From NCBI RefSeq assembly GCF_001519075.1, contig NZ_KQ954244.1, positions 823,934 through 887,933 of the forward strand: a DNA stretch of 64,000 bases, read 5' to 3'. Position numbers and translations under genes: made by a program. Positions within the stretch are counted from its first letter, which is position 1, and each line of letters starts with the position of its first letter. Positions 1 through 64,000 of this stretch are shown in pieces. The notes beneath the pieces were generated by a model that saw nothing but the letters and a program-made list of their open reading frames with translations, had not been told where the DNA came from and made no database searches. The stretch is from Novosphingobium fuchskuhlense (GTDB lineage: Bacteria; Pseudomonadota; Alphaproteobacteria; Sphingomonadales; Sphingomonadaceae).

Positions 1-106
1 CGGAGCTACGCGCTCCTTGGGCCCAAGGGGGCGCCTTGCGCACCATTCACATGTACGCGGAATTGGCTAAGGCCTCTTTAATCAGATTTTAGTACCGGCT
101 TTCAAC

Positions 107-820
107 TCACGGCACCAAATTCAAGCCCTCCGAACCGAGCAGCCATATGCGGACCGCATCACCGGACCTGCGAGCGCCAAGTTTCCCAAACGCCGTCATT
201 TGATGAAATTCGACTTTGCTTGTACTGATTCCCATAGCGCGCCCGATGACCTCGTTGCTGCTGCCTTCAGACATCAGTTTAATGATTTCGGACTCCGGCG
301 GGGTAAGCGACTTCAGTTTTCGATTGGTGATAAGCCAGTTATGTTTGAGTATGAGCAGTCTCTGGCTCAACAACGTCAGCGTCTGCAGTGCGGATTCAAA
401 ATTCTCGGCCAGATACGAGATCTTGAAATAATGCATCGCGCCCGCCTGCATTGCGATGGTGACCCGATCCAGCGCAGGGCTTTCGGAATAACCCGCGATT
501 GTCACCGGCACGCCGCGGTCCTTGCATTCTCTGAGGGCCCGGGTGATGTTCTCAACGTCATGATCATCATGGATCAGGGCGACACCCGATGCCGGGCGAT
601 AGCTGATGAATTCATCAAGGCCAGAATAGACTTCGCAGTGGTATCCGCACGACGATACCATTCGAAAGAAGTCTGTACGGTTTGACGAATTGCAATCGAC
701 AATGTGAACTGTCGGTTTGAGGAATTTTTCATCGAAAATCCGTATGAACTCGCCCGAGCCATTGCTATAGACTTCTGGCAGACGATGCGGTTGCACCGGC
801 CATATTGTGGCCATGTCCAT
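107..820 (-). CDS. FixJ/LuxR-type response regulator with degenerate receiver
   Basis: A 237-residue DNA-binding regulator. Residues about 35-150 have the shape of a receiver domain, and residues about 172-230 form a LuxR/FixJ helix-turn-helix (LTPPESEIIKLMSEGSSNE, then the AMGISTSKVEFHQ recognition-helix region). The receiver is atypical: the usual acidic pair after the first strand is replaced by VDCNSSN, and the expected phosphate-acceptor strand reads ALIHDDHD. The lysine of the last strand (HYFKIS) is kept. I infer it may act without ordinary phosphorylation. No sensor kinase is adjacent. A ten-base G run in mRNA sense lies just before the ATG and forms its only ribosome-binding sequence. 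A second in-frame ATG lies two codons downstream. The target genes are unknown. Confidence 0.85.
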   Translation of the reverse strand: MDMATIWPVQPHRLPEVYSNGSGEFIRIFDEKFLKPTVHIVDCNSSNRTDFFRMVSSCGYHCEVYSGLDEFISYRPASGVALIHDDHDVENITRALRECKDRGVPVTIAGYSESPALDRVTIAMQAGAMHYFKISYLAENFESALQTLTLLSQRLLILKHNWLITNRKLKSLTPPESEIIKLMSEGSSNEVIGRAMGISTSKVEFHQMTAFGKLGARRSGDAVRIWLLGSEGLNLVP

Positions 821-835
821 TGTCCCCCCCCCCTT
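821..835 (-). promoter_or_regulatory. Homopolymeric G10 ribosome-binding tract of the FixJ-like regulator
   Basis: On the minus strand the sequence before the start codon reads AAG(10)ACA-ATG; the ten consecutive C bases on the plus strand lie at 824-833. The G run is the only Shine-Dalgarno-like sequence for the gene. A homopolymer of this length can change by slippage, which would shift SD spacing without breaking the reading frame. Confidence 0.55.
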
Positions 836-1041
836 GCGTTCGTGTCTTTGCCCTCGTGAATTTTGTTAATTGTTTGCGCGTAATTTTCCTATCATTTCTA
901 CTGAGAATAGTAACTAAGTATAATTATATATCTCGAAAATTATTTGCGCCCCATCAAAGCGTTACGGCACGATTTTCAAAAAATCATTTGATATCAATGA
1001 ATGGGGACTGTCGTGGGCGGAATTGATCAACGGCCCGGACC
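834..1041. other. AT-rich intergenic region upstream of the FixJ-like regulator
   Basis: This is most of the gene-free stretch between the regulator and tRNA-Thr. Bases about 860-1000 are clearly richer in A and T than the surroundings, and presumably hold the regulator's promoter, read leftwards. No conserved gene is supported. Short open frames on both strands show no family features. Confidence 0.5.
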
Positions 1042-1089
1042 AAAAATCAGCCGCACCGGATTAGGAAACTTCTGGAAGCCGGGTGCGGC
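1042..1089 (-). terminator. Rho-independent terminator after tRNA-Thr
   Basis: Read on the minus strand, an imperfect stem (arms at 1079-1089 and 1050-1059, 10 pairs with one bulge) is followed by TGATTTTTGG. It lies downstream of the minus-strand tRNA-Thr gene and fits as its terminator. Confidence 0.6.
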
Positions 1090-1196
1090 ATCACGCCAGC
1101 CGATTGATCGACGCAGCCTGCAAGTGCTGCAGCAGTTTGCGGCAAGCCTGTCAGGAAACCGGGGCGGAGAATGGCAGTGCCCGCACTGAGGGGAAA

Positions 1197-1271
<75 letters not shown>

Positions 1272-1397
1272 ACACCATTTCCACATGCGCGCCAGTGGCA
1301 AAGCCGGGGCGGGCAGGCGCGCGCTTTGGCGGCGGGGCTGGCGTTTGTCAAGGACGGGCTTGCGGGTGCGGCGCACGCACGGCAGAGAGGCGCGGCG

Positions 1398-1583
1398 ATG
1401 ACTGAAAAGACCTCTGCATCCCAAGGCAGGCCTGAACCGACCCGCGAGGAGCGACTGGCGCTTCGCCTGCGCGAGAACCTGCGGCGGCGAAAGGCGCAGG
1501 CGCGGGCGATGGCCGCGCCGGGCGAGGCGGAGGATGCGCAGCCCGCCGGTCAGTCCACTGGACAATCCTCTGGCCAACCCTGA
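1398..1583 (+). CDS. Small basic conserved hypothetical protein
   Basis: A 61-residue protein beginning MTEKTSASQGRPEPTREERL, with a strongly basic central helix (LRENLRRRKAQARAMA) and a Q/S/G/P-rich tail. Small proteins with a similar LRENLRRRKAQ core occur in sphingomonad genomes (from memory). The function is unknown. The ATG is preceded by a GAGAGG stretch. An open frame extends upstream of this ATG, but it runs antisense through the tRNA gene, so the longer start is rejected. It lies 89 bases before gpmA in the same direction. An alternative is that it is not translated. Confidence 0.6.
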   Translation: MTEKTSASQGRPEPTREERLALRLRENLRRRKAQARAMAAPGEAEDAQPAGQSTGQSSGQP

Positions 1584-1672
1584 TCCGCGCCTCCCACAGC
1601 GCCTCTTTCCAAACGGACGGGCGGGCGCTAGGTCCGCGCCTTTCCTTCCTCCGCAGCATTTGAAGGACCACG

Positions 1673-2359
1673 ATGCCCCGCCTGATCCTGATCCGCCACG
1701 GCCAGTCGCAGTGGAATCTTGAGAACCGCTTCACCGGCTGGTGGGATGTCGACGTGACCGAAAAGGGCGCGGCCGAGGCTTTTGCCGCAGGCGAGCTGCT
1801 CAAGGCCAAGGGCATTCTGCCGACGACGGCGTTCACTTCGCTCCAGAAGCGGGCGATCAAGACGCTGCATCTGGCGCTGGAGGCCGCGGGCCGCATCTGG
1901 ATCCCGGAAGACAAGGACTGGCGGCTCAACGAGCGGCACTATGGCGGGCTGACCGGGCTCGACAAGGCCGAGACCGCGGCCAAGCACGGTGACGAACAGG
2001 TCAAGGTGTGGCGCCGCAGCTTCGATATTCCGCCGCCGCCGCTGGAAGCGGGGAGCGAGTTCGATCTGGCCTCCGATCCCCGCTATGCCGGAATCGCGGT
2101 GCCGAACACCGAAAGCCTCAAGGACACGATCGCCCGTGTGCTGCCGTGCTGGGACGAGAAGATCGCACCGGCCTTGCGCGCTGGGGAAACGGTGCTGGTT
2201 TCGGCGCACGGCAATTCGCTGCGCGCGCTGGTGAAGCACCTTTCGGGCATTTCGGACGCCGATATCACCGGGCTCGAAATTCCGACCGGGCAGCCGATTG
2301 TCTACGAACTCGACGACAATCTCGCCGAGATCGAGCGCTATTACCTGTCGGAGCGTTGA
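1673..2359 (+). CDS. gpmA: 2,3-bisphosphoglycerate-dependent phosphoglycerate mutase
   Basis: Interconverts 3-phosphoglycerate and 2-phosphoglycerate in cytosolic glycolysis/gluconeogenesis through a phosphohistidine intermediate. The 228 residues match the usual length. The nucleophile motif [10 protein letters not shown] is at residues 6-15 (His9), the acid/base region is [14 protein letters not shown] near residue 86, and the second catalytic His sits in [10 protein letters not shown] near residue 180. GAAGGA precedes the ATG at a good distance. purE follows after about 30 bases in the same direction, so co-transcription with the biosynthetic run is possible. Confidence 0.96.
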
Positions 2360-2389
2360 AGCGCTGCGGCGAAGAAGGGGTTGCAGGGG

Positions 2390-2878
2390 ATGAGTGAAGG
2401 CGCGCCGAAAGTCGCCATCGTGATGGGCAGCCAGTCCGACTGGGAGACCATGCAGAATGGCGCTGCCGTGCTTGAGAAGCTGGGCGTGGCGCATGAGTGC
2501 CGGATCGTCTCCGCCCACCGCACGCCGGACCGGCTGGTTTCGTTTGCCAAGGGCGCCGCGGCCGAGGGCATCCAGGTGATCATCGCAGGCGCGGGCGGCG
2601 CGGCGCATCTGCCCGGCATGGTCGCTGCGATGACGCATCTGCCGGTGTTGGGCGTGCCGGTGCAGTCCAAGGCCTTGAAGGGCATGGATAGCCTGCTCTC
2701 CATCGTGCAGATGCCCGGCGGCATTCCCGTCGGCACGCTCGCCATCGGCGCGGCGGGGGCGACCAATGCGGCGCTGCTCGCAGCCTCGATCCTCGCGCTC
2801 TCCGACCCGGCGCTCAGCGAACGGCTGGTGGCATGGCGCACGGCGCAGACCGATTCGGTCGCGCAGCGGCCGGTCTGA
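2390..2878 (+). CDS. purE: 5-(carboxyamino)imidazole ribonucleotide mutase
   Basis: Catalyses the PurE step of de novo purine synthesis, converting N5-carboxy-AIR to CAIR. The protein is 162 residues, typical of class I PurE, with the N-terminal substrate motif [14 protein letters not shown], the SAHRTPDR segment carrying the catalytic His, and the conserved [11 protein letters not shown] loop. ATG at 2390 is preferred over an in-frame TTG three codons upstream because GAAGGGG lies at proper spacing. purK starts four bases after its stop, the usual PurE/PurK partnership. Confidence 0.96.
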
Positions 2879-2882
2879 GGCG

Positions 2883-3938
2883 ATGATCGCGCCCGGCGAG
2901 ACCATCGGCATTCTGGGTGGCGGCCAACTCGGCCGGATGATCGCGCTTGCCGCAGCGAACCTCGGCTATCGCTGCCATGTCTACGCGCCCGAGGCGGACT
3001 CCATCGCGGCCGACGTCTGCGCCGGGTTCACCTGCGCGGGCTGGTACGATGCCGAGGCGCTTGCGGGCTTCGCCCGGGCCTGCGCGGTGGTGACCTACGA
3101 GTTCGAGAACGTGCCGGTCGCGCCGCTCGCCGCGCTGGGGGATCTGGCGCTGCATCCGGGCACACGCTCGCTGGAGGTGGCGCAGGACCGGGCGGCGGAG
3201 AAGAGCTTCGTCGAAGGGCTGGGCGGGCGCCCCGCGCCCTGGGCCACGGTGGACAATGCCGAGGACCTCGCGGCGGCCATCGCCACAATCGGCACGCCGG
3301 GCATCCTCAAGACGCGCCGCGACGGGTATGACGGCAAGGGCCAGTGGCGGATCATGACGCCTGAGGACGCAGCCGGGCTCGACCTGCCGCAAGTGCCGCT
3401 CGTCTACGAAGGGTTCGTGACGTTCGAGGCCGAGTTTTCGGTGATCCTCGCGCGGGGGGCAGATGGTGACGTGCGCTTCTGGGATTCGGCACAGAATGCA
3501 CACAAAGCGGGGATTCTCAGCCAGTCGGTGGTGCCGGCAGGCGATGCCGTGCGCGCGCAGGTGGATGCGGCGCGTGCGCTGGCGAAGCAGGTGGCGGACG
3601 CGCTTGGCCATGTCGGCGTGCTGACGCTCGAGTTCTTCGCCACCGCCGAGGGACCGGTGTTCAACGAGATGGCGCCGCGCGTGCACAACTCGGGGCACTG
3701 GACGATCGAAGGCGCGCTCACCTCGCAGTTCGAGAACCATGTGCGCGCGATCTGCGGGTTGCCGCTGGGTTCGACCGAGCTTTGCGCGGCGGGTGTGGTG
3801 ATGGACAACCTGATCGGCGACGAAGCGCACGACTGGCCGGCGATCCTGTCCGATCCGGCCAACCATCTCCATCTCTATGGCAAGGCGGCGGTGCGGCCCG
3901 GGCGCAAGATGGGCCATGTGACGCGGCTGGTGCTGTAG
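2883..3938 (+). CDS. purK: 5-(carboxyamino)imidazole ribonucleotide synthase
   Basis: An ATP-grasp ligase that uses ATP and bicarbonate to form N5-CAIR from AIR, the substrate of PurE. It has 351 residues. The N-terminal nucleotide-fold motif is IGILGGGQLGRM, the ATP-grasp loop includes ILKTRRDGYDGKGQW, and the metal-binding end carries EMAPRVHNSGHWT. The start ATG lies four bases after the purE stop. Its TAG stop is followed with no gap by folA, which suggests translational coupling in a purE-purK-folA-ribF run. Confidence 0.95.
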   Translation: MIAPGETIGILGGGQLGRMIALAAANLGYRCHVYAPEADSIAADVCAGFTCAGWYDAEALAGFARACAVVTYEFENVPVAPLAALGDLALHPGTRSLEVAQDRAAEKSFVEGLGGRPAPWATVDNAEDLAAAIATIGTPGILKTRRDGYDGKGQWRIMTPEDAAGLDLPQVPLVYEGFVTFEAEFSVILARGADGDVRFWDSAQNAHKAGILSQSVVPAGDAVRAQVDAARALAKQVADALGHVGVLTLEFFATAEGPVFNEMAPRVHNSGHWTIEGALTSQFENHVRAICGLPLGSTELCAAGVVMDNLIGDEAHDWPAILSDPANHLHLYGKAAVRPGRKMGHVTRLVL

Positions 3939-4426
<488 letters not shown>

Positions 4427-4427
<1 letters not shown>

Positions 4428-5347
4428 TGCGCCTCCACGCCAGCGAACCCATGCCCGAGGCCCTGCGCGGCGCTGTCATCGCGCTGGGCAATTTCGATGG
4501 GTTTCATCTGGGCCATCAGGCCGTGGCGGGCGAGGCGGTGCGCTGGGCGCGCGAGATGGGGCGGCCGGCGATCATTGCCACGTTCGATCCCCACCCGGTG
4601 CGCCACTTCAAGCCCGACGCGCCGCCGTTTCGCCTGACCACGCTGGATCAGCGGGAGGCGCTGTTCACCGCGGCCGGGGCCGATGCGATGCTGGTGTTCG
4701 CCTTCGATGGCGCACTGGCGGCGACAACGGCGGACTCGTTCGTGCGTGATCTGCTCAGTGCGCGGCTCGGCGCGGCGGCGGTGGTGACGGGCGAGGACTT
4801 CACCTTCGGCCGGGCGCGCGGCGGCAATATCAGTGTCCTGCGTGAAGTCGGCGCAGAGGTTGGGCTCGAAGCCCGCGCGGTCGGGCCGGTGCTGCTTGAC
4901 GGCGAGGTCGTCTCCTCCAGCCGTATCCGCGATGCGCTGGTGGCGGGCGATCCGCAGGAAGCCGCGCGCCTTCTGACGCGGCCCTTCGCGATCAAAGGCC
5001 CGGTGCAGCACGGCGACAAGGTGGGCCGCACGATCAATTTCCCGACCGCGAACCTTGATATCGGCAGCTATCTGCGGCCGCGATACGGCATCTATGCGGT
5101 GACCGGGCATCTGCCTGATGGCCGCGTGCTGAAAGGCGCGGCCAATATCGGCATCCGCCCGACGTTCGATCCGCCCAAGGAGCTGCTCGAGCCGCACTTC
5201 TTCGATTTCAGCGGTGATCTCTATGGGCAGGAGATCGAGGTGGCGTTCCACCATTTCCTGCGCGGCGAGGCGAAGTTCGACAGCCTTGATGCGCTAGTGG
5301 CGCAGATGGGGCGCGATTGCGACGAGGCGAAGCGCCTGCTGGCTTAG
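4427..5347 (+). CDS. ribF: Bifunctional riboflavin kinase / FAD synthetase
   Basis: Phosphorylates riboflavin to FMN and adenylates FMN to FAD. The N-terminal adenylyltransferase domain carries LGNFDGFHLGHQ near residues 18-30 and the SSSRIRDAL signature near residue 165. The C-terminal flavokinase domain starts near residue 185 (GPVQHGDKVGRTINFPTANL). Length, 306 residues, is typical. Start and folA stop overlap as ATGA. Its stop end overlaps by four bases with the convergent tspO-like gene, so the two transcripts meet with no spacer. Confidence 0.95.
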
Positions 5348-5838
5348 GCCGGCGGGTAGGCGATCATCACGCTGAGGACGTAGCCGCCCCAGAAGGCGGT
5401 CGGCACGATCAGCCAGGGTGCACGGCGTGCGCGGCCGCGCAGCACCAGCATGACCGCGACTGCGACGATCAAGGTAAGCACGGTGCCCCAGAATGCGGCC
5501 GCATTGCGCTGCAGGCCGCCGGTGTAGAACGGATAGGCGATGCACAGCGCGGCGAGCGCGAAAGGCGTCCACGAGCGCCAGCCGGAATCGCCGCTGCCGC
5601 GCACATAGACCCAGCGCGCCGCGCCCATCAGGCCAAGCAGGACCGTCCAGACAAGGCCGACCACGGCGCCGGGCGGGATCATCGGCATCTGCCTGCCGGG
5701 CCGCGCCCAGCCGATGGCAAAGAGGAAGCCGTTGATCGCGATCGTCACGGCCAGCAGCAGGCCGACATGGACGGCGAGTGCCCAGGGACCTTCGGCACGG
5801 AGGAGCGGACTGCGATGCGCGTGTTGCTGGGTGGCCAT
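5344..5838 (-). CDS. TspO/MBR family membrane protein
   Basis: A 164-residue, Trp-rich, strongly hydrophobic protein with about five membrane helices, as in the tryptophan-rich sensory protein/peripheral benzodiazepine receptor family. Recognisable segments are PPGAVVGLVWTVLLGLMGAA and the final hydrophobic helices. In photosynthetic alphaproteobacteria TspO binds porphyrins and affects tetrapyrrole and stress regulation; that role is family knowledge, not shown here. The start is placed at MATQQHAH, the first ATG in keeping with family length. It is convergent with ribF. Confidence 0.8.
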   Translation of the reverse strand: MATQQHAHRSPLLRAEGPWALAVHVGLLLAVTIAINGFLFAIGWARPGRQMPMIPPGAVVGLVWTVLLGLMGAARWVYVRGSGDSGWRSWTPFALAALCIAYPFYTGGLQRNAAAFWGTVLTLIVAVAVMLVLRGRARRAPWLIVPTAFWGGYVLSVMIAYPPA

Positions 5839-5925
5839 GCGAGGCAGTCTAGCCCATGGCGCAGCGCTGCGCCATCCGCCGCGCCGCGAGGAAGCGTTTG
5901 ACTTGCCGGCCATGCTGCGCAAGCA

Positions 5926-7005
5926 ATGTCGGGCAAGTCCAATACAGTCTCGGGGGCGCGTTTTTCGGTGATCTGGCTTCGCGGTTTGGCGTTTTTCGGC
6001 GCTCTCGGCTTTCTGGCACTCACTTTTGTCAATGCGAGTTGGCTGGCGGACAATCCCAAGGGGCACCTGAGATTGATCGCAAATGGCGGTATTTCGCAGC
6101 AATACACAGCGGCGGGACGCAGCAGCCCTTGCCCCGCGACCGCGATCCAGCCGCCGCTGCACGACTATATCGCCGACACCGCGCGGTCAGTGCAGATGGC
6201 GCGGCGGATGGGGGCGGACCTTGTGACGCTCGATGTGGCGCGCACGGCGGACGATGCGCTGGTGCTCTATCCCGATGCAGAGCTCGATTGCCGCAGCAAC
6301 GGCAAGGGTCCGGTTGCCGCGCAGCCGCTGAAGGCCGTGCAGGCGCTCGATCCCGGCTATGGCTATACGGCAGACGGCGGCAAGACCTTCCCCCTGCGCG
6401 GCAAGGCCATCAACACCATCCCGACGCTCGACGAGGTGATCGAGGCCGATCCCAAGGGCCGCTATTTCTTCCGCTTCGTGGCGGATGACGCGCAGGCGGC
6501 CAAGGTGCTCGCCGCGCGGCTCAAGGCGCTCGGGCGTGATCCGGTGACGGCGGGTGACGGGTTCAGCGGCGGACCGGCGGCGATTGCGGCGGTGCGCGCG
6601 GCCTGGCCCGGGGCCTGGGCGTTCGATCCAGCGCAGGCGTCGGCGTGCACTGCAGCCTATCGGGCGACCGGGTGGATAGGCTTCCTCCCCGGTGCCTGCA
6701 AGGGCGGCACGATGCTGGCGCCGCTTGATGCGACCTTCACGCTGTGGGGCTGGCCCAACCTGACGGTGAACCGCATGACGGCGGGCGGCGGGCAGATGCT
6801 GGCGGTGCGCACTGGCGCGGGCACCGGCGTGGGCACTGGGCTGCTCCACGCGCGCGATCTGCCCTCGATCCCGATCACCTATCGCGGCTATGTGCTGGTC
6901 GACGATTACTGGACAGTCGGGCCGGCGCTGCGCCCCACGCTCGACAAGCGCACCAATGCCGAGGCGCTGGCGGCGCAGGAGCGGGATGAAGCGGCAAGCG
7001 AATAG
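5926..7005 (+). CDS. GDPD-like protein, probably catalytically inactive
   Basis: A 359-residue protein with an N-terminal membrane anchor or signal (residues about 15-40), then a TIM-barrel-like region related to glycerophosphodiester phosphodiesterases. Relatedness shows in segments such as ALDPGYGYTADGGKTFPLRG, INTIPTLDEVIEADP and YPDAELDCRSNGKG, which match one GDPD branch. Active-site positions are changed: IAHRG/IAHGG is IANGG, the metal-binding ELD segment is TLDVARTADD, and the second catalytic HD is YPD. I infer a pseudoenzyme or binding protein facing the periplasm. It lies divergent from the tspO-like gene and 49 bases before ileS. Identity as a GDPD relative is likely; loss of activity is inferred. 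Confidence 0.75.
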   Translation: MSGKSNTVSGARFSVIWLRGLAFFGALGFLALTFVNASWLADNPKGHLRLIANGGISQQYTAAGRSSPCPATAIQPPLHDYIADTARSVQMARRMGADLVTLDVARTADDALVLYPDAELDCRSNGKGPVAAQPLKAVQALDPGYGYTADGGKTFPLRGKAINTIPTLDEVIEADPKGRYFFRFVADDAQAAKVLAARLKALGRDPVTAGDGFSGGPAAIAAVRAAWPGAWAFDPAQASACTAAYRATGWIGFLPGACKGGTMLAPLDATFTLWGWPNLTVNRMTAGGGQMLAVRTGAGTGVGTGLLHARDLPSIPITYRGYVLVDDYWTVGPALRPTLDKRTNAEALAAQERDEAASE

Positions 7006-7054
7006 GCGGCGAGTGTTTGCAGGATGCCGAGCGCGGCGCTAAGGCCCGCCGATC

Positions 7055-9982
7055 ATGACCGACGCTCCTCGCCAAGAAACCCCCGACTTTCGCTCGACCG
7101 TCTTCCTGCCGAAGACCGATTTCCCGATGAAGGCCGGCTTGCCGCAAAAGGAGCCGGGCATTCTTTCGCGCTGGCAGGGCGAAGGGCTTTATCAGCATCT
7201 GCGGGAAGCGCGGCGCGGCGCGGAGAAGTTCATTCTCCATGATGGCCCGCCTTATGCCAATGGCGACATGCATATCGGCCATGCGCTGAACCATATCCTG
7301 AAGGACATGGTGTGCCGCACGCAGAGCCTGCTCGGCAAGGACGCGCCCTATGTGCCCGGCTGGGATTGCCATGGCCTGCCCATCGAGTGGAAGGTCGAGG
7401 AAGAGTACCGCAAGAAGAAGAAGAACAAGGACGAGGTCCCGCCGGTCGAGTTCCGCGCCGAATGCCGCGCTTATGCCCAGAAGTGGGTGGACGTGCAGCG
7501 CGAACAGCTCAAGCGCCTCGGCATCCAGGGCGATTGGGACCATCCCTATCTGACGATGGACCCGGAAGCGGAAGGCACCATCGTTGCCGAACTGCTGAAG
7601 TTTGCGGAAAGCGGCCAGCTTTATCGCGGCGCGAAGCCGGTGATGTGGTCGCCGGTGGAGAAGACGGCGCTGGCGGAAGCCGAGGTCGAGTACGAGGATA
7701 TCGTTTCGACCCAGATCGACGTGGCGTTCGAGATTGTGGAATCGCCGATTGCCGGACTGGTCGGCGCGCATGCGGTGATCTGGACGACGACGCCTTGGAC
7801 GATCCCGGTGAACCAGGCTTTGGCTTATGGGCCGGAGGTTAGCTACACGTTGCTTCATACAGCTACGGGCCGATATCTGGTCGCGGCAGCTCTCGCCGAT
7901 GACTTCATCGAGCGAACAGGTCTTGAAGCCACCAAATCAAGTTCACCTCTGACAGTCGCGAATGGAGATGAAGTCGGCGTCTTCGGCGCAGACCCCCGCT
8001 CTTACTTCACATTCCCAGGGACGGCGATTGCCGGCACCATCTGCCGCCACCCGATGCACAATCTCGGCGGGTTCTTCGCCAAGCCGCGCCCCATGCTCCC
8101 CGGTGATTTCGTCACGACCGACAGCGGTACGGGCCTTGTCCATATGGCTCCGGACCATGGCGAGGACGACTTTGCGCTGTGCAAGGCCCACGGGATCGAG
8201 CCGGTGTTCGCGGTGCTGGGCGATGGCAAGTACCGCGAGGACTGGGGCTGGCTCGGCGGGCAGGGCTCGGTGATCAATCCCAAGTTCAATGCGCCGGACG
8301 GGCCGATCTGCGAGGCGCTGCGTGAGGCTGGCGGCTTGCTGGCGGCGAGCGCGGACTACAAGCATTCCTACCCGCATTCGTGGCGTTCGAAGGCCAAGGT
8401 GATCTATCGCTGCACGCCGCAGTGGTTCGTGCCGATGGACCGGGCGGTCGATATGCCACACGCCGAAAGCCGGGCGGAAAACCGCTGGGACAACGAAGGC
8501 GGGGCGCTGGAACATCCAAACGCCACGCTGCGCCAGATCGCGGTGCAGGCCATCGCGGATACGCGCTGGGTGCCCGAGAAGGGCCGCAACCGCATCGGCG
8601 CGATGGTCGAGGGGCGGCCGGACTGGGTGCTTTCGCGCCAGCGCGCGTGGGGCGTGCCGATCACGCTGTTTGTGGACCGCAAGACTGGCCAGTACCTCGA
8701 TGACCCCGCCGTCAACGCGCGGATCGTGGCGGCGGTGCGCGCGGGCGGTGTTGATGCGTGGTCCGAGGAGCGCGCGCAGGAGTATCTCGGCAGCGACTAC
8801 AAGCTGGAGGACTACGAGCGCGTCACCGACATTCTCGACGTGTGGTTCGATAGCGGCAGCACGCATGCCTTCGTGCTCGAATCGGGCAAGTGGCCCGATC
8901 TGCTGCGGCCTGAGGGCTACACCGGCCCGCATGCCGATCTCTATCTCGAAGGCTCCGACCAGCATCGCGGCTGGTTCCAGTCCTCGCTGCTGGAAGCCTG
9001 CGCCACGCGGGGCCACGCGCCCTACAAGGCGGTGCTGACCCACGGCTTCACCATGGATGCCAAGGGCATGAAGATGTCCAAGTCCTTGGGCAACACGATC
9101 TCGCCCATCGACCTGATGAAGGAATATGGCGCGGATATCCTGCGGCTGTGGGCGCTCTCGGTCGATTTCACCGAGGACCACCGGATCGGGAAGGAAATCC
9201 TCGCCGGGGTGGCCGACCAGTACCGCAAGCTGCGCAATACGTTCCGCTATCTGCTGGGCGCGCTGGATGGGTTCGACTGGGACGCGGAAGGCGTCGAGGC
9301 AAGCGAAATGCCCGAGCTGGAGCGCTACATGCTGCACCGGCTCTCGGAGCTCGATGCGACGCTGCGGCAGGCCATCGCGGACTTCGATTTCAACACCTAC
9401 ACCCGCGTGCTGATCGATTTCTGCAACGAGGACCTCTCGGCGTTCTTCTTCGATATCCGCAAGGACTGCCTCTATTGCGATGCGCCTGCGGACCCCAAGC
9501 GCCGCGCCTATCGCACGGTGCTCGATGTGCTGTTTCACGCGCTGGTGCGCTATGCTGCGCCGGTGCTGGTGTTCACGTCGGAGGAAGTGTGGACGACGCG
9601 GTTCCCGGATCGCGGCAGCGTGCATCTGGAGGCGCTGCGCGATCTGCCGGCGGACTGGCTTGATGCGGCGCTTGCCGAGCGGTTCGAAGGCCTGCGCGCG
9701 CTGCGCACCACGGTGACCGAGGCGATCGAGCCGCTGCGCCGCGACAAGGTGATCGGATCGAGCCTGCAGGCCGAAGTTGTCGTACCGGCCGGTGTGCCTG
9801 AGGCTGATCTGGCCGAACTGTTCATCACCGCGTCAGTCACGCGCGGGCAGGGCGAGGGCGTGGAAATCGTGCCGACCTCGCATCACAAGTGCGGCCGCTG
9901 CTGGCGGCACCTGCCCGAAGTGGCCGAGGACAGCGCGCTGTGCGGGCGCTGCGACGACGTTGTCGCGGGGATGGACGCGTGA
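7055..9982 (+). CDS. ileS: Isoleucine-tRNA ligase
   Basis: Charges tRNA-Ile with isoleucine and edits mischarged valine. The protein is 975 residues, the class I form. The HIGH motif is at residues 73-76 (YANGDMHIGHALNHILKD), KMSKS begins at residue 673 (MKMSKSLGN), and a C-terminal zinc ribbon carries CGRCWRHLPEVAEDSALCGRC. The region from about 7,830 to 8,020, within the CP1 editing domain, has codon choice unlike the rest of the gene (see findings). The stop overlaps the GTG start of lspA, so lspA is probably translationally coupled. Confidence 0.97.
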   Translation: MTDAPRQETPDFRSTVFLPKTDFPMKAGLPQKEPGILSRWQGEGLYQHLREARRGAEKFILHDGPPYANGDMHIGHALNHILKDMVCRTQSLLGKDAPYVPGWDCHGLPIEWKVEEEYRKKKKNKDEVPPVEFRAECRAYAQKWVDVQREQLKRLGIQGDWDHPYLTMDPEAEGTIVAELLKFAESGQLYRGAKPVMWSPVEKTALAEAEVEYEDIVSTQIDVAFEIVESPIAGLVGAHAVIWTTTPWTIPVNQALAYGPEVSYTLLHTATGRYLVAAALADDFIERTGLEATKSSSPLTVANGDEVGVFGADPRSYFTFPGTAIAGTICRHPMHNLGGFFAKPRPMLPGDFVTTDSGTGLVHMAPDHGEDDFALCKAHGIEPVFAVLGDGKYREDWGWLGGQGSVINPKFNAPDGPICEALREAGGLLAASADYKHSYPHSWRSKAKVIYRCTPQWFVPMDRAVDMPHAESRAENRWDNEGGALEHPNATLRQIAVQAIADTRWVPEKGRNRIGAMVEGRPDWVLSRQRAWGVPITLFVDRKTGQYLDDPAVNARIVAAVRAGGVDAWSEERAQEYLGSDYKLEDYERVTDILDVWFDSGSTHAFVLESGKWPDLLRPEGYTGPHADLYLEGSDQHRGWFQSSLLEACATRGHAPYKAVLTHGFTMDAKGMKMSKSLGNTISPIDLMKEYGADILRLWALSVDFTEDHRIGKEILAGVADQYRKLRNTFRYLLGALDGFDWDAEGVEASEMPELERYMLHRLSELDATLRQAIADFDFNTYTRVLIDFCNEDLSAFFFDIRKDCLYCDAPADPKRRAYRTVLDVLFHALVRYAAPVLVFTSEEVWTTRFPDRGSVHLEALRDLPADWLDAALAERFEGLRALRTTVTEAIEPLRRDKVIGSSLQAEVVVPAGVPEADLAELFITASVTRGQGEGVEIVPTSHHKCGRCWRHLPEVAEDSALCGRCDDVVAGMDA

Positions 9983-10500
9983 GGAACCGCCTCACGGGAT
10001 TTGGCCTGGCGCTCGGCGTCTTCGCGCTCGACCGTGCGATCAAGGCGCTGATGGCGGGGCCGCTCGATCTGCAGGCCGTTGGTGTCGTCAAGCTGCTGCC
10101 GTTCTTTGATCTGCGCTGGACCGAGAATTACGGCGTTTCCTACGGCATGTTCACCGCGCAATCGAGCGAGACCAAGTTCGCGCTGCTGGCGATGACCGGG
10201 CTGATCGCCTGCGGCGTGGCTGTTTGGATGCTGCGCGAGAAAGTGCTGGGCGAGATCCTCGCTCTCGCGCTCGTGCTGGGCGGCGCGCTGGGCAATATCT
10301 ACGACCGGTTCACGCGCGGATATGTGATCGATTATGCGGATTTGCATATCGGCCAGTGGCGGCCGTTCCTGATCTTCAATCTTGCCGATGCGGCGATCAC
10401 CGTGGGCGTGCTGATACTGCTTGCCCGGTCGCTGCTTTCGCGCGAAAAGCCCGCCAAATCGGCGGATGCTGCCAATGATACCGCCACGGAGACTGTTTGA
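9979..10500 (+). CDS. lspA: Lipoprotein signal peptidase (signal peptidase II)
   Basis: An inner-membrane aspartyl protease that cleaves signal peptides of diacylglyceryl-modified prolipoproteins. It has 173 residues and four predicted membrane helices. The catalytic aspartates are Asp109 in GNIYDRFTRGYVIDY and Asp137 in FNLADAAITVG. The GTG start at 9979 overlaps the ileS stop (GTGA), a common ileS-lspA arrangement. Its TGA overlaps the ATG of the next gene, itself a lipoprotein and so a likely substrate. Confidence 0.95.
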   Translation: MRNRLTGFGLALGVFALDRAIKALMAGPLDLQAVGVVKLLPFFDLRWTENYGVSYGMFTAQSSETKFALLAMTGLIACGVAVWMLREKVLGEILALALVLGGALGNIYDRFTRGYVIDYADLHIGQWRPFLIFNLADAAITVGVLILLARSLLSREKPAKSADAANDTATETV

Positions 10501-10913
10501 TGCGTAAGGCCACCTCGATCCTGATGCTTGCCGGCGGTGCGATGCTGCTCGGCGCGTGTTCGCAGGGGGGCTCGTTGTTCAACCGCATCCGGCCTGATGA
10601 ATTTGCGGTGACCCGGCAGGCCCCGCTGGTGGTGCCGCCCGATTTCGCGCTGATGCCGCCCAATCCCGGCGCGCCGCGCCCGCAGGACCTCGACAGCTCG
10701 AAGCAGGCGCTCGATGCGCTGTTCGGCGGCCCGGCTCCGCGCAGTGCCGTGGAAAGCGACGCGCTGGGCAAGGCCGGCGCTTCGGCTGTGGGCATCCGCA
10801 ACACGGTTGGCGATCCCAAGACCAAGACCGTGGCCAAGGGTGCCGCGGTGCGCGATCTGCTGGCCGCCCCCGAGGGCGACGGGCGCGAGGCGCAGGCCAG
10901 CATTCCGGGCTGA
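10500..10913 (+). CDS. DUF3035-family lipoprotein
   Basis: A 137-residue predicted lipoprotein. Residues 1-20 form a signal peptide ending in the lipobox LLGAC (Cys20). The mature part has the PDEFAVTRQAPLVVPPDF segment typical of DUF3035 proteins, followed by a Pro/Ala-rich, disordered-looking stretch. The function is unknown; in alphaproteobacteria such proteins follow lspA, as here. The ATG overlaps the lspA stop. An alternative TTG codon directly before the ATG is less likely. Confidence 0.88.
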   Translation: MRKATSILMLAGGAMLLGACSQGGSLFNRIRPDEFAVTRQAPLVVPPDFALMPPNPGAPRPQDLDSSKQALDALFGGPAPRSAVESDALGKAGASAVGIRNTVGDPKTKTVAKGAAVRDLLAAPEGDGREAQASIPG

Positions 10914-10964
10914 TTGCCTGATCCTCCCTGTTGTGGCGAAGCCCAAACGGGGAGGGCTCCAGCC

Positions 10965-12290
10965 TCAGCCGTCCAGCACCGGCGCGGCGGGGGCCGGCTT
11001 GATCCTGCTTGCCAGCAGCTTGTCGATCTTGCGGCCGTCCATATCAACCACCTCGAAGCGCCAGCCCTGATCGTGGAAGTGCTCGCCTTCGGTGGGGAGA
11101 CGCTTCAGGACCGATAGCGCGAAGCCCGCAGCCGTGGCGAAATCGCGGTCTTCGGGGAGTTCGATGCCGAGCCGGTCGGCCAAGGCATCGGCGGGGAGTG
11201 CGCCCGATAGCAGCAGCGAGCCGTCCTCGCGCTCGACGATCATCGGCGCATCGCCTTCATCGCCATGCGCGACGAAATTGCCGACGATGGCATCGAGCAG
11301 GTCGGCGGGCGTGACGATGCCTTCGAGGTGGCCATACTCGTCGTGGACAAGCGCGATGGCGATCTCGGCCTGCTGGATCACGCGCAACGCGTCCATCGTG
11401 TCGAGCTGGTCGGGCACGATCGCGGGCTTCTTCATCAGCCGGGCGAGGATGACCTTGCGCCCGCGCAGCAGCACGGAGAGCACGTCGCGCACCTTGACCA
11501 CGCCGACGACATTGTCGACCGAACCATCGGCCACGAGCAGGAGCGAATGCGGGCTGTCGGCAATGGCGGCGCGCAGATCCGCCTCGGGCGCGCGGCGCTC
11601 GATCCAATGGAGTTCGGTGCGCGGGGTCATCACTTCGCGCACGGGCCGGTCGGCGAGGCGCATGATGCCGGTCATCAGCGCGCGTTCGTCTTCCTCGATC
11701 ACGCCGGAGCGGGTCGCCTCGGCGAAGATCATGTGGAGTTCCTCGGCTGTAACGTCCTGCTCGCTGGTGCGGTTCACGCCGAACAGGCGCAGCAGGAACG
11801 AGGAGGAGCTGTCGAGCGTCCAGACGAAGGGGGCGGTCATGCGGGCCATGAGCTGCATCGGCGCGGCGGCGACGATCGCGATGGGCTCGGCCGCGCGCAG
11901 GGCGAGCTGCTTGGGCACGAGTTCGCCGACAACCAGGCTGAGGAAGGTGGTCACCGCGATCACGAGCACGAAGCCCACGATAGGAGCCCATTCGCCGGGC
12001 AGGCCGAGCGCGGCGAGGCGCTCACCGGTCGGCCCGCCGAGGCTGGCGCCGGAATAGGCGCCGGCGACGATGCCGATGAGTGTGATGCCGATTTGCGCCG
12101 TGGAGAGCAGTTTGCCGGGGTCCGCCGCCAGTTCGAGCGCCAGTTTCGCGCCCTTGCTGCCGCCCTCTGCCGCGACTTTCAGCCGGGCTGGACGTGCCGA
12201 GACAATCGCCAGTTCCGTCATGGAAAACAGGCCGTTGAGAAGGACCAGCCCAAGAATGATGAAGGCGTCGGGCCAAGGATAAGGGGTCAC
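10965..12290 (-). CDS. CNNM/CBS-domain membrane protein (hemolysin C/CorC family)
   Basis: About 441 residues: an N-terminal DUF21/CNNM membrane domain with about four helices (ILGLVLLNGLFSMTELAIVS is characteristic), two CBS domains at about 200-330 that usually bind adenylates, and a C-terminal CorC/HlyC domain of about 80 residues. Relatives affect magnesium/cobalt efflux or membrane stress; despite the hemolysin name, toxicity is not implied. I place the start at GTG 12290, giving MTPYPWPDAFIILGL as in related proteins; an ATG at 12323 would add 11 residues. Neither has a strong ribosome-binding site. It is divergent from the OmpA-like lipoprotein. Confidence 0.88.
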   Translation of the reverse strand: MTPYPWPDAFIILGLVLLNGLFSMTELAIVSARPARLKVAAEGGSKGAKLALELAADPGKLLSTAQIGITLIGIVAGAYSGASLGGPTGERLAALGLPGEWAPIVGFVLVIAVTTFLSLVVGELVPKQLALRAAEPIAIVAAAPMQLMARMTAPFVWTLDSSSSFLLRLFGVNRTSEQDVTAEELHMIFAEATRSGVIEEDERALMTGIMRLADRPVREVMTPRTELHWIERRAPEADLRAAIADSPHSLLLVADGSVDNVVGVVKVRDVLSVLLRGRKVILARLMKKPAIVPDQLDTMDALRVIQQAEIAIALVHDEYGHLEGIVTPADLLDAIVGNFVAHGDEGDAPMIVEREDGSLLLSGALPADALADRLGIELPEDRDFATAAGFALSVLKRLPTEGEHFHDQGWRFEVVDMDGRKIDKLLASRIKPAPAAPVLDG

Positions 12291-12447
12291 GCAAAGGGCG
12301 CTAGCAGATTTGCGCTGCCGCATGAAGGCCTGCTATTCGGCTCGCGTTCAGGATGAAACGGCGATTAGGCTCGCTGGGACCGCAAGAGGCGGCAGCAGTT
12401 CAATGATAGGGGCTCTCCCGCGAGGGTCCGTTCACAGGGGAAGTACC

Positions 12448-13140
12448 ATGAAAATCCGGCGCGTTCTTGTCTCCAGCCTTTGCGCTGTTTCGCTCGTCAG
12501 CCTCTCGGCCTGCGTGACCGACCCCAACACCGGCCAGCAAAAGGTTTCGCGCACCGCGATCGGCGCAGGTGGCGGCGCGCTGGCGGGTCTGCTGCTGGGC
12601 GGTCTGATCGGCGGCGGCACCGGGCGCATCATCGGTGCCGGCATCGGCGGCGTGGCGGGTGCGGCGGTCGGCTACACCTACGACAAGCAGATCAAGCAGC
12701 TGCGCGAGCAGACTGCGGGCACCGGCGTCGATGTCTCTCCGGTCGATGGTGGCAAGGCGATTCTCGTCAACCTGCCCAACGGCGTGACCTTCGATACCGA
12801 CAGCACGGTGATCAAGCCGGCCTTCCGCGACACGCTCGACAAGGTGGCACAGAGCCTCGTGCAGTATCCGGATTCGCTGATCGACGTTTACGGGTACACC
12901 GATTCGACCGGCTCGGAAGCGTACAACATGACGCTATCGCAGAACCGGGCGCGCGCCGTGGCCGACTATCTGGCCTCGCGCGGGGTGAACCCGGGCCGCG
13001 TCCGCAGCCAAGGCTATGGCGAGTCCAACCCGGTGGCATCGAACGCAACCGAAGAAGGCCGCTCGGCCAACCGCCGCGTGGAAATCAAGATCGTGCCCGT
13101 GACGCAGGAAGACGTGGCGCGGGCGCGTTCCGGCCAGTAA
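12448..13140 (+). CDS. OmpA-family outer-membrane lipoprotein
   Basis: A 230-residue protein with a signal peptide ending in SLSAC (lipid-modified Cys22), a Gly-rich glycine-zipper segment at about 40-75 that may insert in membrane, and a C-terminal OmpA peptidoglycan-binding domain (YGYTDSTGSEAYNMTLSQNR, then RSANRRVEI). It probably links outer membrane and cell wall. This layout matches YiaD-type proteins. The start is set at the ATG after AGGGGAAG. A 7-bp stem without a T run (13157-13163/13179-13185) follows the gene. Confidence 0.93.
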   Translation: MKIRRVLVSSLCAVSLVSLSACVTDPNTGQQKVSRTAIGAGGGALAGLLLGGLIGGGTGRIIGAGIGGVAGAAVGYTYDKQIKQLREQTAGTGVDVSPVDGGKAILVNLPNGVTFDTDSTVIKPAFRDTLDKVAQSLVQYPDSLIDVYGYTDSTGSEAYNMTLSQNRARAVADYLASRGVNPGRVRSQGYGESNPVASNATEEGRSANRRVEIKIVPVTQEDVARARSGQ

Positions 13141-13215
13141 AAAGATCATGTGCTTCAGCCGGGTTGACGAAGCGTCGGCCCGGCTGGCATCGCTCCGGAC
13201 AAAGGAGTCCGGAGC

Positions 13216-14217
13216 ATGACCTTTACCCGCCGCACGATTGGCGCCCACGAGACCAACCCCATCGGCCTTGGCTGCATGTCGCTGAGCTGGGCCTATGGCA
13301 CGCCGCCTTCGGACGAGGACGGCAAGCGCCTGCTCGCACGCGCGCTGGACCTTGGTTATGACCACCTCGATACCGCGCGGATCTATGGCGACGGGCACAA
13401 CGAGACGCTGATCGGCGAGGCGCTTTCGGGCCAGCGCAACCGCTTCTTCCTCGCCAGCAAGACCGGGATCATCGTCGACGGCAAGGCGCGGCGGATCGAT
13501 TGCAAGCCAGAAACGATCCGGGGCGCGCTCGAAACCTCGCTGCGGCTGCTCAAGACCGACCACATCGACCTCTATTACCTCCACCGCCGCGATTTCACCG
13601 TGCCGATCGAGGAATCGGTCGGCGCGCTGGGTGATCTGGTGCGCGAGGGGAAGATCGGCGGGATCGGCCTCTCCGAAATGTCCGCCGAAACGGTGCGCCG
13701 CGCCCATGCCGAACACCCCATCGCCGCGCTGCAGACCGAATACTCGCCGATGACGCGCAATCCTGAGATCGCGGTGCTGGATGTGTGCCGCGAGCTGGGG
13801 ATCACTTTCGTGGCGTTCTCGCCGGTGTGCCGGGGCCTGCTGGTGGACGAACGGCCCGATCCCGCCGCGATGCCCAAGAGCGATATCCGCCCCAACATGC
13901 CGCGCTTTCAAGGCGACAACTGGGCGCATAACCTGAGCCTTGCCGAAGCCTTTGCCGCGCTGGCCGCGCGCGAGGGCGTGACGGCGGCGCAGCTGGCGCT
14001 CGGCTGGGTGCTGGCGCGCGGGCCGCATGTTGTGGCGATTCCGGGCACGTCGCGGCAGGATCATCTGGCCGAGAATATTGCGCGGTGGGATTGGGAACCC
14101 TCCGCCGCGCTGGTCGCCGAGGTGGATGCGCTGATCAATCACCAGACCGTGGCGGGGCACCGCTATGGGCCGGTGATGCAGGCGACGATTGATACGGAAG
14201 AGTTTGAGGCGGCCTAA
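13216..14217 (+). CDS. Aldo/keto reductase
   Basis: A 333-residue NADPH-dependent oxidoreductase of the AKR superfamily. The catalytic tetrad is visible: Asp in YDHLDTARIYGDG, Tyr in the same segment, Lys in FLASKTGI and His in LYYLHRRD. The cofactor end is VVAIPGTSRQDHLAEN. It resembles the YghZ/AKR12-13-like group that uses small aldehydes and ketones; the physiological substrate cannot be told from sequence. The gene stands alone with a purine-rich AAAGGAG upstream. An intergenic repeat follows its stop. Confidence 0.92.
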   Translation: MTFTRRTIGAHETNPIGLGCMSLSWAYGTPPSDEDGKRLLARALDLGYDHLDTARIYGDGHNETLIGEALSGQRNRFFLASKTGIIVDGKARRIDCKPETIRGALETSLRLLKTDHIDLYYLHRRDFTVPIEESVGALGDLVREGKIGGIGLSEMSAETVRRAHAEHPIAALQTEYSPMTRNPEIAVLDVCRELGITFVAFSPVCRGLLVDERPDPAAMPKSDIRPNMPRFQGDNWAHNLSLAEAFAALAAREGVTAAQLALGWVLARGPHVVAIPGTSRQDHLAENIARWDWEPSAALVAEVDALINHQTVAGHRYGPVMQATIDTEEFEAA

Positions 14218-14244
14218 CTCCACACTGTGTCATCCCCGTTTTTT

Positions 14245-14327
14245 CGTCATTCCCGCCTTCGAGGGAATGACGAAGGGTGCGCGCGCGGACGCTGGGTATG
14301 ATGCTTCGACAAGCTCGGCATGAGCGG
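14245..14327. repeat. REP-like intergenic repeat
   Basis: A perfect inverted repeat with 10-bp arms (CGTCATTCCC at 14245-14254, GGGAATGACG at 14263-14272) is followed at 14304-14327 by CTTCGACAAGCTCGGCATGA. Both units resemble intergenic elements dispersed in many sphingomonad and other proteobacterial genomes (from memory). It lies between two convergent genes and may also help end transcription. Confidence 0.6.
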
Positions 14328-14377
14328 CGTCGGGGGTGCAGTAGAAACCGATGGCGGTGGGGTGTGGTCCGGCGGAG

Positions 14378-15154
14378 TTAAGCCATCCGGCTCGCGCGTT
14401 CCGCCAGCCGGTCCACCGCCGCCGCGTGAATCGCGGGCGCTGCCGCCAGCAAGCCAAACGCGCGGGGGTCGCGCTTGTTATAGGCCAGCGGCGCGCCGAA
14501 GGCGTCGCTCACCGCCGCGCCGGCTTCGCGCGCAATCAGGGTCGCGGCGGCGATGTCCCATTCGTAGCCCCAGCGCAGGGTGGCGAGGAGGTCGGCTTCG
14601 TTGGCGGCGACCATGGCGATGCGGAGCGCGATGGAGTTGGGCTTGTCGACGAGGATGAGGTCGTGGTCGACGCGGGGGAGGGCGTCTGCGGGAACGCGGG
14701 CTCCGGTGAGTTCGAGGCGGTTGCTGGCGGTCAACGGCATGTCGTTGCGGGTCGCGCCTTGTCCGGCGATGGCCTCCCAGTATTCGCCGCGGGCGGGGGC
14801 ATCGAGCGCGCCGATGAGGGGGCGGCCTTCGGAAATGAGCGCGACGGAGACGGCCCAGCCGGGGCGGCCACGCACGAAATCGCGGGTGCCGTCTATCGGA
14901 TCGACCAGCCAGCACAGGCCTTTGCCGAGGCGGGACGGGTCGTCGACGGTTTCTTCCGAGAGCCAGCCGGCGGAGGGCAGGAGGGCGCCCAGTTCCTGCT
15001 TGAGGTAGGTATCGACGGCGAGATCGGCGGCGGAGACGGGGTTGTTCGGGGACTTGTCCCACACTTCGAGCGCGTGGCCGTGGCCGGGCCAGCTGGCGAG
15101 GGCCAGACGTCCGGCTTCGGCCATGATGGCGCGGAAGCGGTCGAAATCGATCAT
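14378..15154 (-). CDS. Inositol monophosphatase-family phosphatase (CysQ-like)
   Basis: A 258-residue Mg-dependent, lithium-sensitive-type phosphatase. The family signature is intact: WLSEETVDD supplies a metal ligand, [14 protein letters not shown] is the central motif, and [15 protein letters not shown] is the C-terminal motif. The length and the GTRDF form suit 3'(2'),5'-bisphosphate nucleotidase CysQ or a related 3'-phosphoadenosine phosphatase rather than a true inositol enzyme, but the substrate is not proven. It starts at MIDFDRF and is divergent from sucC. Confidence 0.85.
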
Positions 15155-15374
15155 CGCCGTTTGCGATGCGGGTTTGGCGGGCTCGGCGCAAGGGGCTCGT
15201 GAGGTGGACGGGCCTGTCGTGCATTCGTATTCGGTACCGCAGGCGGCGAATGCATCCCTGCAGGCGCAATTGGGGTGTGCGAACCCTTTTCAAGCCTTTA
15301 GTCGTGTGCTTAAGGCAGCGCGACCTTACGGGTTCAATCCGCAGCTCTCCTTCTCTCTGACGCGGGGATCACGC

Positions 15375-16574
15375 ATGAACGTTCATGAATATCAGGCCAA
15401 GGAATTGCTCAGCCGTTTTGGCGTCGGCATTCCGGCGGGCATTGCTGCCCTGACCGTTGAAGAAGCGGTTGCCGCCGCGAAGCAGCTGCCCGGGCCGCTC
15501 TATGTGGTGAAGGCGCAGATCCACGCTGGTGGCCGCGGCAAGGGCAAGTTCAAGGAACTCCCCGCCGATGCCAAGGGCGGCGTCCGGCTGGCCAAGTCGG
15601 TCGAGGAGGTCGAGGCCTTCGCCAGGGAAATGCTCGGCAACACGCTGGTGACGGTGCAGACCGGCGCGGCGGGCAAGCAGGTCAACCGGCTCTACGTCAC
15701 CGATGGCGTCGATATCGCCAAGGAATACTACCTCTCGATGGTGGTGGACCGCGCGACCGGCCGGGTGGCGATGATCGTCTCGACCGAAGGCGGCATGGAC
15801 ATCGAAGAAGTGGCGCACTCGACGCCCGAGAAGATCGCGACGATCACCATCGATCCGGCGCAGGGCTTCATGCCGCACCACGGCCGTGCCGTGGGCTATG
15901 CACTGAAGCTGACGGGCGAGCTCAACAAGCAGGCGGGCACGATCGCCAAGCAGCTCTACACCGCGTTCATGGCGCTCGATTGCGACATGCTGGAGATCAA
16001 CCCTCTGGTGGAAACCAAGGACGGGAATCTCCTGGTGCTCGACACCAAGATGAGCTTCGATTCGAACGCCCTCTACCGCCACCCCGATGTCGTCGCCCTG
16101 CGTGACGAGACCGAGGAAGACCCGGCGGAGATCGAAGCCAGCAAGTACGACCTCGCCTACATCAAGCTCGACGGCAACATCGGCTGCATGGTGAACGGCG
16201 CCGGCCTTGCCATGGCGACGATGGACATCATCAAGCTGAACGGCGAATTCCCGGCCAACTTCCTCGATGTGGGCGGCGGCGCCACCACCGAGAAGGTGAC
16301 GGCGGCGTTCAAGCTGATCCTTTCGGATCCGGCGGTGAAGGGCATTCTCGTCAACATCTTCGGCGGGATCATGAAGTGCGACATCATCGCCGACGGCATC
16401 GTTGCCGCCGCGAAGGAAGTGAACCTTCAGGTTCCGCTCGTCGTGCGCCTCGAAGGCACCAACGTGCAGCAGGGCAAGGACATCCTTGCCGGCTCCGGTC
16501 TCCCCATCGTTCCTGCCAACGACCTTGGCGATGCCGCGCAGAAGATCGTGGCCGCCGTTCGGAAGGTTTCCTGA
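15375..16574 (+). CDS. sucC: Succinate-CoA ligase, beta subunit
   Basis: With SucD, it converts succinyl-CoA, ADP (or GDP) and phosphate to succinate and ATP (or GTP) in the TCA cycle. The subunit has 399 residues, starts [12 protein letters not shown], has the ATP-grasp segment [16 protein letters not shown], and ends in the C-terminal domain with [10 protein letters not shown] and RLEGTNV. sucD begins three bases after the stop. A gap of about 220 bases upstream should contain the promoter. Downstream genes produce succinyl-CoA from propionyl-CoA, so the placement is metabolically coherent. Confidence 0.97.
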
Positions 16575-16577
16575 ACC

Positions 16578-17462
16578 ATGTCGATTCTCGTCAACAAGCA
16601 CACCAAGGTCATCACCCAGGGGATGACCGGCAAGACCGGCGCGTTCCACACGCAGGCTGCGCTCGACTACGGCACGCAGATGGTCGCGGGCGTGACCCCC
16701 GGCAAGGGCGGCACCAGCCACATCGGCCTGCCGCAGTATGACACCGTCGCCGAAGCCAAGGCCGCGACCGGCGCAACTGCCAGCTGCATCTACGTGCCGC
16801 CTCCGGGCGCGGCGGACGCCATTCTCGAGGCGATTGACGCGCAGATGGAATTGATCGTGTGCATCACCGAAGGCATTCCGGTGCTCGACATGGTGCGCGT
16901 GAAGCGTGCGCTTCAGGGTTCGAAGTCGCGCCTGATCGGGCCGAACTGCCCTGGCGTGCTGACGCCGGACGAGTGCAAGATCGGCATCATGCCGGGCTCG
17001 ATCTTCAAGAAGGGCTCGGTGGGCGTCGTCTCGCGTTCGGGCACGCTGACCTATGAGGCGGTGTTCCAGACCTCTAATATCGGCCTGGGCCAGACCACGG
17101 CTGTCGGCATCGGCGGTGATCCGGTAAACGGCACCAACTTCATCGACGTGCTCGAGCTGTTCCTGGCGGACGAAGAGACCAAGTCGATCATCATGATCGG
17201 CGAAATCGGCGGCGACGCCGAGGAGAAGGCCGCGCAGTTCCTGATCGACGAGGCCAAGCGTGGCCGCAAGAAGCCGATGGCCGGCTTCATCGCGGGCCGC
17301 TCGGCGCCTCCGGGCCGCCGCATGGGCCACGCCGGCGCGATCGTTTCGGGCGGCAAGGGCGATGCGGAAAGCAAGATCGCGGCGATGGAAGCGGCGGGCA
17401 TCCGCGTGTCGCCGTCGCCGAGCTTGCTGGGCGAGACGCTGGCGGAAGTGCTGAAGGGCTGA
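16578..17462 (+). CDS. sucD: Succinate-CoA ligase, alpha subunit
   Basis: The CoA-binding, phosphohistidine-bearing subunit of succinyl-CoA synthetase, 294 residues. The N-terminal Rossmann domain contains [16 protein letters not shown]; the CoA/phosphate region includes [20 protein letters not shown]; the active-site histidine is His251 in [13 protein letters not shown]. It is the second gene of sucCD, followed by a rho-independent terminator. Confidence 0.97.
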
Positions 17463-17490
17463 GGTTTTCTCGCCTTTGGGATAAGGGAAG

Positions 17491-17516
17491 GGCCGGGGGG
17501 AAGCCTCCGGCCTTTT
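17491..17516 (+). terminator. Rho-independent terminator of sucCD
   Basis: A GC-rich stem (GGCCGG pairing with CCGGCC, extended through GGG/CCT with a mismatch) is followed by TTTTC. It begins about 30 bases after the sucD stop. Confidence 0.7.
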
Positions 17517-17626
17517 CTGTGGTCGGGATCGTGGCGCGGGAGGAGGGACGGAGTGAAGCGGTGGCCTGACGGCCAAACTGAAATCTGATAATGATATTGT
17601 GCCAGTCGGCCATTGGGGGAGCCCGC

Positions 17627-18184
17627 ATGTTCTTTGTTCTCGGCATTCTGGCGGCAGCCGCATCGTCAGCGAATGTTCCCGCAGACGATGCTCTCGCCAA
17701 CATCACCGCCGGGCACTTGCTGTGTTCAAACCCTGATGCGACGACCCGGACGTGCACGACGATTGATACTTATTCGCTAGCTGCAGACGGAACCATCACC
17801 GACGCTGGCGAGCTGATGATCAGCGAAACGCCTCTGATCTCGCTCACGACGACTGCGATTGTGCACATAGAGAACGGGGCCATCTGCGGCACGATGCGGG
17901 AGGCCGACCTGCTCAATGGCAAGGTCCGTTTGAATGGGGAGCTCCTCCCAACGGACCGCAACGCCGCTGTTGTCGCGAAGCTGGTCGAAAAATACGGGTC
18001 CATGTTCGGCAGGCAGGCTTGCGAGACCGTCAGCCTGATTGACGGCAAGCTCTTGAAGTTTGGACAGATTGAGCGGGTTGACATCAAGCTACCTGGCAAG
18101 CCGGTGAAGTGGGTCGCGGCAGGCGATGGATACAAAGTCGGACCGCGAGCGCCGGCATCTGAGTCTCAGGCGGCTCGACAATAG
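17627..18184 (+). CDS. Exported hypothetical protein
   Basis: A 185-residue protein with an N-terminal signal peptide (MFFVLGILAAAASSANVP), so probably periplasmic or secreted. I recognise no domain. The mature part has cysteines near the start (LLCSNPDATTRTCTT) and middle (ICGTM, QACETV) that could form disulphides. The start at 17627 is chosen because GGGGA lies six bases upstream; an earlier ATG at 17591 would add 12 residues and spoil the signal peptide. Base composition is less GC-rich than the neighbours, suggesting a more recent or lineage-specific gene. It is convergent with the pccR-like gene, about ten bases apart. Confidence 0.75.
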   Translation: MFFVLGILAAAASSANVPADDALANITAGHLLCSNPDATTRTCTTIDTYSLAADGTITDAGELMISETPLISLTTTAIVHIENGAICGTMREADLLNGKVRLNGELLPTDRNAAVVAKLVEKYGSMFGRQACETVSLIDGKLLKFGQIERVDIKLPGKPVKWVAAGDGYKVGPRAPASESQAARQ

Positions 18185-18194
18185 GCCCGCAGGG

Positions 18195-19616
18195 CTACCC
18201 CTCCACGATCCGGTAGGGCACCAGATCGCGCTGGCTCGGATCGACCGCGATGGCCTTGTCGCTAGGAGGGAAGGCGCGCTGGTCGCAGGTGTCGCGGGGG
18301 CAGATGCGGCAGGAGATGCCGATGCGCGTGACCGCGTCCTCGTTCGTCAGGTTGAGGCCGTCGGCGTAGACGAATTCGTCCGCCAGCGCGGCTTCGCAGC
18401 CGAGGACCACGGCGTAGCGGCGGGGCTGGCGGTAGTAGCTGCCGCTGGGTTTGACGAGGCCCTTGGCGATCGAGACGTAGCGGATGCCGTCGGGCATTTC
18501 GGCGAGCTGGACGTGGATGCGGTCCGGGATGGCGACGGCTTCGTGGACGATCCACAAGGGGCAGGCGCCGCCGAAGCGGCCGAACTGCAGGCGGGTGGCG
18601 GAGTGGCGCTTGGTGATGTTGCCGGCCATGTCGACCCGCGCGAAGAACACGGGGATGCCGCGCGCCTGCGGGCGCTGGAGGGTGGAGAGGCGGTGGCAGC
18701 ACTGCTCGAAGCTCACGTGGAAGAGCTGGCGCAGCCGGTCGATATCATGGCGCAGCTTGCGCGCCGCGCTGCGGAAGCGTTCATAGGGCATGAGGAGCGC
18801 GCCCGCGGCGTAGTTGCCGAGGCCGACGGTGAGGAGGTGGCGCGCGGCCTCCGTCTGCAGCGGCGCGGAGGCGACGATATCGGTGATCTGCTCGGAGAGC
18901 GCCAGCGCGGCGACCTGGTACGCGAGCTGGAAGCGGCTCGATTCGTTGGGCTGGGCGGAATCGAGCTGGAGGTGCCGGCGGGCCGCGTCGAAGCGGCGCA
19001 GGGCGACGCCGCTGGCCCATTCGATCGACACGCCCTCGCGGCGCAGCCATTGCTGCATGGTGCGGATGCGCGGGCTGGCTTCGTCTCCGGCGATCTGGTG
19101 GGCGAGCGTTTCGGCATCGCGGTCGATTCGGTCGACATAGTTGTTGGCGAGGTGGAACCAGTCGCGCACCTCCTCCCATGGCAGGCGGCCACCCGCTATT
19201 TCCGAACCGCCAAGATCGAAGCCTATCGCCTCGTCGAGCATTTCGAGGCGCTGGCGGCCCTTGGCGAAGAGGCCGTGGAGGGTGATGAAGTTCTCCGCGA
19301 ATTGCGGGAACTGGCGAGCGAGGCGCTCGACCTGATCGGCGGGAATGCCGCCGGGGAGCTGCGGATCGGCAAGCGCCTCGCGCAGCGATTCTGCGAGCGT
19401 ATCAGCATCTGGCGGGGCGAAATCGGCCCAGTCGATAGGGAAGGCGGCGCGCAGCCGTTCTGCGAGCGCGGGGGTGAGGTGGCGCTCGTCGGTTTCGAGC
19501 TGCGAGAGATAGGGCGCGCTGATGCCGAGCGCGTGGGCCATCTCCGCCTGACGCAGGCCGCGGCGCTGGCGCAGGGTGCGCAGGGCCTGCCCTGCAAAGA
19601 GCCTTCGGTTTGCCAT
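18195..19616 (-). CDS. pccR: XRE-family short-chain fatty acyl-CoA regulator (PccR-like)
   Basis: A 473-residue ScfR-type regulator: an N-terminal XRE helix-turn-helix (residues about 8-65, with LRTLRQRRGLRQAEMAHAL and SAPYLSQLETDERHL), a central IrrE-like/DUF955-type region, and the ScfR C-terminal domain ending with a Cys cluster (CRICPRDTC). PccR of Rhodobacter is a member of this family and activates propionyl-CoA carboxylase genes. Here the gene is divergent from pccB, the expected target. The start at MANRRLFAGQ removes an upstream extension that would run over the operator. The name is given by family plus context and is not proven. Confidence 0.85.
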   Translation of the reverse strand: MANRRLFAGQALRTLRQRRGLRQAEMAHALGISAPYLSQLETDERHLTPALAERLRAAFPIDWADFAPPDADTLAESLREALADPQLPGGIPADQVERLARQFPQFAENFITLHGLFAKGRQRLEMLDEAIGFDLGGSEIAGGRLPWEEVRDWFHLANNYVDRIDRDAETLAHQIAGDEASPRIRTMQQWLRREGVSIEWASGVALRRFDAARRHLQLDSAQPNESSRFQLAYQVAALALSEQITDIVASAPLQTEAARHLLTVGLGNYAAGALLMPYERFRSAARKLRHDIDRLRQLFHVSFEQCCHRLSTLQRPQARGIPVFFARVDMAGNITKRHSATRLQFGRFGGACPLWIVHEAVAIPDRIHVQLAEMPDGIRYVSIAKGLVKPSGSYYRQPRRYAVVLGCEAALADEFVYADGLNLTNEDAVTRIGISCRICPRDTCDQRAFPPSDKAIAVDPSQRDLVPYRIVEG

Positions 19617-19630
19617 GAACGTGATCCTAG

Positions 19631-19653
19631 TTTGCAAACTAGAGCTTTGCAAC
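19631..19653. promoter_or_regulatory. Candidate PccR operator (TTTGCAAA pair)
   Basis: TTTGCAAA at 19631-19638 and TTTGCAAC at 19646-19653, 15 bp apart centre to centre; further half-like copies (TTTGCTGA, ATTGCATT) follow at 19654 and 19662. The Rhodobacter PccR site is described as paired TTTGCAAA (from memory). The position, 15 bases before the pccR-like start and 84 before pccB, suits autoregulation and control of pccB. Confidence 0.75.
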
Positions 19654-19736
19654 TTTGCTGAATTGCATTGGACAGCCGCGCTGCAATGCGGCATCCGCCT
19701 CGGCCTTGAACGCCTGCAGTCGAGGAATGCTCACGC

Positions 19737-21263
<1,527 letters not shown>

Positions 21264-21272
21264 GTGAGGCTG

Positions 21273-21620
21273 ATGGACCTGAAGCTGAAGCTTGCGAACT
21301 TAGCGATATTACTGGGTTTCCTCGGTTCGGCGGCCAGCTGGGTGATTGGCTGGAATATCGAAACGAGGGTGTTCAGCAGCCCAGTCTATGTTGTGAAGAC
21401 ACTGACCCGAACCGACGTAACTTGGATCAAGAGCAAGGCCTACTACCTCGAACCAGAGTATGCCGTGGCTTTCAGGACATCAGTTCTCGCGTTTCCATGG
21501 GCTATGGGTTTGGCTTTGTTAGGTGGCGGCTATGTCGAACTCCGGAAGCGGAAGAGCAAATCGGAGCAAGCCAAGTTGCTGGCGCAGTCAGCGCAGGAAC
21601 GAGACGAAAGTAAGGAATAA
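21273..21620 (+). CDS. Small two-helix membrane protein of unknown function
   Basis: A 115-residue protein with predicted membrane helices at about 10-30 and 65-85, an intervening soluble loop containing SSPVYVVKTLTRTDVTWIK, and a charged C-terminal tail (LRKRKSKSEQAK). No family is recognised. Its base composition is visibly lower in GC than pccB and the thiolase gene on either side, so it looks inserted into the propionate cluster. ATG 21273 is chosen (GAGG three bases upstream); GTG 21264 is an alternative. It is five bases from the thiolase gene. Confidence 0.6.
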   Translation: MDLKLKLANLAILLGFLGSAASWVIGWNIETRVFSSPVYVVKTLTRTDVTWIKSKAYYLEPEYAVAFRTSVLAFPWAMGLALLGGGYVELRKRKSKSEQAKLLAQSAQERDESKE

Positions 21621-21625
21621 CGCGA

Positions 21626-22804
21626 ATGACTGACATCTTCATCGTTTCCGGCGCGCGCACGGCCATTGGCACGTTTGGCGGCAGCCTCGCCTCGTTCCGT
21701 CCGGCGGATCTGGGCACCATCGTGATCAAGGAGGCGATTGCCCGCGCCGGGATCAGCGCGGACAAGGTCGAGAACGTGGTGATCGGCACTGTCGTGCCGA
21801 CGCAGCCGAAGGACGCGTATGTCAGCCGCGTCGCGGCGGTGAACGCGGGTGTGCCGATCGAAAGCCCGGCGATGAACGTGAACCGGCTCTGCGGTTCGGG
21901 TCTGCAGGCGATTGTTTCCGCCGCGCAGGGGATTGCGCTGGGCGAGCAGCAGATTGCCGTCGGCGGGGGCTGCGAGGTCATGTCGAACGCGCCGCATATG
22001 GTGCTCACCGCGCGGAACGGCCAGAAGATGGGCGATCAGGTGCTGATGGACGCCATGCTCGGCGCGCTCCACGATCCCTTCGAGAACATCCACATGGGCG
22101 TGACGGCGGAGAACGTGGCCGAGCGCCACCAGATCACGCGTGAGGCGCAGGACGCGCTGGCGGTGGAAAGCCACAAGCGCGCGGCGGCGGCGACGGCTGC
22201 GGGCTACTTCAAGGAGCAGATCGTCCCGGTCGAGATCAAGACCCGCAAGGGCGTGACCGTGTTCGACACCGACGAGCATTTCCGCGCCGATGCCAGCGTG
22301 GAAGCGATGGCCACGCTGAAGCCGGTGTTCAAGAAGGACGGGACTGTGACGGCGGGCAATGCCAGCGGCATCAACGACGGCGCAGGCGCGGTCGTGCTGG
22401 CGAGCGGCGAAGCGGTGGCCGAGCATGGGCTGAAGCCGATTGCCAAGATCCTCGCCTGGGGCCATGCGGGCGTGGAGCCCAACGTAATGGGTCTCGGCCC
22501 GGTCAAGGCCGTGCCGGTGGCGCTGAAGCGCGCGGGGCTGACGCTCGACCAGATCGACGTGATCGAGAGCAACGAGGCGTTTGCGGCGCAGGCCTGCGGC
22601 GTTGCCAAGGAGCTGGGCTTCGATCCGGCCAAGACCAATCCCAACGGCTCGGGCATTTCGCTCGGCCACCCGATTGGTGCGACGGGCGCGATCCTGACAA
22701 TCAAGGCGGCCTACGAGTTGCAGCGCACCGGCGGCCAGTACGGTCTCATCACGATGTGCATCGGCGGCGGTCAGGGCATCGCCATGGTGATCGAGAGGGT
22801 CTGA
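21626..22804 (+). CDS. Acetyl-CoA C-acetyltransferase (thiolase)
   Basis: A 392-residue biosynthetic/degradative thiolase that condenses two acetyl-CoA or splits acetoacetyl-CoA. The nucleophilic Cys lies in NVNRLCGSGLQAI near residue 90, the catalytic His in SNEAFAAQACGV/GHPIGATGA, and the second Cys in LITMCIGGGQGIAM. Length and motifs fit PhaA/AtoB, but a broader beta-ketothiolase is possible, for instance acting in isoleucine or odd-chain breakdown, which would feed propionyl-CoA to the neighbours. The epimerase gene starts two bases after its stop. Confidence 0.93.
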   Translation: MTDIFIVSGARTAIGTFGGSLASFRPADLGTIVIKEAIARAGISADKVENVVIGTVVPTQPKDAYVSRVAAVNAGVPIESPAMNVNRLCGSGLQAIVSAAQGIALGEQQIAVGGGCEVMSNAPHMVLTARNGQKMGDQVLMDAMLGALHDPFENIHMGVTAENVAERHQITREAQDALAVESHKRAAAATAAGYFKEQIVPVEIKTRKGVTVFDTDEHFRADASVEAMATLKPVFKKDGTVTAGNASGINDGAGAVVLASGEAVAEHGLKPIAKILAWGHAGVEPNVMGLGPVKAVPVALKRAGLTLDQIDVIESNEAFAAQACGVAKELGFDPAKTNPNGSGISLGHPIGATGAILTIKAAYELQRTGGQYGLITMCIGGGQGIAMVIERV

Positions 22805-22806
22805 TC

Positions 22807-23247
22807 ATGAAGCTCGGCAGGCTCAACCATATCGGCGTTGCGACGCCTTCGATTGCGGACAGCATTGTGTTCTGGCGCGACGTGATGGGCGCGACGAAGA
22901 TCCATGAGCCCTTCGACCTGCCGGAGCAGGGCGTGAAGGTGTGCTTCGTCGACACGCCGGGTGCGGATGGCGCGCTGAACGGCACGCAGATCGAACTGAT
23001 CGAGCCGCTGCCGGGCAATACCGGGATCGCCGGCTTTCTGGCGAAGAACCCCGCCGGGGGGCAGCACCACATGTGCTACGAAGTGCCCGATATTCACGCG
23101 GCCAAGGCGGCGTTCGAGGCGCTGGGCAAGCGCGTGCTGGGCGAGCCGCGCATCGGGGCGCATGGGACGCTGATCTTCTTCGTCCACCCCAAGGACATGG
23201 GCGGGGTGCTGACCGAGATCATGGAGACGCCGAAAGAGGCGCATTGA
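22807..23247 (+). CDS. mce: Methylmalonyl-CoA epimerase
   Basis: Interconverts (S)- and (R)-methylmalonyl-CoA between the carboxylase and the mutase. It has 146 residues in the vicinal-oxygen-chelate (glyoxalase) fold. Expected metal ligands are seen in [10 protein letters not shown] (His), [12 protein letters not shown] (His) and the terminal LTEIMETP (Glu). [12 protein letters not shown] is characteristic. It is tightly linked to the thiolase gene before it and to the mutase gene 20 bases after. Confidence 0.95.
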
Positions 23248-23267
23248 ACCGCTTTAGGGACAAGATC

Positions 23268-25406
23268 ATGGCGAATATCGAAGACTGGCAGAAGGCCGCC
23301 TCGAAGGAAGTGAAGGGCAAGGACCTCACCTGGCAGACGCCGGAAGGCATTGCCGTGAAGCCGCTCTATACGGCGGAGGACGTTAGCGTCGATCCGGGTC
23401 TGCCGGGCTTCGCGCCGTTCACGCGCGGGGTGCGGGCTTCGATGTATGCGGGGCGGCCCTGGACGATCCGGCAATATGCGGGCTTCTCCACCGCCGAGGA
23501 ATCGAACGCATTCTATCGCCGCAATCTGGCGGCGGGGCAGAAGGGCCTGTCGGTCGCCTTCGATCTGGCGACGCACCGCGGGTATGACTCGGACCACCCG
23601 CGCGTGGTCGGCGATGTCGGCAAGGCGGGCGTGGCGATCGATTCGGTCGAGGACATGAAAATCCTGTTCGACGGGATTCCGCTCGATCAGATGTCCGTTT
23701 CGATGACCATGAACGGCGCGGTGATTCCGATCCTCGCGTTCTTCATCGTGGCGGGCGAGGAGCAGGGCGTGGCCCGCGCGCAGCTCGACGGGACCATCCA
23801 GAACGACATCCTCAAGGAGTTCATGGTCCGCAACACCTACATCTACCCGCCCGAGCCTTCGATGCGGATCATCTCGGACATCTTCGGCTATACCAGCCGC
23901 GAGATGCCGAAGTTCAACTCGATCTCGATTTCCGGCTATCACATGCAGGAAGCCGGGGCGACGCAGGTGCAGGAGCTGGCCTTCACCATCGCCGACGGCA
24001 TGGAATACGTGAAGTACGGCGTCGCCTCGGGCCTCGATATCGACAAGTTTGCCGGGCGCCTGTCGTTCTTCTTCGCCATCGGGATGAACTTCTTCATGGA
24101 AGTGGCCAAGCTGCGCGCCGCGCGCGTGCTGTGGCACCGGGTGATGACGCAGCTCGGCGCGCAGGATGAACGCAGCAAGATGCTGCGCACGCACTGCCAG
24201 ACTTCGGGCGTGAGCTTGCAGGAGCAGGACCCCTACAACAACGTGATCCGCACCACGATCGAGGCGATGGCCGCGATGCTGGGCGGCACGCAGTCGCTCC
24301 ACACCAATGCGCTCGATGAAGCCATCGCGCTGCCGACCGACTTTTCCGCGCGCATTGCCCGCAACACGCAGATCGTGATCCAGGAAGAGACCGGCATGAC
24401 CAAGGTGGTCGATCCGCTGGGCGGGTCGTATTACATCGAGGCGCTGACGCAGGAACTGGTCGACAAGGCGTGGGAGATCATCGAGCGCGTCGAGGCCGAA
24501 GGCGGCATGGCCAAGGCCGTGGCGGCGGGCTGGCCCAAGGCGATGATCGAGGAAGCCGCTGCCGGACGGCAGGCGCGGGTGGACCGGGGCGAGGACGTGA
24601 TCGTCGGCGTCAACAAGTACCGCCTTGCGAGCGAAGACCAGCTCGATACGCTCGAAGTCGACAACATGGCGGTGCGCGAGGGCCAGATCGCGCGGCTGAA
24701 GTGGGTGCGTGAAAATCGCGACGAGACCAAGTGCCGCGCGGCTTTGAACGCGCTGACCGAGGGCGCGAAGACCGGCGGCAATCTGCTGGAGCTGGCGGTT
24801 GAAGCCGCACGGCACCGCGCCACGCTGGGCGAGATTTCGGACGCGATGGAGATCGTGTTCGGCCGCCACGGCACGCATCCCACGCCGGTTCGCGGCGTCT
24901 ACAGCGCCTATTATGCCGGGGATGCGCGCTACCAGCAGGTGCTGGACGGCGTGGAAGCCGTGACGCGCCGTCTGGGCCGCGCCCCGCGCATGCTCGTCTC
25001 CAAGATGGGCCAGGACGGGCATGACCGCGGCGCGAACGTGATCGCCTCCGCGTTTGGTGACATGGGCTTCGATGTGACGAGCAGCCCGCTGTTCCAGACG
25101 CCCGAGGAAGCCGCCAAGCTGGCGCTGGAGGCCGATGTCGATGCGGTCGGCGCGTCGAGCCTTGCGGCGGGGCACAAGACGCTGATCCCCGAACTGATCC
25201 GCCACCTGCGCGAGGCGGGCCGCAGCGATATCAAGGTCGTCGCGGGCGGGGTGATCCCGCCGCAGGACTACGATTTCCTGCGCGAGGCCGGGGTGCAGGG
25301 CATCTATGGCCCGGGCACCAATGTGGTTGAAGCGGCGGCGGATATGCTGCGCCTGCTGGGGCACAATATGCCGCCTGCTGGCGAAGAACTGGCGGCGGCG
25401 GAATAA
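23268..25406 (+). CDS. scpA: Methylmalonyl-CoA mutase (adenosylcobalamin-dependent)
   Basis: Rearranges (R)-methylmalonyl-CoA to succinyl-CoA. The 712-residue single-chain form has a substrate-binding TIM barrel (residues 1 to about 540; [50 protein letters not shown]) and a C-terminal cobalamin domain with the base-off motif DGHDRG, His585 being the lower axial ligand. This is a homodimer-type enzyme, so no small subunit is needed. No MeaB/ArgK chaperone or cobalamin riboswitch is seen nearby. Product flows to sucCD, which lies upstream. Confidence 0.96.
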
Positions 25407-25410
25407 GCCC

Positions 25411-25715
25411 GTGGCCGAGACGCCCAAAGGCTATGTCGTCGCCGAAGTCGACGTCCACGATGCGGAAGGCTTCGCAGCGTATCGCGCTGCAGTGCCCGGC
25501 GTCATCGCGCAGTACGGCGGACGCTACGTGACGCGCGGCGGCGCGATCACGGGCGTCGAGGGCGATGCGCCGACGGGCCGCATCGTGATTGTCGAATTTC
25601 CCAGCAAGGCGCAGGCCGAAGCCTTTGTGAATTCAGCCGAATATGCCCCGGTGGCGGCGATCCGCCAGCGGACCAGTTCCTCGCGCCTCTTCGTTGTTGA
25701 AGGTGTAGACCTCTG

Positions 25716-25716
<1 letters not shown>
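25411..25716 (+). CDS. DUF1330-family protein
   Basis: A 101-residue protein of the dimeric ferredoxin-like DUF1330 family, with the typical KGYVVAEVDVHDAEGFAAY and RIVIVEFPSKAQAEAF segments. Its function is unknown. GTG 25411 is the only plausible start between the mutase stop and the conserved N-terminus. Its TGA overlaps the pccA ATG, so it is translationally coupled to the carboxylase alpha subunit; that position suggests some role with the propionyl-CoA pathway, but nothing in the sequence proves it. Confidence 0.82.
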
Positions 25717-27737
<2,021 letters not shown>

Positions 27738-27787
27738 AAGCCGCGCTGATGCCCCTGCTCACATTCCTGCATGGGCTTTTGGCTAGA

Positions 27788-27816
27788 TTGACGTTTACGT
27801 AAGCGCCACTTATGCG
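27788..27816 (+). promoter_or_regulatory. etfBA promoter with LiuR-like site
   Basis: TTGACG (27788-27793) and TATGCG (27811-27816) are spaced by 17 bp, a good sigma-70-type arrangement. The segment 27788-27803 reads TTGACGTTTACGTAAG, with a TTACGTAA palindrome. From memory this resembles MerR-family LiuR sites that control branched-chain amino-acid and fatty-acid degradation genes, including etf. The operator would cover the -35 element and spacer. Confidence 0.55.
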
Positions 27817-27847
27817 CGCGCCACAAGTTTGAGAAAGGCCTGACACG

Positions 27848-28594
27848 ATGAAAGCCCTGGTCTGCGTGAAGCGGGTGATCGACTACAACGTGAAGCCGCG
27901 CGTGAAGGCGGATGGCACGGGGGTTGACCTTGCCAACGTCAAGATGAGCATGAACCCGTTCGACGAAATCGCGGTCGAGGAAGCCATTCGCCTGAAGGAA
28001 AAGGGCGTGGTTACCGAGATCGTGGCGGTTTCGGTCGGCCCGGCCAAGGCTCAGGAAACGCTGCGCACCGCGCTCGCCATGGGTGCGGACCGCGCGATCC
28101 TCGTCGTCAGCGAAGACGAAGTCGAGCCGCTGGCGGTGGCCAAGATCATCAAGGCCGTGGCCGATGAAGAACAGCCGGGCCTGATCATCACCGGCAAGCA
28201 GGCGATCGACGACGACGCCAACCAGGTTGGCCAGATGGTCGCCGCGCTGCTGGGCCGTCCGCAGGGCACTTTCGCCAACGAGATCGCGGTCGAGGGTGAC
28301 AGCATTGTCGTGAAGCGCGAGATCGATGGCGGTCTGGAAACGGTGAAGTTGGCGCTGCCCGCCATTGTCACCACCGACCTTCGCCTCAACGAGCCGCGCT
28401 ACGCCTCGCTGCCCAACATCATGAAGGCTAAGTCCAAGCCGCTCGCGACCAAGGCGCCGGCGGACTACGGCGTCGATATCGCGCCGCGCCTCAAGACGCT
28501 CAAGGTCACCGAACCGCCGGTGCGCAGCGCGGGCATCAAGGTGCCCGATGTGGATGCGCTGGTTGCCAAGCTCAAGGAAATGGGAGTCGCCTGA
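27848..28594 (+). CDS. etfB: Electron transfer flavoprotein, beta subunit
   Basis: A 248-residue subunit that with EtfA accepts electrons from acyl-CoA dehydrogenases and passes them to ETF-ubiquinone oxidoreductase. It starts [20 protein letters not shown] and has the ETF-beta signature around [20 protein letters not shown], with a conserved [13 protein letters not shown] segment. The stop and etfA start overlap (TGATG). It sits right after the propionyl-CoA cluster, consistent with shared use in odd-chain and branched-chain catabolism. Confidence 0.96.
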
Positions 28595-29526
28595 TGTCGA
28601 AGACGCTTGTTTGGGTCGAACACGACAACGCTTCGATCAAGGACGCGACGCTTGCCGTCGTGACCGCCGCCGCGCAGATCGGCGAAGTGACCGCGCTGGT
28701 CGCGGGCGCGGGCTGCGATGGCGCTGCCGCCGCCGCCGCGCAGATCGCCGGCGTGAGCAAGGTGCTCAAGGCCGATGACGCGGCCTATGCCAATGCGCTC
28801 GCCGAGAACGTGGCGCCGCTCGTCGCCGGCCTGATGGCCGATTACGACGCGTTCGTCGCGCCTGCCACGACCACCGGCAAGAACATCGCGCCGCGCGTTG
28901 CCGCGCTGCTCGACGTGATGCAGGTCTCGGACATTCTCTCGGTCGAAGGCCCCAAGACCTTCACCCGCCCGATCTATGCCGGCAACGCGATCGCCACAGT
29001 CGAATCGACCGACGCCAAGCTGGTCGTCACGGTGCGCGGCACCGCCTTTGCCAAGGCGGATGCGACCGGCGGTGCGGCTGCGGTCGAAACCGTGGCGGCT
29101 GCGGGCGACTCCGGCACGTCGACCTTCCTCGGTTCGGAAATTGCCAAGAGCGAGCGTCCGGAACTGACCTCGGCCAAGATCATCGTCTCGGGTGGCCGGG
29201 CCCTCAAGGATGCGGAAACCTTCCAGAGCGTGATCACTCCGCTCGCCGACAAGCTCGGCGCCGGCATCGGTGCGAGCCGCGCAGCGGTCGACGCGGGCTA
29301 TGTTCCCAACGACTACCAGGTCGGTCAGACCGGCAAGATCGTGGCACCGGAAGTCTACATCGCGGTCGGCATCTCGGGCGCGATCCAGCACCTCGCGGGC
29401 ATGAAGGATTCGAAGACCATCATCGCCATCAACAAGGACGAGGATGCCCCGATCTTCCAGGTCGCGGACATCGGCCTCGTCGGCGATCTGTTCACGCTGG
29501 TGCCGGAACTAACCGGCAAGCTCTGA
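28594..29526 (+). CDS. etfA: Electron transfer flavoprotein, alpha subunit
   Basis: The FAD-binding subunit of ETF, 310 residues. The C-terminal FAD domain is clear: [36 protein letters not shown] and [21 protein letters not shown]. The N-terminal domain is the ETF alpha/beta fold. It overlaps etfB by one base and is followed by a strong terminator. Confidence 0.96.
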
Positions 29527-29555
29527 GCTTCGCTTCAGGACTGAAACACGGGAAG

Positions 29556-29580
29556 GGCTCCACCACGGTGGAGCCTTTTC
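29556..29580 (+). terminator. Rho-independent terminator of etfBA
   Basis: A perfect 9-bp stem (GGCTCCACC at 29556-29564, GGTGGAGCC at 29567-29575) with a 2-base loop is followed by TTTTCTGTTT. It starts 30 bases after the etfA stop. Confidence 0.9.
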
Positions 29581-29618
29581 TGTTTGGCTGGTGCGGGGGG
29601 TAGATATAATTTCGGCCC

Positions 29619-30506
29619 ATGACCCCGTTCTGGCGACCCTTCTTGGCCTTGTTGGCGATCATCGCCATTTGCCCGCTATCCGCACGTGCTGCTGACACAG
29701 TGCTTGAGCCATCGGACAAGTGGGTCCTCAACTACGCTAACGATTCTTGCCGCCTCGCCCGTGCGTTCGGCACGGATGACGAAAAAGTCGTGCTGATCCT
29801 CGACCAGTACCAGCCCGCCGGCGTGATGGACCTCTCGCTTGTCGGCAAGCGTTTCAAGCGCTTCGCGGTTCCCAGAGTTCCGGTGTCCGTGACCTTCGGT
29901 CCTGGCTTGCCCGCAGGCGAACTTCGTGACGGGATTACAGGCACGCTGGGGCCCGAGAACACCGCAATCGTGATGACCGGTCCGCGCGATATTCTGAACC
30001 GGTCCACCAGTCGCCGTGCGGCAGGCACGTTTGAGGAAATGCAGCAGAGCACTGCCGAGCAGGAAGAGGCCATCACCGAGGCGCACATTGCCGTCAGTTC
30101 GATGCGCTTCTCGCTCCACACCGGTTCGATGAAAGCGCCGCTTGGCGCGATGCGGACGTGCATGGCGTCGCTGGTCAGAGACTGGGGTCTCGATCCGGCG
30201 CAGCAGTATGCGCTTGTGAGGCACGTGGCACCCAAAGGCGCGCCCGGCAACTGGCTTACGTCCGTCGACTATCCGAAGGGTGCACTTGCCAAGGGTGCAA
30301 ATGCCATCGTCCGCTTCCGTTTGATGGTGGGTGCGGATGGAATGCCCTCCCAATGCTTTGTGCAGCAGGCGACGATGTCGCCCGATTTCATCAAGCTGAC
30401 CTGTGATCTGCTGATGAAGCGCGCCCGCTTTAGCCCGGCGCTTGATGCATTCAGCAAACCCATCGCCAGCTTCTATACCAATGCTGTGCGATGGCTTACA
30501 CCCTAG
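29619..30506 (+). CDS. Exported protein with TonB C-terminal-like domain
   Basis: A 295-residue protein with a signal peptide (residues 1-25, ending ARAAD). The N-terminal two thirds show no family I recognise. The last 90 residues (YPKGALAKGANAIVRFRLMV, MPSQCFVQQATMSPDFIKLTC, then MKRARFSPALD) follow the pattern of TonB C-terminal/periplasmic energy-transducer-like domains found in many sphingomonad proteins without a membrane TonB anchor. It likely acts in the periplasm; its partner is unknown. Codon use is less GC-biased than the flanking genes. Confidence 0.75.
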   Translation: MTPFWRPFLALLAIIAICPLSARAADTVLEPSDKWVLNYANDSCRLARAFGTDDEKVVLILDQYQPAGVMDLSLVGKRFKRFAVPRVPVSVTFGPGLPAGELRDGITGTLGPENTAIVMTGPRDILNRSTSRRAAGTFEEMQQSTAEQEEAITEAHIAVSSMRFSLHTGSMKAPLGAMRTCMASLVRDWGLDPAQQYALVRHVAPKGAPGNWLTSVDYPKGALAKGANAIVRFRLMVGADGMPSQCFVQQATMSPDFIKLTCDLLMKRARFSPALDAFSKPIASFYTNAVRWLTP

Positions 30507-30509
30507 CAG

Positions 30510-30977
30510 TCACAGTGCCAGCGACAGGCACTGGCTGAAATCATCGACTACATATTCTGCGAAAGCAGCACATTCCTCGAAGCCATACTTGCGGTAGAGC
30601 GCCACGGCCGGCGCGAAGGCCTCGGTTCGCCCGGTTTCGAGGCTGACGCGGGTGTAGCCGCGCGCCTGCGCCACGGCGAGCAAGTGCCGGAGCACCGCCT
30701 CCCCCACGCCCTTGCCGCGCCATTCGGGGGCGGCGCGCATCGATTTGAGTTCGCCGTGGGTATCATCGAGGTGCTTGATCGCGCCGATGGCGGCGAGGGC
30801 GCCATGCATGCGGGCGGCAAAAAAGGTCACGCCGGGCTGGCGCAGCTTTTCGAGGGGAAGCGCGTGGACTTTGCAGGCGGGGCTTTCGGCGTGCATGCCG
30901 GAGAGATGCAATGCGACGAGGGCACGCACATCGTCGGCGGAGAGATCGTCTTCGGTGATAGTCAGCCCTCCGATCAT
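30510..30977 (-). CDS. GNAT-family N-acetyltransferase
   Basis: A 155-residue acetyl-CoA-dependent acetyltransferase. The acetyl-CoA pyrophosphate loop is visible in MRAAPEWRGKGVGEAVLRHL, followed by the LYRKYGFEECAAFAEY motif B region. It resembles the PA4866/YjdJ-like small GNAT group; the substrate is unknown. The start at MIGGLTITEDD is preceded by GGGGGAC at good spacing. It is divergent from the isoaspartyl peptidase gene, with only 46 bases between starts. Confidence 0.88.
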   Translation of the reverse strand: MIGGLTITEDDLSADDVRALVALHLSGMHAESPACKVHALPLEKLRQPGVTFFAARMHGALAAIGAIKHLDDTHGELKSMRAAPEWRGKGVGEAVLRHLLAVAQARGYTRVSLETGRTEAFAPAVALYRKYGFEECAAFAEYVVDDFSQCLSLAL

Positions 30978-31023
30978 GTGTCCCCCGCTGGTCTTGCCCG
31001 GACTATCTGCTATCGCGTGGACC

Positions 31024-31959
31024 ATGACCGAGACAAGTGAAACCACAGGCCGCTGGGCCATTGCCATCCATGGCGGGGCCGGATCGATGACGCCCGAGAC
31101 GATGGACGCAGAGGCTGTTGCCGCGCACGAAGCGGCGCTGGGCGTGGCGCTCGATGCGGGTCGGGCCGTGCTGATGGCAGGCGGGAGTGCGCTGGACGCG
31201 GTCTGCGCGGCGGTGGCGGCGCTGGAAGACGATCCGCATTTCAACGCGGGGCGCGGCGCGGTGTTCACCTATCACGGCACCAACGAACTCGATGCGGCGG
31301 TCATGGACGGCCGGACGCGCGGGGCCGGCGCAGTCTGCGGGGTGACGCATACGCGCAATCCGGTTCACCTCGCCCGTACGGTGATGGAGAAAAGCCCGCA
31401 CGTGTTCCTGAGCGGCGCGGGAGCCGAGGAGTTTGCGCGCGAGCAGAATGTGGAGCAGGTCGATCCGGACTGGTTCGCCACCGAGCCGCGTTGGCAGCAA
31501 TTGCAGGAAATGAAGGCGAAGAAACTTGGCTGGTTCGATGCGGGGCTGAAGTACGGCACAGTCGGTGCAGTGGCGGTGGATGCGGGCGGCCATGTCGCGG
31601 CAGCGACCTCGACGGGCGGCCTCACCGGAAAGCGCTGGGGCCGCATCGGCGATTCCCCGTTGATCGGTGCGGGTACCTATGCCGATGACCGCGCGGCGGC
31701 GATCAGTTGCACAGGTTCTGGCGAGCAGTTCATCCGCGCCGCCGTAGCGCACGAGATCTGTGCGCGCATAAGGCTCGGCGGCGAAGGGCCGCAGGCAGCG
31801 ACCGAGACGGTGCTGGACGAAGTAGGCCTGATGGGCGGCGTCGGCGGGGTGATTTACGCGACGCCCGGCGGTGAGACCGGTTTTGCTTTCACCACACCCG
31901 GCATGTTCCGGGGGCAGGCGGACAGCGCGGGCCTCCGCGTGGTCGGCATATTCGGCTGA
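31024..31959 (+). CDS. Isoaspartyl peptidase / L-asparaginase (Ntn hydrolase)
   Basis: A 311-residue plant-type (type III) asparaginase that hydrolyses isoaspartyl dipeptides and L-asparagine. The precursor self-cleaves before the nucleophile Thr179 in LKYGTVGAVAVD, giving alpha and beta chains. Other signatures are the N-terminal IAIHGGAGS, the FNAGRGAVFT substrate region and STGGLTGKRWGRIGDSPLIG in the beta chain. It probably recycles isomerised protein residues. Confidence 0.94.
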   Translation: MTETSETTGRWAIAIHGGAGSMTPETMDAEAVAAHEAALGVALDAGRAVLMAGGSALDAVCAAVAALEDDPHFNAGRGAVFTYHGTNELDAAVMDGRTRGAGAVCGVTHTRNPVHLARTVMEKSPHVFLSGAGAEEFAREQNVEQVDPDWFATEPRWQQLQEMKAKKLGWFDAGLKYGTVGAVAVDAGGHVAAATSTGGLTGKRWGRIGDSPLIGAGTYADDRAAAISCTGSGEQFIRAAVAHEICARIRLGGEGPQAATETVLDEVGLMGGVGGVIYATPGGETGFAFTTPGMFRGQADSAGLRVVGIFG

Positions 31960-32080
31960 TTGACTATCTTTCCAAAGGGGCGCAGCGTCCGCCCGCCTGA
32001 CGTTGAGACAGAACGGTTCGCCCGACTTTCCGGCTGCAACCAATGGCGCACCCCGGTGCGCTGTCTCAGGAGGATATCGC

Positions 32081-32527
32081 ATGAAATCGCTTCGTTTAGC
32101 CGCCATGGCCGCGGTGGCACTCGCCTGCGCCGCCCCGGTCGCTGTCAGCGCCCAGCAATACCCGGTCGTTCCCGGCGATTATGTTTCGGTATCGATGATC
32201 AGCGTCGATGACGGCCACGACCTCGACTACATCAACCACCTCGCCGGCATGTGGCGCAAGGGGCAGGATTTTGCGGTGAAGCAGGGCTGGATCACCGGCT
32301 ACGAGATCCTCACCAACGAGTTCAAGCGGCCGGGTGAGCCGGACTACTACCTCATCACGCGCTTCGCCAAGTTTGCCGATCCAGCCGAAGAGCAGAAGCG
32401 GGAGGACGCCTACACGTCGTACATGGCGACCACGAATGCGCAGCTCCAATCGGCATCGGCCGATCGAGCCAAGTATCGCACACAGATGGGCTCAATCCTG
32501 ATGCGCAGCTGGAAATGGCGCAACTGA
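32081..32527 (+). CDS. Exported hypothetical protein
   Basis: A 148-residue protein with a clean signal peptide (cleavage likely after SAQ, about residue 25). The mature part is compact with aromatic residues (YPVVPGDYVSVSMISVDDGH, HLAGMWRKGQDFAVKQGW, DYYLITRFAKFADPAE). No named domain is recognised; similar small exported proteins are found in sphingomonads. AGGAGG lies eight bases before the ATG, among the strongest ribosome-binding sites in the window, so good expression is likely. A terminator follows directly. Confidence 0.8.
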   Translation: MKSLRLAAMAAVALACAAPVAVSAQQYPVVPGDYVSVSMISVDDGHDLDYINHLAGMWRKGQDFAVKQGWITGYEILTNEFKRPGEPDYYLITRFAKFADPAEEQKREDAYTSYMATTNAQLQSASADRAKYRTQMGSILMRSWKWRN

Positions 32528-32544
32528 CGGCCTGATGACAGCTG

Positions 32545-32574
32545 CCGCGCCGTGGGACCCTCCGGCGCGGTTTT
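32545..32574 (+). terminator. Rho-independent terminator
   Basis: Arms CCGCGCCG (32545-32552) and CGGCGCGG (32563-32570) are followed by TTTT. It lies 17 bases after the stop of the exported protein and just before the convergent RDD gene end. Confidence 0.75.
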
Positions 32575-32577
32575 GCT

Positions 32578-33477
32578 TCAGGCCGCGTATTTGTCCGCCT
32601 TGCGCCTGCCGAGGCGCATTCCCTGCTCCAGGTGCGCGCGCAGCTGCAGGTAGTAGGCTTCGAGGAATACCCGTTCGGCACGATAGGGAAACGGACGACC
32701 AATCTTGCGGCTTATCGCATCGGCTACGTCGTCCAGCGCCGGGCCCCGCCCATCGCGCAGCACGCGTTCGAGCGTCTGGAGTTCATACTCCCCGTAGACC
32801 GCGAGTTCTTCGGGCGTGAACGTGAAGGCCTGATCGGCGGCGCTGGGCGGTGCGCTGACCGAGAGCGCTTCGCCCAGCTTGCGGCGCGAAGCCTCGACCA
32901 CCCAGGTGCCCGCAATCACATCGCCGCAGCGCAGCGCATCGCGGTTGAAAAAGGGAAACAGCACGAAGATCGCGAACCACGCCGCACCGGCCCAGCCGGC
33001 CACGTCGGTATCGCTGCCGGCCGCAAACGCACCGCCGATGAACACGACCGGCATGAACAGTTCGATATCGCGCACAATGTTGCGGGCGATCACGGCCTCG
33101 GTGGTGAGGCGCTCGGTCCCGCGCGCCGCGATGCGGATGCCGGTCAGGCGCTTGCCGGGCGTGGCACCGCGCGGGCCAAGCTCGAAGAACAGGAACCACG
33201 CGTTGCGCAGCAGGAACATCGCGATGAGCCACACGATCACCAGCGCCTGGATCGCGCGGGACTTGCTGGCATTGATGGCTGCCCCGCCCTCGAGGCCGAT
33301 ACCCCGGCCGAGCCAGATGAGCGTGAGGGTGGTGACGATCATGACTGTGACGATCAGACCGAGATCGATCACCAGCGCTGCGGCCCGCGCCGTGCGGGTG
33401 GCGAGCACGAAGGGCAAGGCCACGCCTTCGGGTGTTATCACCGTGCGCTGACGTGAGGCACCGGTCCGGCGGGCCAT
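32578..33477 (-). CDS. RDD-family membrane protein
   Basis: A 299-residue protein with an RDD domain: at least three membrane helices in residues about 20-190, with the initial RAAALVIDLGLI segment carrying the Arg-Asp pattern and PRGATPGKRLTGIRI typical of the family, then a cytoplasmic C-terminal helical part. RDD proteins are linked to ion transport or to membrane operons, but no activity is assigned here. It is the last gene of the DUF4129-DUF4350-moxR-DUF58-spoIIM-RDD operon; its ATG overlaps the spoIIM-like stop by one base (TGATG). Confidence 0.88.
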   Translation of the reverse strand: MARRTGASRQRTVITPEGVALPFVLATRTARAAALVIDLGLIVTVMIVTTLTLIWLGRGIGLEGGAAINASKSRAIQALVIVWLIAMFLLRNAWFLFFELGPRGATPGKRLTGIRIAARGTERLTTEAVIARNIVRDIELFMPVVFIGGAFAAGSDTDVAGWAGAAWFAIFVLFPFFNRDALRCGDVIAGTWVVEASRRKLGEALSVSAPPSAADQAFTFTPEELAVYGEYELQTLERVLRDGRGPALDDVADAISRKIGRPFPYRAERVFLEAYYLQLRAHLEQGMRLGRRKADKYAA

Positions 33478-34556
33478 CAGCCGATCTCCCGCGCGTTGCC
33501 GCGCCAGACGAAGAAGTAGCCGGTCCACAGCACGAGCATGAAGCCGCCGACGATCAGCCGGCCCGCCGTGTTGTTGACCATCTGACGGGCGAAGGCTTCG
33601 AGCAGGCCCGCCACGATCAGCATGAGGACGACGCCGACCATGACCTGCGCGCTCCGTCTGCCGGCAGCGGCGGCGGCATCGAGGACGGCAGCTTCGCCTG
33701 GGAAGGCCATGGCGCGCCCGATATGCAGCCCTGCCGCGCCCGCCAGCAGGATGGCATAGAGTTCGGTGGTACCGTGGACCGCGAGCCAGCCAATGATTTC
33801 CAGGGTGAGGCCCTGACCATGGTACAGCCAGACCAGCGCGCCGACCATTGTGGTGTTCTGGATCAGCAGCATCGCCGAGGGCAGGCCGAACGCGAAACCC
33901 AGCGCGAAGGCGAGGATCGCGACTTGCGCGTTGTTGGAAAACAGGAACGCGGCGAACACGGACAACCCCTGCTGGTCCTGCTGCCCGAACAGCGTGCCCA
34001 TCAGCACGGCACGGCTCGCACCGGGCACCCGCGCATCGCCGACGCCGCCGGGCATAAGGGCATAGTACCAGTCGGGATCGCTCGCCACGAGCAGCCAGCC
34101 GGCGATGGTGCCGGTGACCATCAGCGCCAGCGCGATCAGGATATCGGTCCCGAGCGCGCGCACGCTGGCCCCCCAGCCGCCGCCGAAGAAGCGCAGCAGC
34201 CAGTCTCCCAGCCCGGCGCGCGGGCCATAGACGATGAACCACGCGCGGCGGGTCAGCCCTTCGAGCCACGCCAGCGTTTCGGCATCGAGAGAGGTTTCGC
34301 GCGCGACGGCAAGGCTGGAGACGGCGGTGCGGTAGAGGGCGGGAAGGGCGAGCAGATCCTCGTCGGAAATGCGGCGCAGACGCCCGCTTTCGATGCGGTT
34401 GACGATGGCCTCGAGCCGCTTCCACTCCCCTTCGCGCTCGAGGCGGAAGCGGTCAGAGCGCAGCGCCGCGTCCTCGGCGGCGGCGATTTCGGCGCTGGCG
34501 GCGGGGCTGAACCACGAGCCGAGCCGGCCGATGAGGGTCGATGCCGCCTCGTTCAT
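33477..34556 (-). CDS. SpoIIM-like (stage II sporulation M family) membrane protein
   Basis: A 359-residue multi-pass protein of the SpoIIM/DUF95 family. The first 110 residues are soluble and helical; membrane helices follow from about residue 125, with FSNNAQVAILAFALGFAFGL and the WLAVHGTTELYAILLAG segment diagnostic of the family. In sporulating Gram-positives SpoIIM acts with peptidoglycan hydrolases at engulfment, but in this non-sporulating lineage homologues sit in MoxR operons and their job is unknown. Its start overlaps the DUF58 gene by four bases (ATGA). Confidence 0.88.
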   Translation of the reverse strand: MNEAASTLIGRLGSWFSPAASAEIAAAEDAALRSDRFRLEREGEWKRLEAIVNRIESGRLRRISDEDLLALPALYRTAVSSLAVARETSLDAETLAWLEGLTRRAWFIVYGPRAGLGDWLLRFFGGGWGASVRALGTDILIALALMVTGTIAGWLLVASDPDWYYALMPGGVGDARVPGASRAVLMGTLFGQQDQQGLSVFAAFLFSNNAQVAILAFALGFAFGLPSAMLLIQNTTMVGALVWLYHGQGLTLEIIGWLAVHGTTELYAILLAGAAGLHIGRAMAFPGEAAVLDAAAAAGRRSAQVMVGVVLMLIVAGLLEAFARQMVNNTAGRLIVGGFMLVLWTGYFFVWRGNAREIG

Positions 34557-35902
34557 CCCAGGCTCCCGGCGCGCTTCACACCCAGATAGGCATCGAGCAG
34601 GCGGTTGCCGATATGTGCGTGCGGCGCCTCGACCACGAGGATGCCGGCTCGGCGCAGGCGTTGCAGCACGAGCGTGCGCTGGTGCTGGAGGGTGGTGGCC
34701 GTCACGGCCATGGCGGCATCCTGCGCGCTGCGGATCGGGGCGCTGACGAAATCGGCAAGCTCCGAATCGGCCATGACGACGAAGATGACGCGGTGGCGCT
34801 CGACAAGGCGGCGCATCGATTCGATCATCAGTTCGGCGCTGGTAGGGTCGGTGAATTCGGAGAACACCACGATCAGCGAGCGCCGGCGCAGCCGTGCGGC
34901 GAGCGTGGACAGCGCAAGCGTGAAATTGGGCTGCTCGGCACTGTAATCCAGCGCGGCGGCGGCATCCTGCAGGCGGCGGAAGTCGCGCGGGGCGGTGACG
35001 AACGGGCTCATCACCTGCGGACGCGAGGCGAAGCCGTAGACCGCGACGCGGTCCTGCGCGCCCAATGCGATCCAGGCGGTGGTGAGCGCGGCGGTGACGG
35101 CGCGGTCGATGCGAGGGAGCCCGGCGATCGGCTCGCACATCGTCTGCCCGCAATCAAAGGCGAACACGATCTGGTTGTTGCGCTCGGTTTCGAACTCCTT
35201 GGCGTAGAGACGCGCATGGCGAGCGGACGACTTCCAGTCGATCCGGCGGCGGTCCATGCCCGCCTCATATTCGGCGAGCGCTTCGAATTCGGTGCCTTCA
35301 CCCCGGATACGGCGCGCCACCATGCCGAACTGCGCGTTGCGCAGGAACAGTTGCAGCGCCGGACTGCGCGCCGGGGCCAGATTGGGGCGGATGCGGACTT
35401 CGGCGCCCAGGCTCTGGCGGACCTGGCGGGTGGCAAGGCCGAGTGGGCCATCCCAGCGCAGCCAGACCGCCTCCGCCATGCCGAGCCCGCGCCGGGTCGG
35501 GATGGTTTCGGCCGTAACGCTCCAGACGGCGCCATTGCGTGCGAGCGGCGCAACCAGTCGGCCGCCCGGTGCAAGCCGCGGATCCAGCGCGAGTGCGGCA
35601 ACTGGCGCAGCGCGCGGCGCATCGACGCGGAAATCGGCGAGTACGGTGAGGTGGAGCGGCTCGCCCACTTCGCCGCCGGGCGGCACGATCACGCGCACGC
35701 CGGCCAGCACGGGCGCGAGCAGCGCATCGAGCAAAACCATGACCAGCACGGCACCGCCCAGCGCCGGCGCGGCGACCCAGGCATCAGGCCACGCCCGCGG
35801 TGCGGCGGTGGCCACGACCAACGCCACCGGCGCTGCCAGCGCGAGCAGCATCGCCGCGCGGGCGGAGGGGTAGAAGACCGGAAAGGGCCAGCGCAGCGTC
35901 AA
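34553..35902 (-). CDS. DUF58-domain protein (von Willebrand A-like)
   Basis: A 449-residue protein with two N-terminal membrane helices (residues about 15-60), a beta-rich middle, the DUF58 signature (GEGTEFEALAEYEAGMDRRRIDW, then WKSSARHARLYAKEFE near residue 215), and a C-terminal vWA-like fold starting IVFAFDCGQTM, where the MIDAS pattern DxSxS is altered to DCGQT. DUF58 proteins are typical partners of MoxR ATPases. Five bases separate it from moxR, and it overlaps the SpoIIM-like gene. Confidence 0.9.
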   Translation of the reverse strand: MTLRWPFPVFYPSARAAMLLALAAPVALVVATAAPRAWPDAWVAAPALGGAVLVMVLLDALLAPVLAGVRVIVPPGGEVGEPLHLTVLADFRVDAPRAAPVAALALDPRLAPGGRLVAPLARNGAVWSVTAETIPTRRGLGMAEAVWLRWDGPLGLATRQVRQSLGAEVRIRPNLAPARSPALQLFLRNAQFGMVARRIRGEGTEFEALAEYEAGMDRRRIDWKSSARHARLYAKEFETERNNQIVFAFDCGQTMCEPIAGLPRIDRAVTAALTTAWIALGAQDRVAVYGFASRPQVMSPFVTAPRDFRRLQDAAAALDYSAEQPNFTLALSTLAARLRRRSLIVVFSEFTDPTSAELMIESMRRLVERHRVIFVVMADSELADFVSAPIRSAQDAAMAVTATTLQHQRTLVLQRLRRAGILVVEAPHAHIGNRLLDAYLGVKRAGSLG

Positions 35903-35907
35903 GGCCG

Positions 35908-36860
<953 letters not shown>

Positions 36861-36864
<4 letters not shown>

Positions 36865-38165
36865 GGTGTGAGGTCCTTTTCAAGGCGTTGCAAGGCGGCG
36901 GCACGCTGCACCACGTCGGCGGGGCGGCGGGCGAGGCGCAGGCGCGCGGCGAGTTCGGACCAGCGCGGCCCGGTGGTGGCGAGGCGGTCCTGCAGCCGGT
37001 CGATCGCGGCATCGGTCTCGTCCGGCGTCCGGCCCCGCGGCAGGCCGAGCGCATGGACGAGCCGCTCTCGCGCGGCATCGGCATAAGGCGCGGCGATCAG
37101 GCGCAGGCGGCGGGCGCGGCGGATCAGCCCGGCGGTGTTGCGCACCAGCACGGTCTTGCCGAGCGGGATCTCGCGCGTCGCCACGCGGGGCGGGCCGAAG
37201 CGGTTGAAGCCGCGCCAGCCCGCTGCCAGCAGCGCCATGAAAAAGCAAAGCGTGGCCGCAAGGAAGGGGGGCTCGAACGCGAGCGTGAGCAGGTTGCGGC
37301 TCGCCCCGAGACCGTTGAGCGTGAGGTCGAACGTCACCTCTTCGGGCCGTCCGCCAGCGGCGGCGAAGACGAGGCGCTGCGCCATCAGTCCGGTGTCGCG
37401 GTTGCCAAGGCCCCAGTTGTCGAGCAGGTCCGGCTCGAACACCAGCACGACCGGATAGCTGCGCGTGAAGGTGTCGTTCGCGTCTGCCTCGTCCGGGTCG
37501 GCAGCGGGCTGGCGTGGCATGCCGATCCACCCCTCGAGCGCGGGATTGCTGCCATCGCCGGAGAGATAGCCGGCGAGGATGTGCCCATCCGCCGTTTCGA
37601 TCAGTGCCTCCAGCCCTGGCCCCGCGCCTGCCTGCACCTGGCGATCATCGGGCAGCGGACCATGGAAGGCCGACATTGTGCCGGCACCGGTCCAGCCATG
37701 CGCCGCGTCCTTGACGAAGTCGACGGCAAGGTCGTCATGGTAGCCGCGCCATTCGGGCGGGCGGGTACCGACGATCCGGGTCCACCCGCGCTTGGCGGCA
37801 GGATTGAGGAAGTCCGGCATCGTCCGCCATTTCGGAGCGATGACCAGCGTAGGGCCGAGGTTTCGCCGGGCGGAGACAATCCTGGCGATGTCGCTGCCCT
37901 TGGCCTGTGCCGGCGGCGTGAGCACGAGCAGACCCCGGGTGTTGAGCGCATCCTTGCTGCGGGCGCGATGCACGGTCACCCCGTCGGCCTCCAGCATGGC
38001 GGCCAGCGCAGCGTAGCCATTGAGCCCCCGCCCGCCGGCGTGATCGCCACCGTTGTTGGCAGCGCCGCCGCCAGTGCCGAGCCAGTAGAGCAATGTCACG
38101 AAGGCCAGCGCGCCGATCAGCACGACGCCTAGGGTGGTGGTGCGGCCGAACGTGGGGCCGTTCAT
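36861..38165 (-). CDS. DUF4350-domain membrane protein
   Basis: A 434-residue protein with an N-terminal membrane helix (residues about 10-30), a periplasm-facing DUF4350 region ([20 protein letters not shown], then [15 protein letters not shown]) that resembles the GATase-like fold of such proteins, a second helix near residue 320 ([16 protein letters not shown]), and a basic cytoplasmic tail. The function is unknown, but it is a standard member of MoxR-DUF58 operons. It overlaps the DUF4129 gene by four bases. Confidence 0.85.
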
Positions 38166-38842
38166 GACGCACCCCCGAGTTTGCGGCCTTCGACCTGCTC
38201 CAGCGCGAAGGCGGCATAGGCGGCGCGCGCACGCTGCCAATCATCGGCGGCCAGCGCGCGCAGGGCATAGAGGCTGCGCTCGACTTCACGCGCGATCAGC
38301 GTGAAGGCCTGGCGCGCGGCAGCGGGAAGGCCGGGGATGAGGCCGATCTCGCGCGCGGTGCTCGATGGGCTGAGCCAATCGGGCCGCGCCGCGGCGATAT
38401 GATGGACGCTGCGCTGGAGCAGGAGATGCACCGCCTCGTCAAAGCGGCCCGCGGCAGCGAGCGCATCGGCATCCGCAAGCAGGGCAAGCGCAGCGGCGTG
38501 ATCGATCACCAGATGCTCCTCGGCCGGCCGGGTGAGCGCGCGGGCCAGCTGCCAGCGCTGGAACAGTGTCCAGAGAATCCACATCGCGCCGGCAACGCCC
38601 AGCACGGCGAGGAGCCCTTCGATCCAGCTCCAGTTGCCGCCCATCAGCCTGCCCAGCGGTTCGAACAGCCTGGCGAAGAACTTGAGGAGTTCGACCAGCC
38701 ATTCGGGCGGGTCTTCCTTAGGGGGTACCGGCAGCGGTGCGTACTGGATATCGCCCATGGCGCGCGCTGCTTCCCATGCGCGTCCGCCAGCTTCGGCCTT
38801 GTCCAGTCCCGGTCCACCTGCCACGGTTGCTAGTGGTCGCAT
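38162..38842 (-). CDS. DUF4129-domain membrane protein
   Basis: A 226-residue protein with one membrane helix at about 72-95 (LLAVLGVAGAMWILWTLF), preceded by an amphipathic segment with PPEWLVELLKFFARLF, and a C-terminal DUF4129 domain of about 100 residues (FDEAVHLLLQRSVHHIA, then FTLIAREVERSLYALRAL). It opens the MoxR operon. ATG 38842 is chosen since the residues before MGDIQYAPLP match the family N-terminus; ATG 38758 is an alternative. It lies 43 bases downstream of pheA on the same strand. Confidence 0.84.
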   Translation of the reverse strand: MRPLATVAGGPGLDKAEAGGRAWEAARAMGDIQYAPLPVPPKEDPPEWLVELLKFFARLFEPLGRLMGGNWSWIEGLLAVLGVAGAMWILWTLFQRWQLARALTRPAEEHLVIDHAAALALLADADALAAAGRFDEAVHLLLQRSVHHIAAARPDWLSPSSTAREIGLIPGLPAAARQAFTLIAREVERSLYALRALAADDWQRARAAYAAFALEQVEGRKLGGAS

Positions 38843-38885
38843 GCCGCCCGGTCCGGGGGCAAGCGATTATCGCGCCGCTTTGGTT

Positions 38886-39776
38886 TCAGCCCCGCACGCG
38901 CTCGAGGGGATAGGTGCCGAGAATGCGCAGGTCCTTGGCGAAGAACGAAAGCTCCTCGAACGCCCGGTCGACCGCCGGTTCGCCCGGTGCGCCAACGATA
39001 TCTGCAAAGAAGGCGGTGGCGGCAAAGCTCGCGCCGCGCTGATAGCTTTCGAGCTTGGTCATGTTGACGCCGTTGGTCGCAAAACCGCCGAGCGCCTTGT
39101 AGAGCGCCGCAGGAATATTGCGCACCTCGAAGATGAAGGTGGTGATGGCGGTCCCGGTGATTGTCGAAAGGTCCAGCGGCTCACGCGCGAGCATGACGAA
39201 GCGCGTCATGTTGTCGTGCGCGTCCTCGATGTTTTCCTCGACCAGTGTGAGGCCATAAAGATCGGCGGCGATGCGCGGGGCGATCGCGGCAGTGGCGGGG
39301 TCGCCCAGTTCGGCGACGTAGGCGGCAGCGCCAGCGGTATCGGCATAGGCCATCGGCACGATGCCGTGCGTCCTGAGGTAGTGGCGCGACTGGCCGAGCG
39401 CCTGCGGGTGGCTGTAGGCGCTGGTGAAGGGCCCGGTGCCAAGTCCCATTAGACAGGCATGGATCGGCATGAAGTGCTCGCCGACGATCGACAGGCCGCT
39501 TTCAGGCAGCAGGAAGTGGATATCGGCAACACGGCCGTGCTGCGAATTCTCGATCGGGATGATCGCCTGGCCGGCCCGGCCATCCTTCACCGCTTCCAGC
39601 GCGTCCTCGAACGAGAAGCAGGGCAGCGGGAGGCAATGCGGCAATGCTTCGAGCGCGGCGCGGTGCGAATTGGCGCCGGGCGCGCCCTGGAAGGCGACCG
39701 CGCGCGCCGGATCGGAGGAGGCGGCCTCGGTCATTTCGGCAACGAGGCGTGCGGCGGGTGCGGGGTAGCTGGCCAT
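38886..39776 (-). CDS. pheA: Prephenate dehydratase
   Basis: Converts prephenate to phenylpyruvate in phenylalanine synthesis. This is the 296-residue monofunctional form: a catalytic domain beginning VAFQGAPGANSHRAAL with AIIPIENSQHGRVADIH and the YSHPQALGQ region, and a C-terminal ACT domain (residues about 200-285) with LTKLESYQRG, which commonly mediates feedback by phenylalanine. No chorismate mutase domain is present. It is divergent from the cytochrome c gene, a pairing common in sphingomonads. Confidence 0.95.
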   Translation of the reverse strand: MASYPAPAARLVAEMTEAASSDPARAVAFQGAPGANSHRAALEALPHCLPLPCFSFEDALEAVKDGRAGQAIIPIENSQHGRVADIHFLLPESGLSIVGEHFMPIHACLMGLGTGPFTSAYSHPQALGQSRHYLRTHGIVPMAYADTAGAAAYVAELGDPATAAIAPRIAADLYGLTLVEENIEDAHDNMTRFVMLAREPLDLSTITGTAITTFIFEVRNIPAALYKALGGFATNGVNMTKLESYQRGASFAATAFFADIVGAPGEPAVDRAFEELSFFAKDLRILGTYPLERVRG

Positions 39777-39968
39777 GGAACGAGGCGCTTAAGCCGCCAT
39801 GCTGGGCCCGGCAAGGCGCTTTCGCATGGCCCAAGCGGATGCACCCATGCGATTCTTGTGGCTCAACCTATTGCAATCACTCTTGCGCGGGGGCTGGGGC
39901 GTGACTAGAGCGGCGGCGAAAATTCGCGTGTGCCACGCGGGCAGCGCACTCTCCATATGGGGCTCGGA

Positions 39969-40586
39969 ATGGACGATCGTTTCAATACCATTGCCGGTTG
40001 GACCTTGTTCGGCGGCATCGTTGCGCTGGGGCTTTCGAGCCTTTCGGGCCACTACTTCCTGGCTGACAAGGAAAACCGCCCGGCCAAGATGGGCTATGTG
40101 ATCGAAGGCGTCGAAGCCGAAGGCGGCGCAGGCGCCGCGGCGGCCGAGCCGATCGGCATGCGCATGGCGAAGGCTGAAATGTCGAAGGGCGAGGTGATCT
40201 TCGGCAAGTGCAAGGCGTGCCACACGATCGCGCAGGGCGGGGCCAACGGCATCGGCCCTAATCTGTGGGGCGTGGTGGGTGAAGCCCAGGGCCAGGGCCG
40301 CGGCGGCTATGCCTTCTCCGATGCGCTCAAGGCCAAGGGCGGCAAGTGGGACTTCGCCAGCCTCGATGAATGGCTGACCTCGCCTGCCAAGTATGCGACC
40401 GGCACCAAGATGTCGTTCGCCGGCCTCAGCGATCCGATGCAGCGTGCGAACGTGATCCTCTATCTCAATTCGCAAGGCAGCAACCTTCCGCTTCCCGCCG
40501 CTGAAGCGGCTGCGGCGGCACCGGCTTCCGATGCCTCCGCTCCTGCAGCGGACGCCAGCGCCGAAGCGAGCGAAGCCGCCAAGTAA
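39969..40586 (+). CDS. Membrane-anchored class I cytochrome c
   Basis: A 205-residue cytochrome c552-like protein. Residues about 8-28 form an uncleaved membrane anchor (WTLFGGIVALGLSSLSGHYF), followed by the heme-binding motif Cys81-Lys-Ala-Cys84-His85 and the distal Met in YATGTKMSFAGLSD. The C-terminus is Ala/Ser-rich. It probably shuttles electrons from the bc1 complex to the terminal oxidase at the periplasmic face. The start at MDDRFNTIAGW matches relatives; an ATG four codons earlier is less likely. A strong terminator follows. Confidence 0.93.
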   Translation: MDDRFNTIAGWTLFGGIVALGLSSLSGHYFLADKENRPAKMGYVIEGVEAEGGAGAAAAEPIGMRMAKAEMSKGEVIFGKCKACHTIAQGGANGIGPNLWGVVGEAQGQGRGGYAFSDALKAKGGKWDFASLDEWLTSPAKYATGTKMSFAGLSDPMQRANVILYLNSQGSNLPLPAAEAAAAAPASDASAPAADASAEASEAAK

Positions 40587-40609
40587 ACGCTCGCGGGCGA
40601 CCGCATGGC

Positions 40610-40658
40610 AAAAGGCCCCGCCGGCCGCGCTTCTGAAGCGCGCTCGGCGGGGCCTTTT
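40610..40658 (+). terminator. Rho-independent terminator of the cytochrome c gene
   Basis: A 14-bp perfect stem, AAAAGGCCCCGCCG (40610-40623) with CGGCGGGGCCTTTT (40645-40658). The inner arms GCGC/GCGC also pair. The A-rich and T-rich ends make it usable from both directions. Confidence 0.9.
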
Positions 40659-40679
40659 CCGTGTTCGGGGCCGGCCAGC

Positions 40680-40808
40680 TCAGTCGACCATCTGCTCGAC
40701 GGCCTGGCGCAGTTCCTGCGGGGTCAGCACCGGTGAGGTGCGCCGGGCCCGAGCAGGCCGTTGGTCTATCCGAGCGATCCGGCGGGCTGGCTGGAAGGTA
40801 TGGCTCAT
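40680..40808 (-). CDS. Putative 42-residue protein downstream of infA
   Basis: A small open frame starting MSHTFQPARRIARIDQRPAR and ending VLTPQELRQAVEQMVD. The basic first half and the acidic helical end (ELRQAVEQMVD) look like a real small protein, but no family is recognised. It lies 142 bases after the infA stop on the same strand and ends just beyond the cytochrome c terminator. No convincing ribosome-binding site is seen. Confidence 0.35.
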   Translation of the reverse strand: MSHTFQPARRIARIDQRPARARRTSPVLTPQELRQAVEQMVD

Positions 40809-40950
40809 CGTGTAGGCGTGCGTAGTGATCAAAATCGGTGGCATGAAAATCCCTGGCGCGCATGGCGCGCCGATGTGTTGAGAGTAAGTGTGAGCGGCGC
40901 GCGGCAGGAAAGCCTGCGCGCTTGGTTGGCCGCCCGTGTCTGGTGTGGCG

Positions 40951-41211
40951 CTAGCGCCGCTTCTTGAACGCCCCGCCGCCACCGCCACCCGCGACCTTTT
41001 CGCGAAAGACGATCCGGCCCTTGGTGAGGTCGTAAGGCGTCATTTCCACTTTCACCCGGTCTCCCACGATCGAGCGGATCCGGAACTTGCGCATCTTGCC
41101 TGCGGTATAGGCGATGATGCGGTGTTCGTTTTCCAGCATCACGCCGAAGCGGCCATCGGGCAGGATCTCGTCGATCTGGCCGTCGAGGGTCATCACATCT
41201 TCTTTCGCCAT
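40951..41211 (-). CDS. infA: Translation initiation factor IF-1
   Basis: An 86-residue OB-fold factor that occupies the ribosomal A site during initiation. It starts [20 protein letters not shown] and contains the typical [19 protein letters not shown] and [11 protein letters not shown] segments. Compared with the usual 72-residue IF-1 it has a C-terminal extension with six consecutive glycines and FKKRR, as in several alphaproteobacteria. The upstream 250 bases hold no gene. Confidence 0.96.
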
Positions 41212-41459
41212 GGTTCAGCCCGCCATGTTGTGGGCAGGAGCGGCGAAGGGACATGAACGTTGGTCTGCGGGCATCTTGGCCCCTTTCACAAGAACAGGGT
41301 ACGCGGCAGCAAACAGTGCAGCCGGTGCTGGTGGCGTGAGAGGGGAAAATTCGGCACGGATCGAAGATCCGGCTCAAGAAAATCCGTCGCAGGCGACGTT
41401 AGCCTCGTTGATATGGGTTGGCACTGCCGGAAAGTCAATGTCGCTTTCTCTTCGTGACA

Positions 41460-42167
41460 CTACAGGCTGGTAATCTTGTAGGAGCCCTGTCCGCCGGGGA
41501 CGAGCACATAGGGCGGTTTGAGCTTGGCCCGCAGGTTCGAGGCGAGGACCTTGAGGTAGTTGTACGACATCTCGTCGCCGCCATGGCCAAGCTCGGCTCT
41601 GAGCTTGTAGTGGGAAACCGGCTCGTCCAGCCGGTTGACAAGCAGCGTTAGCAGCTGGCGCTCGCGCTTGCCGAGGAGTTGCAGGTGGGCCACCCGCTCG
41701 AGTGAACTCGCCAGCTCCTGCTCGGCGCGGGCTTGGTGGGCAGCCGCCTGATAGCGCGAGAGGATCGCCGCGCAGCGGGCCACGGCTTCTTCGGGGCTCA
41801 TCCGCGCGCTGTCGAACACGTCGTCGAAGCCTGCGTTGATCGCCTTGGCGCGTTTGCTGGCAAGGCTGCCATGCATGAGCGCGATCTTGACCTTTCGCGC
41901 CAGGATAGGCCGGTTGGTCCTGAGAAAGCGCGCGGCGCGCACCGGATCGTTGCCGCCGATGATCAGCGTTTCATAGTCCTGCTCGGCGATCGACAGAAAC
42001 CGGGTTTCGAGATCGACGAAGGTGTGCTGCTCTAAACTGGCAAAGGCGCGTTGCAGCCAGGCATCACGCGTATCGCGGTGTAGGTCGTTCATCGAGAGAT
42101 AGCGGATCTGGCTGGGCTCTGATTGCATGGAGTGCCGATCATCGGAAATGGTGGCGGTGTTGGGCAA
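41460..42167 (-). CDS. OmpR-type winged-helix regulator with degenerate receiver-like domain
   Basis: About 235 residues. The C-terminal 95 residues form an OmpR/PhoB-type winged helix (LGKRERQLLTLLVNR, MSYNYLKVLASNLRAKLK, then YVLVPGGQGSYKI). The N-terminal part is receiver-sized, but a phosphate-acceptor Asp and acidic pocket are not evident (TLIIGGNDPVRAARFL, VKIALMHGSLASKR, FDDVFDSARM), so phosphorylation seems unlikely. TTG 42167 is proposed because GGAGG lies five bases upstream; ATG 42128 lacks an SD and would shorten the protein by 13 residues. No kinase is adjacent. Confidence 0.75.
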   Translation of the reverse strand: MPNTATISDDRHSMQSEPSQIRYLSMNDLHRDTRDAWLQRAFASLEQHTFVDLETRFLSIAEQDYETLIIGGNDPVRAARFLRTNRPILARKVKIALMHGSLASKRAKAINAGFDDVFDSARMSPEEAVARCAAILSRYQAAAHQARAEQELASSLERVAHLQLLGKRERQLLTLLVNRLDEPVSHYKLRAELGHGGDEMSYNYLKVLASNLRAKLKPPYVLVPGGQGSYKITSL

Positions 42168-42527
42168 TGGGGCCTCCAACTGCGTGAAGCGCTGCGGTCG
42201 GCGGTTCCGCCGCAGACCCTCCCAAGGATGTTAACTTAAGTAATTAAATAACATATGCTTTTAGGGATTTTTGAATGATTTCGCGCAGGGGAGACCTGTT
42301 GACGATTGACTCGCTGCGAACGCCAATACCTCCGCTTCGGTGGAGAATACGCGGAGCAAGGTTGCCCGTCCCGCGCCGCGATCCGTTAAGGATGGGACAT
42401 CTTTTGCAATGCAGGAATGCCGGCATTCAGCCGGATTTCGGCAGATATGGTAAAGAATCACCGAACTTCGCGTGAAGGATACCGAGTGAGGCCATATCAA
42501 ACTAGATGGCAAAAATTATAACTTTAA
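42168..42527. other. AT-rich intergenic region
   Basis: This holds the upstream region of the winged-helix regulator, which reads leftwards, and the tail downstream region of the metallophosphoesterase. Bases about 42230-42290 and 42500-42540 are strongly AT-rich (TTAACTTAAGTAATTAAATA). No gene or convincing terminator is seen. Short open frames on both strands lack any supporting feature. Confidence 0.5.
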
Positions 42528-43283
42528 TTATAATAGCGCTGTTTTGGCTTTGGGTTCCGCTGCTTGACGCATCCGCACGGTCAACCCGACTTGATCGACG
42601 ATCAATTCATTGAAGCCCGCGGGCGTCGCACGTAGGCGCTGCGAGAGCGTACCGGCGCCGATCATCCGCACGGGCCCGTGCTCGGTAGGGTGCAGGATGT
42701 CGAAAGCGTCGTGCACATGGCCTGACAGCACGCCCAGCACGCCGCGCTGCGCCAGCGCGGCCAGCGCCTGTGTGCCGCCGCGGGTGAGGGCCTTGCCACG
42801 CGTCCCGGTCTCGACCAGCGGGTGGTGACAGGCCACGAGCGCGCGGGTGCCCGGCGGCAGGGCATCGATCGCGGCGAGGCAGGCGGCAAGGCTCCGCTCG
42901 CTCACACGGCCTTTCGACCAGTTGAGCCGCAGCTGGGCGCGGGCGGTCGTTTTGAGCGGGATGATCGAAAGCCCCGGCAGCGCGATGCCGTGGTCCACCG
43001 CGTCCTGCAGCGCGCGGAAGCGCCGATAGGGATCGAGGAAGCGCTCGGCGAGGTTGAAATAGGGCAGGTCGTGGTTGCCGACCTCGACCGTGACCGGCAC
43101 GCCGAGGCCGCGGATCCAGGCAGCGGCGGCAGCGAATTCCCGGTGCCGCGCCCGCATGGTGAGATCGCCGGTGATAGCGACGGCATCTGGCCGCTCGCGC
43201 GCCACGCACGCGGCCACCCAGCCGAGCGCCTCGCTGTCCTCAAGGCCGAAATGGACATCGCTGATGTGGAAAAGGCGGATCAT
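42528..43283 (-). CDS. Calcineurin-like metallophosphoesterase
   Basis: A 251-residue dinuclear-metal phosphoesterase. All metal-ligand blocks are visible in order: HISDVHFG near residue 6, ITGDLTMRARHREF near 38, VEVGNHDLPYF near 66, VACHHPLVETG near 150 and LSGHVHDAFDI near 185. It is close in type to Icc/CpdA-like 3',5'-cyclic nucleotide phosphodiesterases, but the substrate is not fixed by the sequence. A small membrane protein gene lies immediately upstream on the same strand. Confidence 0.9.
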   Translation of the reverse strand: MIRLFHISDVHFGLEDSEALGWVAACVARERPDAVAITGDLTMRARHREFAAAAAWIRGLGVPVTVEVGNHDLPYFNLAERFLDPYRRFRALQDAVDHGIALPGLSIIPLKTTARAQLRLNWSKGRVSERSLAACLAAIDALPPGTRALVACHHPLVETGTRGKALTRGGTQALAALAQRGVLGVLSGHVHDAFDILHPTEHGPVRMIGAGTLSQRLRATPAGFNELIVDQVGLTVRMRQAAEPKAKTALL

Positions 43284-43292
43284 CGCAGCGGC

Positions 43293-43559
43293 CTAAACCC
43301 GGCCCGAAAGGATTAGCCAAGCCGAAATCGCATTGAGCAGGCTGTAGCAGAGATAGGCGAGCGCACCCCAGACGAGCCCACGGGATACCAGGAGCAGCCC
43401 GCCGACCAAAATCAGGAGCTCCACCAGGAGCGAGAGATTGCGGGTGAGCGCGTGCGTGAGCCACGGCATCTGGGCGAGCAAGGGGTGGCCGCTGTCGAGA
43501 AGGGCGCGATGCAGCGCAAAATTGCCGACGCCAAGCAGGAAGATGATCAGAATCGCCAT
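43293..43559 (-). CDS. Small three-helix membrane protein of unknown function
   Basis: An 88-residue, almost wholly hydrophobic protein (MAILIIFLLGVGNFALHRAL, then LLVELLILVGGLLLVSRGLV and ALAYLCYSLLNAISAWLIL), so three membrane segments. No family is recognised. The start MAILIIF is chosen because an upstream extension is low-complexity and Arg/Pro-rich. It ends nine bases before the metallophosphoesterase start, suggesting an operon. Confidence 0.7.
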   Translation of the reverse strand: MAILIIFLLGVGNFALHRALLDSGHPLLAQMPWLTHALTRNLSLLVELLILVGGLLLVSRGLVWGALAYLCYSLLNAISAWLILSGRV

Positions 43560-43860
43560 TCGGCGTCGAGGATAGGCGGCTGGGCCCGTGCTGTCACGCG
43601 GCCGGCCAGGGCACATGGCGACAGGACCTGTCGCTCGTGGACGCGGCTTGGCGGTTGGTCGGACGCGCGGGCGGTTGGTCGGCAGGATGGACGGCTCGGT
43701 CGAGCCTGCGCTGCGGGGCCTGCGGGAATTGCCTAGAAAGATGGTCATGCGGAGGTGGCAAGGTCTCCTGGATCGGAACTGGCCAGCCCCACCACCGCCT
43801 TACCGCCGATCCGCCCGCAGCGGCCAGGCGCAACGTGCAACCCAAGCTGAGGAAACTGCC
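43560..43860. other. Intergenic region with short tandem direct repeat
   Basis: This is the divergent gap between the small membrane protein and the UrcA gene. GGCGGTTGGTCGG occurs at 43650-43662 and again at 43670-43682 (20-bp period). The GAGGAAA before the UrcA start serves as its ribosome-binding site. Nothing else is recognised. Confidence 0.5.
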
Positions 43861-44205
43861 ATGCTCAAGACTTCCCTGATCGCCGCTGGCCTCGCCGGTC
43901 TGGTGCTTGCCGCCCAGCCCGCCCTTGCCCATCCCGCCGAAGCGCCGGCCAACCCCGAATTGATCGTTGCGCACCGCCTGGTGTCCTACGCAGACCTCGA
44001 CCTCGCGACTGCGGCCGGACAGGCCAGGTTCGATGCCCGCCTGCGCCGCGCGGCTTCGGCCGTCTGCGAAAACAACGCCGGGCCGCACCCGCTGGCCGAG
44101 GCGATGGAAGCGCGCCGCTGCTATCGCGATGCGCTGCAGTCGGCCCAGCAGATGATGGCGGATCGCGGTTCGCACCACAGCGCGGTCAAGGTCGCCGCGC
44201 GCTGA
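43861..44205 (+). CDS. UrcA-family exported protein
   Basis: A 114-residue protein with a signal peptide (cleaved near LAHPAEA, residue 24). The mature part matches the UrcA family: HRLVSYADLDLATAAGQARF, then LRRAASAVCENN and MEARRCYRDALQSA. The two cysteines probably form a disulphide. The family is common in sphingomonads and Caulobacter; the function is unknown. GAGGAAA precedes the ATG, and a terminator follows. Confidence 0.88.
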   Translation: MLKTSLIAAGLAGLVLAAQPALAHPAEAPANPELIVAHRLVSYADLDLATAAGQARFDARLRRAASAVCENNAGPHPLAEAMEARRCYRDALQSAQQMMADRGSHHSAVKVAAR

Positions 44206-44334
44206 CATCTACCCATGCCCGAACGTTCGAGGCAGCCGGCATCCAGTCCCTGCCACTGCCGACGTTGAGGGTCGCCGCCTTGCCAAGCGTCTGGCCTAAG
44301 GTTCCTGCCCCCGGAACGGCCCGAGCGTTCAGGT

Positions 44335-44355
44335 AAAGCGGCGGCCCGCTTTTTT
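44335..44355 (+). terminator. Rho-independent terminator after the UrcA gene
   Basis: A stem AAAGCGG/CCGCTTT with a short loop runs directly into a six-T tract. It ends at the stop codon of the convergent HxlR gene, about 130 bases after the UrcA stop. Confidence 0.65.
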
Positions 44356-44870
44356 CAGGTGGCGGCGCGCAGCCGCGCTGCCGCATCCGTCTTGCCCGCC
44401 TCGATATCCGACCATTCGCGCCACATGAGATCTGCGCCTTCGAGCACGCGGTCGTCATGCGCACGGATGGTGATCGGCAGGATCGGCATACCATCGCGGC
44501 AATCGCACAGGACGGGATTGGCCGGCACGTTCATTTCCCATTTCTCGCCCCATTGGCGCAGCGCCAGCATGGCGGGGAGCAGATCGAGGCCCTTGGGTGT
44601 CAGCCGGTACTCGATGCGGCGGCGATCATCCGCGCAATGCTCACGCTTGAGAATGCCCGCTTCGACCAGCCGCGACAGCCGGTTAGACAGGATGTTGCGG
44701 GCGATCCCGAGCGATTCAAGAAATTCCTCGAAATGGTAGATGCCGTTGAAGGCAGCCCTGAGGATCATGAACGACCATCGTTCTCCCATCGCCTCAAGGG
44801 CGCAGGGGAGGCCGCAAGCGGCGAGATCGGCGAGGGATTCGCGAAGTTTTCCCATGACGCTTTGTGACAT
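44355..44870 (-). CDS. HxlR-family transcriptional regulator
   Basis: A 171-residue winged-helix regulator. The HxlR core is clear: LEAMGERWSFMILRAAFNG, FEEFLESLGIARNILSNRLS recognition-helix region, GILKREHCADDRRRIEYRLT wing and TPKGLDLLPAMLALRQW. The C-terminal 60 residues are extra and include two closely placed Cys (LCDCRDG) that could sense redox or a ligand. A perfect 22-bp palindrome lies 25 bases upstream of the start, suggesting autoregulation and control of the divergent CC_3452-like gene. Confidence 0.9.
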   Translation of the reverse strand: MSQSVMGKLRESLADLAACGLPCALEAMGERWSFMILRAAFNGIYHFEEFLESLGIARNILSNRLSRLVEAGILKREHCADDRRRIEYRLTPKGLDLLPAMLALRQWGEKWEMNVPANPVLCDCRDGMPILPITIRAHDDRVLEGADLMWREWSDIEAGKTDAAARLRAAT

Positions 44871-44894
44871 ACCTCATTCTGCAGGGCAATGTAA

Positions 44895-44916
44895 GTTTCT
44901 AGTTGCAACTAGAAAC
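44895..44916. promoter_or_regulatory. Perfect 22-bp palindrome, candidate HxlR operator
   Basis: GTTTCTAGTTG (44895-44905) is directly followed by its exact reverse complement CAACTAGAAAC (44906-44916). It lies in the divergent gap, 25 bases before the HxlR start and 163 before the next plus-strand gene. Confidence 0.75.
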
Positions 44917-45078
44917 CTATTGAAGTAGGTATCGATTCGCAACGGAAATCGCATCCTCTCCACCCGGCGGTTCCGGACCGGTGCATCAGGACCCTTGTGG
45001 GGCTGCACCGGTCCGGAACCGCTACCCCCGCAGTTTCCGGGCAACACGTTGTCAGACCAAGACCCAAGGGGAAAATTC

Positions 45079-45423
45079 ATGATCGCCACCCGCCACAGCC
45101 TGTTCGCTCAGCTGCTCCCGGCCGTTCTCGCGCTCGTCGGCACCGCCACGACCTTCGTGGCCACCGCAGGACCGGCCCGTGCTGCCGATGGCTACTACTC
45201 GGTCACGCTCGCCGCACCCGTCGCCAAGCCCGCCAAGCTGATGCTGGGCGACGTGCTGTGGAACTGCGCCGGCGATACCTGCTCGGCCGGCCAGGACACC
45301 GCCCGCCCGGTCGTGGTGTGCACCAAGCTCGCCGCCAAGGTCGGCACGATCAGCCGCTTCGCCACGCCCAAGGGCGAACTGGCGGCGGAGGACATGGCGC
45401 GCTGCAACACGCCGAAGGGTTGA
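45079..45423 (+). CDS. CC_3452-type small exported protein
   Basis: A 114-residue protein with a signal peptide (residues 1 to about 36, ending ARAADG). The mature domain fits the CC_3452-like family of Caulobacterales and Sphingomonadales: YYSVTLAAPVAKPAKLMLGD, VLWNCAGDTCSAG, RPVVVCTKLAAKVG, and a terminal MARCNTP. The four cysteines probably form two disulphides. The function is unknown. The start ATG follows AAGGGGAAAA. A strong terminator lies about 75 bases downstream. Confidence 0.82.
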   Translation: MIATRHSLFAQLLPAVLALVGTATTFVATAGPARAADGYYSVTLAAPVAKPAKLMLGDVLWNCAGDTCSAGQDTARPVVVCTKLAAKVGTISRFATPKGELAAEDMARCNTPKG

Positions 45424-45498
45424 ACGCCGCTACACGGTATCGATTTCAACGTCTCTTCAGCGCGCCTTCCACCCACACCCTTAAGCGCGCCACTCGCA

Positions 45499-45542
45499 CG
45501 GCTGCGGCACAGTCTCCCTGGACTGCCCGCAGCCGTTTTTTT
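45499..45542 (+). terminator. Strong rho-independent terminator
   Basis: Arms CGGCTGCGG (45499-45507) and CCGCAGCCG (45527-45535), with an inner CAGTC/GACTG pair, then a seven-T run. It ends the CC_3452-like transcript. Confidence 0.92.
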
Positions 45543-45584
45543 GTGCCGTCACCTTTTGGGAAGACGCCTTGCAAGGCTGCGCCT

Positions 45585-46292
45585 ATGCTGCCGCGGATGC
45601 TGCGTTTTCTCTCCTTTGCCACCCTGATCTGCGCGTTGCTGTCGGCGCCGCTCGCGGCCGCGCCTGCTCCGGCTCGGGCCGGTATGCCGGATCCCGACCT
45701 GCGGATCGATCTGCACTGTGCCGCCGCCTTCGCGATTGCCGCGACCGAGCAGGCACGTGGGAGCGCGGCCGCGATGCGGCTGCCGCCCCTGGCGGTGCGC
45801 GGCAAGCGCTTTTTTGCCGAGGCCGGCACCCGCGCGGTCGGGCAGGGCGGGATGACGCAGGAGGCGGTGCGCGACCTCCTGGTTGCCGACGTTTCCGCGA
45901 TGCAGCGCCGCGCGGCGGCTGACCCCGACCGCGCCCTCGTCGCCGAAGTCACACCGTGCCTTGCCCGGCTCGATGCAAGGGTTCCGCCGCTGAAAACGCC
46001 CGACCTTAGCCAATGCGCCGCGATTCTGACGCTGGCGTGGGAGGAAGAACGCACGAGGGCGCCCGACGGGGCCGCCGCCCGCGATCTCCAGACGCTGGCG
46101 CAGGTGCTCGCCGCGCGTGCGCATGATGCCTTCATCGCCGGAGGGATGAGCGGAGACGGTGCCGATGCGGCGATCGAGACATCGCGTGAGGCCATGCGCA
46201 AGGAAGCCGCGACCCGGCCCGGCGGGGTCGACAACTACGACATCGCGCATTGTTATGAACTCGCCGCACCGGATGCGAAATCGCATTACTAA
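45585..46292 (+). CDS. Exported Cys/Ala-rich hypothetical protein
   Basis: A 235-residue protein with a signal peptide (MLRFLSFATLICALLSAPLA, ending APARA). The mature part is Ala-rich and helical, with paired cysteines (DLHCAAAFAIAA, TPCLARL, QCAAILTLAW, IAHCYELA). The alternation of Cys resembles small periplasmic or outer-membrane-associated sphingomonad proteins, but no family is assigned. ATG 45585 has AAGG eight bases upstream; ATG 45597 is the alternative. The open frame continues upstream antisense to nothing and through the terminator, so longer starts are rejected. Confidence 0.7.
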   Translation: MLPRMLRFLSFATLICALLSAPLAAAPAPARAGMPDPDLRIDLHCAAAFAIAATEQARGSAAAMRLPPLAVRGKRFFAEAGTRAVGQGGMTQEAVRDLLVADVSAMQRRAAADPDRALVAEVTPCLARLDARVPPLKTPDLSQCAAILTLAWEEERTRAPDGAAARDLQTLAQVLAARAHDAFIAGGMSGDGADAAIETSREAMRKEAATRPGGVDNYDIAHCYELAAPDAKSHY

Positions 46293-46349
46293 AACGCTGC
46301 GGCTGCGGTAGGTTGCACAGCACGCAGACAAGCGTTGGGGGGACATGAC

Positions 46350-47354
46350 GTGGAAGCGGTGCTGATCCTGATCGTCGGGCTGGCGGTGGTCTATCTGGCG
46401 ACCGGCATCCGCGTTGTCCGCCAGGGCCATGTCTATACGATCGAGCGGCTCGGCCGCTATGCGCTGGCCGCGCAGCCAGGTTTGCATTTCATCGTGCCCT
46501 TCATCGACCGGGTCGGTCACAAGGTGAACATGATGGAGCAGGTGCTCGACATTCCGGGGCAGGAGATCATCACGCGCGACAATGCGATGGTCGGCGTCGA
46601 TGCGATCGTCTTCTTCCAGGTGCTCGATGCGGGCAAGGCGGCCTACGAGGTGTCGAACCTTTATGTTGCCATCATGCAGCTCACCACGACGAACTTGCGC
46701 ACGGTGATGGGCTCGATGGACCTCGACGAGACCTTGTCGAAGCGCGACGAGATCAACGCGCGGCTGCTGAACGTGGTCGATCACGCGACATCGCCGTGGG
46801 GTCTCAAGATCACCCGCGTCGAGATCAAGGACATCCGCCCGCCGGCGGACATTTCCAATGCGATGGCCCGCCAGATGAAGGCCGAGCGCGAGAAGCGCGC
46901 GCAGATTCTCGAGGCGGAAGGCTCGCGCGCGTCCGAAATCCTGAAGGCTGAAGGCCAGAAGCAGGCGCAGATCCTCGAGGCCGAGGGCCGCAAGGAAGCG
47001 GCCTTCCGCGATGCCGAGGCGCGCGAACGCTCGGCCGAGGCCGAAGCCCGGGCGACTGCGGTGGTTTCCGAAGCAATCGCCTCGTCCGGCACGCAGGCGC
47101 TCAATTATTTCGTTGCGCAGAAGTATGTCGAGGCGGTGAAGGAATTTGCCACCTCGCCCAATGCCAAGACGATCCTGTTCCCGATCGAAGCCACGCAGCT
47201 TGTCGGTGCATTGGGCGGCATCGGTGATCTGATCGGCGATGCGATCGGCAAGCCCGGCGGCCCCTCCGCACCATCGGCCAGCCCGCGGGTTCCGCGCGTG
47301 GCCCCCACGCCGCCACCTCCATCCAACCCGCCGGCGCCGCCGGTGCAGGGTTGA
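46350..47354 (+). CDS. SPFH-domain (stomatin/QmcA-like) membrane protein
   Basis: A 334-residue band-7 protein. It has an N-terminal membrane hairpin or helix (VLILIVGLAVVYLATG), an SPFH domain (RVVRQGHVYTIERLGRY, then PGLHFIVPFIDRV, DNAMVGVDAIVFFQV), a long coiled coil with EAEGxK repeats (AQILEAEGSRASEILKAEGQ) at about 175-245, and a Pro-rich C-terminus. It probably forms membrane microdomain oligomers. GTG 46350 is chosen because GGGGGGA lies six bases upstream. The NfeD-like partner follows after four bases. Confidence 0.93.
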   Translation: MEAVLILIVGLAVVYLATGIRVVRQGHVYTIERLGRYALAAQPGLHFIVPFIDRVGHKVNMMEQVLDIPGQEIITRDNAMVGVDAIVFFQVLDAGKAAYEVSNLYVAIMQLTTTNLRTVMGSMDLDETLSKRDEINARLLNVVDHATSPWGLKITRVEIKDIRPPADISNAMARQMKAEREKRAQILEAEGSRASEILKAEGQKQAQILEAEGRKEAAFRDAEARERSAEAEARATAVVSEAIASSGTQALNYFVAQKYVEAVKEFATSPNAKTILFPIEATQLVGALGGIGDLIGDAIGKPGGPSAPSASPRVPRVAPTPPPPSNPPAPPVQG

Positions 47355-47358
47355 ACCG

Positions 47359-47808
47359 ATGGCGATGCTGACAGAGCTTTTCGGCCTGAACTGGGGCTGG
47401 ATGGCGCTGGGCGTGGCGCTGGCCATCGCCGAGATTCTGGCGCCCGGCTATTTCCTGATCTGGCTGGCGGCAGCCGCACTGGTGACCGGGCTGGTCGCGG
47501 CGACCATGCCGGTCGGGATCGAGACGCAGGTCATCCTCTTCGCCCTGCTCTGCGCGCTTGCGCTAGCGGCGGGGCGGCGCTGGGTGCTTCGCCATCCGGT
47601 GACGAGTGCCGATCCCCTGCTCAACGACCGGGGCGGCCAGATCGTCGGCCAGAGCGCGGTGGTCACCCACGTGATCGAGGGCGGTATGGGGCGCGTGCGC
47701 CATGGTGATACGGAATGGTTGGTTCGTGGCCCCGATGCGCAGCCCGGCACGCGGATGCGCATCGCCGGGCATGACGGGACGGTGCTCATCGTCGAGCACC
47801 TCAACTAG
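47359..47808 (+). CDS. NfeD-like membrane protein
   Basis: A 149-residue short NfeD (NfeD1b type) with three N-terminal membrane helices (WMALGVALAIAEILAPGYFLI is typical) and a C-terminal OB-fold domain (DRGGQIVGQSAVVTHVIEGG, then MRIAGHDGTVLIVEHL). NfeD proteins pair with SPFH proteins such as the upstream gene and are thought to anchor them. The gap to the SPFH gene is four bases. Confidence 0.92.
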   Translation: MAMLTELFGLNWGWMALGVALAIAEILAPGYFLIWLAAAALVTGLVAATMPVGIETQVILFALLCALALAAGRRWVLRHPVTSADPLLNDRGGQIVGQSAVVTHVIEGGMGRVRHGDTEWLVRGPDAQPGTRMRIAGHDGTVLIVEHLN

Positions 47809-47817
47809 GCGCGGGGA

Positions 47818-48213
47818 TCAGACCGCCTTGCGGCCGAATCCGCGGTGGACCGGGGCCGGCTGCCGTTCCGGGTTCGCGACGGGTTTCGGTTCCAGCGCCT
47901 TGCGCTCCACGTAGCGGGCGAGCGCGGCATCGGCGTCGAACGAGGACGGCTCGGCGGGTTCGGCGGCAAAGCCGCGCGCAGATTTCTGCGCCGGCTTCCT
48001 AGCGCGGCCGGTCAAGGTGCGGACGATGGTCAGCCCGGCGCGGATGAACATCAGGAGCGCGACAGCCATCAGCGCGAGTGCGACCATATGGTAGGTCAGG
48101 CGCACGTCCGATCCTGCGGGCGCGAGGTCACCCATCAGCTCCGTGCGCTTGGCGAGCATGTAGGTGCTGAAGCCGCCCATGATCGCGCCAATGCCAAAAC
48201 CACGCCGACCCAT
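47818..48213 (-). CDS. Small membrane protein of unknown function
   Basis: A 131-residue protein with two predicted membrane helices ([19 protein letters not shown] weakly, and [19 protein letters not shown] strongly) and a basic, probably disordered cytoplasmic tail ending in RKAV. No family is recognised. The start at [12 protein letters not shown] is preceded by GGAGGT at normal spacing. It is convergent with the NfeD gene, nine bases apart, and divergent from msrB. Confidence 0.72.
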
Positions 48214-48330
48214 TCGGGACCTCCGCAAGAAGGCTCGGACCATAGGGCAAGTGCGGTAAAGTTTCGGTGCACGGCCTTGTCCCGCGCGGCGGGCGGATCC
48301 ATATTGCGGAAGCCAGAGGAGATCCGATCC

Positions 48331-48729
48331 ATGCCCGACAAGATGAACCTGACCGATGCCGAATGGCGCGCGCGGCTTTCGCCGGAGCAATATCAGGTCC
48401 TGCGGCAGGGCGGCACCGAACGGGCGTTCACCGGGAAGTACGAAAAGAACAAGCTGACCGGGCAGTACCACTGCGCCGGCTGTGGTGCGCCGCTGTTCGA
48501 ATCCGCGACCAAGTACGACAGCGGTTCGGGCTGGCCGAGTTTTACCGCGCCGGTCGAACCGGAAGCTGTCGACGAGCACCGCGATGTGAGCCACGGCATG
48601 GTCCGCACCGAAGTGCGCTGCGCGCGTTGCGACGGGCATCTTGGCCATGTGTTTCCGGATGGGCCCGGACCCACGGGTCTGCGCTACTGCATGAACAGCG
48701 CCGCGTTCGAATTCACCCCCGAAGAGTGA
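48331..48729 (+). CDS. msrB: Peptide-methionine (R)-S-oxide reductase
   Basis: Repairs methionine-R-sulfoxide in proteins using thioredoxin. The protein is 132 residues. Zinc is held by two CxxC pairs (HCAGCGAPL and RCARCDGHL), the substrate-site motif [11 protein letters not shown] is intact, and the catalytic Cys120 lies in [12 protein letters not shown]. It starts [12 protein letters not shown] after GAGGAGA. It sits among other envelope and stress repair genes, although MsrB itself is cytosolic here, with no signal peptide. Confidence 0.95.
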
Positions 48730-48871
48730 ATGCCGGCATTTCGCCGCGTGCGATATGCGCTTGTCCCCGGCCCAGACGTATCCAGCGGGTTAACCCTGTG
48801 TTCCAAATCGCCTATGCATCAGGCGCCGAGGGACGGCGTGCGCGCCGGATGAGGGAGCTGATGCAAAGCTG

Positions 48872-51004
48872 ATGGCCAGACGGGATCTGCCCCGCCGCTC
48901 CGATCCGGAGCGCAGCTCTTCGCGCCAGCCGCGTGATCCGCAGGAGCCTTCGTTCCTCGGCCGCTGGTTGCGCCGGTTGTTCGTCTGGACCGTCGCGGCC
49001 ACGCTGCTGGCGGCAATGGTGCTCGCCGTGGCGGTTTTCGTCACCGAGCGCTCGCTGCCCAGCTACGAGCGGATGAAGTCGACCCAGACAGGGCAGACCA
49101 TCGTGGTGCGCGCCAGCGACGGGTCCGAGATCGTTACGCTGGGGCCCAGTTACGGGCACTGGGTGCCCTACGAGCGCATTCCGCAAGTCCTCAAGAATGC
49201 GATCATCTCGGTCGAGGATCGCCGGTTCGACGATCACTGGGGCGTCGATCCAATCGGCATTGCGCGCTCGGTGTGGGTGCGCATCCAGAGCGGCCACTGG
49301 CGGCAGGGTGCTTCGACGATCACCCAGCAGCTGGCCCGCAACATCTTCCTCAACAACAGCCGCACGTTTGATCGCAAGATCCGCGAGGCGCTGCTGGCCA
49401 TGGCGATCGAGCAGAAGTTCACCAAGCAGCAGGTCCTCGAGCTCTATCTCAACAAGGTCTATTTCGGCGGCGGGGCCTATGGCGTCGATTCGGCGGCGCG
49501 CAAGTTCTTCGGCCATTCGGGCGAGGAGCTGAGCCTGCCCGAGGCGGCGATCATCGCCGGGCTGGTCAAGGCGCCCTCGCACTACTCGCCCACCGCCGAT
49601 GCGGCCGCCGCGGTCGACCGCGCCAAGGTTGTGGTGCAGACGATGCAGGAAGCCGGCAAGATCACCCCGGCGGAAGCGGCGGCGGTCGATCTCAAGGGCG
49701 TCAAACTTGCCGCCGAGCAGGGCCAGAACTCGGCCCGCTATTTCACGGACTGGGTGCTGCCGCAGCTCGATCTGCTGCTGCCCGACAACGACCAGCCGAT
49801 CGAGGTGTGGACCACCCTTGATCCCGCCGCGCAGCGCGCCGCAACCGATGCCATCCAGGGCAACGTGCCCAAGGGCGCGCAAGGTGCCCTCGTCAGCCTC
49901 GACCGCGACGGAGCGGTGGTGGCGATGGTCGGCGGCACCGACTATGTGACCTCGAACTACAATCGGGCGGTCAATTCGGTGCGCCAGCCCGGATCGGCGT
50001 GGAAGCTGTTCGTCTACCTCGCCGCGCTCGAGGCGGGCTATACGCCGGACGCCAAGGTACGCGACGAGCCGGTGACGATCGACGGGTGGAGCCCGCGCAA
50101 TTCGGGCGGTACCTATGCCGGCGAGATCGATGTGCGCAGCGCCTTCGCCTATTCGAAGAACACGGTGGCCGCGCAACTCGGCAACGAGGTCAGCTTCGGT
50201 GCGGTCGCGCAGATGGCGCGCCGCTTCGGCATCACCACGCCGATCAACACGCTGCCCTCGATGGTGCTCGGCACATCGGACGTGCGGGTGATCGACATGG
50301 TGCGTGCCTTCGCTGCGGTGCAGGCCAAGGGCAACGCGGTGACGCCTTACGGCATTCGCAAGATCACTTCGACCGAGGGCGAGGTTCTCTACAGCCACCG
50401 GCCTGATCCGGTGCAGCAACTGGTGCCGCCTTATGTCGCGGCGGGGATTACCGACCTGCTGCAATCGGCCGTCAGCATCGGCACGGGCCGCGCCGCTCAG
50501 ATCGGACGGCCCGTGGCGGGGAAGACCGGCACGACGAGCTCGAACAAGGACGGCTGGTTCCTCGGTTTCTCGAGCGGGATCACCACCGGCGTGTGGATGG
50601 GCCGCGATGACGCGCATCCGGTGCCGGGGCTGCAGGGCGGCACCGCGCCGGCCCGGGCCTTTGCCGCCTACATGAAGATCGCCACGTCCAAGCGTCCGCC
50701 GGAACGCTTCGATACCGAGGTCAAGCTGCCGCAGTGGCAACTTGAACCTGATGACGAAGTGATGCAGTCCAATCCGGACGGCTATTTCTACGCCGATCCC
50801 GATGGCAACATCGTTGAGCCGGGCGCCCAGAACCGGGCCCCGGCGGGTGATGGGGCCGTGCCAAGCGGCGAGCAAGGCATTCCCGTGCCCGATGCGCCGC
50901 CGGCGGCGGGCGATGATTTCCTGAGCCGCGCTACCGGCAAGCAGACCGAGCCCGCGCGGCCCCGTCCGAAACCGGCATCGACACCCAAGTCGAACCAGGG
51001 CTGA
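48872..51004 (+). CDS. Penicillin-binding protein 1A-type bifunctional transglycosylase/transpeptidase
   Basis: A 710-residue class A PBP that polymerises and cross-links peptidoglycan. It has a cytoplasmic basic N-terminus, a membrane helix at about 33-55, a glycosyltransferase domain with Glu115 in AIISVEDRRFDDHWGVD and the GASTITQQLARN motif, then a transpeptidase domain with Ser375-Ala-Trp-Lys378 (RQPGSAWK), SKN (AYSKNTVA) and KTGTT (AGKTGTTSS). The C-terminal 60 residues are Pro/Ala-rich. It has the compact PBP1A form without an OB insert. The ATG overlaps the end of a short upstream open frame whose reality is doubtful. Confidence 0.94.
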   Translation: MARRDLPRRSDPERSSSRQPRDPQEPSFLGRWLRRLFVWTVAATLLAAMVLAVAVFVTERSLPSYERMKSTQTGQTIVVRASDGSEIVTLGPSYGHWVPYERIPQVLKNAIISVEDRRFDDHWGVDPIGIARSVWVRIQSGHWRQGASTITQQLARNIFLNNSRTFDRKIREALLAMAIEQKFTKQQVLELYLNKVYFGGGAYGVDSAARKFFGHSGEELSLPEAAIIAGLVKAPSHYSPTADAAAAVDRAKVVVQTMQEAGKITPAEAAAVDLKGVKLAAEQGQNSARYFTDWVLPQLDLLLPDNDQPIEVWTTLDPAAQRAATDAIQGNVPKGAQGALVSLDRDGAVVAMVGGTDYVTSNYNRAVNSVRQPGSAWKLFVYLAALEAGYTPDAKVRDEPVTIDGWSPRNSGGTYAGEIDVRSAFAYSKNTVAAQLGNEVSFGAVAQMARRFGITTPINTLPSMVLGTSDVRVIDMVRAFAAVQAKGNAVTPYGIRKITSTEGEVLYSHRPDPVQQLVPPYVAAGITDLLQSAVSIGTGRAAQIGRPVAGKTGTTSSNKDGWFLGFSSGITTGVWMGRDDAHPVPGLQGGTAPARAFAAYMKIATSKRPPERFDTEVKLPQWQLEPDDEVMQSNPDGYFYADPDGNIVEPGAQNRAPAGDGAVPSGEQGIPVPDAPPAAGDDFLSRATGKQTEPARPRPKPASTPKSNQG

Positions 51005-51155
51005 TCGCCCCATCGACCACGGCCTGCAGCACAGGGGCCACGGACAGGCGCCAAGAGGGAAGTCTGCGCCTGCTGCGCAAGCGAGCTTCGACGCCGATCG
51101 TGGTTGCGGAGCGCCCGGCCTCCCTGACTGGATCGCCCTATCGGCACACACGCAA

Positions 51156-51188
51156 AGGGGCTGGCGGATGTGGTCTCCGCCAGCCCCT
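51156..51188 (-). terminator. Terminator between the PBP1A and DegP-type genes
   Basis: A perfect 12-bp stem, AGGGGCTGGCGG (51156-51167) and CCGCCAGCCCCT (51177-51188), with a nine-base loop. On the minus strand it runs into CCCCTTTGCG. It lies 19 bases after the protease stop; it may also serve the convergent PBP gene. Confidence 0.75.
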
Positions 51189-51207
51189 CATGCGTACCGT
51201 TTGGCGA

Positions 51208-52752
51208 TCAGCGGATGCGGATCGGCAGATAGACAGCCGGCTGGCCGCGGCGCTGAATGCGCAGCAGCACCGCCTCGCGGTTCTCCGTCTTGGCCTGGCG
51301 CACCACGGCTTCGAGATCGGCTGCGCTCGCCACCGGCTTGTAGTTGGCCGAAAGCACGATGTCGCCGCGCTGGAGACCCTTGGCCGCCGCGTCCGCCGAA
51401 TCGTCCACCGCGGTGATGACCACGCCCTTCGTCTCCTCGCTCGCGCCGAGCTGGCGGGCGATCTGCGGGGTCAGCGGGATCGCGGCGATGCCGAGTGCCT
51501 GCTGCACGACGGGCCCTGCCGGCTTGCTGGGCTTGCCGGAGCCTCCGAAGCCGCCATCATCACCCTGCTGCGCTTCGGGATCGAAGGTCTGCTGGGCAAG
51601 CTCTTCCTCGCTCGGGCGCTTGCCGACCACCGCCTGCACCGTCAGGCGCTGGCCGTTGCGGATGAGCTCGATCGGGATGCGCTTGCCGGGGGCCGTGTTG
51701 GCGACGATGAACGACAGGGTCTGGTCCGGTGTCACGTCCTTGCCGTCGACGCGCACGACGACATCGCCCGGCTGCATACCGGCCTTGGCCGCGCCCTGGT
51801 TGGGTTCGACCGACTGGATGAACTCGCCGCGGTTCTTGGCAAGGCCGAGGCTGGCGGCAAGGTCATCCGAAAGCTGCTGGATGCGTACGCCGAGGTAACC
51901 GCGCTCGATCGGCTGGCCGTTGCGCAGCTTCTCGACGATGGGGGCTGCGATTTCGGCGGGGATCGCGAAGCCGATGCCGACGCTGCCGCCGGTGGGCGAG
52001 AAGATCGCGTTGTTGATGCCGATCACGTTGCCGGACATGTCGAACATCGGGCCGCCCGAGTTGCCCCGGTTGATCGAGGCGTCGGTCTGGAGATAGCGGT
52101 CATAGGCCGAGCCCGACCCGGTGTTGCGATAGACTGCAGAGATGATGCCGCTGGTGACGGTGCCACCAAGGCCGAACGGATTGCCGATGGCGATGATCCA
52201 GTCACCGACCCGGGCGTTGCGCGAATCGCCGAACTTCACGAACGGGAAGGGCTTGCTGCCGGTGATCTTGAGCACGGCAAGGTCGGAGGCGGCATCACGG
52301 CCGATGAGCTTGGCCGGATAATCGGTGCCATCGGTCATGGTGACGGTGATCGATTCGATCTCACCTTGGCCTTCGGCGGTGATCACGTGGTTGTTCGTGA
52401 CGACATAGCCATCGGCCGAGACGATGAAGCCTGAACCCAGGGACTGCGCCTCACGCGTCTGCGGCTGGCCACCACCCTGCCCCCCGCCGAACAGATCGCT
52501 GAACGGCGTTCCGGCGAAGGGATTGTTGTTCTGAACCTTGACGCGCTGGCGGGTCGAGATGTTGACCACTGCCGGCTGCAGCTGCTGCGTAAGGTCGGCA
52601 AAGCTGGCCGGGGCACCGACGCGGGGGACGACTGCCTGGATCTTCGCCGAATCGTTTTGCGCCACCTGGGCACCGGCAGGGAAACCCGTGGTCAGGGTCA
52701 GCGCGCTGCCAGCGAGGAGCAGCGCTGTAGTTACTCCGTAAGCATATCGCAC
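51208..52752 (-). CDS. Do-family (DegP/DegQ-like) periplasmic serine endopeptidase
   Basis: A 514-residue HtrA-type protease and chaperone for misfolded envelope proteins. It has a signal peptide (RYAYGVTTALLLAGSALTL, cleaved near GAQ) and a trypsin-like domain with triad His122 (VTNNHVIT), Asp157 (AASDLAVLK) and Ser232 (GNSGGP), then two PDZ domains (about 300-385 and 430-510). The start GTG 52752 is preferred since AGAGGAA lies seven bases upstream; ATG 52770 lacks an SD. The gap of 134 bases to hflC suggests an independent promoter, though the strand is shared. Confidence 0.93.
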   Translation of the reverse strand: MRYAYGVTTALLLAGSALTLTTGFPAGAQVAQNDSAKIQAVVPRVGAPASFADLTQQLQPAVVNISTRQRVKVQNNNPFAGTPFSDLFGGGQGGGQPQTREAQSLGSGFIVSADGYVVTNNHVITAEGQGEIESITVTMTDGTDYPAKLIGRDAASDLAVLKITGSKPFPFVKFGDSRNARVGDWIIAIGNPFGLGGTVTSGIISAVYRNTGSGSAYDRYLQTDASINRGNSGGPMFDMSGNVIGINNAIFSPTGGSVGIGFAIPAEIAAPIVEKLRNGQPIERGYLGVRIQQLSDDLAASLGLAKNRGEFIQSVEPNQGAAKAGMQPGDVVVRVDGKDVTPDQTLSFIVANTAPGKRIPIELIRNGQRLTVQAVVGKRPSEEELAQQTFDPEAQQGDDGGFGGSGKPSKPAGPVVQQALGIAAIPLTPQIARQLGASEETKGVVITAVDDSADAAAKGLQRGDIVLSANYKPVASAADLEAVVRQAKTENREAVLLRIQRRGQPAVYLPIRIR

Positions 52753-52886
52753 GTGGCAATTCCTCTTCATTTCAGCGGCGGGCGGACTGCGCCCCTGATC
52801 CCCGGTTCCGATTCCGCGCGCGTTGCTTTCACATCCGCGCGCCTTAACCGGCATTGAATAACATGCACGACCCGGTTCGCGTGCGG

Positions 52887-53744
52887 TTACTTCACGCCCT
52901 TGAACTGGCGCAGATAGGCATTGTCGGGTGACAGCACGATCGAGGTGCTGCTGCCCTTCTGCGCGAAGGTCGCGTCATAGCTGCGCATCGCGCGATAGAA
53001 GTCGTAGAAATCCGGATCCTTGCCAAAGCTCTCGGCGTAGGTCTTGGCGGCCTCTGCTTCGGCCGTGGCGAGGATGATCTGCGCATTCTTGCGCCCTCCG
53101 GCCCGGATCGTCGCGGCTTCCTGCTGGCGTGCAGTGGTCATCCGGGTGAAGGCGGCATCGAGCGGCGCGCCATCGGGCAGGTCCGCCCGCTTGATCCGCA
53201 CGTCGATCACCTGTGCGCCATATTCGCGCGCCTCGCGGTCGAGGCCCTTGCGGATGTTGACCATGGCCTGCCCGCGATCAGCGGTGAGCAGCGAGGCGAA
53301 GGTGCGCTTGCCTAGTTCCTGCCGCAGCACCGAATTGAGGATCGGCTGGAGCTGTTCGGCAACCTTGTCGACGGTCCCGGCCGTCTCATACATCTTGACC
53401 GGATCGATCACGCGGAACCGCGCGTAGGCATCGACTTCGAGCCTGCGCTGGTCCGCCGAAGTGACCTGCTGGCGCTCCATGTCGACATCGAGGACTCGCT
53501 TGTCGATCCGCACGACCTGCTCGAAGAAGGGGATGCGCAGCACGATGCCTGCGCCGGTCTGGCCAAAATCGGCGTTGGGGCGGAAGCGGTTGACGACGCG
53601 GTTGGGCTCGCCCAGCCGGACGATCACGGCCTGCTCTTCCTCGCCCACCACCGTGACGCAGCTGAGCAGCGCGATCACGGCGACTGCGAGCGCGATGATC
53701 ACCGCCTTCTGTTCTTCCCAGAGTCGGATCAGGGTCTGTTCCAT
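52887..53744 (-). CDS. hflC: Protease modulator HflC
   Basis: A 285-residue SPFH protein that with HflK forms a large periplasmic-facing complex around FtsH, controlling degradation of membrane proteins. It has an N-terminal helix (AVIIALAVAVIALLSCVTVV) and an SPFH domain (VVGEEEQAVIVRLGEPNRV, then RIDKRVLDVDMERQQVTSAD), with a C-terminal coiled coil including ATAEAEAAKTYAESFGKDPDF. It is one base after the hflK stop, so they are co-translated. Confidence 0.96.
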   Translation of the reverse strand: MEQTLIRLWEEQKAVIIALAVAVIALLSCVTVVGEEEQAVIVRLGEPNRVVNRFRPNADFGQTGAGIVLRIPFFEQVVRIDKRVLDVDMERQQVTSADQRRLEVDAYARFRVIDPVKMYETAGTVDKVAEQLQPILNSVLRQELGKRTFASLLTADRGQAMVNIRKGLDREAREYGAQVIDVRIKRADLPDGAPLDAAFTRMTTARQQEAATIRAGGRKNAQIILATAEAEAAKTYAESFGKDPDFYDFYRAMRSYDATFAQKGSSTSIVLSPDNAYLRQFKGVK

Positions 53745-53745
53745 G

Positions 53746-54924
53746 TCAGCGGCGCTCCGTGCTGTCGGCGGGCGGGGTCTGCTTGATCCCGGGCAGCGGG
53801 AGGTAGGGCATCACGCCCGGCGATTCGAGAATGACCTTGTCGGTCTGGCTGAGCACGCGTTCCATCGTCTCGTAATACATGCGCCGCCGCGTCACTTCGG
53901 GCGCGAGCTTGTATTGGGCGTAGACCTTGTCGAAAGCGGTCGCCTCGCCCTGCGCGCCCTGGATGATCTGCTGGGCCCGCGCCTCGGCACGGTTGACCTC
54001 GCTGCGCGCGTCCTGCTGTGCGGCGGCCACGTCCTTGAAGGCGTCGACGACCTTGGCCGGCGGATCGGTCTTCTTGATTTCCACGCCCTGGATCTTCACG
54101 CCCGAACGATAAGCGTCGAGAACGCGCTGCATGCGCTCGCGCACGTTCGCCTCGATCGCGGCGCGGCCCGAGCCCATGGCATCGTTGAGCGAGACTTCGG
54201 CGATCGACTGGCGCATGGCCGCTTCGGCCACCTCCTTCACCGTGTCTGCAGGCTTTGCCAACTGGAAGGTGAAGAGCTTGAGGTCCTTGATGTTCCAGCG
54301 GACGAGGTAGGTCAGGTCGACGAGGTTCTGGTCGCCGGTCAGCATCAGCCGCTCGCCATCGCCTTCCGGAATGGAATCGCGGCGGATCGACGTGACATCC
54401 TCCACCGAGACTTCCTGGATCGGCCAGGGCAGAGTGAGTGAAACGCCCGAATCGATGGTGTGGCTATAGGCGCCGAACGTGGTGACCACGCCCTTTTCCT
54501 GCGGCGCGATGCGATGCACCATCGAGGTGCCAAGCCAGAGCAGAACAACGATGCCGATCACCACCGGCACCCATGAGCCGCCACCTGGCCGCTCGGGCAG
54601 CCTGAAACCGGGGCCGCCATTGCCACCCCCGCCACCGGAGCGGCGCTTGAAAAGGTCTTCGAGGCCGGGACTGCGGCGTCCGTCGCCCGAGGCAGGCGGC
54701 AGCCATGGGTTGCGCGGGCCATTGCCGCCACGCGGCGGCGGCCCATCGCCCGAGGCCCCATTGCCTGAAGCAGGACCGGCTGCGGGGCCCGAACCGCCAG
54801 GATCGCCGTCGCCCGCCGGATCAACCGGCGGTTCCCCGCTCCCCGTTTCGCCTGCGCCCCAGGGGCTCTTCTTGCCGGCCATGGCAAGGCCGATCCGCGA
54901 CATGCGTCCACGATCAAAAATCAT
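53746..54924 (-). CDS. hflK: FtsH protease activity modulator HflK
   Basis: A 392-residue SPFH partner of HflC. The N-terminal 110 residues are Gly/Pro-rich and cytoplasmic (as in other HflK), followed by a membrane helix ([20 protein letters not shown]), the SPFH domain ([51 protein letters not shown]) and a coiled coil. Start choice is uncertain: ATG 54924, 54903 ([11 protein letters not shown]) and 54882 are all in frame, none with a strong SD. It is divergent from apbC. Confidence 0.93.
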
Positions 54925-55035
54925 GCGTTCATCTATAGGTACGCTCGGCAGTTAAAAACAGTGTCTCCCTGCCAAAATTCATCTGCTAGGGGGCGTCCGT
55001 TAGGGCATAACCCCCGCAAGAATGGGATTACGGCA

Positions 55036-56001
55036 TTGAGCCTCGACAAGACGGCACTCGAACAGGCGGTGCGCATGGCCGCGGGTGCACGGTTGCAAAC
55101 GGCGCGGGTGGATGGCGAGACGGCTTCGGTCATCCTCGAGGTGAGCGGACTCGACCGCGCCGCGCGCGATGCGCTGGAAGCGAAAGTGAAGGACGCCGCG
55201 CGCGCAGCAGGCGCGGCCGAAGTGCGCGTGGGAATGACGGCGGACCGTGTGACGCGCCGGATCATCGCGGTGGGCTCGGGCAAGGGCGGCGTCGGCAAAT
55301 CGACGCTCTCGGCCAACCTTGCCGTCGCCATGGCGCGGCTTGGGCGCAAGGTGGGCCTTGTCGATGCCGACATCTACGGACCTTCGCAGCCGCGCCTCCT
55401 CGCGACGGAAGGCCGCAAGCCCGAAGCTGAGAACCAGAAGATCCATCCGGTGCCGAGCCCGTGGGGCGTGCCGATGCTTTCGATGGGGCATCTCGTCCAG
55501 CCGGGGCAGGCGATCGCGTGGCGCGGGCCGATGGCGGGCAACGCGCTGGGCCAGCTCATCGATGCGCACTGGGGTGATGCCGAGATCCTCGTCGTCGACC
55601 TGCCGCCGGGCACGGGCGACGTGCAACTGACCATGCTGCAGAAGCACAAGCCGGCGGGCGCGGTGATCGTCTCCACCCCGCAGGACCTTGCATTGATGGA
55701 CGCGGCGCGGGCGATCCGCCTGTTCGAGCAGGGCGACGTGCCGCTGATCGGCATGGTCGAGAACATGGCAGGCTATATCTGTCCGCATTGCGGCGAGAGC
55801 AGCGATCCGTTCGGGGCGGGCGGCGCGGAAGCGGCCGCGATGACGATGGGTCTGCCGTTCCTTGGGCGCGTGCCGCTCGATCTCAAGATCCGGCAGGACA
55901 GCGATGCGGGCAGCCCGCCGGCTGCCGGTGATGGACCGCAAGCCGAAATCTTCGCCACGCTTGCCAGCCAGGTGCTGGCCTGGCTGGACGCTCAGGACTG
56001 A
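55036..56001 (+). CDS. apbC: Iron-sulfur cluster carrier protein ApbC (Mrp/NBP35 family)
   Basis: A 321-residue P-loop ATPase that binds and transfers 4Fe-4S clusters. It has an N-terminal DUF59-like segment (residues about 1-70), then the deviant Walker [12 protein letters not shown] around residue 80-90, switch region [15 protein letters not shown] and [15 protein letters not shown], and the cluster-binding CPHC near residue 250. TTG 55036 is chosen, with a GGGA upstream; a GTG at 54961 would add 25 residues that fall in the promoter region. The stop overlaps the next gene's ATG. Confidence 0.92.
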
Positions 56002-58289
56002 TGCGGCTTACCCGGCGCGGGCTGCTGATCGGCGCGGGCGGCGCAGGTGCGCTGCTCGTGGCTTTCGCGCTCTCGCCGCGCCGCTACACCAGCGCGCTGG
56101 TTGCTGCTCCGGGCGAACACGTGTTCGACAGCTTCATCCGCCTTGCCGCCGATGGGGCGGTGAGTGTTGCGGTGCCGGTCTGCGAGATGGGGCAGGGCAT
56201 CAGCACGCTGATGGCGCAGATCGTCGCGGTGGAGCTTGGCGCGGACTGGAAGCGCGTCGGCGTGGAGCCCGCACCGCCGAGCCCGGCCTACGGCGATCCG
56301 GTGCTGGCCGCGCGCTGGGCACCGCTTTGGCAACCCGGCTATCTGCCCGCGCTCGCCGATACGCCGGACGATTGGCTGGCGCGGATGCACGCCGAGCGCG
56401 AACCGATGATGATCACCGCGGAGGGCACCGCGCTGGCGGCGTTCGAGGCGCCCCTGCGCGCGGCGGCAGCGGGCCTGCGCGCGATGCTGCTGCAGGCGGC
56501 CGCTGCAAAGTGGAATGTCGGCTGGGAAACGCTCGATACGGCGGGCCATTTCGTGGTGAACGGCAAGCAGCGGATCGCCTTTGCCGCGCTGATCCCGGAA
56601 GCGGTCGGATACGATCCGCCCGATCCTCCGGCTTTGCGTGCCGAACCGCCGCGCGAGCGGCCGGGGCAGTTCCCCGACGGTGCCCGGCCGCGCTATCCCC
56701 GGCTGGATCTGCCGGCAAAAGTCGATGGCAGCTTCGTCTTCGCGGGCGACGTGCGGGTGCCCGGTATGGTCCACGCCGCCATTGTGCATGGGCCGCAGGG
56801 CGATACCGTGCTCTCGACTTTCGATCGCAAGGCGGCCGAAACAGTGCCGGGGGTGGTTGGTCTGGTGACGGACAAGCGCTGGGTCGCCGTGGCCGCCAAG
56901 ACCTGGCATGCGGCGCACAAGGCGGTCCTGGCCACGGAACCGCGGTTCCATGCGGCGGGTCGGATCGCCGATTCCTCCGCGCTTGAAAACCGTATCGACA
57001 CTGCGTTGCGCAAGGGGCGGGCGACGAGGCTGATGGCGGAGGGCGATCCCGATGCCCTGCTCGCCAAGCCCACGCTCACCGCGCGCTACGACGTGGAGCC
57101 GGCGCTTCATGCCCCGCTCGAAACCGCGACGGCCACCGCGCGCCTTACCGGCGACAAGCTGGAAATCTGGCTGGCGACACAGGCGCCAGAGCTGGTGCGG
57201 CGGCAGGCGGCGCGGGCGGCAGGCGTCTCTGCGCGCAAGGTCGTGCTCTATCCGATGCATGCCGGGGGCAGCTTCGATGCCCGGCTCGACGCCCGCATCG
57301 CTGTCGAGGCGGTGACCATCGCGAAGACGCTTGGGCGGCCGGTGCAACTCACCTGGTCGCGTTGGGAGGAAGCGCTGGCCGGATACCCGCGCACGCCGGT
57401 TTCCGCGCAGCTCTCCGCTGCATTGGGACCGGACAAGCGCCAGTTGCTCGGTTGGCGCACCCGCATGGCGCTGCCGGCCACCGCAATCGAGGCGGGCGCG
57501 CGGCTGCTGGACGGGATGGATGCTCTGGGGGCACAGGCCGCGGCGAAGGGCCGCGCCGATCCGCTCGCCTGCGAAGGCGCGATGCCGCTCTATGCGATCC
57601 CCGAGCGTGCGGTTGATCACGTGCCCACCGCGCTGCCGCTGCCGACAGCGCGCTATCGCGGCAATGCCCATGGCTATAGCGCGTTCTTCACGGAAAGTTT
57701 CATCGACGAGTGCGCGCATCATGGGGGTGCGGAGCCGCTGTCGTACCGCATCGGCATGCTCACCGGGCAGCCGCGCCTCGCCGCCTGCCTCGTCGGCGCG
57801 GCGCGGCTGGCGATGTGGGGCGGCGGGGCCGATGCCTCGGGCCAGGGCATTGCCTGCCACCGCATGGACCTTGCCGCAGGCGAGGGCCTGCGCAGCGGCT
57901 TTATCGCCGTGGTCGCCACCGCGCGGCAGGAGGAAGGCGCGATTCGCGTGGACCAGTTGACGGCGTGGCTCGATATCGGACGCATCGTGAACGTGGATAT
58001 CGCGCGCCAGCAAGTCGAGGGCGGTCTGCTTTTCGCGCTGTCGCAGGCCATCGGCGGCAGCACAGCCTATGCGGCGGGTCTGCCGACGGCGGGACGGCTG
58101 GCGCAATTGGGTCTGCCGCTGCTTGCCGATTGCCCGAAGGTTGATATTGCGTTTGCCGAGTCGGACGAGCAACCGTTCGATCCGGGCGAGCTTGCGACGA
58201 CCGCAGTCGCGCCGGCCATTGCCAATGCGCTGTTTTCTGCCACAGGACTGCGCTTTCGTCGCCTACCCCTGCTTTCTGAAGGCCTTTGA
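56001..58289 (+). CDS. Molybdopterin-binding subunit of a xanthine dehydrogenase-family oxidoreductase (IorB-like)
   Basis: A 762-residue large subunit of the membrane-directed XDH branch related to isoquinoline 1-oxidoreductase beta subunit. It carries a Tat signal (LTRRGLLIGAGGAGALLVAF), then molybdopterin-cytosine-dinucleotide-binding segments (VPVCEMGQGISTLMAQIVAVEL, KVDGSFVFAGDVRVPGMVHA, GGSFDARLD) and a C-terminal PGELATTAVAPAIANALFSATG region likely holding the catalytic Glu. No 2Fe-2S small subunit or cytochrome subunit gene is adjacent. It overlaps apbC by one base (TGATG), implying coupled expression with an Fe-S carrier. The substrate is unknown. Confidence 0.85.
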   Translation: MRLTRRGLLIGAGGAGALLVAFALSPRRYTSALVAAPGEHVFDSFIRLAADGAVSVAVPVCEMGQGISTLMAQIVAVELGADWKRVGVEPAPPSPAYGDPVLAARWAPLWQPGYLPALADTPDDWLARMHAEREPMMITAEGTALAAFEAPLRAAAAGLRAMLLQAAAAKWNVGWETLDTAGHFVVNGKQRIAFAALIPEAVGYDPPDPPALRAEPPRERPGQFPDGARPRYPRLDLPAKVDGSFVFAGDVRVPGMVHAAIVHGPQGDTVLSTFDRKAAETVPGVVGLVTDKRWVAVAAKTWHAAHKAVLATEPRFHAAGRIADSSALENRIDTALRKGRATRLMAEGDPDALLAKPTLTARYDVEPALHAPLETATATARLTGDKLEIWLATQAPELVRRQAARAAGVSARKVVLYPMHAGGSFDARLDARIAVEAVTIAKTLGRPVQLTWSRWEEALAGYPRTPVSAQLSAALGPDKRQLLGWRTRMALPATAIEAGARLLDGMDALGAQAAAKGRADPLACEGAMPLYAIPERAVDHVPTALPLPTARYRGNAHGYSAFFTESFIDECAHHGGAEPLSYRIGMLTGQPRLAACLVGAARLAMWGGGADASGQGIACHRMDLAAGEGLRSGFIAVVATARQEEGAIRVDQLTAWLDIGRIVNVDIARQQVEGGLLFALSQAIGGSTAYAAGLPTAGRLAQLGLPLLADCPKVDIAFAESDEQPFDPGELATTAVAPAIANALFSATGLRFRRLPLLSEGL

Positions 58290-58296
58290 TCAGCGC

Positions 58297-59310
58297 ATGG
58301 ACCAACCTGCCGACCACCCGCGGATTCTGACCGGCAAGATCGGGGTGCTTCTGGTCAACCTCGGCACACCGGATGCACCCGATGAAGGCGCGGTGCGCCG
58401 CTATCTCGCCGAATTCCTGTCCGACCGCCGCGTGGTCGAGATTCCGCAGATCGTCTGGCAGCCGATCCTGCGCGGGCTCGTCCTGCGTACGCGGCCAAGA
58501 GTATCCGCGCATGCCTACAGCCAGGTATGGACCGAGGAAGGCTCGCCGCTGGCGTTCCACACGGCGGCGCAGGCCCGCGCATTGCAGGCCCGGCTGGGCG
58601 ATACCGCGATCGTGCGCCACGCCATGCGCTATCAGAAGCCGGCCATGGCGGCCGAGCTCGACAGGTTGCTGGCCGATGGCTGCGAACGCATCCTCGTCGC
58701 GCCGCTCTATCCGCAGTATTCGGGCGCGACAACGGCGAGCGCGCTCGATGCCGTGGCGAACTGGATCAAGGACCGCCGGCGCCTGCCTGCGCTGCGCACG
58801 CTGCCGCCCTATTTCGATGATCCGCTGATGATTACGGCGCTGCACAAGGATCTTGCCGCGCAGATCGGCGCGCTTGATTTCGCGCCCGAACTGCTGGTGC
58901 TGAGCTTCCACGGCATGCCCGAGCGCACCCTGCGGCTCGGCGATCCCTATCACTGCCATTGCCAGAAGACCGCGCGCCTGCTGGGCGAGGCCTTTGCCCG
59001 CACGCATCCGCAGCTCAAGGTCGCCACCAGCTTCCAGTCGCGCTTCGGACGCGCCAAGTGGCTGGAGCCCGCGACCGACGACGTGATCAAGGTGCAGGCC
59101 GGCAACGGCATTCGCCGCATGGTCGTCGCCGCGCCCGGTTTCTCTTCCGATTGCCTCGAGACGATCGAGGAACTCGGCATCCGTGGGCGTGAGGATTTCG
59201 AAGCGGCCGGGGGCACGCATTTCGCCGCGCTCACCTGCCTCAATGCGACCGAGAGCGGCATGGATCTGATCGAGGCGCTGGTACGGCGCGAGCTGGCCGG
59301 CTGGATCTGA
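58297..59310 (+). CDS. hemH: Ferrochelatase
   Basis: Inserts Fe(II) into protoporphyrin IX, the last step of heme b synthesis. It has 337 residues. The opening KIGVLLVNLGTPDAPDEGAV, the VAPLYPQYSGATTAS segment, the catalytic His region VLSFHGMPERTLRLGDPY with two close His in YHCHC, and WLEPATDDVI are all typical. ATG 58297 is the first start consistent with the family; the stop of the preceding gene is eight bases upstream, so they may share a transcript. The P450 gene after it needs heme. Confidence 0.96.
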   Translation: MDQPADHPRILTGKIGVLLVNLGTPDAPDEGAVRRYLAEFLSDRRVVEIPQIVWQPILRGLVLRTRPRVSAHAYSQVWTEEGSPLAFHTAAQARALQARLGDTAIVRHAMRYQKPAMAAELDRLLADGCERILVAPLYPQYSGATTASALDAVANWIKDRRRLPALRTLPPYFDDPLMITALHKDLAAQIGALDFAPELLVLSFHGMPERTLRLGDPYHCHCQKTARLLGEAFARTHPQLKVATSFQSRFGRAKWLEPATDDVIKVQAGNGIRRMVVAAPGFSSDCLETIEELGIRGREDFEAAGGTHFAALTCLNATESGMDLIEALVRRELAGWI

Positions 59311-59321
59311 TTTTACCGGCT

Positions 59322-59361
59322 TTGACTTTGCTGACACCTGTGTCATTAACCGCCCGGTTAA
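59322..59361. promoter_or_regulatory. Promoter region of the P450 gene with two adjoining palindromes
   Basis: A TTGACT element (59322-59327) is followed by TGACAC-CT-GTGTCA (59332-59345) and, without a gap, TTAACCG-CC-CGGTTAA (59346-59361). Both are perfect inverted repeats with 2-bp centres. They would cover the spacer and -10 position (about 59345-59350, ATTAAC). The gene starts at 59378 after AAGGAG. The sites look like repressor operators, perhaps of TetR type. Confidence 0.6.
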
Positions 59362-59377
59362 ATGCGCAGGAAGGAGC

Positions 59378-60802
59378 ATGGCTTTGGCCAGTCTGGCAGC
59401 ACCCCCAACGCGGGCCGTTCGTCCGCACGATGCGCAGTCCGAACGCGGTAATCCGCACTGGACCCGCCTGAAGGACGAGCGCGAGCTCGATCATATCCCC
59501 GGCAGCGACGGCTGGCCGATTGTCGGCACGACCTTCCAGCTGCTCGCCGATCCGATCGGCTATGGCAACCGGATGCGCGCGGCGTATGGCGACGTCTATC
59601 GCACGCGCAGCTTCGGGCGGCGGCAGGTCACGCTGATCGGGCCCGAGGCGAACGAGCTGGTGCTGTTCGACCGCGACAAGATCTTCTCCTCCGAACAGGG
59701 CTGGGGCCCGGTGCTCAACCTGCTGTTCCCGCGCGGGCTGATGCTGATGGATTTCGCCGCCCACCGCGCAGACCGGCGCGCGCTGTCGATCGCGTTCAAG
59801 CCCGAGCCGATGCGGCACTATTGCGATGCGCTCAACGCCGATATCGCGCGCGGTGTCGAAGCCTGGGGCGCAGGGGAGCGCAAGTTCTACAGCGCGATTA
59901 AGGCGCTGACCCTCGAGACCGCGGCGACGAGCTTCCTCGGCCTGCCGCTCGGGCCCGAGGCGGACCGGCTCAACAAGGCCTTCGTCGACATGGTCCAGGC
60001 CTCGGTCGCCCCGGTGCGCCGCCCGCTGCCCTTCACGGCGATGGGCAAGGGCTATGCCGGGCGCAAGCTGATGGTGGACTATTTCACGCGGCTGGTGCGC
60101 GAGCGGCGGGCGAAGCCCGGGCAGGACATGTTCAGCCAGTTCGCGATGGCGCGGCGCGACGATGATCCGGCGGCCGATCTGCTGCCCGAGGATGTCGTGG
60201 TCGATCACATGATCTTCCTGATGATGGCCGCGCACGACACGATCACGAGTTCGTTCACGACGCTGATCTGGCACCTCGCGAAGAATCCCGAGTGGCAGGA
60301 GAAGCTACGCGCCGAGGCGCGTGCCGCCGCGGGAGGTGACGGGGTGCCGCTGGCCTACGATGCGCTCGGCAAGATGGAACTCGCCGAGATGGCGATGAAG
60401 GAAGCGCTGCGGATCATGCCGCCGGTGCCTTCGACGCCGCGCCGGGCGATGCGCGACTTCACGTTCGGCGGGTACCGCATTCCCGCCGGCACCAATGTCG
60501 GCGTCAGCGCGGCGGCGGTCCACGCCGATCCGGCGCTGTGGCCCGATCCGGAGCGCTTCGATCCCCTGCGCTTTACGCCCGCTGCGGTGGCGGCACGGCA
60601 CAAGTACGCGTGGATCCCCTATGGCGGCGGCGCGCACATGTGCCTGGGGCTGCACTTCGCGACGATGCAGACCAAGCTGCTGGTGCACCACATCCTCACC
60701 CGTTACCAGGTGGAGGCGGAGCCGGGCTATACACCGGCGTGGCAGGCGTGGCCGATCCCCAAGCCGCGCGACGGGCTGCAGGTGAGGCTGGTGCGGCTTT
60801 GA
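59378..60802 (+). CDS. Cytochrome P450
   Basis: A 474-residue soluble P450 monooxygenase. The heme-ligand motif is WIPYGGGAHMCLG with Cys422; the K-helix ExxR is KEALRIMPP; the I-helix is MMAAHDTITSS; the PERF-like motif is WPDPERFDPLRF. The N-terminus has GSDGWPIVGTTFQLLADP, similar to the CYP120/CYP26-like or CYP51-like group rather than camphor-type CYP101. No ferredoxin or ferredoxin reductase is nearby, so redox partners are encoded elsewhere. The substrate is unknown. Palindromes at the promoter point to inducible repression. Confidence 0.95.
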   Translation: MALASLAAPPTRAVRPHDAQSERGNPHWTRLKDERELDHIPGSDGWPIVGTTFQLLADPIGYGNRMRAAYGDVYRTRSFGRRQVTLIGPEANELVLFDRDKIFSSEQGWGPVLNLLFPRGLMLMDFAAHRADRRALSIAFKPEPMRHYCDALNADIARGVEAWGAGERKFYSAIKALTLETAATSFLGLPLGPEADRLNKAFVDMVQASVAPVRRPLPFTAMGKGYAGRKLMVDYFTRLVRERRAKPGQDMFSQFAMARRDDDPAADLLPEDVVVDHMIFLMMAAHDTITSSFTTLIWHLAKNPEWQEKLRAEARAAAGGDGVPLAYDALGKMELAEMAMKEALRIMPPVPSTPRRAMRDFTFGGYRIPAGTNVGVSAAAVHADPALWPDPERFDPLRFTPAAVAARHKYAWIPYGGGAHMCLGLHFATMQTKLLVHHILTRYQVEAEPGYTPAWQAWPIPKPRDGLQVRLVRL

Positions 60803-60873
60803 TCCGGGCCGGCACCGTGGAAGATGCCGCACCCGATCGGGTCCGTGCGCGCGCGCCGCACCAGACTCCCCGG

Positions 60874-60902
60874 TTGACGATTCGGCAGGCCGCAGCTATG
60901 GG
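60874..60902 (+). promoter_or_regulatory. Candidate rpsT promoter
   Basis: TTGACG (60874-60879) and TATGGG (60897-60902) separated by 17 bp, about 100 bases before the rpsT start. The order and spacing fit a housekeeping promoter. Confidence 0.5.
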
Positions 60903-61000
60903 CCGCGCTTTCCCGGGAGGCTTGCCGCCTTGCCGGGACAAATCGGATTGTTTGCGGCCCGTGCCAAGCGGGCTGCCAGAGCTCTTGAAACAGGACAGAC

Positions 61001-61261
61001 ATGGCCAATACGCCACAAGCCCGTAAGCGCATTCGTCGCAACGCCAACCGCGCCGAAATCAACGGCAATCGCCTTTCGCGCATCCGCACCTTCGTGAAGA
61101 AGGTCGAGGCCGCGATTGCCGGTGGTGACAAGGCGGCTGCAGCCGAGGCCCTTCACGCCGCCCAGCCCGAGCTGGCCCGCGGTGTGGCGCGCGGTGTGCT
61201 CCACAAGAACACCGTTGCGCGCAAGATGTCGCGTCTGTCGAAGCGAGTCGCTTCGCTCTGA
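61001..61261 (+). CDS. rpsT: 30S ribosomal protein S20
   Basis: An 86-residue, Lys/Arg-rich, fully helical 16S rRNA-binding protein. The opening [20 protein letters not shown], the central [17 protein letters not shown] and the ending [19 protein letters not shown] are the S20 pattern. It is followed by a terminator and then dnaA, a gene order found in other alphaproteobacteria. Confidence 0.97.
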
Positions 61262-61308
61262 TTCGCGGCGGCGCTGCTCTCGGGCAGTGTTCCTATGTAA
61301 TATTACGG

Positions 61309-61347
61309 AACGCGGCTGGTGCCTTGGCGCCGGCCGCGTTTCGTTTC
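61309..61347 (+). terminator. Terminator of rpsT
   Basis: Arms AACGCGGC (61309-61316) and GCCGCGTT (61333-61340) with an inner GCC/GGC pairing are followed by TCGTTTC. It begins about 48 bases after the rpsT stop. Confidence 0.65.
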
Positions 61348-61725
61348 ATCCCCGTGACTCTGTGTGTCACAACCTCGTTGGATGGCTTGGTCAACAACAA
61401 GTCGCAGATTTCCGCCGATTCGCGAGCGATACAAAGCAAAAGGCAACGATTTCAATATATTGATTGATTTCCGCCATGTTTGCCTCGTCAAGATTCTTTA
61501 TTTCAGTTTTTTTGCGGCTCGGCGCTTGCGAATCCCTCCCGAAGGCCAATAGACAAGACTTCCCGATGCGGTGCCGTGTCTGCCTCAGCAGGTCCGGTCG
61601 TCACTTCGGGGTCACGACATTCGCAAGTTTCATGGCCGGAAGCAGGGGTGCTTTCCGGCGCGGGGTAGATTTGTGCCTGCGGCAGGGGGTGCTGAAGCAG
61701 GCCTTCGGGGTGAGGATAGCGACGC
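61348..61725 (+). promoter_or_regulatory. dnaA upstream region with clustered GANTC sites
   Basis: The gap before dnaA, AT-rich at about 61380-61520 (for instance CAATATATTGATTGATTT). GANTC, the CcrM methylation site of alphaproteobacteria, occurs at 61356, 61417, 61492 and 61530, plus 61260 at the rpsT stop. In Caulobacter dnaA transcription depends on GANTC methylation. No repeated DnaA boxes (TTATCCACA-like) are seen, so it does not look like an origin. GAGGA at 61712-61716 serves as the dnaA ribosome-binding site if GTG 61726 is used. Confidence 0.5.
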
Positions 61726-63222
61726 GTGAAGATGGATGACTTTGTAGGCGGCGGTGGTCGGGGCGCCGCAGCCCAGGCGGCGGACGCCGCACCGGGCAGA
61801 AAAGGACGGGACAACGCAATGATCGAGGACCAGGAAGCGCTCGATCTTGCCGCGGATTGGGCAGATATCAGCCAGGGCCTGAAGAAGGATCTCGGCCCCC
61901 AGCTGCACAGCCAGTGGATCAAGCCGATCCAGGTCGGCTCGTTCTGCAAGGAAACCGGCACGCTCGACTTGTTCCTGCCGACCGAGTTCTCCGCGAACTG
62001 GGTGGCCGACCGCTTTGCCGACCGACTGTCGCTCGCGTGGAAGATCGCCCGTTCGGAAGTGCGCCAGGTGCGGATCACCGTGCACCCGCGCCGCCGCGCC
62101 ATGCCCGAGTTGCGGATGGGCGGCCTGCCGGCGAACGACACCGGGCCGATGCCTGCCGCCCAGCGCCAGTCCACCGTCCCGCTCAGCGCCGATGCCGCCG
62201 TCACCGGGCTCGATCCCTCCCTGACCTTCGCCGAATTCGTTTCGGGTTCGGCCAACGTGCTCGCGGTCAACGCCGCGCAGCGCATGGCCGCGCTCGAGAC
62301 TCCCCAGTTCTCGCCGCTCTATCTCAAGGGCGCGACCGGCCAGGGCAAGACGCACCTGCTCCACGCCATCGGCCACGCCTATGCGGCTGCCCGTCCGGGT
62401 GCGCGCATCTTCTACTGCTCGGCCGAGCGCTTCATGATCGAGTTCGTGCAGGCCATGCGCTCGAACGAGATGCTGGAGTTCAAGGCGCGGCTGCGCGGGT
62501 TCGACCTGCTGCTCGTCGACGACATCCAGTTCATCATCGGCAAGGCCAGCACGCAGGAGGAATTCCTCCACACGATCGATGCACTGATGAGCGCAGGCAA
62601 GCGCCTCGTCGTTGCCGCCGACCGCGCGCCGCAGGCCTTGGACGGTGTCGAGCAGCGTCTGCTCTCGCGCCTCTCGATGGGCCTCGTCGCGGATATCCAG
62701 CCGGCCGATATCGATCTGCGCCGCAAGATCCTCGAACACCGCCTCGCGCGCTTCACCGCCACGCAGGTTCCGGCGGACGTGATCGAATTCCTCGCGCGCA
62801 CGATCAACCGCAATGTGCGTGAGCTCGTCGGCGGGCTCAACAAGCTGATCGCCTATGCCCAGCTCACCGGCCAGCCGGTGTCGCTCCAGCTCGCCGAAGA
62901 ACAGCTCACCGACATCCTCTCCGCCAACCGCCGCCGGATCACCATCGACGAGATCCAGCGCATGGTCTGCCAGTTCTACCGCGTCGACCGCACCGAAATG
63001 GCCAGCAAGCGCCGCGCCCGCGCGGTCGTGCGGCCCCGGCAGGTCGCGATGTACCTCGCCAAGGTGCTGACGCCGCGCTCGTACCCCGAGATCGGCCGCA
63101 AGTTCGGCGGACGCGATCACTCGACCGTGATCCATGCCGTCCGCCTGATCGAGGAGCTGCGCACACGCGATGCCGATATGGACGGCGATGTGCGGACCCT
63201 GCTGCGGCAGCTGGAAGACTGA
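61726..63222 (+). CDS. dnaA: Chromosomal replication initiator protein DnaA
   Basis: The AAA+ initiator that binds DnaA boxes at oriC and opens the duplex. Up to 498 residues: domain I (ADWADISQGLKKDLGPQLHS, about 45-110), a linker, AAA+ domain with Walker A GATGQGKTHLLHA near residue 202, Walker B LLLVDDIQF near 260 and the VVAADRAPQAL sensor region, then domain IV with the DnaA-box-binding signature GGRDHSTVIHAV near residue 460. GTG 61726 has GAGGA nine bases upstream; ATG 61732 or ATG 61819 (467 residues, AAGGACGGG upstream) are alternatives, since the first 31 residues are poorly conserved. Confidence 0.95.
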   Translation: MKMDDFVGGGGRGAAAQAADAAPGRKGRDNAMIEDQEALDLAADWADISQGLKKDLGPQLHSQWIKPIQVGSFCKETGTLDLFLPTEFSANWVADRFADRLSLAWKIARSEVRQVRITVHPRRRAMPELRMGGLPANDTGPMPAAQRQSTVPLSADAAVTGLDPSLTFAEFVSGSANVLAVNAAQRMAALETPQFSPLYLKGATGQGKTHLLHAIGHAYAAARPGARIFYCSAERFMIEFVQAMRSNEMLEFKARLRGFDLLLVDDIQFIIGKASTQEEFLHTIDALMSAGKRLVVAADRAPQALDGVEQRLLSRLSMGLVADIQPADIDLRRKILEHRLARFTATQVPADVIEFLARTINRNVRELVGGLNKLIAYAQLTGQPVSLQLAEEQLTDILSANRRRITIDEIQRMVCQFYRVDRTEMASKRRARAVVRPRQVAMYLAKVLTPRSYPEIGRKFGGRDHSTVIHAVRLIEELRTRDADMDGDVRTLLRQLED

Positions 63223-63235
63223 AGAAAAAGGAAAG

Positions 63236-63394
63236 TGCGAGGGCCATCGCCCTCGCGCTCCCGGGAGTTTGGCGCTCGGCCTATCCACCGCGCGCTATTC
63301 CAACGAAGCGGTATCAATTCTCCGGCCACGCCGGGAGGCGTGACGGCTCCGTCTTGCACCAATGATCGGGAGCGCGAGGGCGATGGCCCTCGCA
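63236..63394. repeat. Pair of 28-bp inverted repeats, each itself a hairpin
   Basis: The left arm (63236-63263) and right arm (63367-63394) are exact reverse complements over 28 bp, 103 bases apart. Each contains a perfect hairpin, GCGAGGGC-CATC-GCCCTCGC (or its complement with GATG loop). The right hairpin is followed by a pyrimidine-rich ATTTCTCTTCC. They lie between dnaA and the ThiF-family gene, and could end dnaA transcription or be a REP-type pair. Confidence 0.75.
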
Positions 63395-63425
63395 TTTCTC
63401 TTCCTTTCTCCCTAACTCCCCTTCC

Positions 63426-64000
63426 ATGACTCCCGACCGCCTCGACCGCTTCGCCCGCCACATCGTCCTTCCCGAAGTGGGCGGAGCCGGGCAGGCCAAA
63501 CTGGTGCAGAGCCATGTCGTGCTGATCGGCATGGGCGGCATTGGCAGCCCGGCCTTGCAGTATCTGGCGGGGGCCGGGATCGGACGGCTGACCCTGATCG
63601 ACGATGATGTGGTCGAGGCGTCCAACCTCCAACGCCAGACCATTTTCGGAACCTCGGACATCGGCAGACCCAAGGCCGAGGCAGCGGCGGATTGGCTCAG
63701 GGCGTTCGATCCTGCGCTGCAGGGCACTGCCCGTGTCATCCGCCTCACCCGCGAGAATGCCGCCGCGCTGATCGCGGGCGCCGATGTGGTTCTCGATGGC
63801 AGCGACAACTTCGCCACGCGACTGGCGGTTTCGGATGCCTGTGTCGCGGCGGGCGTCCCGCTGACCAGCGCCGCGCTCGGGCGGTTTCAGGGGCAGGTCG
63901 CGAGCTTTGCCGGACACCGTGAGGCGCACGCCTGCTATCGCTGCTTTGTTGGCGATGCGTTCGATGCGGAGGATTGCGACACCTGTGCCGATACCGGGGT
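63426..64000 (+). CDS. ThiF/MoeB/HesA-family adenylyltransferase (partial, runs off window)
   Basis: The first 191 residues of an E1-like enzyme that adenylates the C-terminus of a sulfur-carrier protein (MoaD or ThiS type). The nucleotide-binding fold is clear: VVLIGMGGIGSPALQYLAG, then LTLIDDDVVEASNLQRQTIF, DIGRPKAEAAADWL, and VLDGSDNFATRLAVSD. The zinc-binding CYRC pair starts near residue 170 and a second Cys pair (CDTC) follows. It starts at MTPDRLDRFARHIVLPE. Whether it serves molybdopterin or thiamine synthesis cannot be told; a molybdenum enzyme subunit is encoded 5 kb upstream. Confidence 0.9.
   Translation, partial: MTPDRLDRFARHIVLPEVGGAGQAKLVQSHVVLIGMGGIGSPALQYLAGAGIGRLTLIDDDVVEASNLQRQTIFGTSDIGRPKAEAAADWLRAFDPALQGTARVIRLTRENAAALIAGADVVLDGSDNFATRLAVSDACVAAGVPLTSAALGRFQGQVASFAGHREAHACYRCFVGDAFDAEDCDTCADTG

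Follow-up and report, generated by a model that had tools for sequence, protein, structure and literature searches.

The window, a 64,000 nt stretch of the Novosphingobium fuchskuhlense genome, includes a 120 bp divergent gap (19617-19736) that separates the start of a regulator gene on the minus strand from that of pccB on the plus strand. The regulator CDS (18195-19616, with its ATG at 19616-19614) encodes a 473 aa PccR-like protein of the ScfR type, composed of HTH, IrrE-like and ScfRs domains. On the other side of the gap, pccB (19737-21263, plus strand), encoding the carboxyltransferase subunit of propionyl-CoA carboxylase, is the proposed target of activation. It is followed on the same strand by CDSs for a BktB-like beta-ketothiolase (21626-22804), a methylmalonyl-CoA epimerase (22807-23247; scanned as 22756-23247 and above the cut-off of TIGR03081), a methylmalonyl-CoA mutase (23268-25406), pccA, the biotin-carrying subunit with its PCC_BT domain (25716-27737), and etfBA (27848-29526), the mutase and etfBA being named from sequence. 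The genes after pccB make up the methylmalonyl-CoA pathway.

All three regulator domains (PF01381, PF06114 and PF09856) exceeded their gathering scores, PF09856 with an E value of 3e-63, giving the protein the HTH, IrrE-like and C-terminal ScfRs domains by which ScfR proteins are recognised. Against the RamB equivalog model NF038139 it scored 387.4 bits, under the 700-bit cut-off, and it is not classed as RamB. Its relative in the PDB is the mycobacterial regulator PrpR (6cyy, E value 1e-75), the Fe-S ligands of which are described as Cys363 and a C447-x2-C450-x4-C455 motif (PMC6765138); these positions align with Cys352 and C436-x2-C439-x4-C444, respectively. Anchoring the numbering on Cys447/363/450/455 places Trp147 (LPWEEV) opposite PrpR Phe155 (PMPFEEV) in the acyl pocket. 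Phe155 is located at the base of the CoA pocket, a position at which PccR is reported to have a tryptophan (PMC6765138), as does the protein encoded here; Trp147 is invariant among 11 aligned orthologues.

The relationships of the regulator were studied using a tree of 60 rows, built by a quick method from sequences that included no named R. sphaeroides protein. Nineteen sphingomonad regulators formed one clade (100), apart from the paralogues; this clade joined eight regulators of another alphaproteobacterial family (f29), from genomes with pccB nearby, and three others at 99 (SH-aLRT), with the regulators of family f58 lying outside this group. The protein thereby groups with pccB-linked regulators of other families, as would be expected of a PccR, and is itself linked to pccB. 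An ScfR protein (PF09856) in this clade, together with the conserved boxes detailed below, supports the proposal of the initial annotation that the PccR circuit extends to this lineage. Beyond that proposal, the analysis brought out the third box, the -35-like element, the etfBA sites and a probable overlap of the boxes with the promoter of the regulator gene itself. A second ScfR paralogue, 34-35% identical, is present elsewhere in the same genome (L191, G000:C3:143000-152000), with a TTTACA...TTGTAAA-like stretch upstream.

Within the gap, box A (TTTGCAAA, 19631-19638, no strand assigned) and box B (TTTGCAAC on the plus strand, GTTGCAAA on the minus; 19646-19653) are the pair that had been noted as lying 15 bp apart between the divergent genes, and the step from start to start is indeed 15 bp, leaving 7 bp between the boxes. 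Box C (TTTGCTGA on the plus strand, TCAGCAAA on the minus; 19654-19661) abuts box B at a step of 8 bp and is degenerate, having two mismatches in the window; in relatives it often reads TTTGCAAA or TTTGCGAA. Single copies of TTTGCAAA mean little, as there are 23 places genome-wide (against nine for a reversed control) and one in the window (against 0.39 expected). The pair is far more distinctive: TTTGCAA-N5..12-TTTGCAA occurs once in the window and never in 100 shuffles, and when the scan for paired sites suggested by the initial annotation was run with TTTGCAA-N4..12-TTTGCAA, this locus was the only match in the 3.97 Mb genome, with none for reversed-pattern controls. Relaxing the search to N7 pairs with at most three mismatches added one site with two mismatches and three sites with three, relative to one place for the reversed control. 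The further half-like units that had been noted in the gap were borne out in part: TTTGCTGA (box C) holds a conserved position in relatives. A 16 bp perfect palindrome around box A, CTAGTTTGCAAACTAG (19627-19642), is particular to N. fuchskuhlense; it was considered and rejected, since its left arm is not conserved.

Conservation was assessed by retrieving regulator homologues from 61 genomes including that of N. fuchskuhlense (51 matched, with 15 full-length regulators of at least 55% identity, its own among them, and one truncated), from named genomes (the best 80 of 563 being kept, which represented Novosphingobium, Sphingopyxis, Tsuneonella, Caenibius, Chakrabartia, Sphingorhabdus and other genera), from 249 family genomes (89 matched at an E value of 1e-100) and from 387 class genomes (94 matched at 1e-90). 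From 231 loci examined, those with no pccB match (53), with pccB too far away (seven) or with no regulator (one) were removed, leaving 170 in which the regulator and pccB diverge across a short gap, the original locus and some species being repeated among them; loci retrieved through TTTGCAAA alone (L171-L190) were left out. Once gaps sharing more than half of their 8-mers were discarded, 134 remained, 129 from sphingomonads and five from other families (L145, L148, L149, L152 and L155). Some of these rows have low apparent regulator identities because only part of the protein is present.

A template-free tally of the distances between TTTGCAAA sites, each with at most one mismatch, found 23 bp in 90 of the 134 gaps, 15 bp in 62 and 8 bp in 48, and a distance of 12 bp in none, while across 20 rounds of mononucleotide shuffling no distance exceeded 0.05 gaps. 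Hence the three boxes stand in a fixed register, with 15 bp from A to B and 8 bp from B to C, and the 7 bp between boxes A and B pointed out in the initial annotation is both real and lineage-wide in sphingomonad gaps. The boxes are conserved across the orthologous gaps, contrary to the outcome that the initial annotation had named as refuting its proposal, and 130 of the 134 agree with a three-box template in at least 17 of its 24 positions; below this level fell L145, L152 and L155, from other families, and L223, from the same family as the window. Every column of box A is at least 92% conserved in the 130 aligned gaps. A stricter test, allowing one mismatch in A and two in each of B and C, was passed by 111 of the 130, the failures being due to A alone (eight), B alone (eight), C alone (one) or B and C together (two). 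In four gaps of genus g280 (L131-L133 and L135) box B has been lost, with A and C kept exactly 23 bp apart; hence three boxes are not strictly needed, and this variant offers a natural test of the role of box B. The distance from box C to the pccB start is 56-94 bp in 117 of the 130 gaps and that from box A to the regulator start ranges from 1 to 172 bp, a contrast that ties the array to pccB. Just 11 of the 130 gaps have a pccB side of at least 100 bp, and in 38 (L010, L011, L013, L066, L092 and others) the regulator side measures 47-172 bp, several of these having long palindromic REP-like inserts on that side of box A.

The presence of the array also follows the type of regulator. Among distinct upstream regions retrieved via the regulator protein, and not via the three-box pattern, the array was detected by matrix in 112 of 112 where the regulator was at least 55% identical, in none of 14 at 41-55% and in none of 29 below 41%. 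The first of these figures is partly circular, as the matrix was trained on these same gaps, and so confirms rather than proves the association; free of this circularity, as is the distance tally, is the count of template-free box pairs 8, 15 or 23 bp apart, found in 104 of 112, two of 14 and two of 29 regions, respectively. An earlier set, which included loci retrieved by the three-box pattern, gave 147 of 147, six of 28 and none of 30. Many paralogues have a TTGTAAA-like stretch upstream in place of the array. The pattern TTGCRAAnTTGCRAA-N7-TTTGCAAA, with one mismatch allowed, matched 49 of the 249 family genomes, the reversed control matching none of the 249; it has no match in the N. fuchskuhlense genome because box C is degenerate there. 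Of the 53 sites matching this pattern, 48 are just upstream of the regulator.

The other five sites suggest that the array has additional targets. Four are between sucC and etfB (L305, L307, L308 and L309), and the last, a single case with one mismatch, is at about 4288 in L306 of genome G375, upstream of a gene for an 878 aa TonB-dependent receptor. At all five, the end of the array with box C and a CATT-like element is turned towards the target gene, the same arrangement as at pccB. The etfBA operon follows pccA in the window; in some relatives it instead follows sucC and has its own three-box array. A scan of 74 upstream regions, from 92 etfB places, with a 42-position matrix detected the array in eight of the 59 regions from genomes encoding the regulator and in none of the 15 from genomes without it (at an E value cut-off of 1e-100). 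All eight, four of them the pattern matches and four new, are oriented towards the target, scoring from 27.8 to 63.1; the next best region scored -24.3, and the best of 2220 shuffles -6.5. The etfBA sites are thus a minority, found in eight of 59 regions.

Outside the sphingomonads, the spacing between boxes can differ. The operator of PccR in Rhodobacter (Cereibacter) sphaeroides is reportedly a TTTGCAAA-X4-TTTGCAAA motif at pccB (Carter and Alber, 2015), such that the ScfR regulator and the TTTGCAAA boxes upstream of pccB are shared with the system described here, but the step would be 12 bp (4 bp between boxes) in place of 15 bp (7 bp between). The N. fuchskuhlense gap, with its 7 bp, thereby departs from the operator said to typify the PccR subgroup, a difference that concerns the operator variant and not the protein. 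Also different from R. sphaeroides are the third box, abutting at 8 bp, and the etfBA sites of some genomes. When TTTGCGAA was also allowed as a box, a 12 bp step was present in two of the 134 gaps, both from f58 (L148 and L149), each of which has a degenerate further box 8 bp on; it was absent from the third f58 gap (L145). In f29, pccB is immediately preceded by X4 pairs in three genomes (L252, L257, which is the same as L312, and L259), in agreement with the motif reported for R. sphaeroides. Across this family the X4 pattern matched 23 of 120 genomes, relative to five of 120 for the reversed control, and L252, L257 and L259 are the only ones of the 23 loci to hold pccB nearby. A second match in genome G850 (L313) is an X4 pair at the regulator start, 1.4 kb from pccB. 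Five other f29 genomes (L246-L250) have no X4 pair at pccB and are arranged otherwise; hence X4 is not universal in f29. The difference from a 4 bp Rhodobacter spacing suggested in the initial annotation accordingly holds on the sphingomonad side, with the 4 bp value checked indirectly, being found at pccB in some f29 and f58 genomes and not in other f29 genomes. Class-wide, TTTGCAA pairs of any spacing matched 183 of 289 genomes, a count that was not used because AT-rich genomes of small size dominated it.

Beyond box C in the direction of pccB is CATTGGAC (19666-19673, plus strand), containing CATT(G/T)G, an element that is almost invariant (98% conservation for the C, 96% for the A, 88% and 97% for the two successive T and 95% for the last G). 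It overlaps TGGACA (19669-19674), the proposed -35 hexamer of pccB, which would be paired with a weak -10, CATCCG (19692-19697), 17 bp further on, the A of which at 19693 is 92% conserved. Judged from their sequence, these could plausibly form an activator-dependent pccB promoter with a poor -10. On the minus strand, a putative pccR promoter (19624-19652) would consist of a -35 hexamer, TTGCAA (19652-19647), inside box B, a 17 bp spacer and a -10 hexamer, TAGGAT (19629-19624), just past box A; the TA following box A is moderately conserved in relatives (72 and 64%). Both proposed -10 regions are weak. Given the position of TTGCAA within box B and of TAGGAT after box A, the operator would overlie the promoter of the regulator gene itself.

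We consider it highly likely, with a probability of roughly 0.87, that the gap constitutes one compound PccR-type operator, in which boxes A, B and C, at steps of 15 and 8 bp, end beside the pccB -35, activating pccB and repressing pccR. Under such a mechanism, propionyl-CoA or a related short-chain acyl-CoA would bind the regulator, which, probably as a tetramer, would occupy the three boxes and recruit RNA polymerase to the pccB promoter; PrpR is described as a CoA-binding tetramer (PMC6765138). The same binding would repress pccR, as box B doubles as its putative -35 and box A fills the spacer. It is very probable that the adjacent acyl-CoA-sensing regulator controls the propionyl-CoA carboxylase genes. 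A simple arrangement of HTH dimers lined up along one helix face does not easily account for the 15 and 8 bp steps.

It might be argued that the regulator uses this operator to repress pccB, with acyl-CoA relieving the repression, as the boxes overlap the promoters and mycobacterial RamB is described as repressing icl1 (PMC6765138). However, the proposed -35 is preceded by the array, with box C abutting it, much as an activator site would be placed, and this applies equally to pccB, to etfB and to the gene for the TonB receptor; additionally, R. capsulatus lacking pccR is reported to grow poorly on propionate (PMC10370305). Repression of pccB therefore seems unlikely. It is considerably less probable that the boxes serve another protein, such as the additional ScfR paralogue encoded in this genome or some unrelated factor. 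Boxes of the TTTGCAAA type are common to ScfR proteins, with mycobacterial PrpR and RamB both said to act on icl1 (PMC6765138) and an interaction of PrpR with the ramB promoter on record (PMC3420887), but the paralogue (G000:C3), like many of its relatives, has a TTGTAAA-like stretch without the three-box array, which instead follows the pccB-linked clade. That the boxes arose by chance, as an A+T-rich intergenic repeat, can be given almost no weight: although a single TTTGCAAA is common, with 23 in the genome, the register is fixed in 134 non-redundant gaps and shuffles yield values near zero.

Our best reading is that the compound operator belongs to an already known PccR/pccB system, of which the sphingomonad box spacing and the etfBA sites appear to be new. 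The propionyl-CoA carboxylase genes of C. sphaeroides are described as being under PccR control (PMC12632250), and a pccR beside pccB has been named, as a hypothetical regulator, in the sphingomonad Rhizorhabdus wittichii, with no operator described in the available portion of that paper (PMC9195938). In the accessible part of a Novosphingobium paper (PMC6895838), the 2015 PccR study appears in the reference list only. Neither the three-box array nor the link to etfBA was reported in the available sections of the open-licence literature, a corpus that does not cover the 2015 study; the sphingomonad array hence appears to be a new variant of the PccR operator. In the methylcitrate cycle regulator PrpR, also an ScfR protein and with a solved structure, TTTGCAAA palindromes again occupy a divergent gap and the Fe-S and acyl-pocket positions align with those of the regulator here; it differs in that its two boxes are reported to be one base apart, a 9 bp step (PMC6765138, PMC3420887), its target is prpDC instead of pccB and it has Phe155 where Trp147 is found. 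The class 2 RamB of Paracoccus denitrificans, likewise of the ScfR family, is described as requiring both of its two nearly identical boxes in vivo (PMC10370305); it differs in its 18 bp spacer, its glyoxylate cycle target and its membership of a different subclass. Such natural variants, with steps of 15, 12, 9 and 26 bp, provide a probe of DNA recognition by an Fe-S regulator that senses acyl-CoA. What began as a guess from a single genome is now an operator model that can be tested across a bacterial family and that specifies the exact bases to mutate. Some members of this family are described as degrading steroids or ibuprofen, yielding propionyl-CoA.

A more tentative extension, which we favour less than its converse, is that ScfR proteins follow a lineage-specific spacing code, with A and B 15 bp apart in sphingomonads and 12 bp apart in some other alphaproteobacteria, and a further box at 8 bp in both. 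The geometries of regulator and operator would have co-evolved, and the switch would have taken over etfBA, which encodes the electron transfer flavoprotein, in several sphingomonad lineages and, once, a TonB receptor gene. If so, the level of propionyl-CoA would be coupled directly to electron transfer and uptake.

The idea that the array replaced a LiuR-like site at etfBA was set aside: ACGTnnACGT is present in one of eight array-bearing etfB upstream regions relative to 21 of 65 others, and the regions are too few and of unequal length. Paired boxes were looked for at the etfBA genes of the window and none was found. Upstream of etfB there is ACGTTTACGTAA (27791-27802), which occurs once in the window and in none of 100 shuffles, and which we take to resemble a LiuR-type site.
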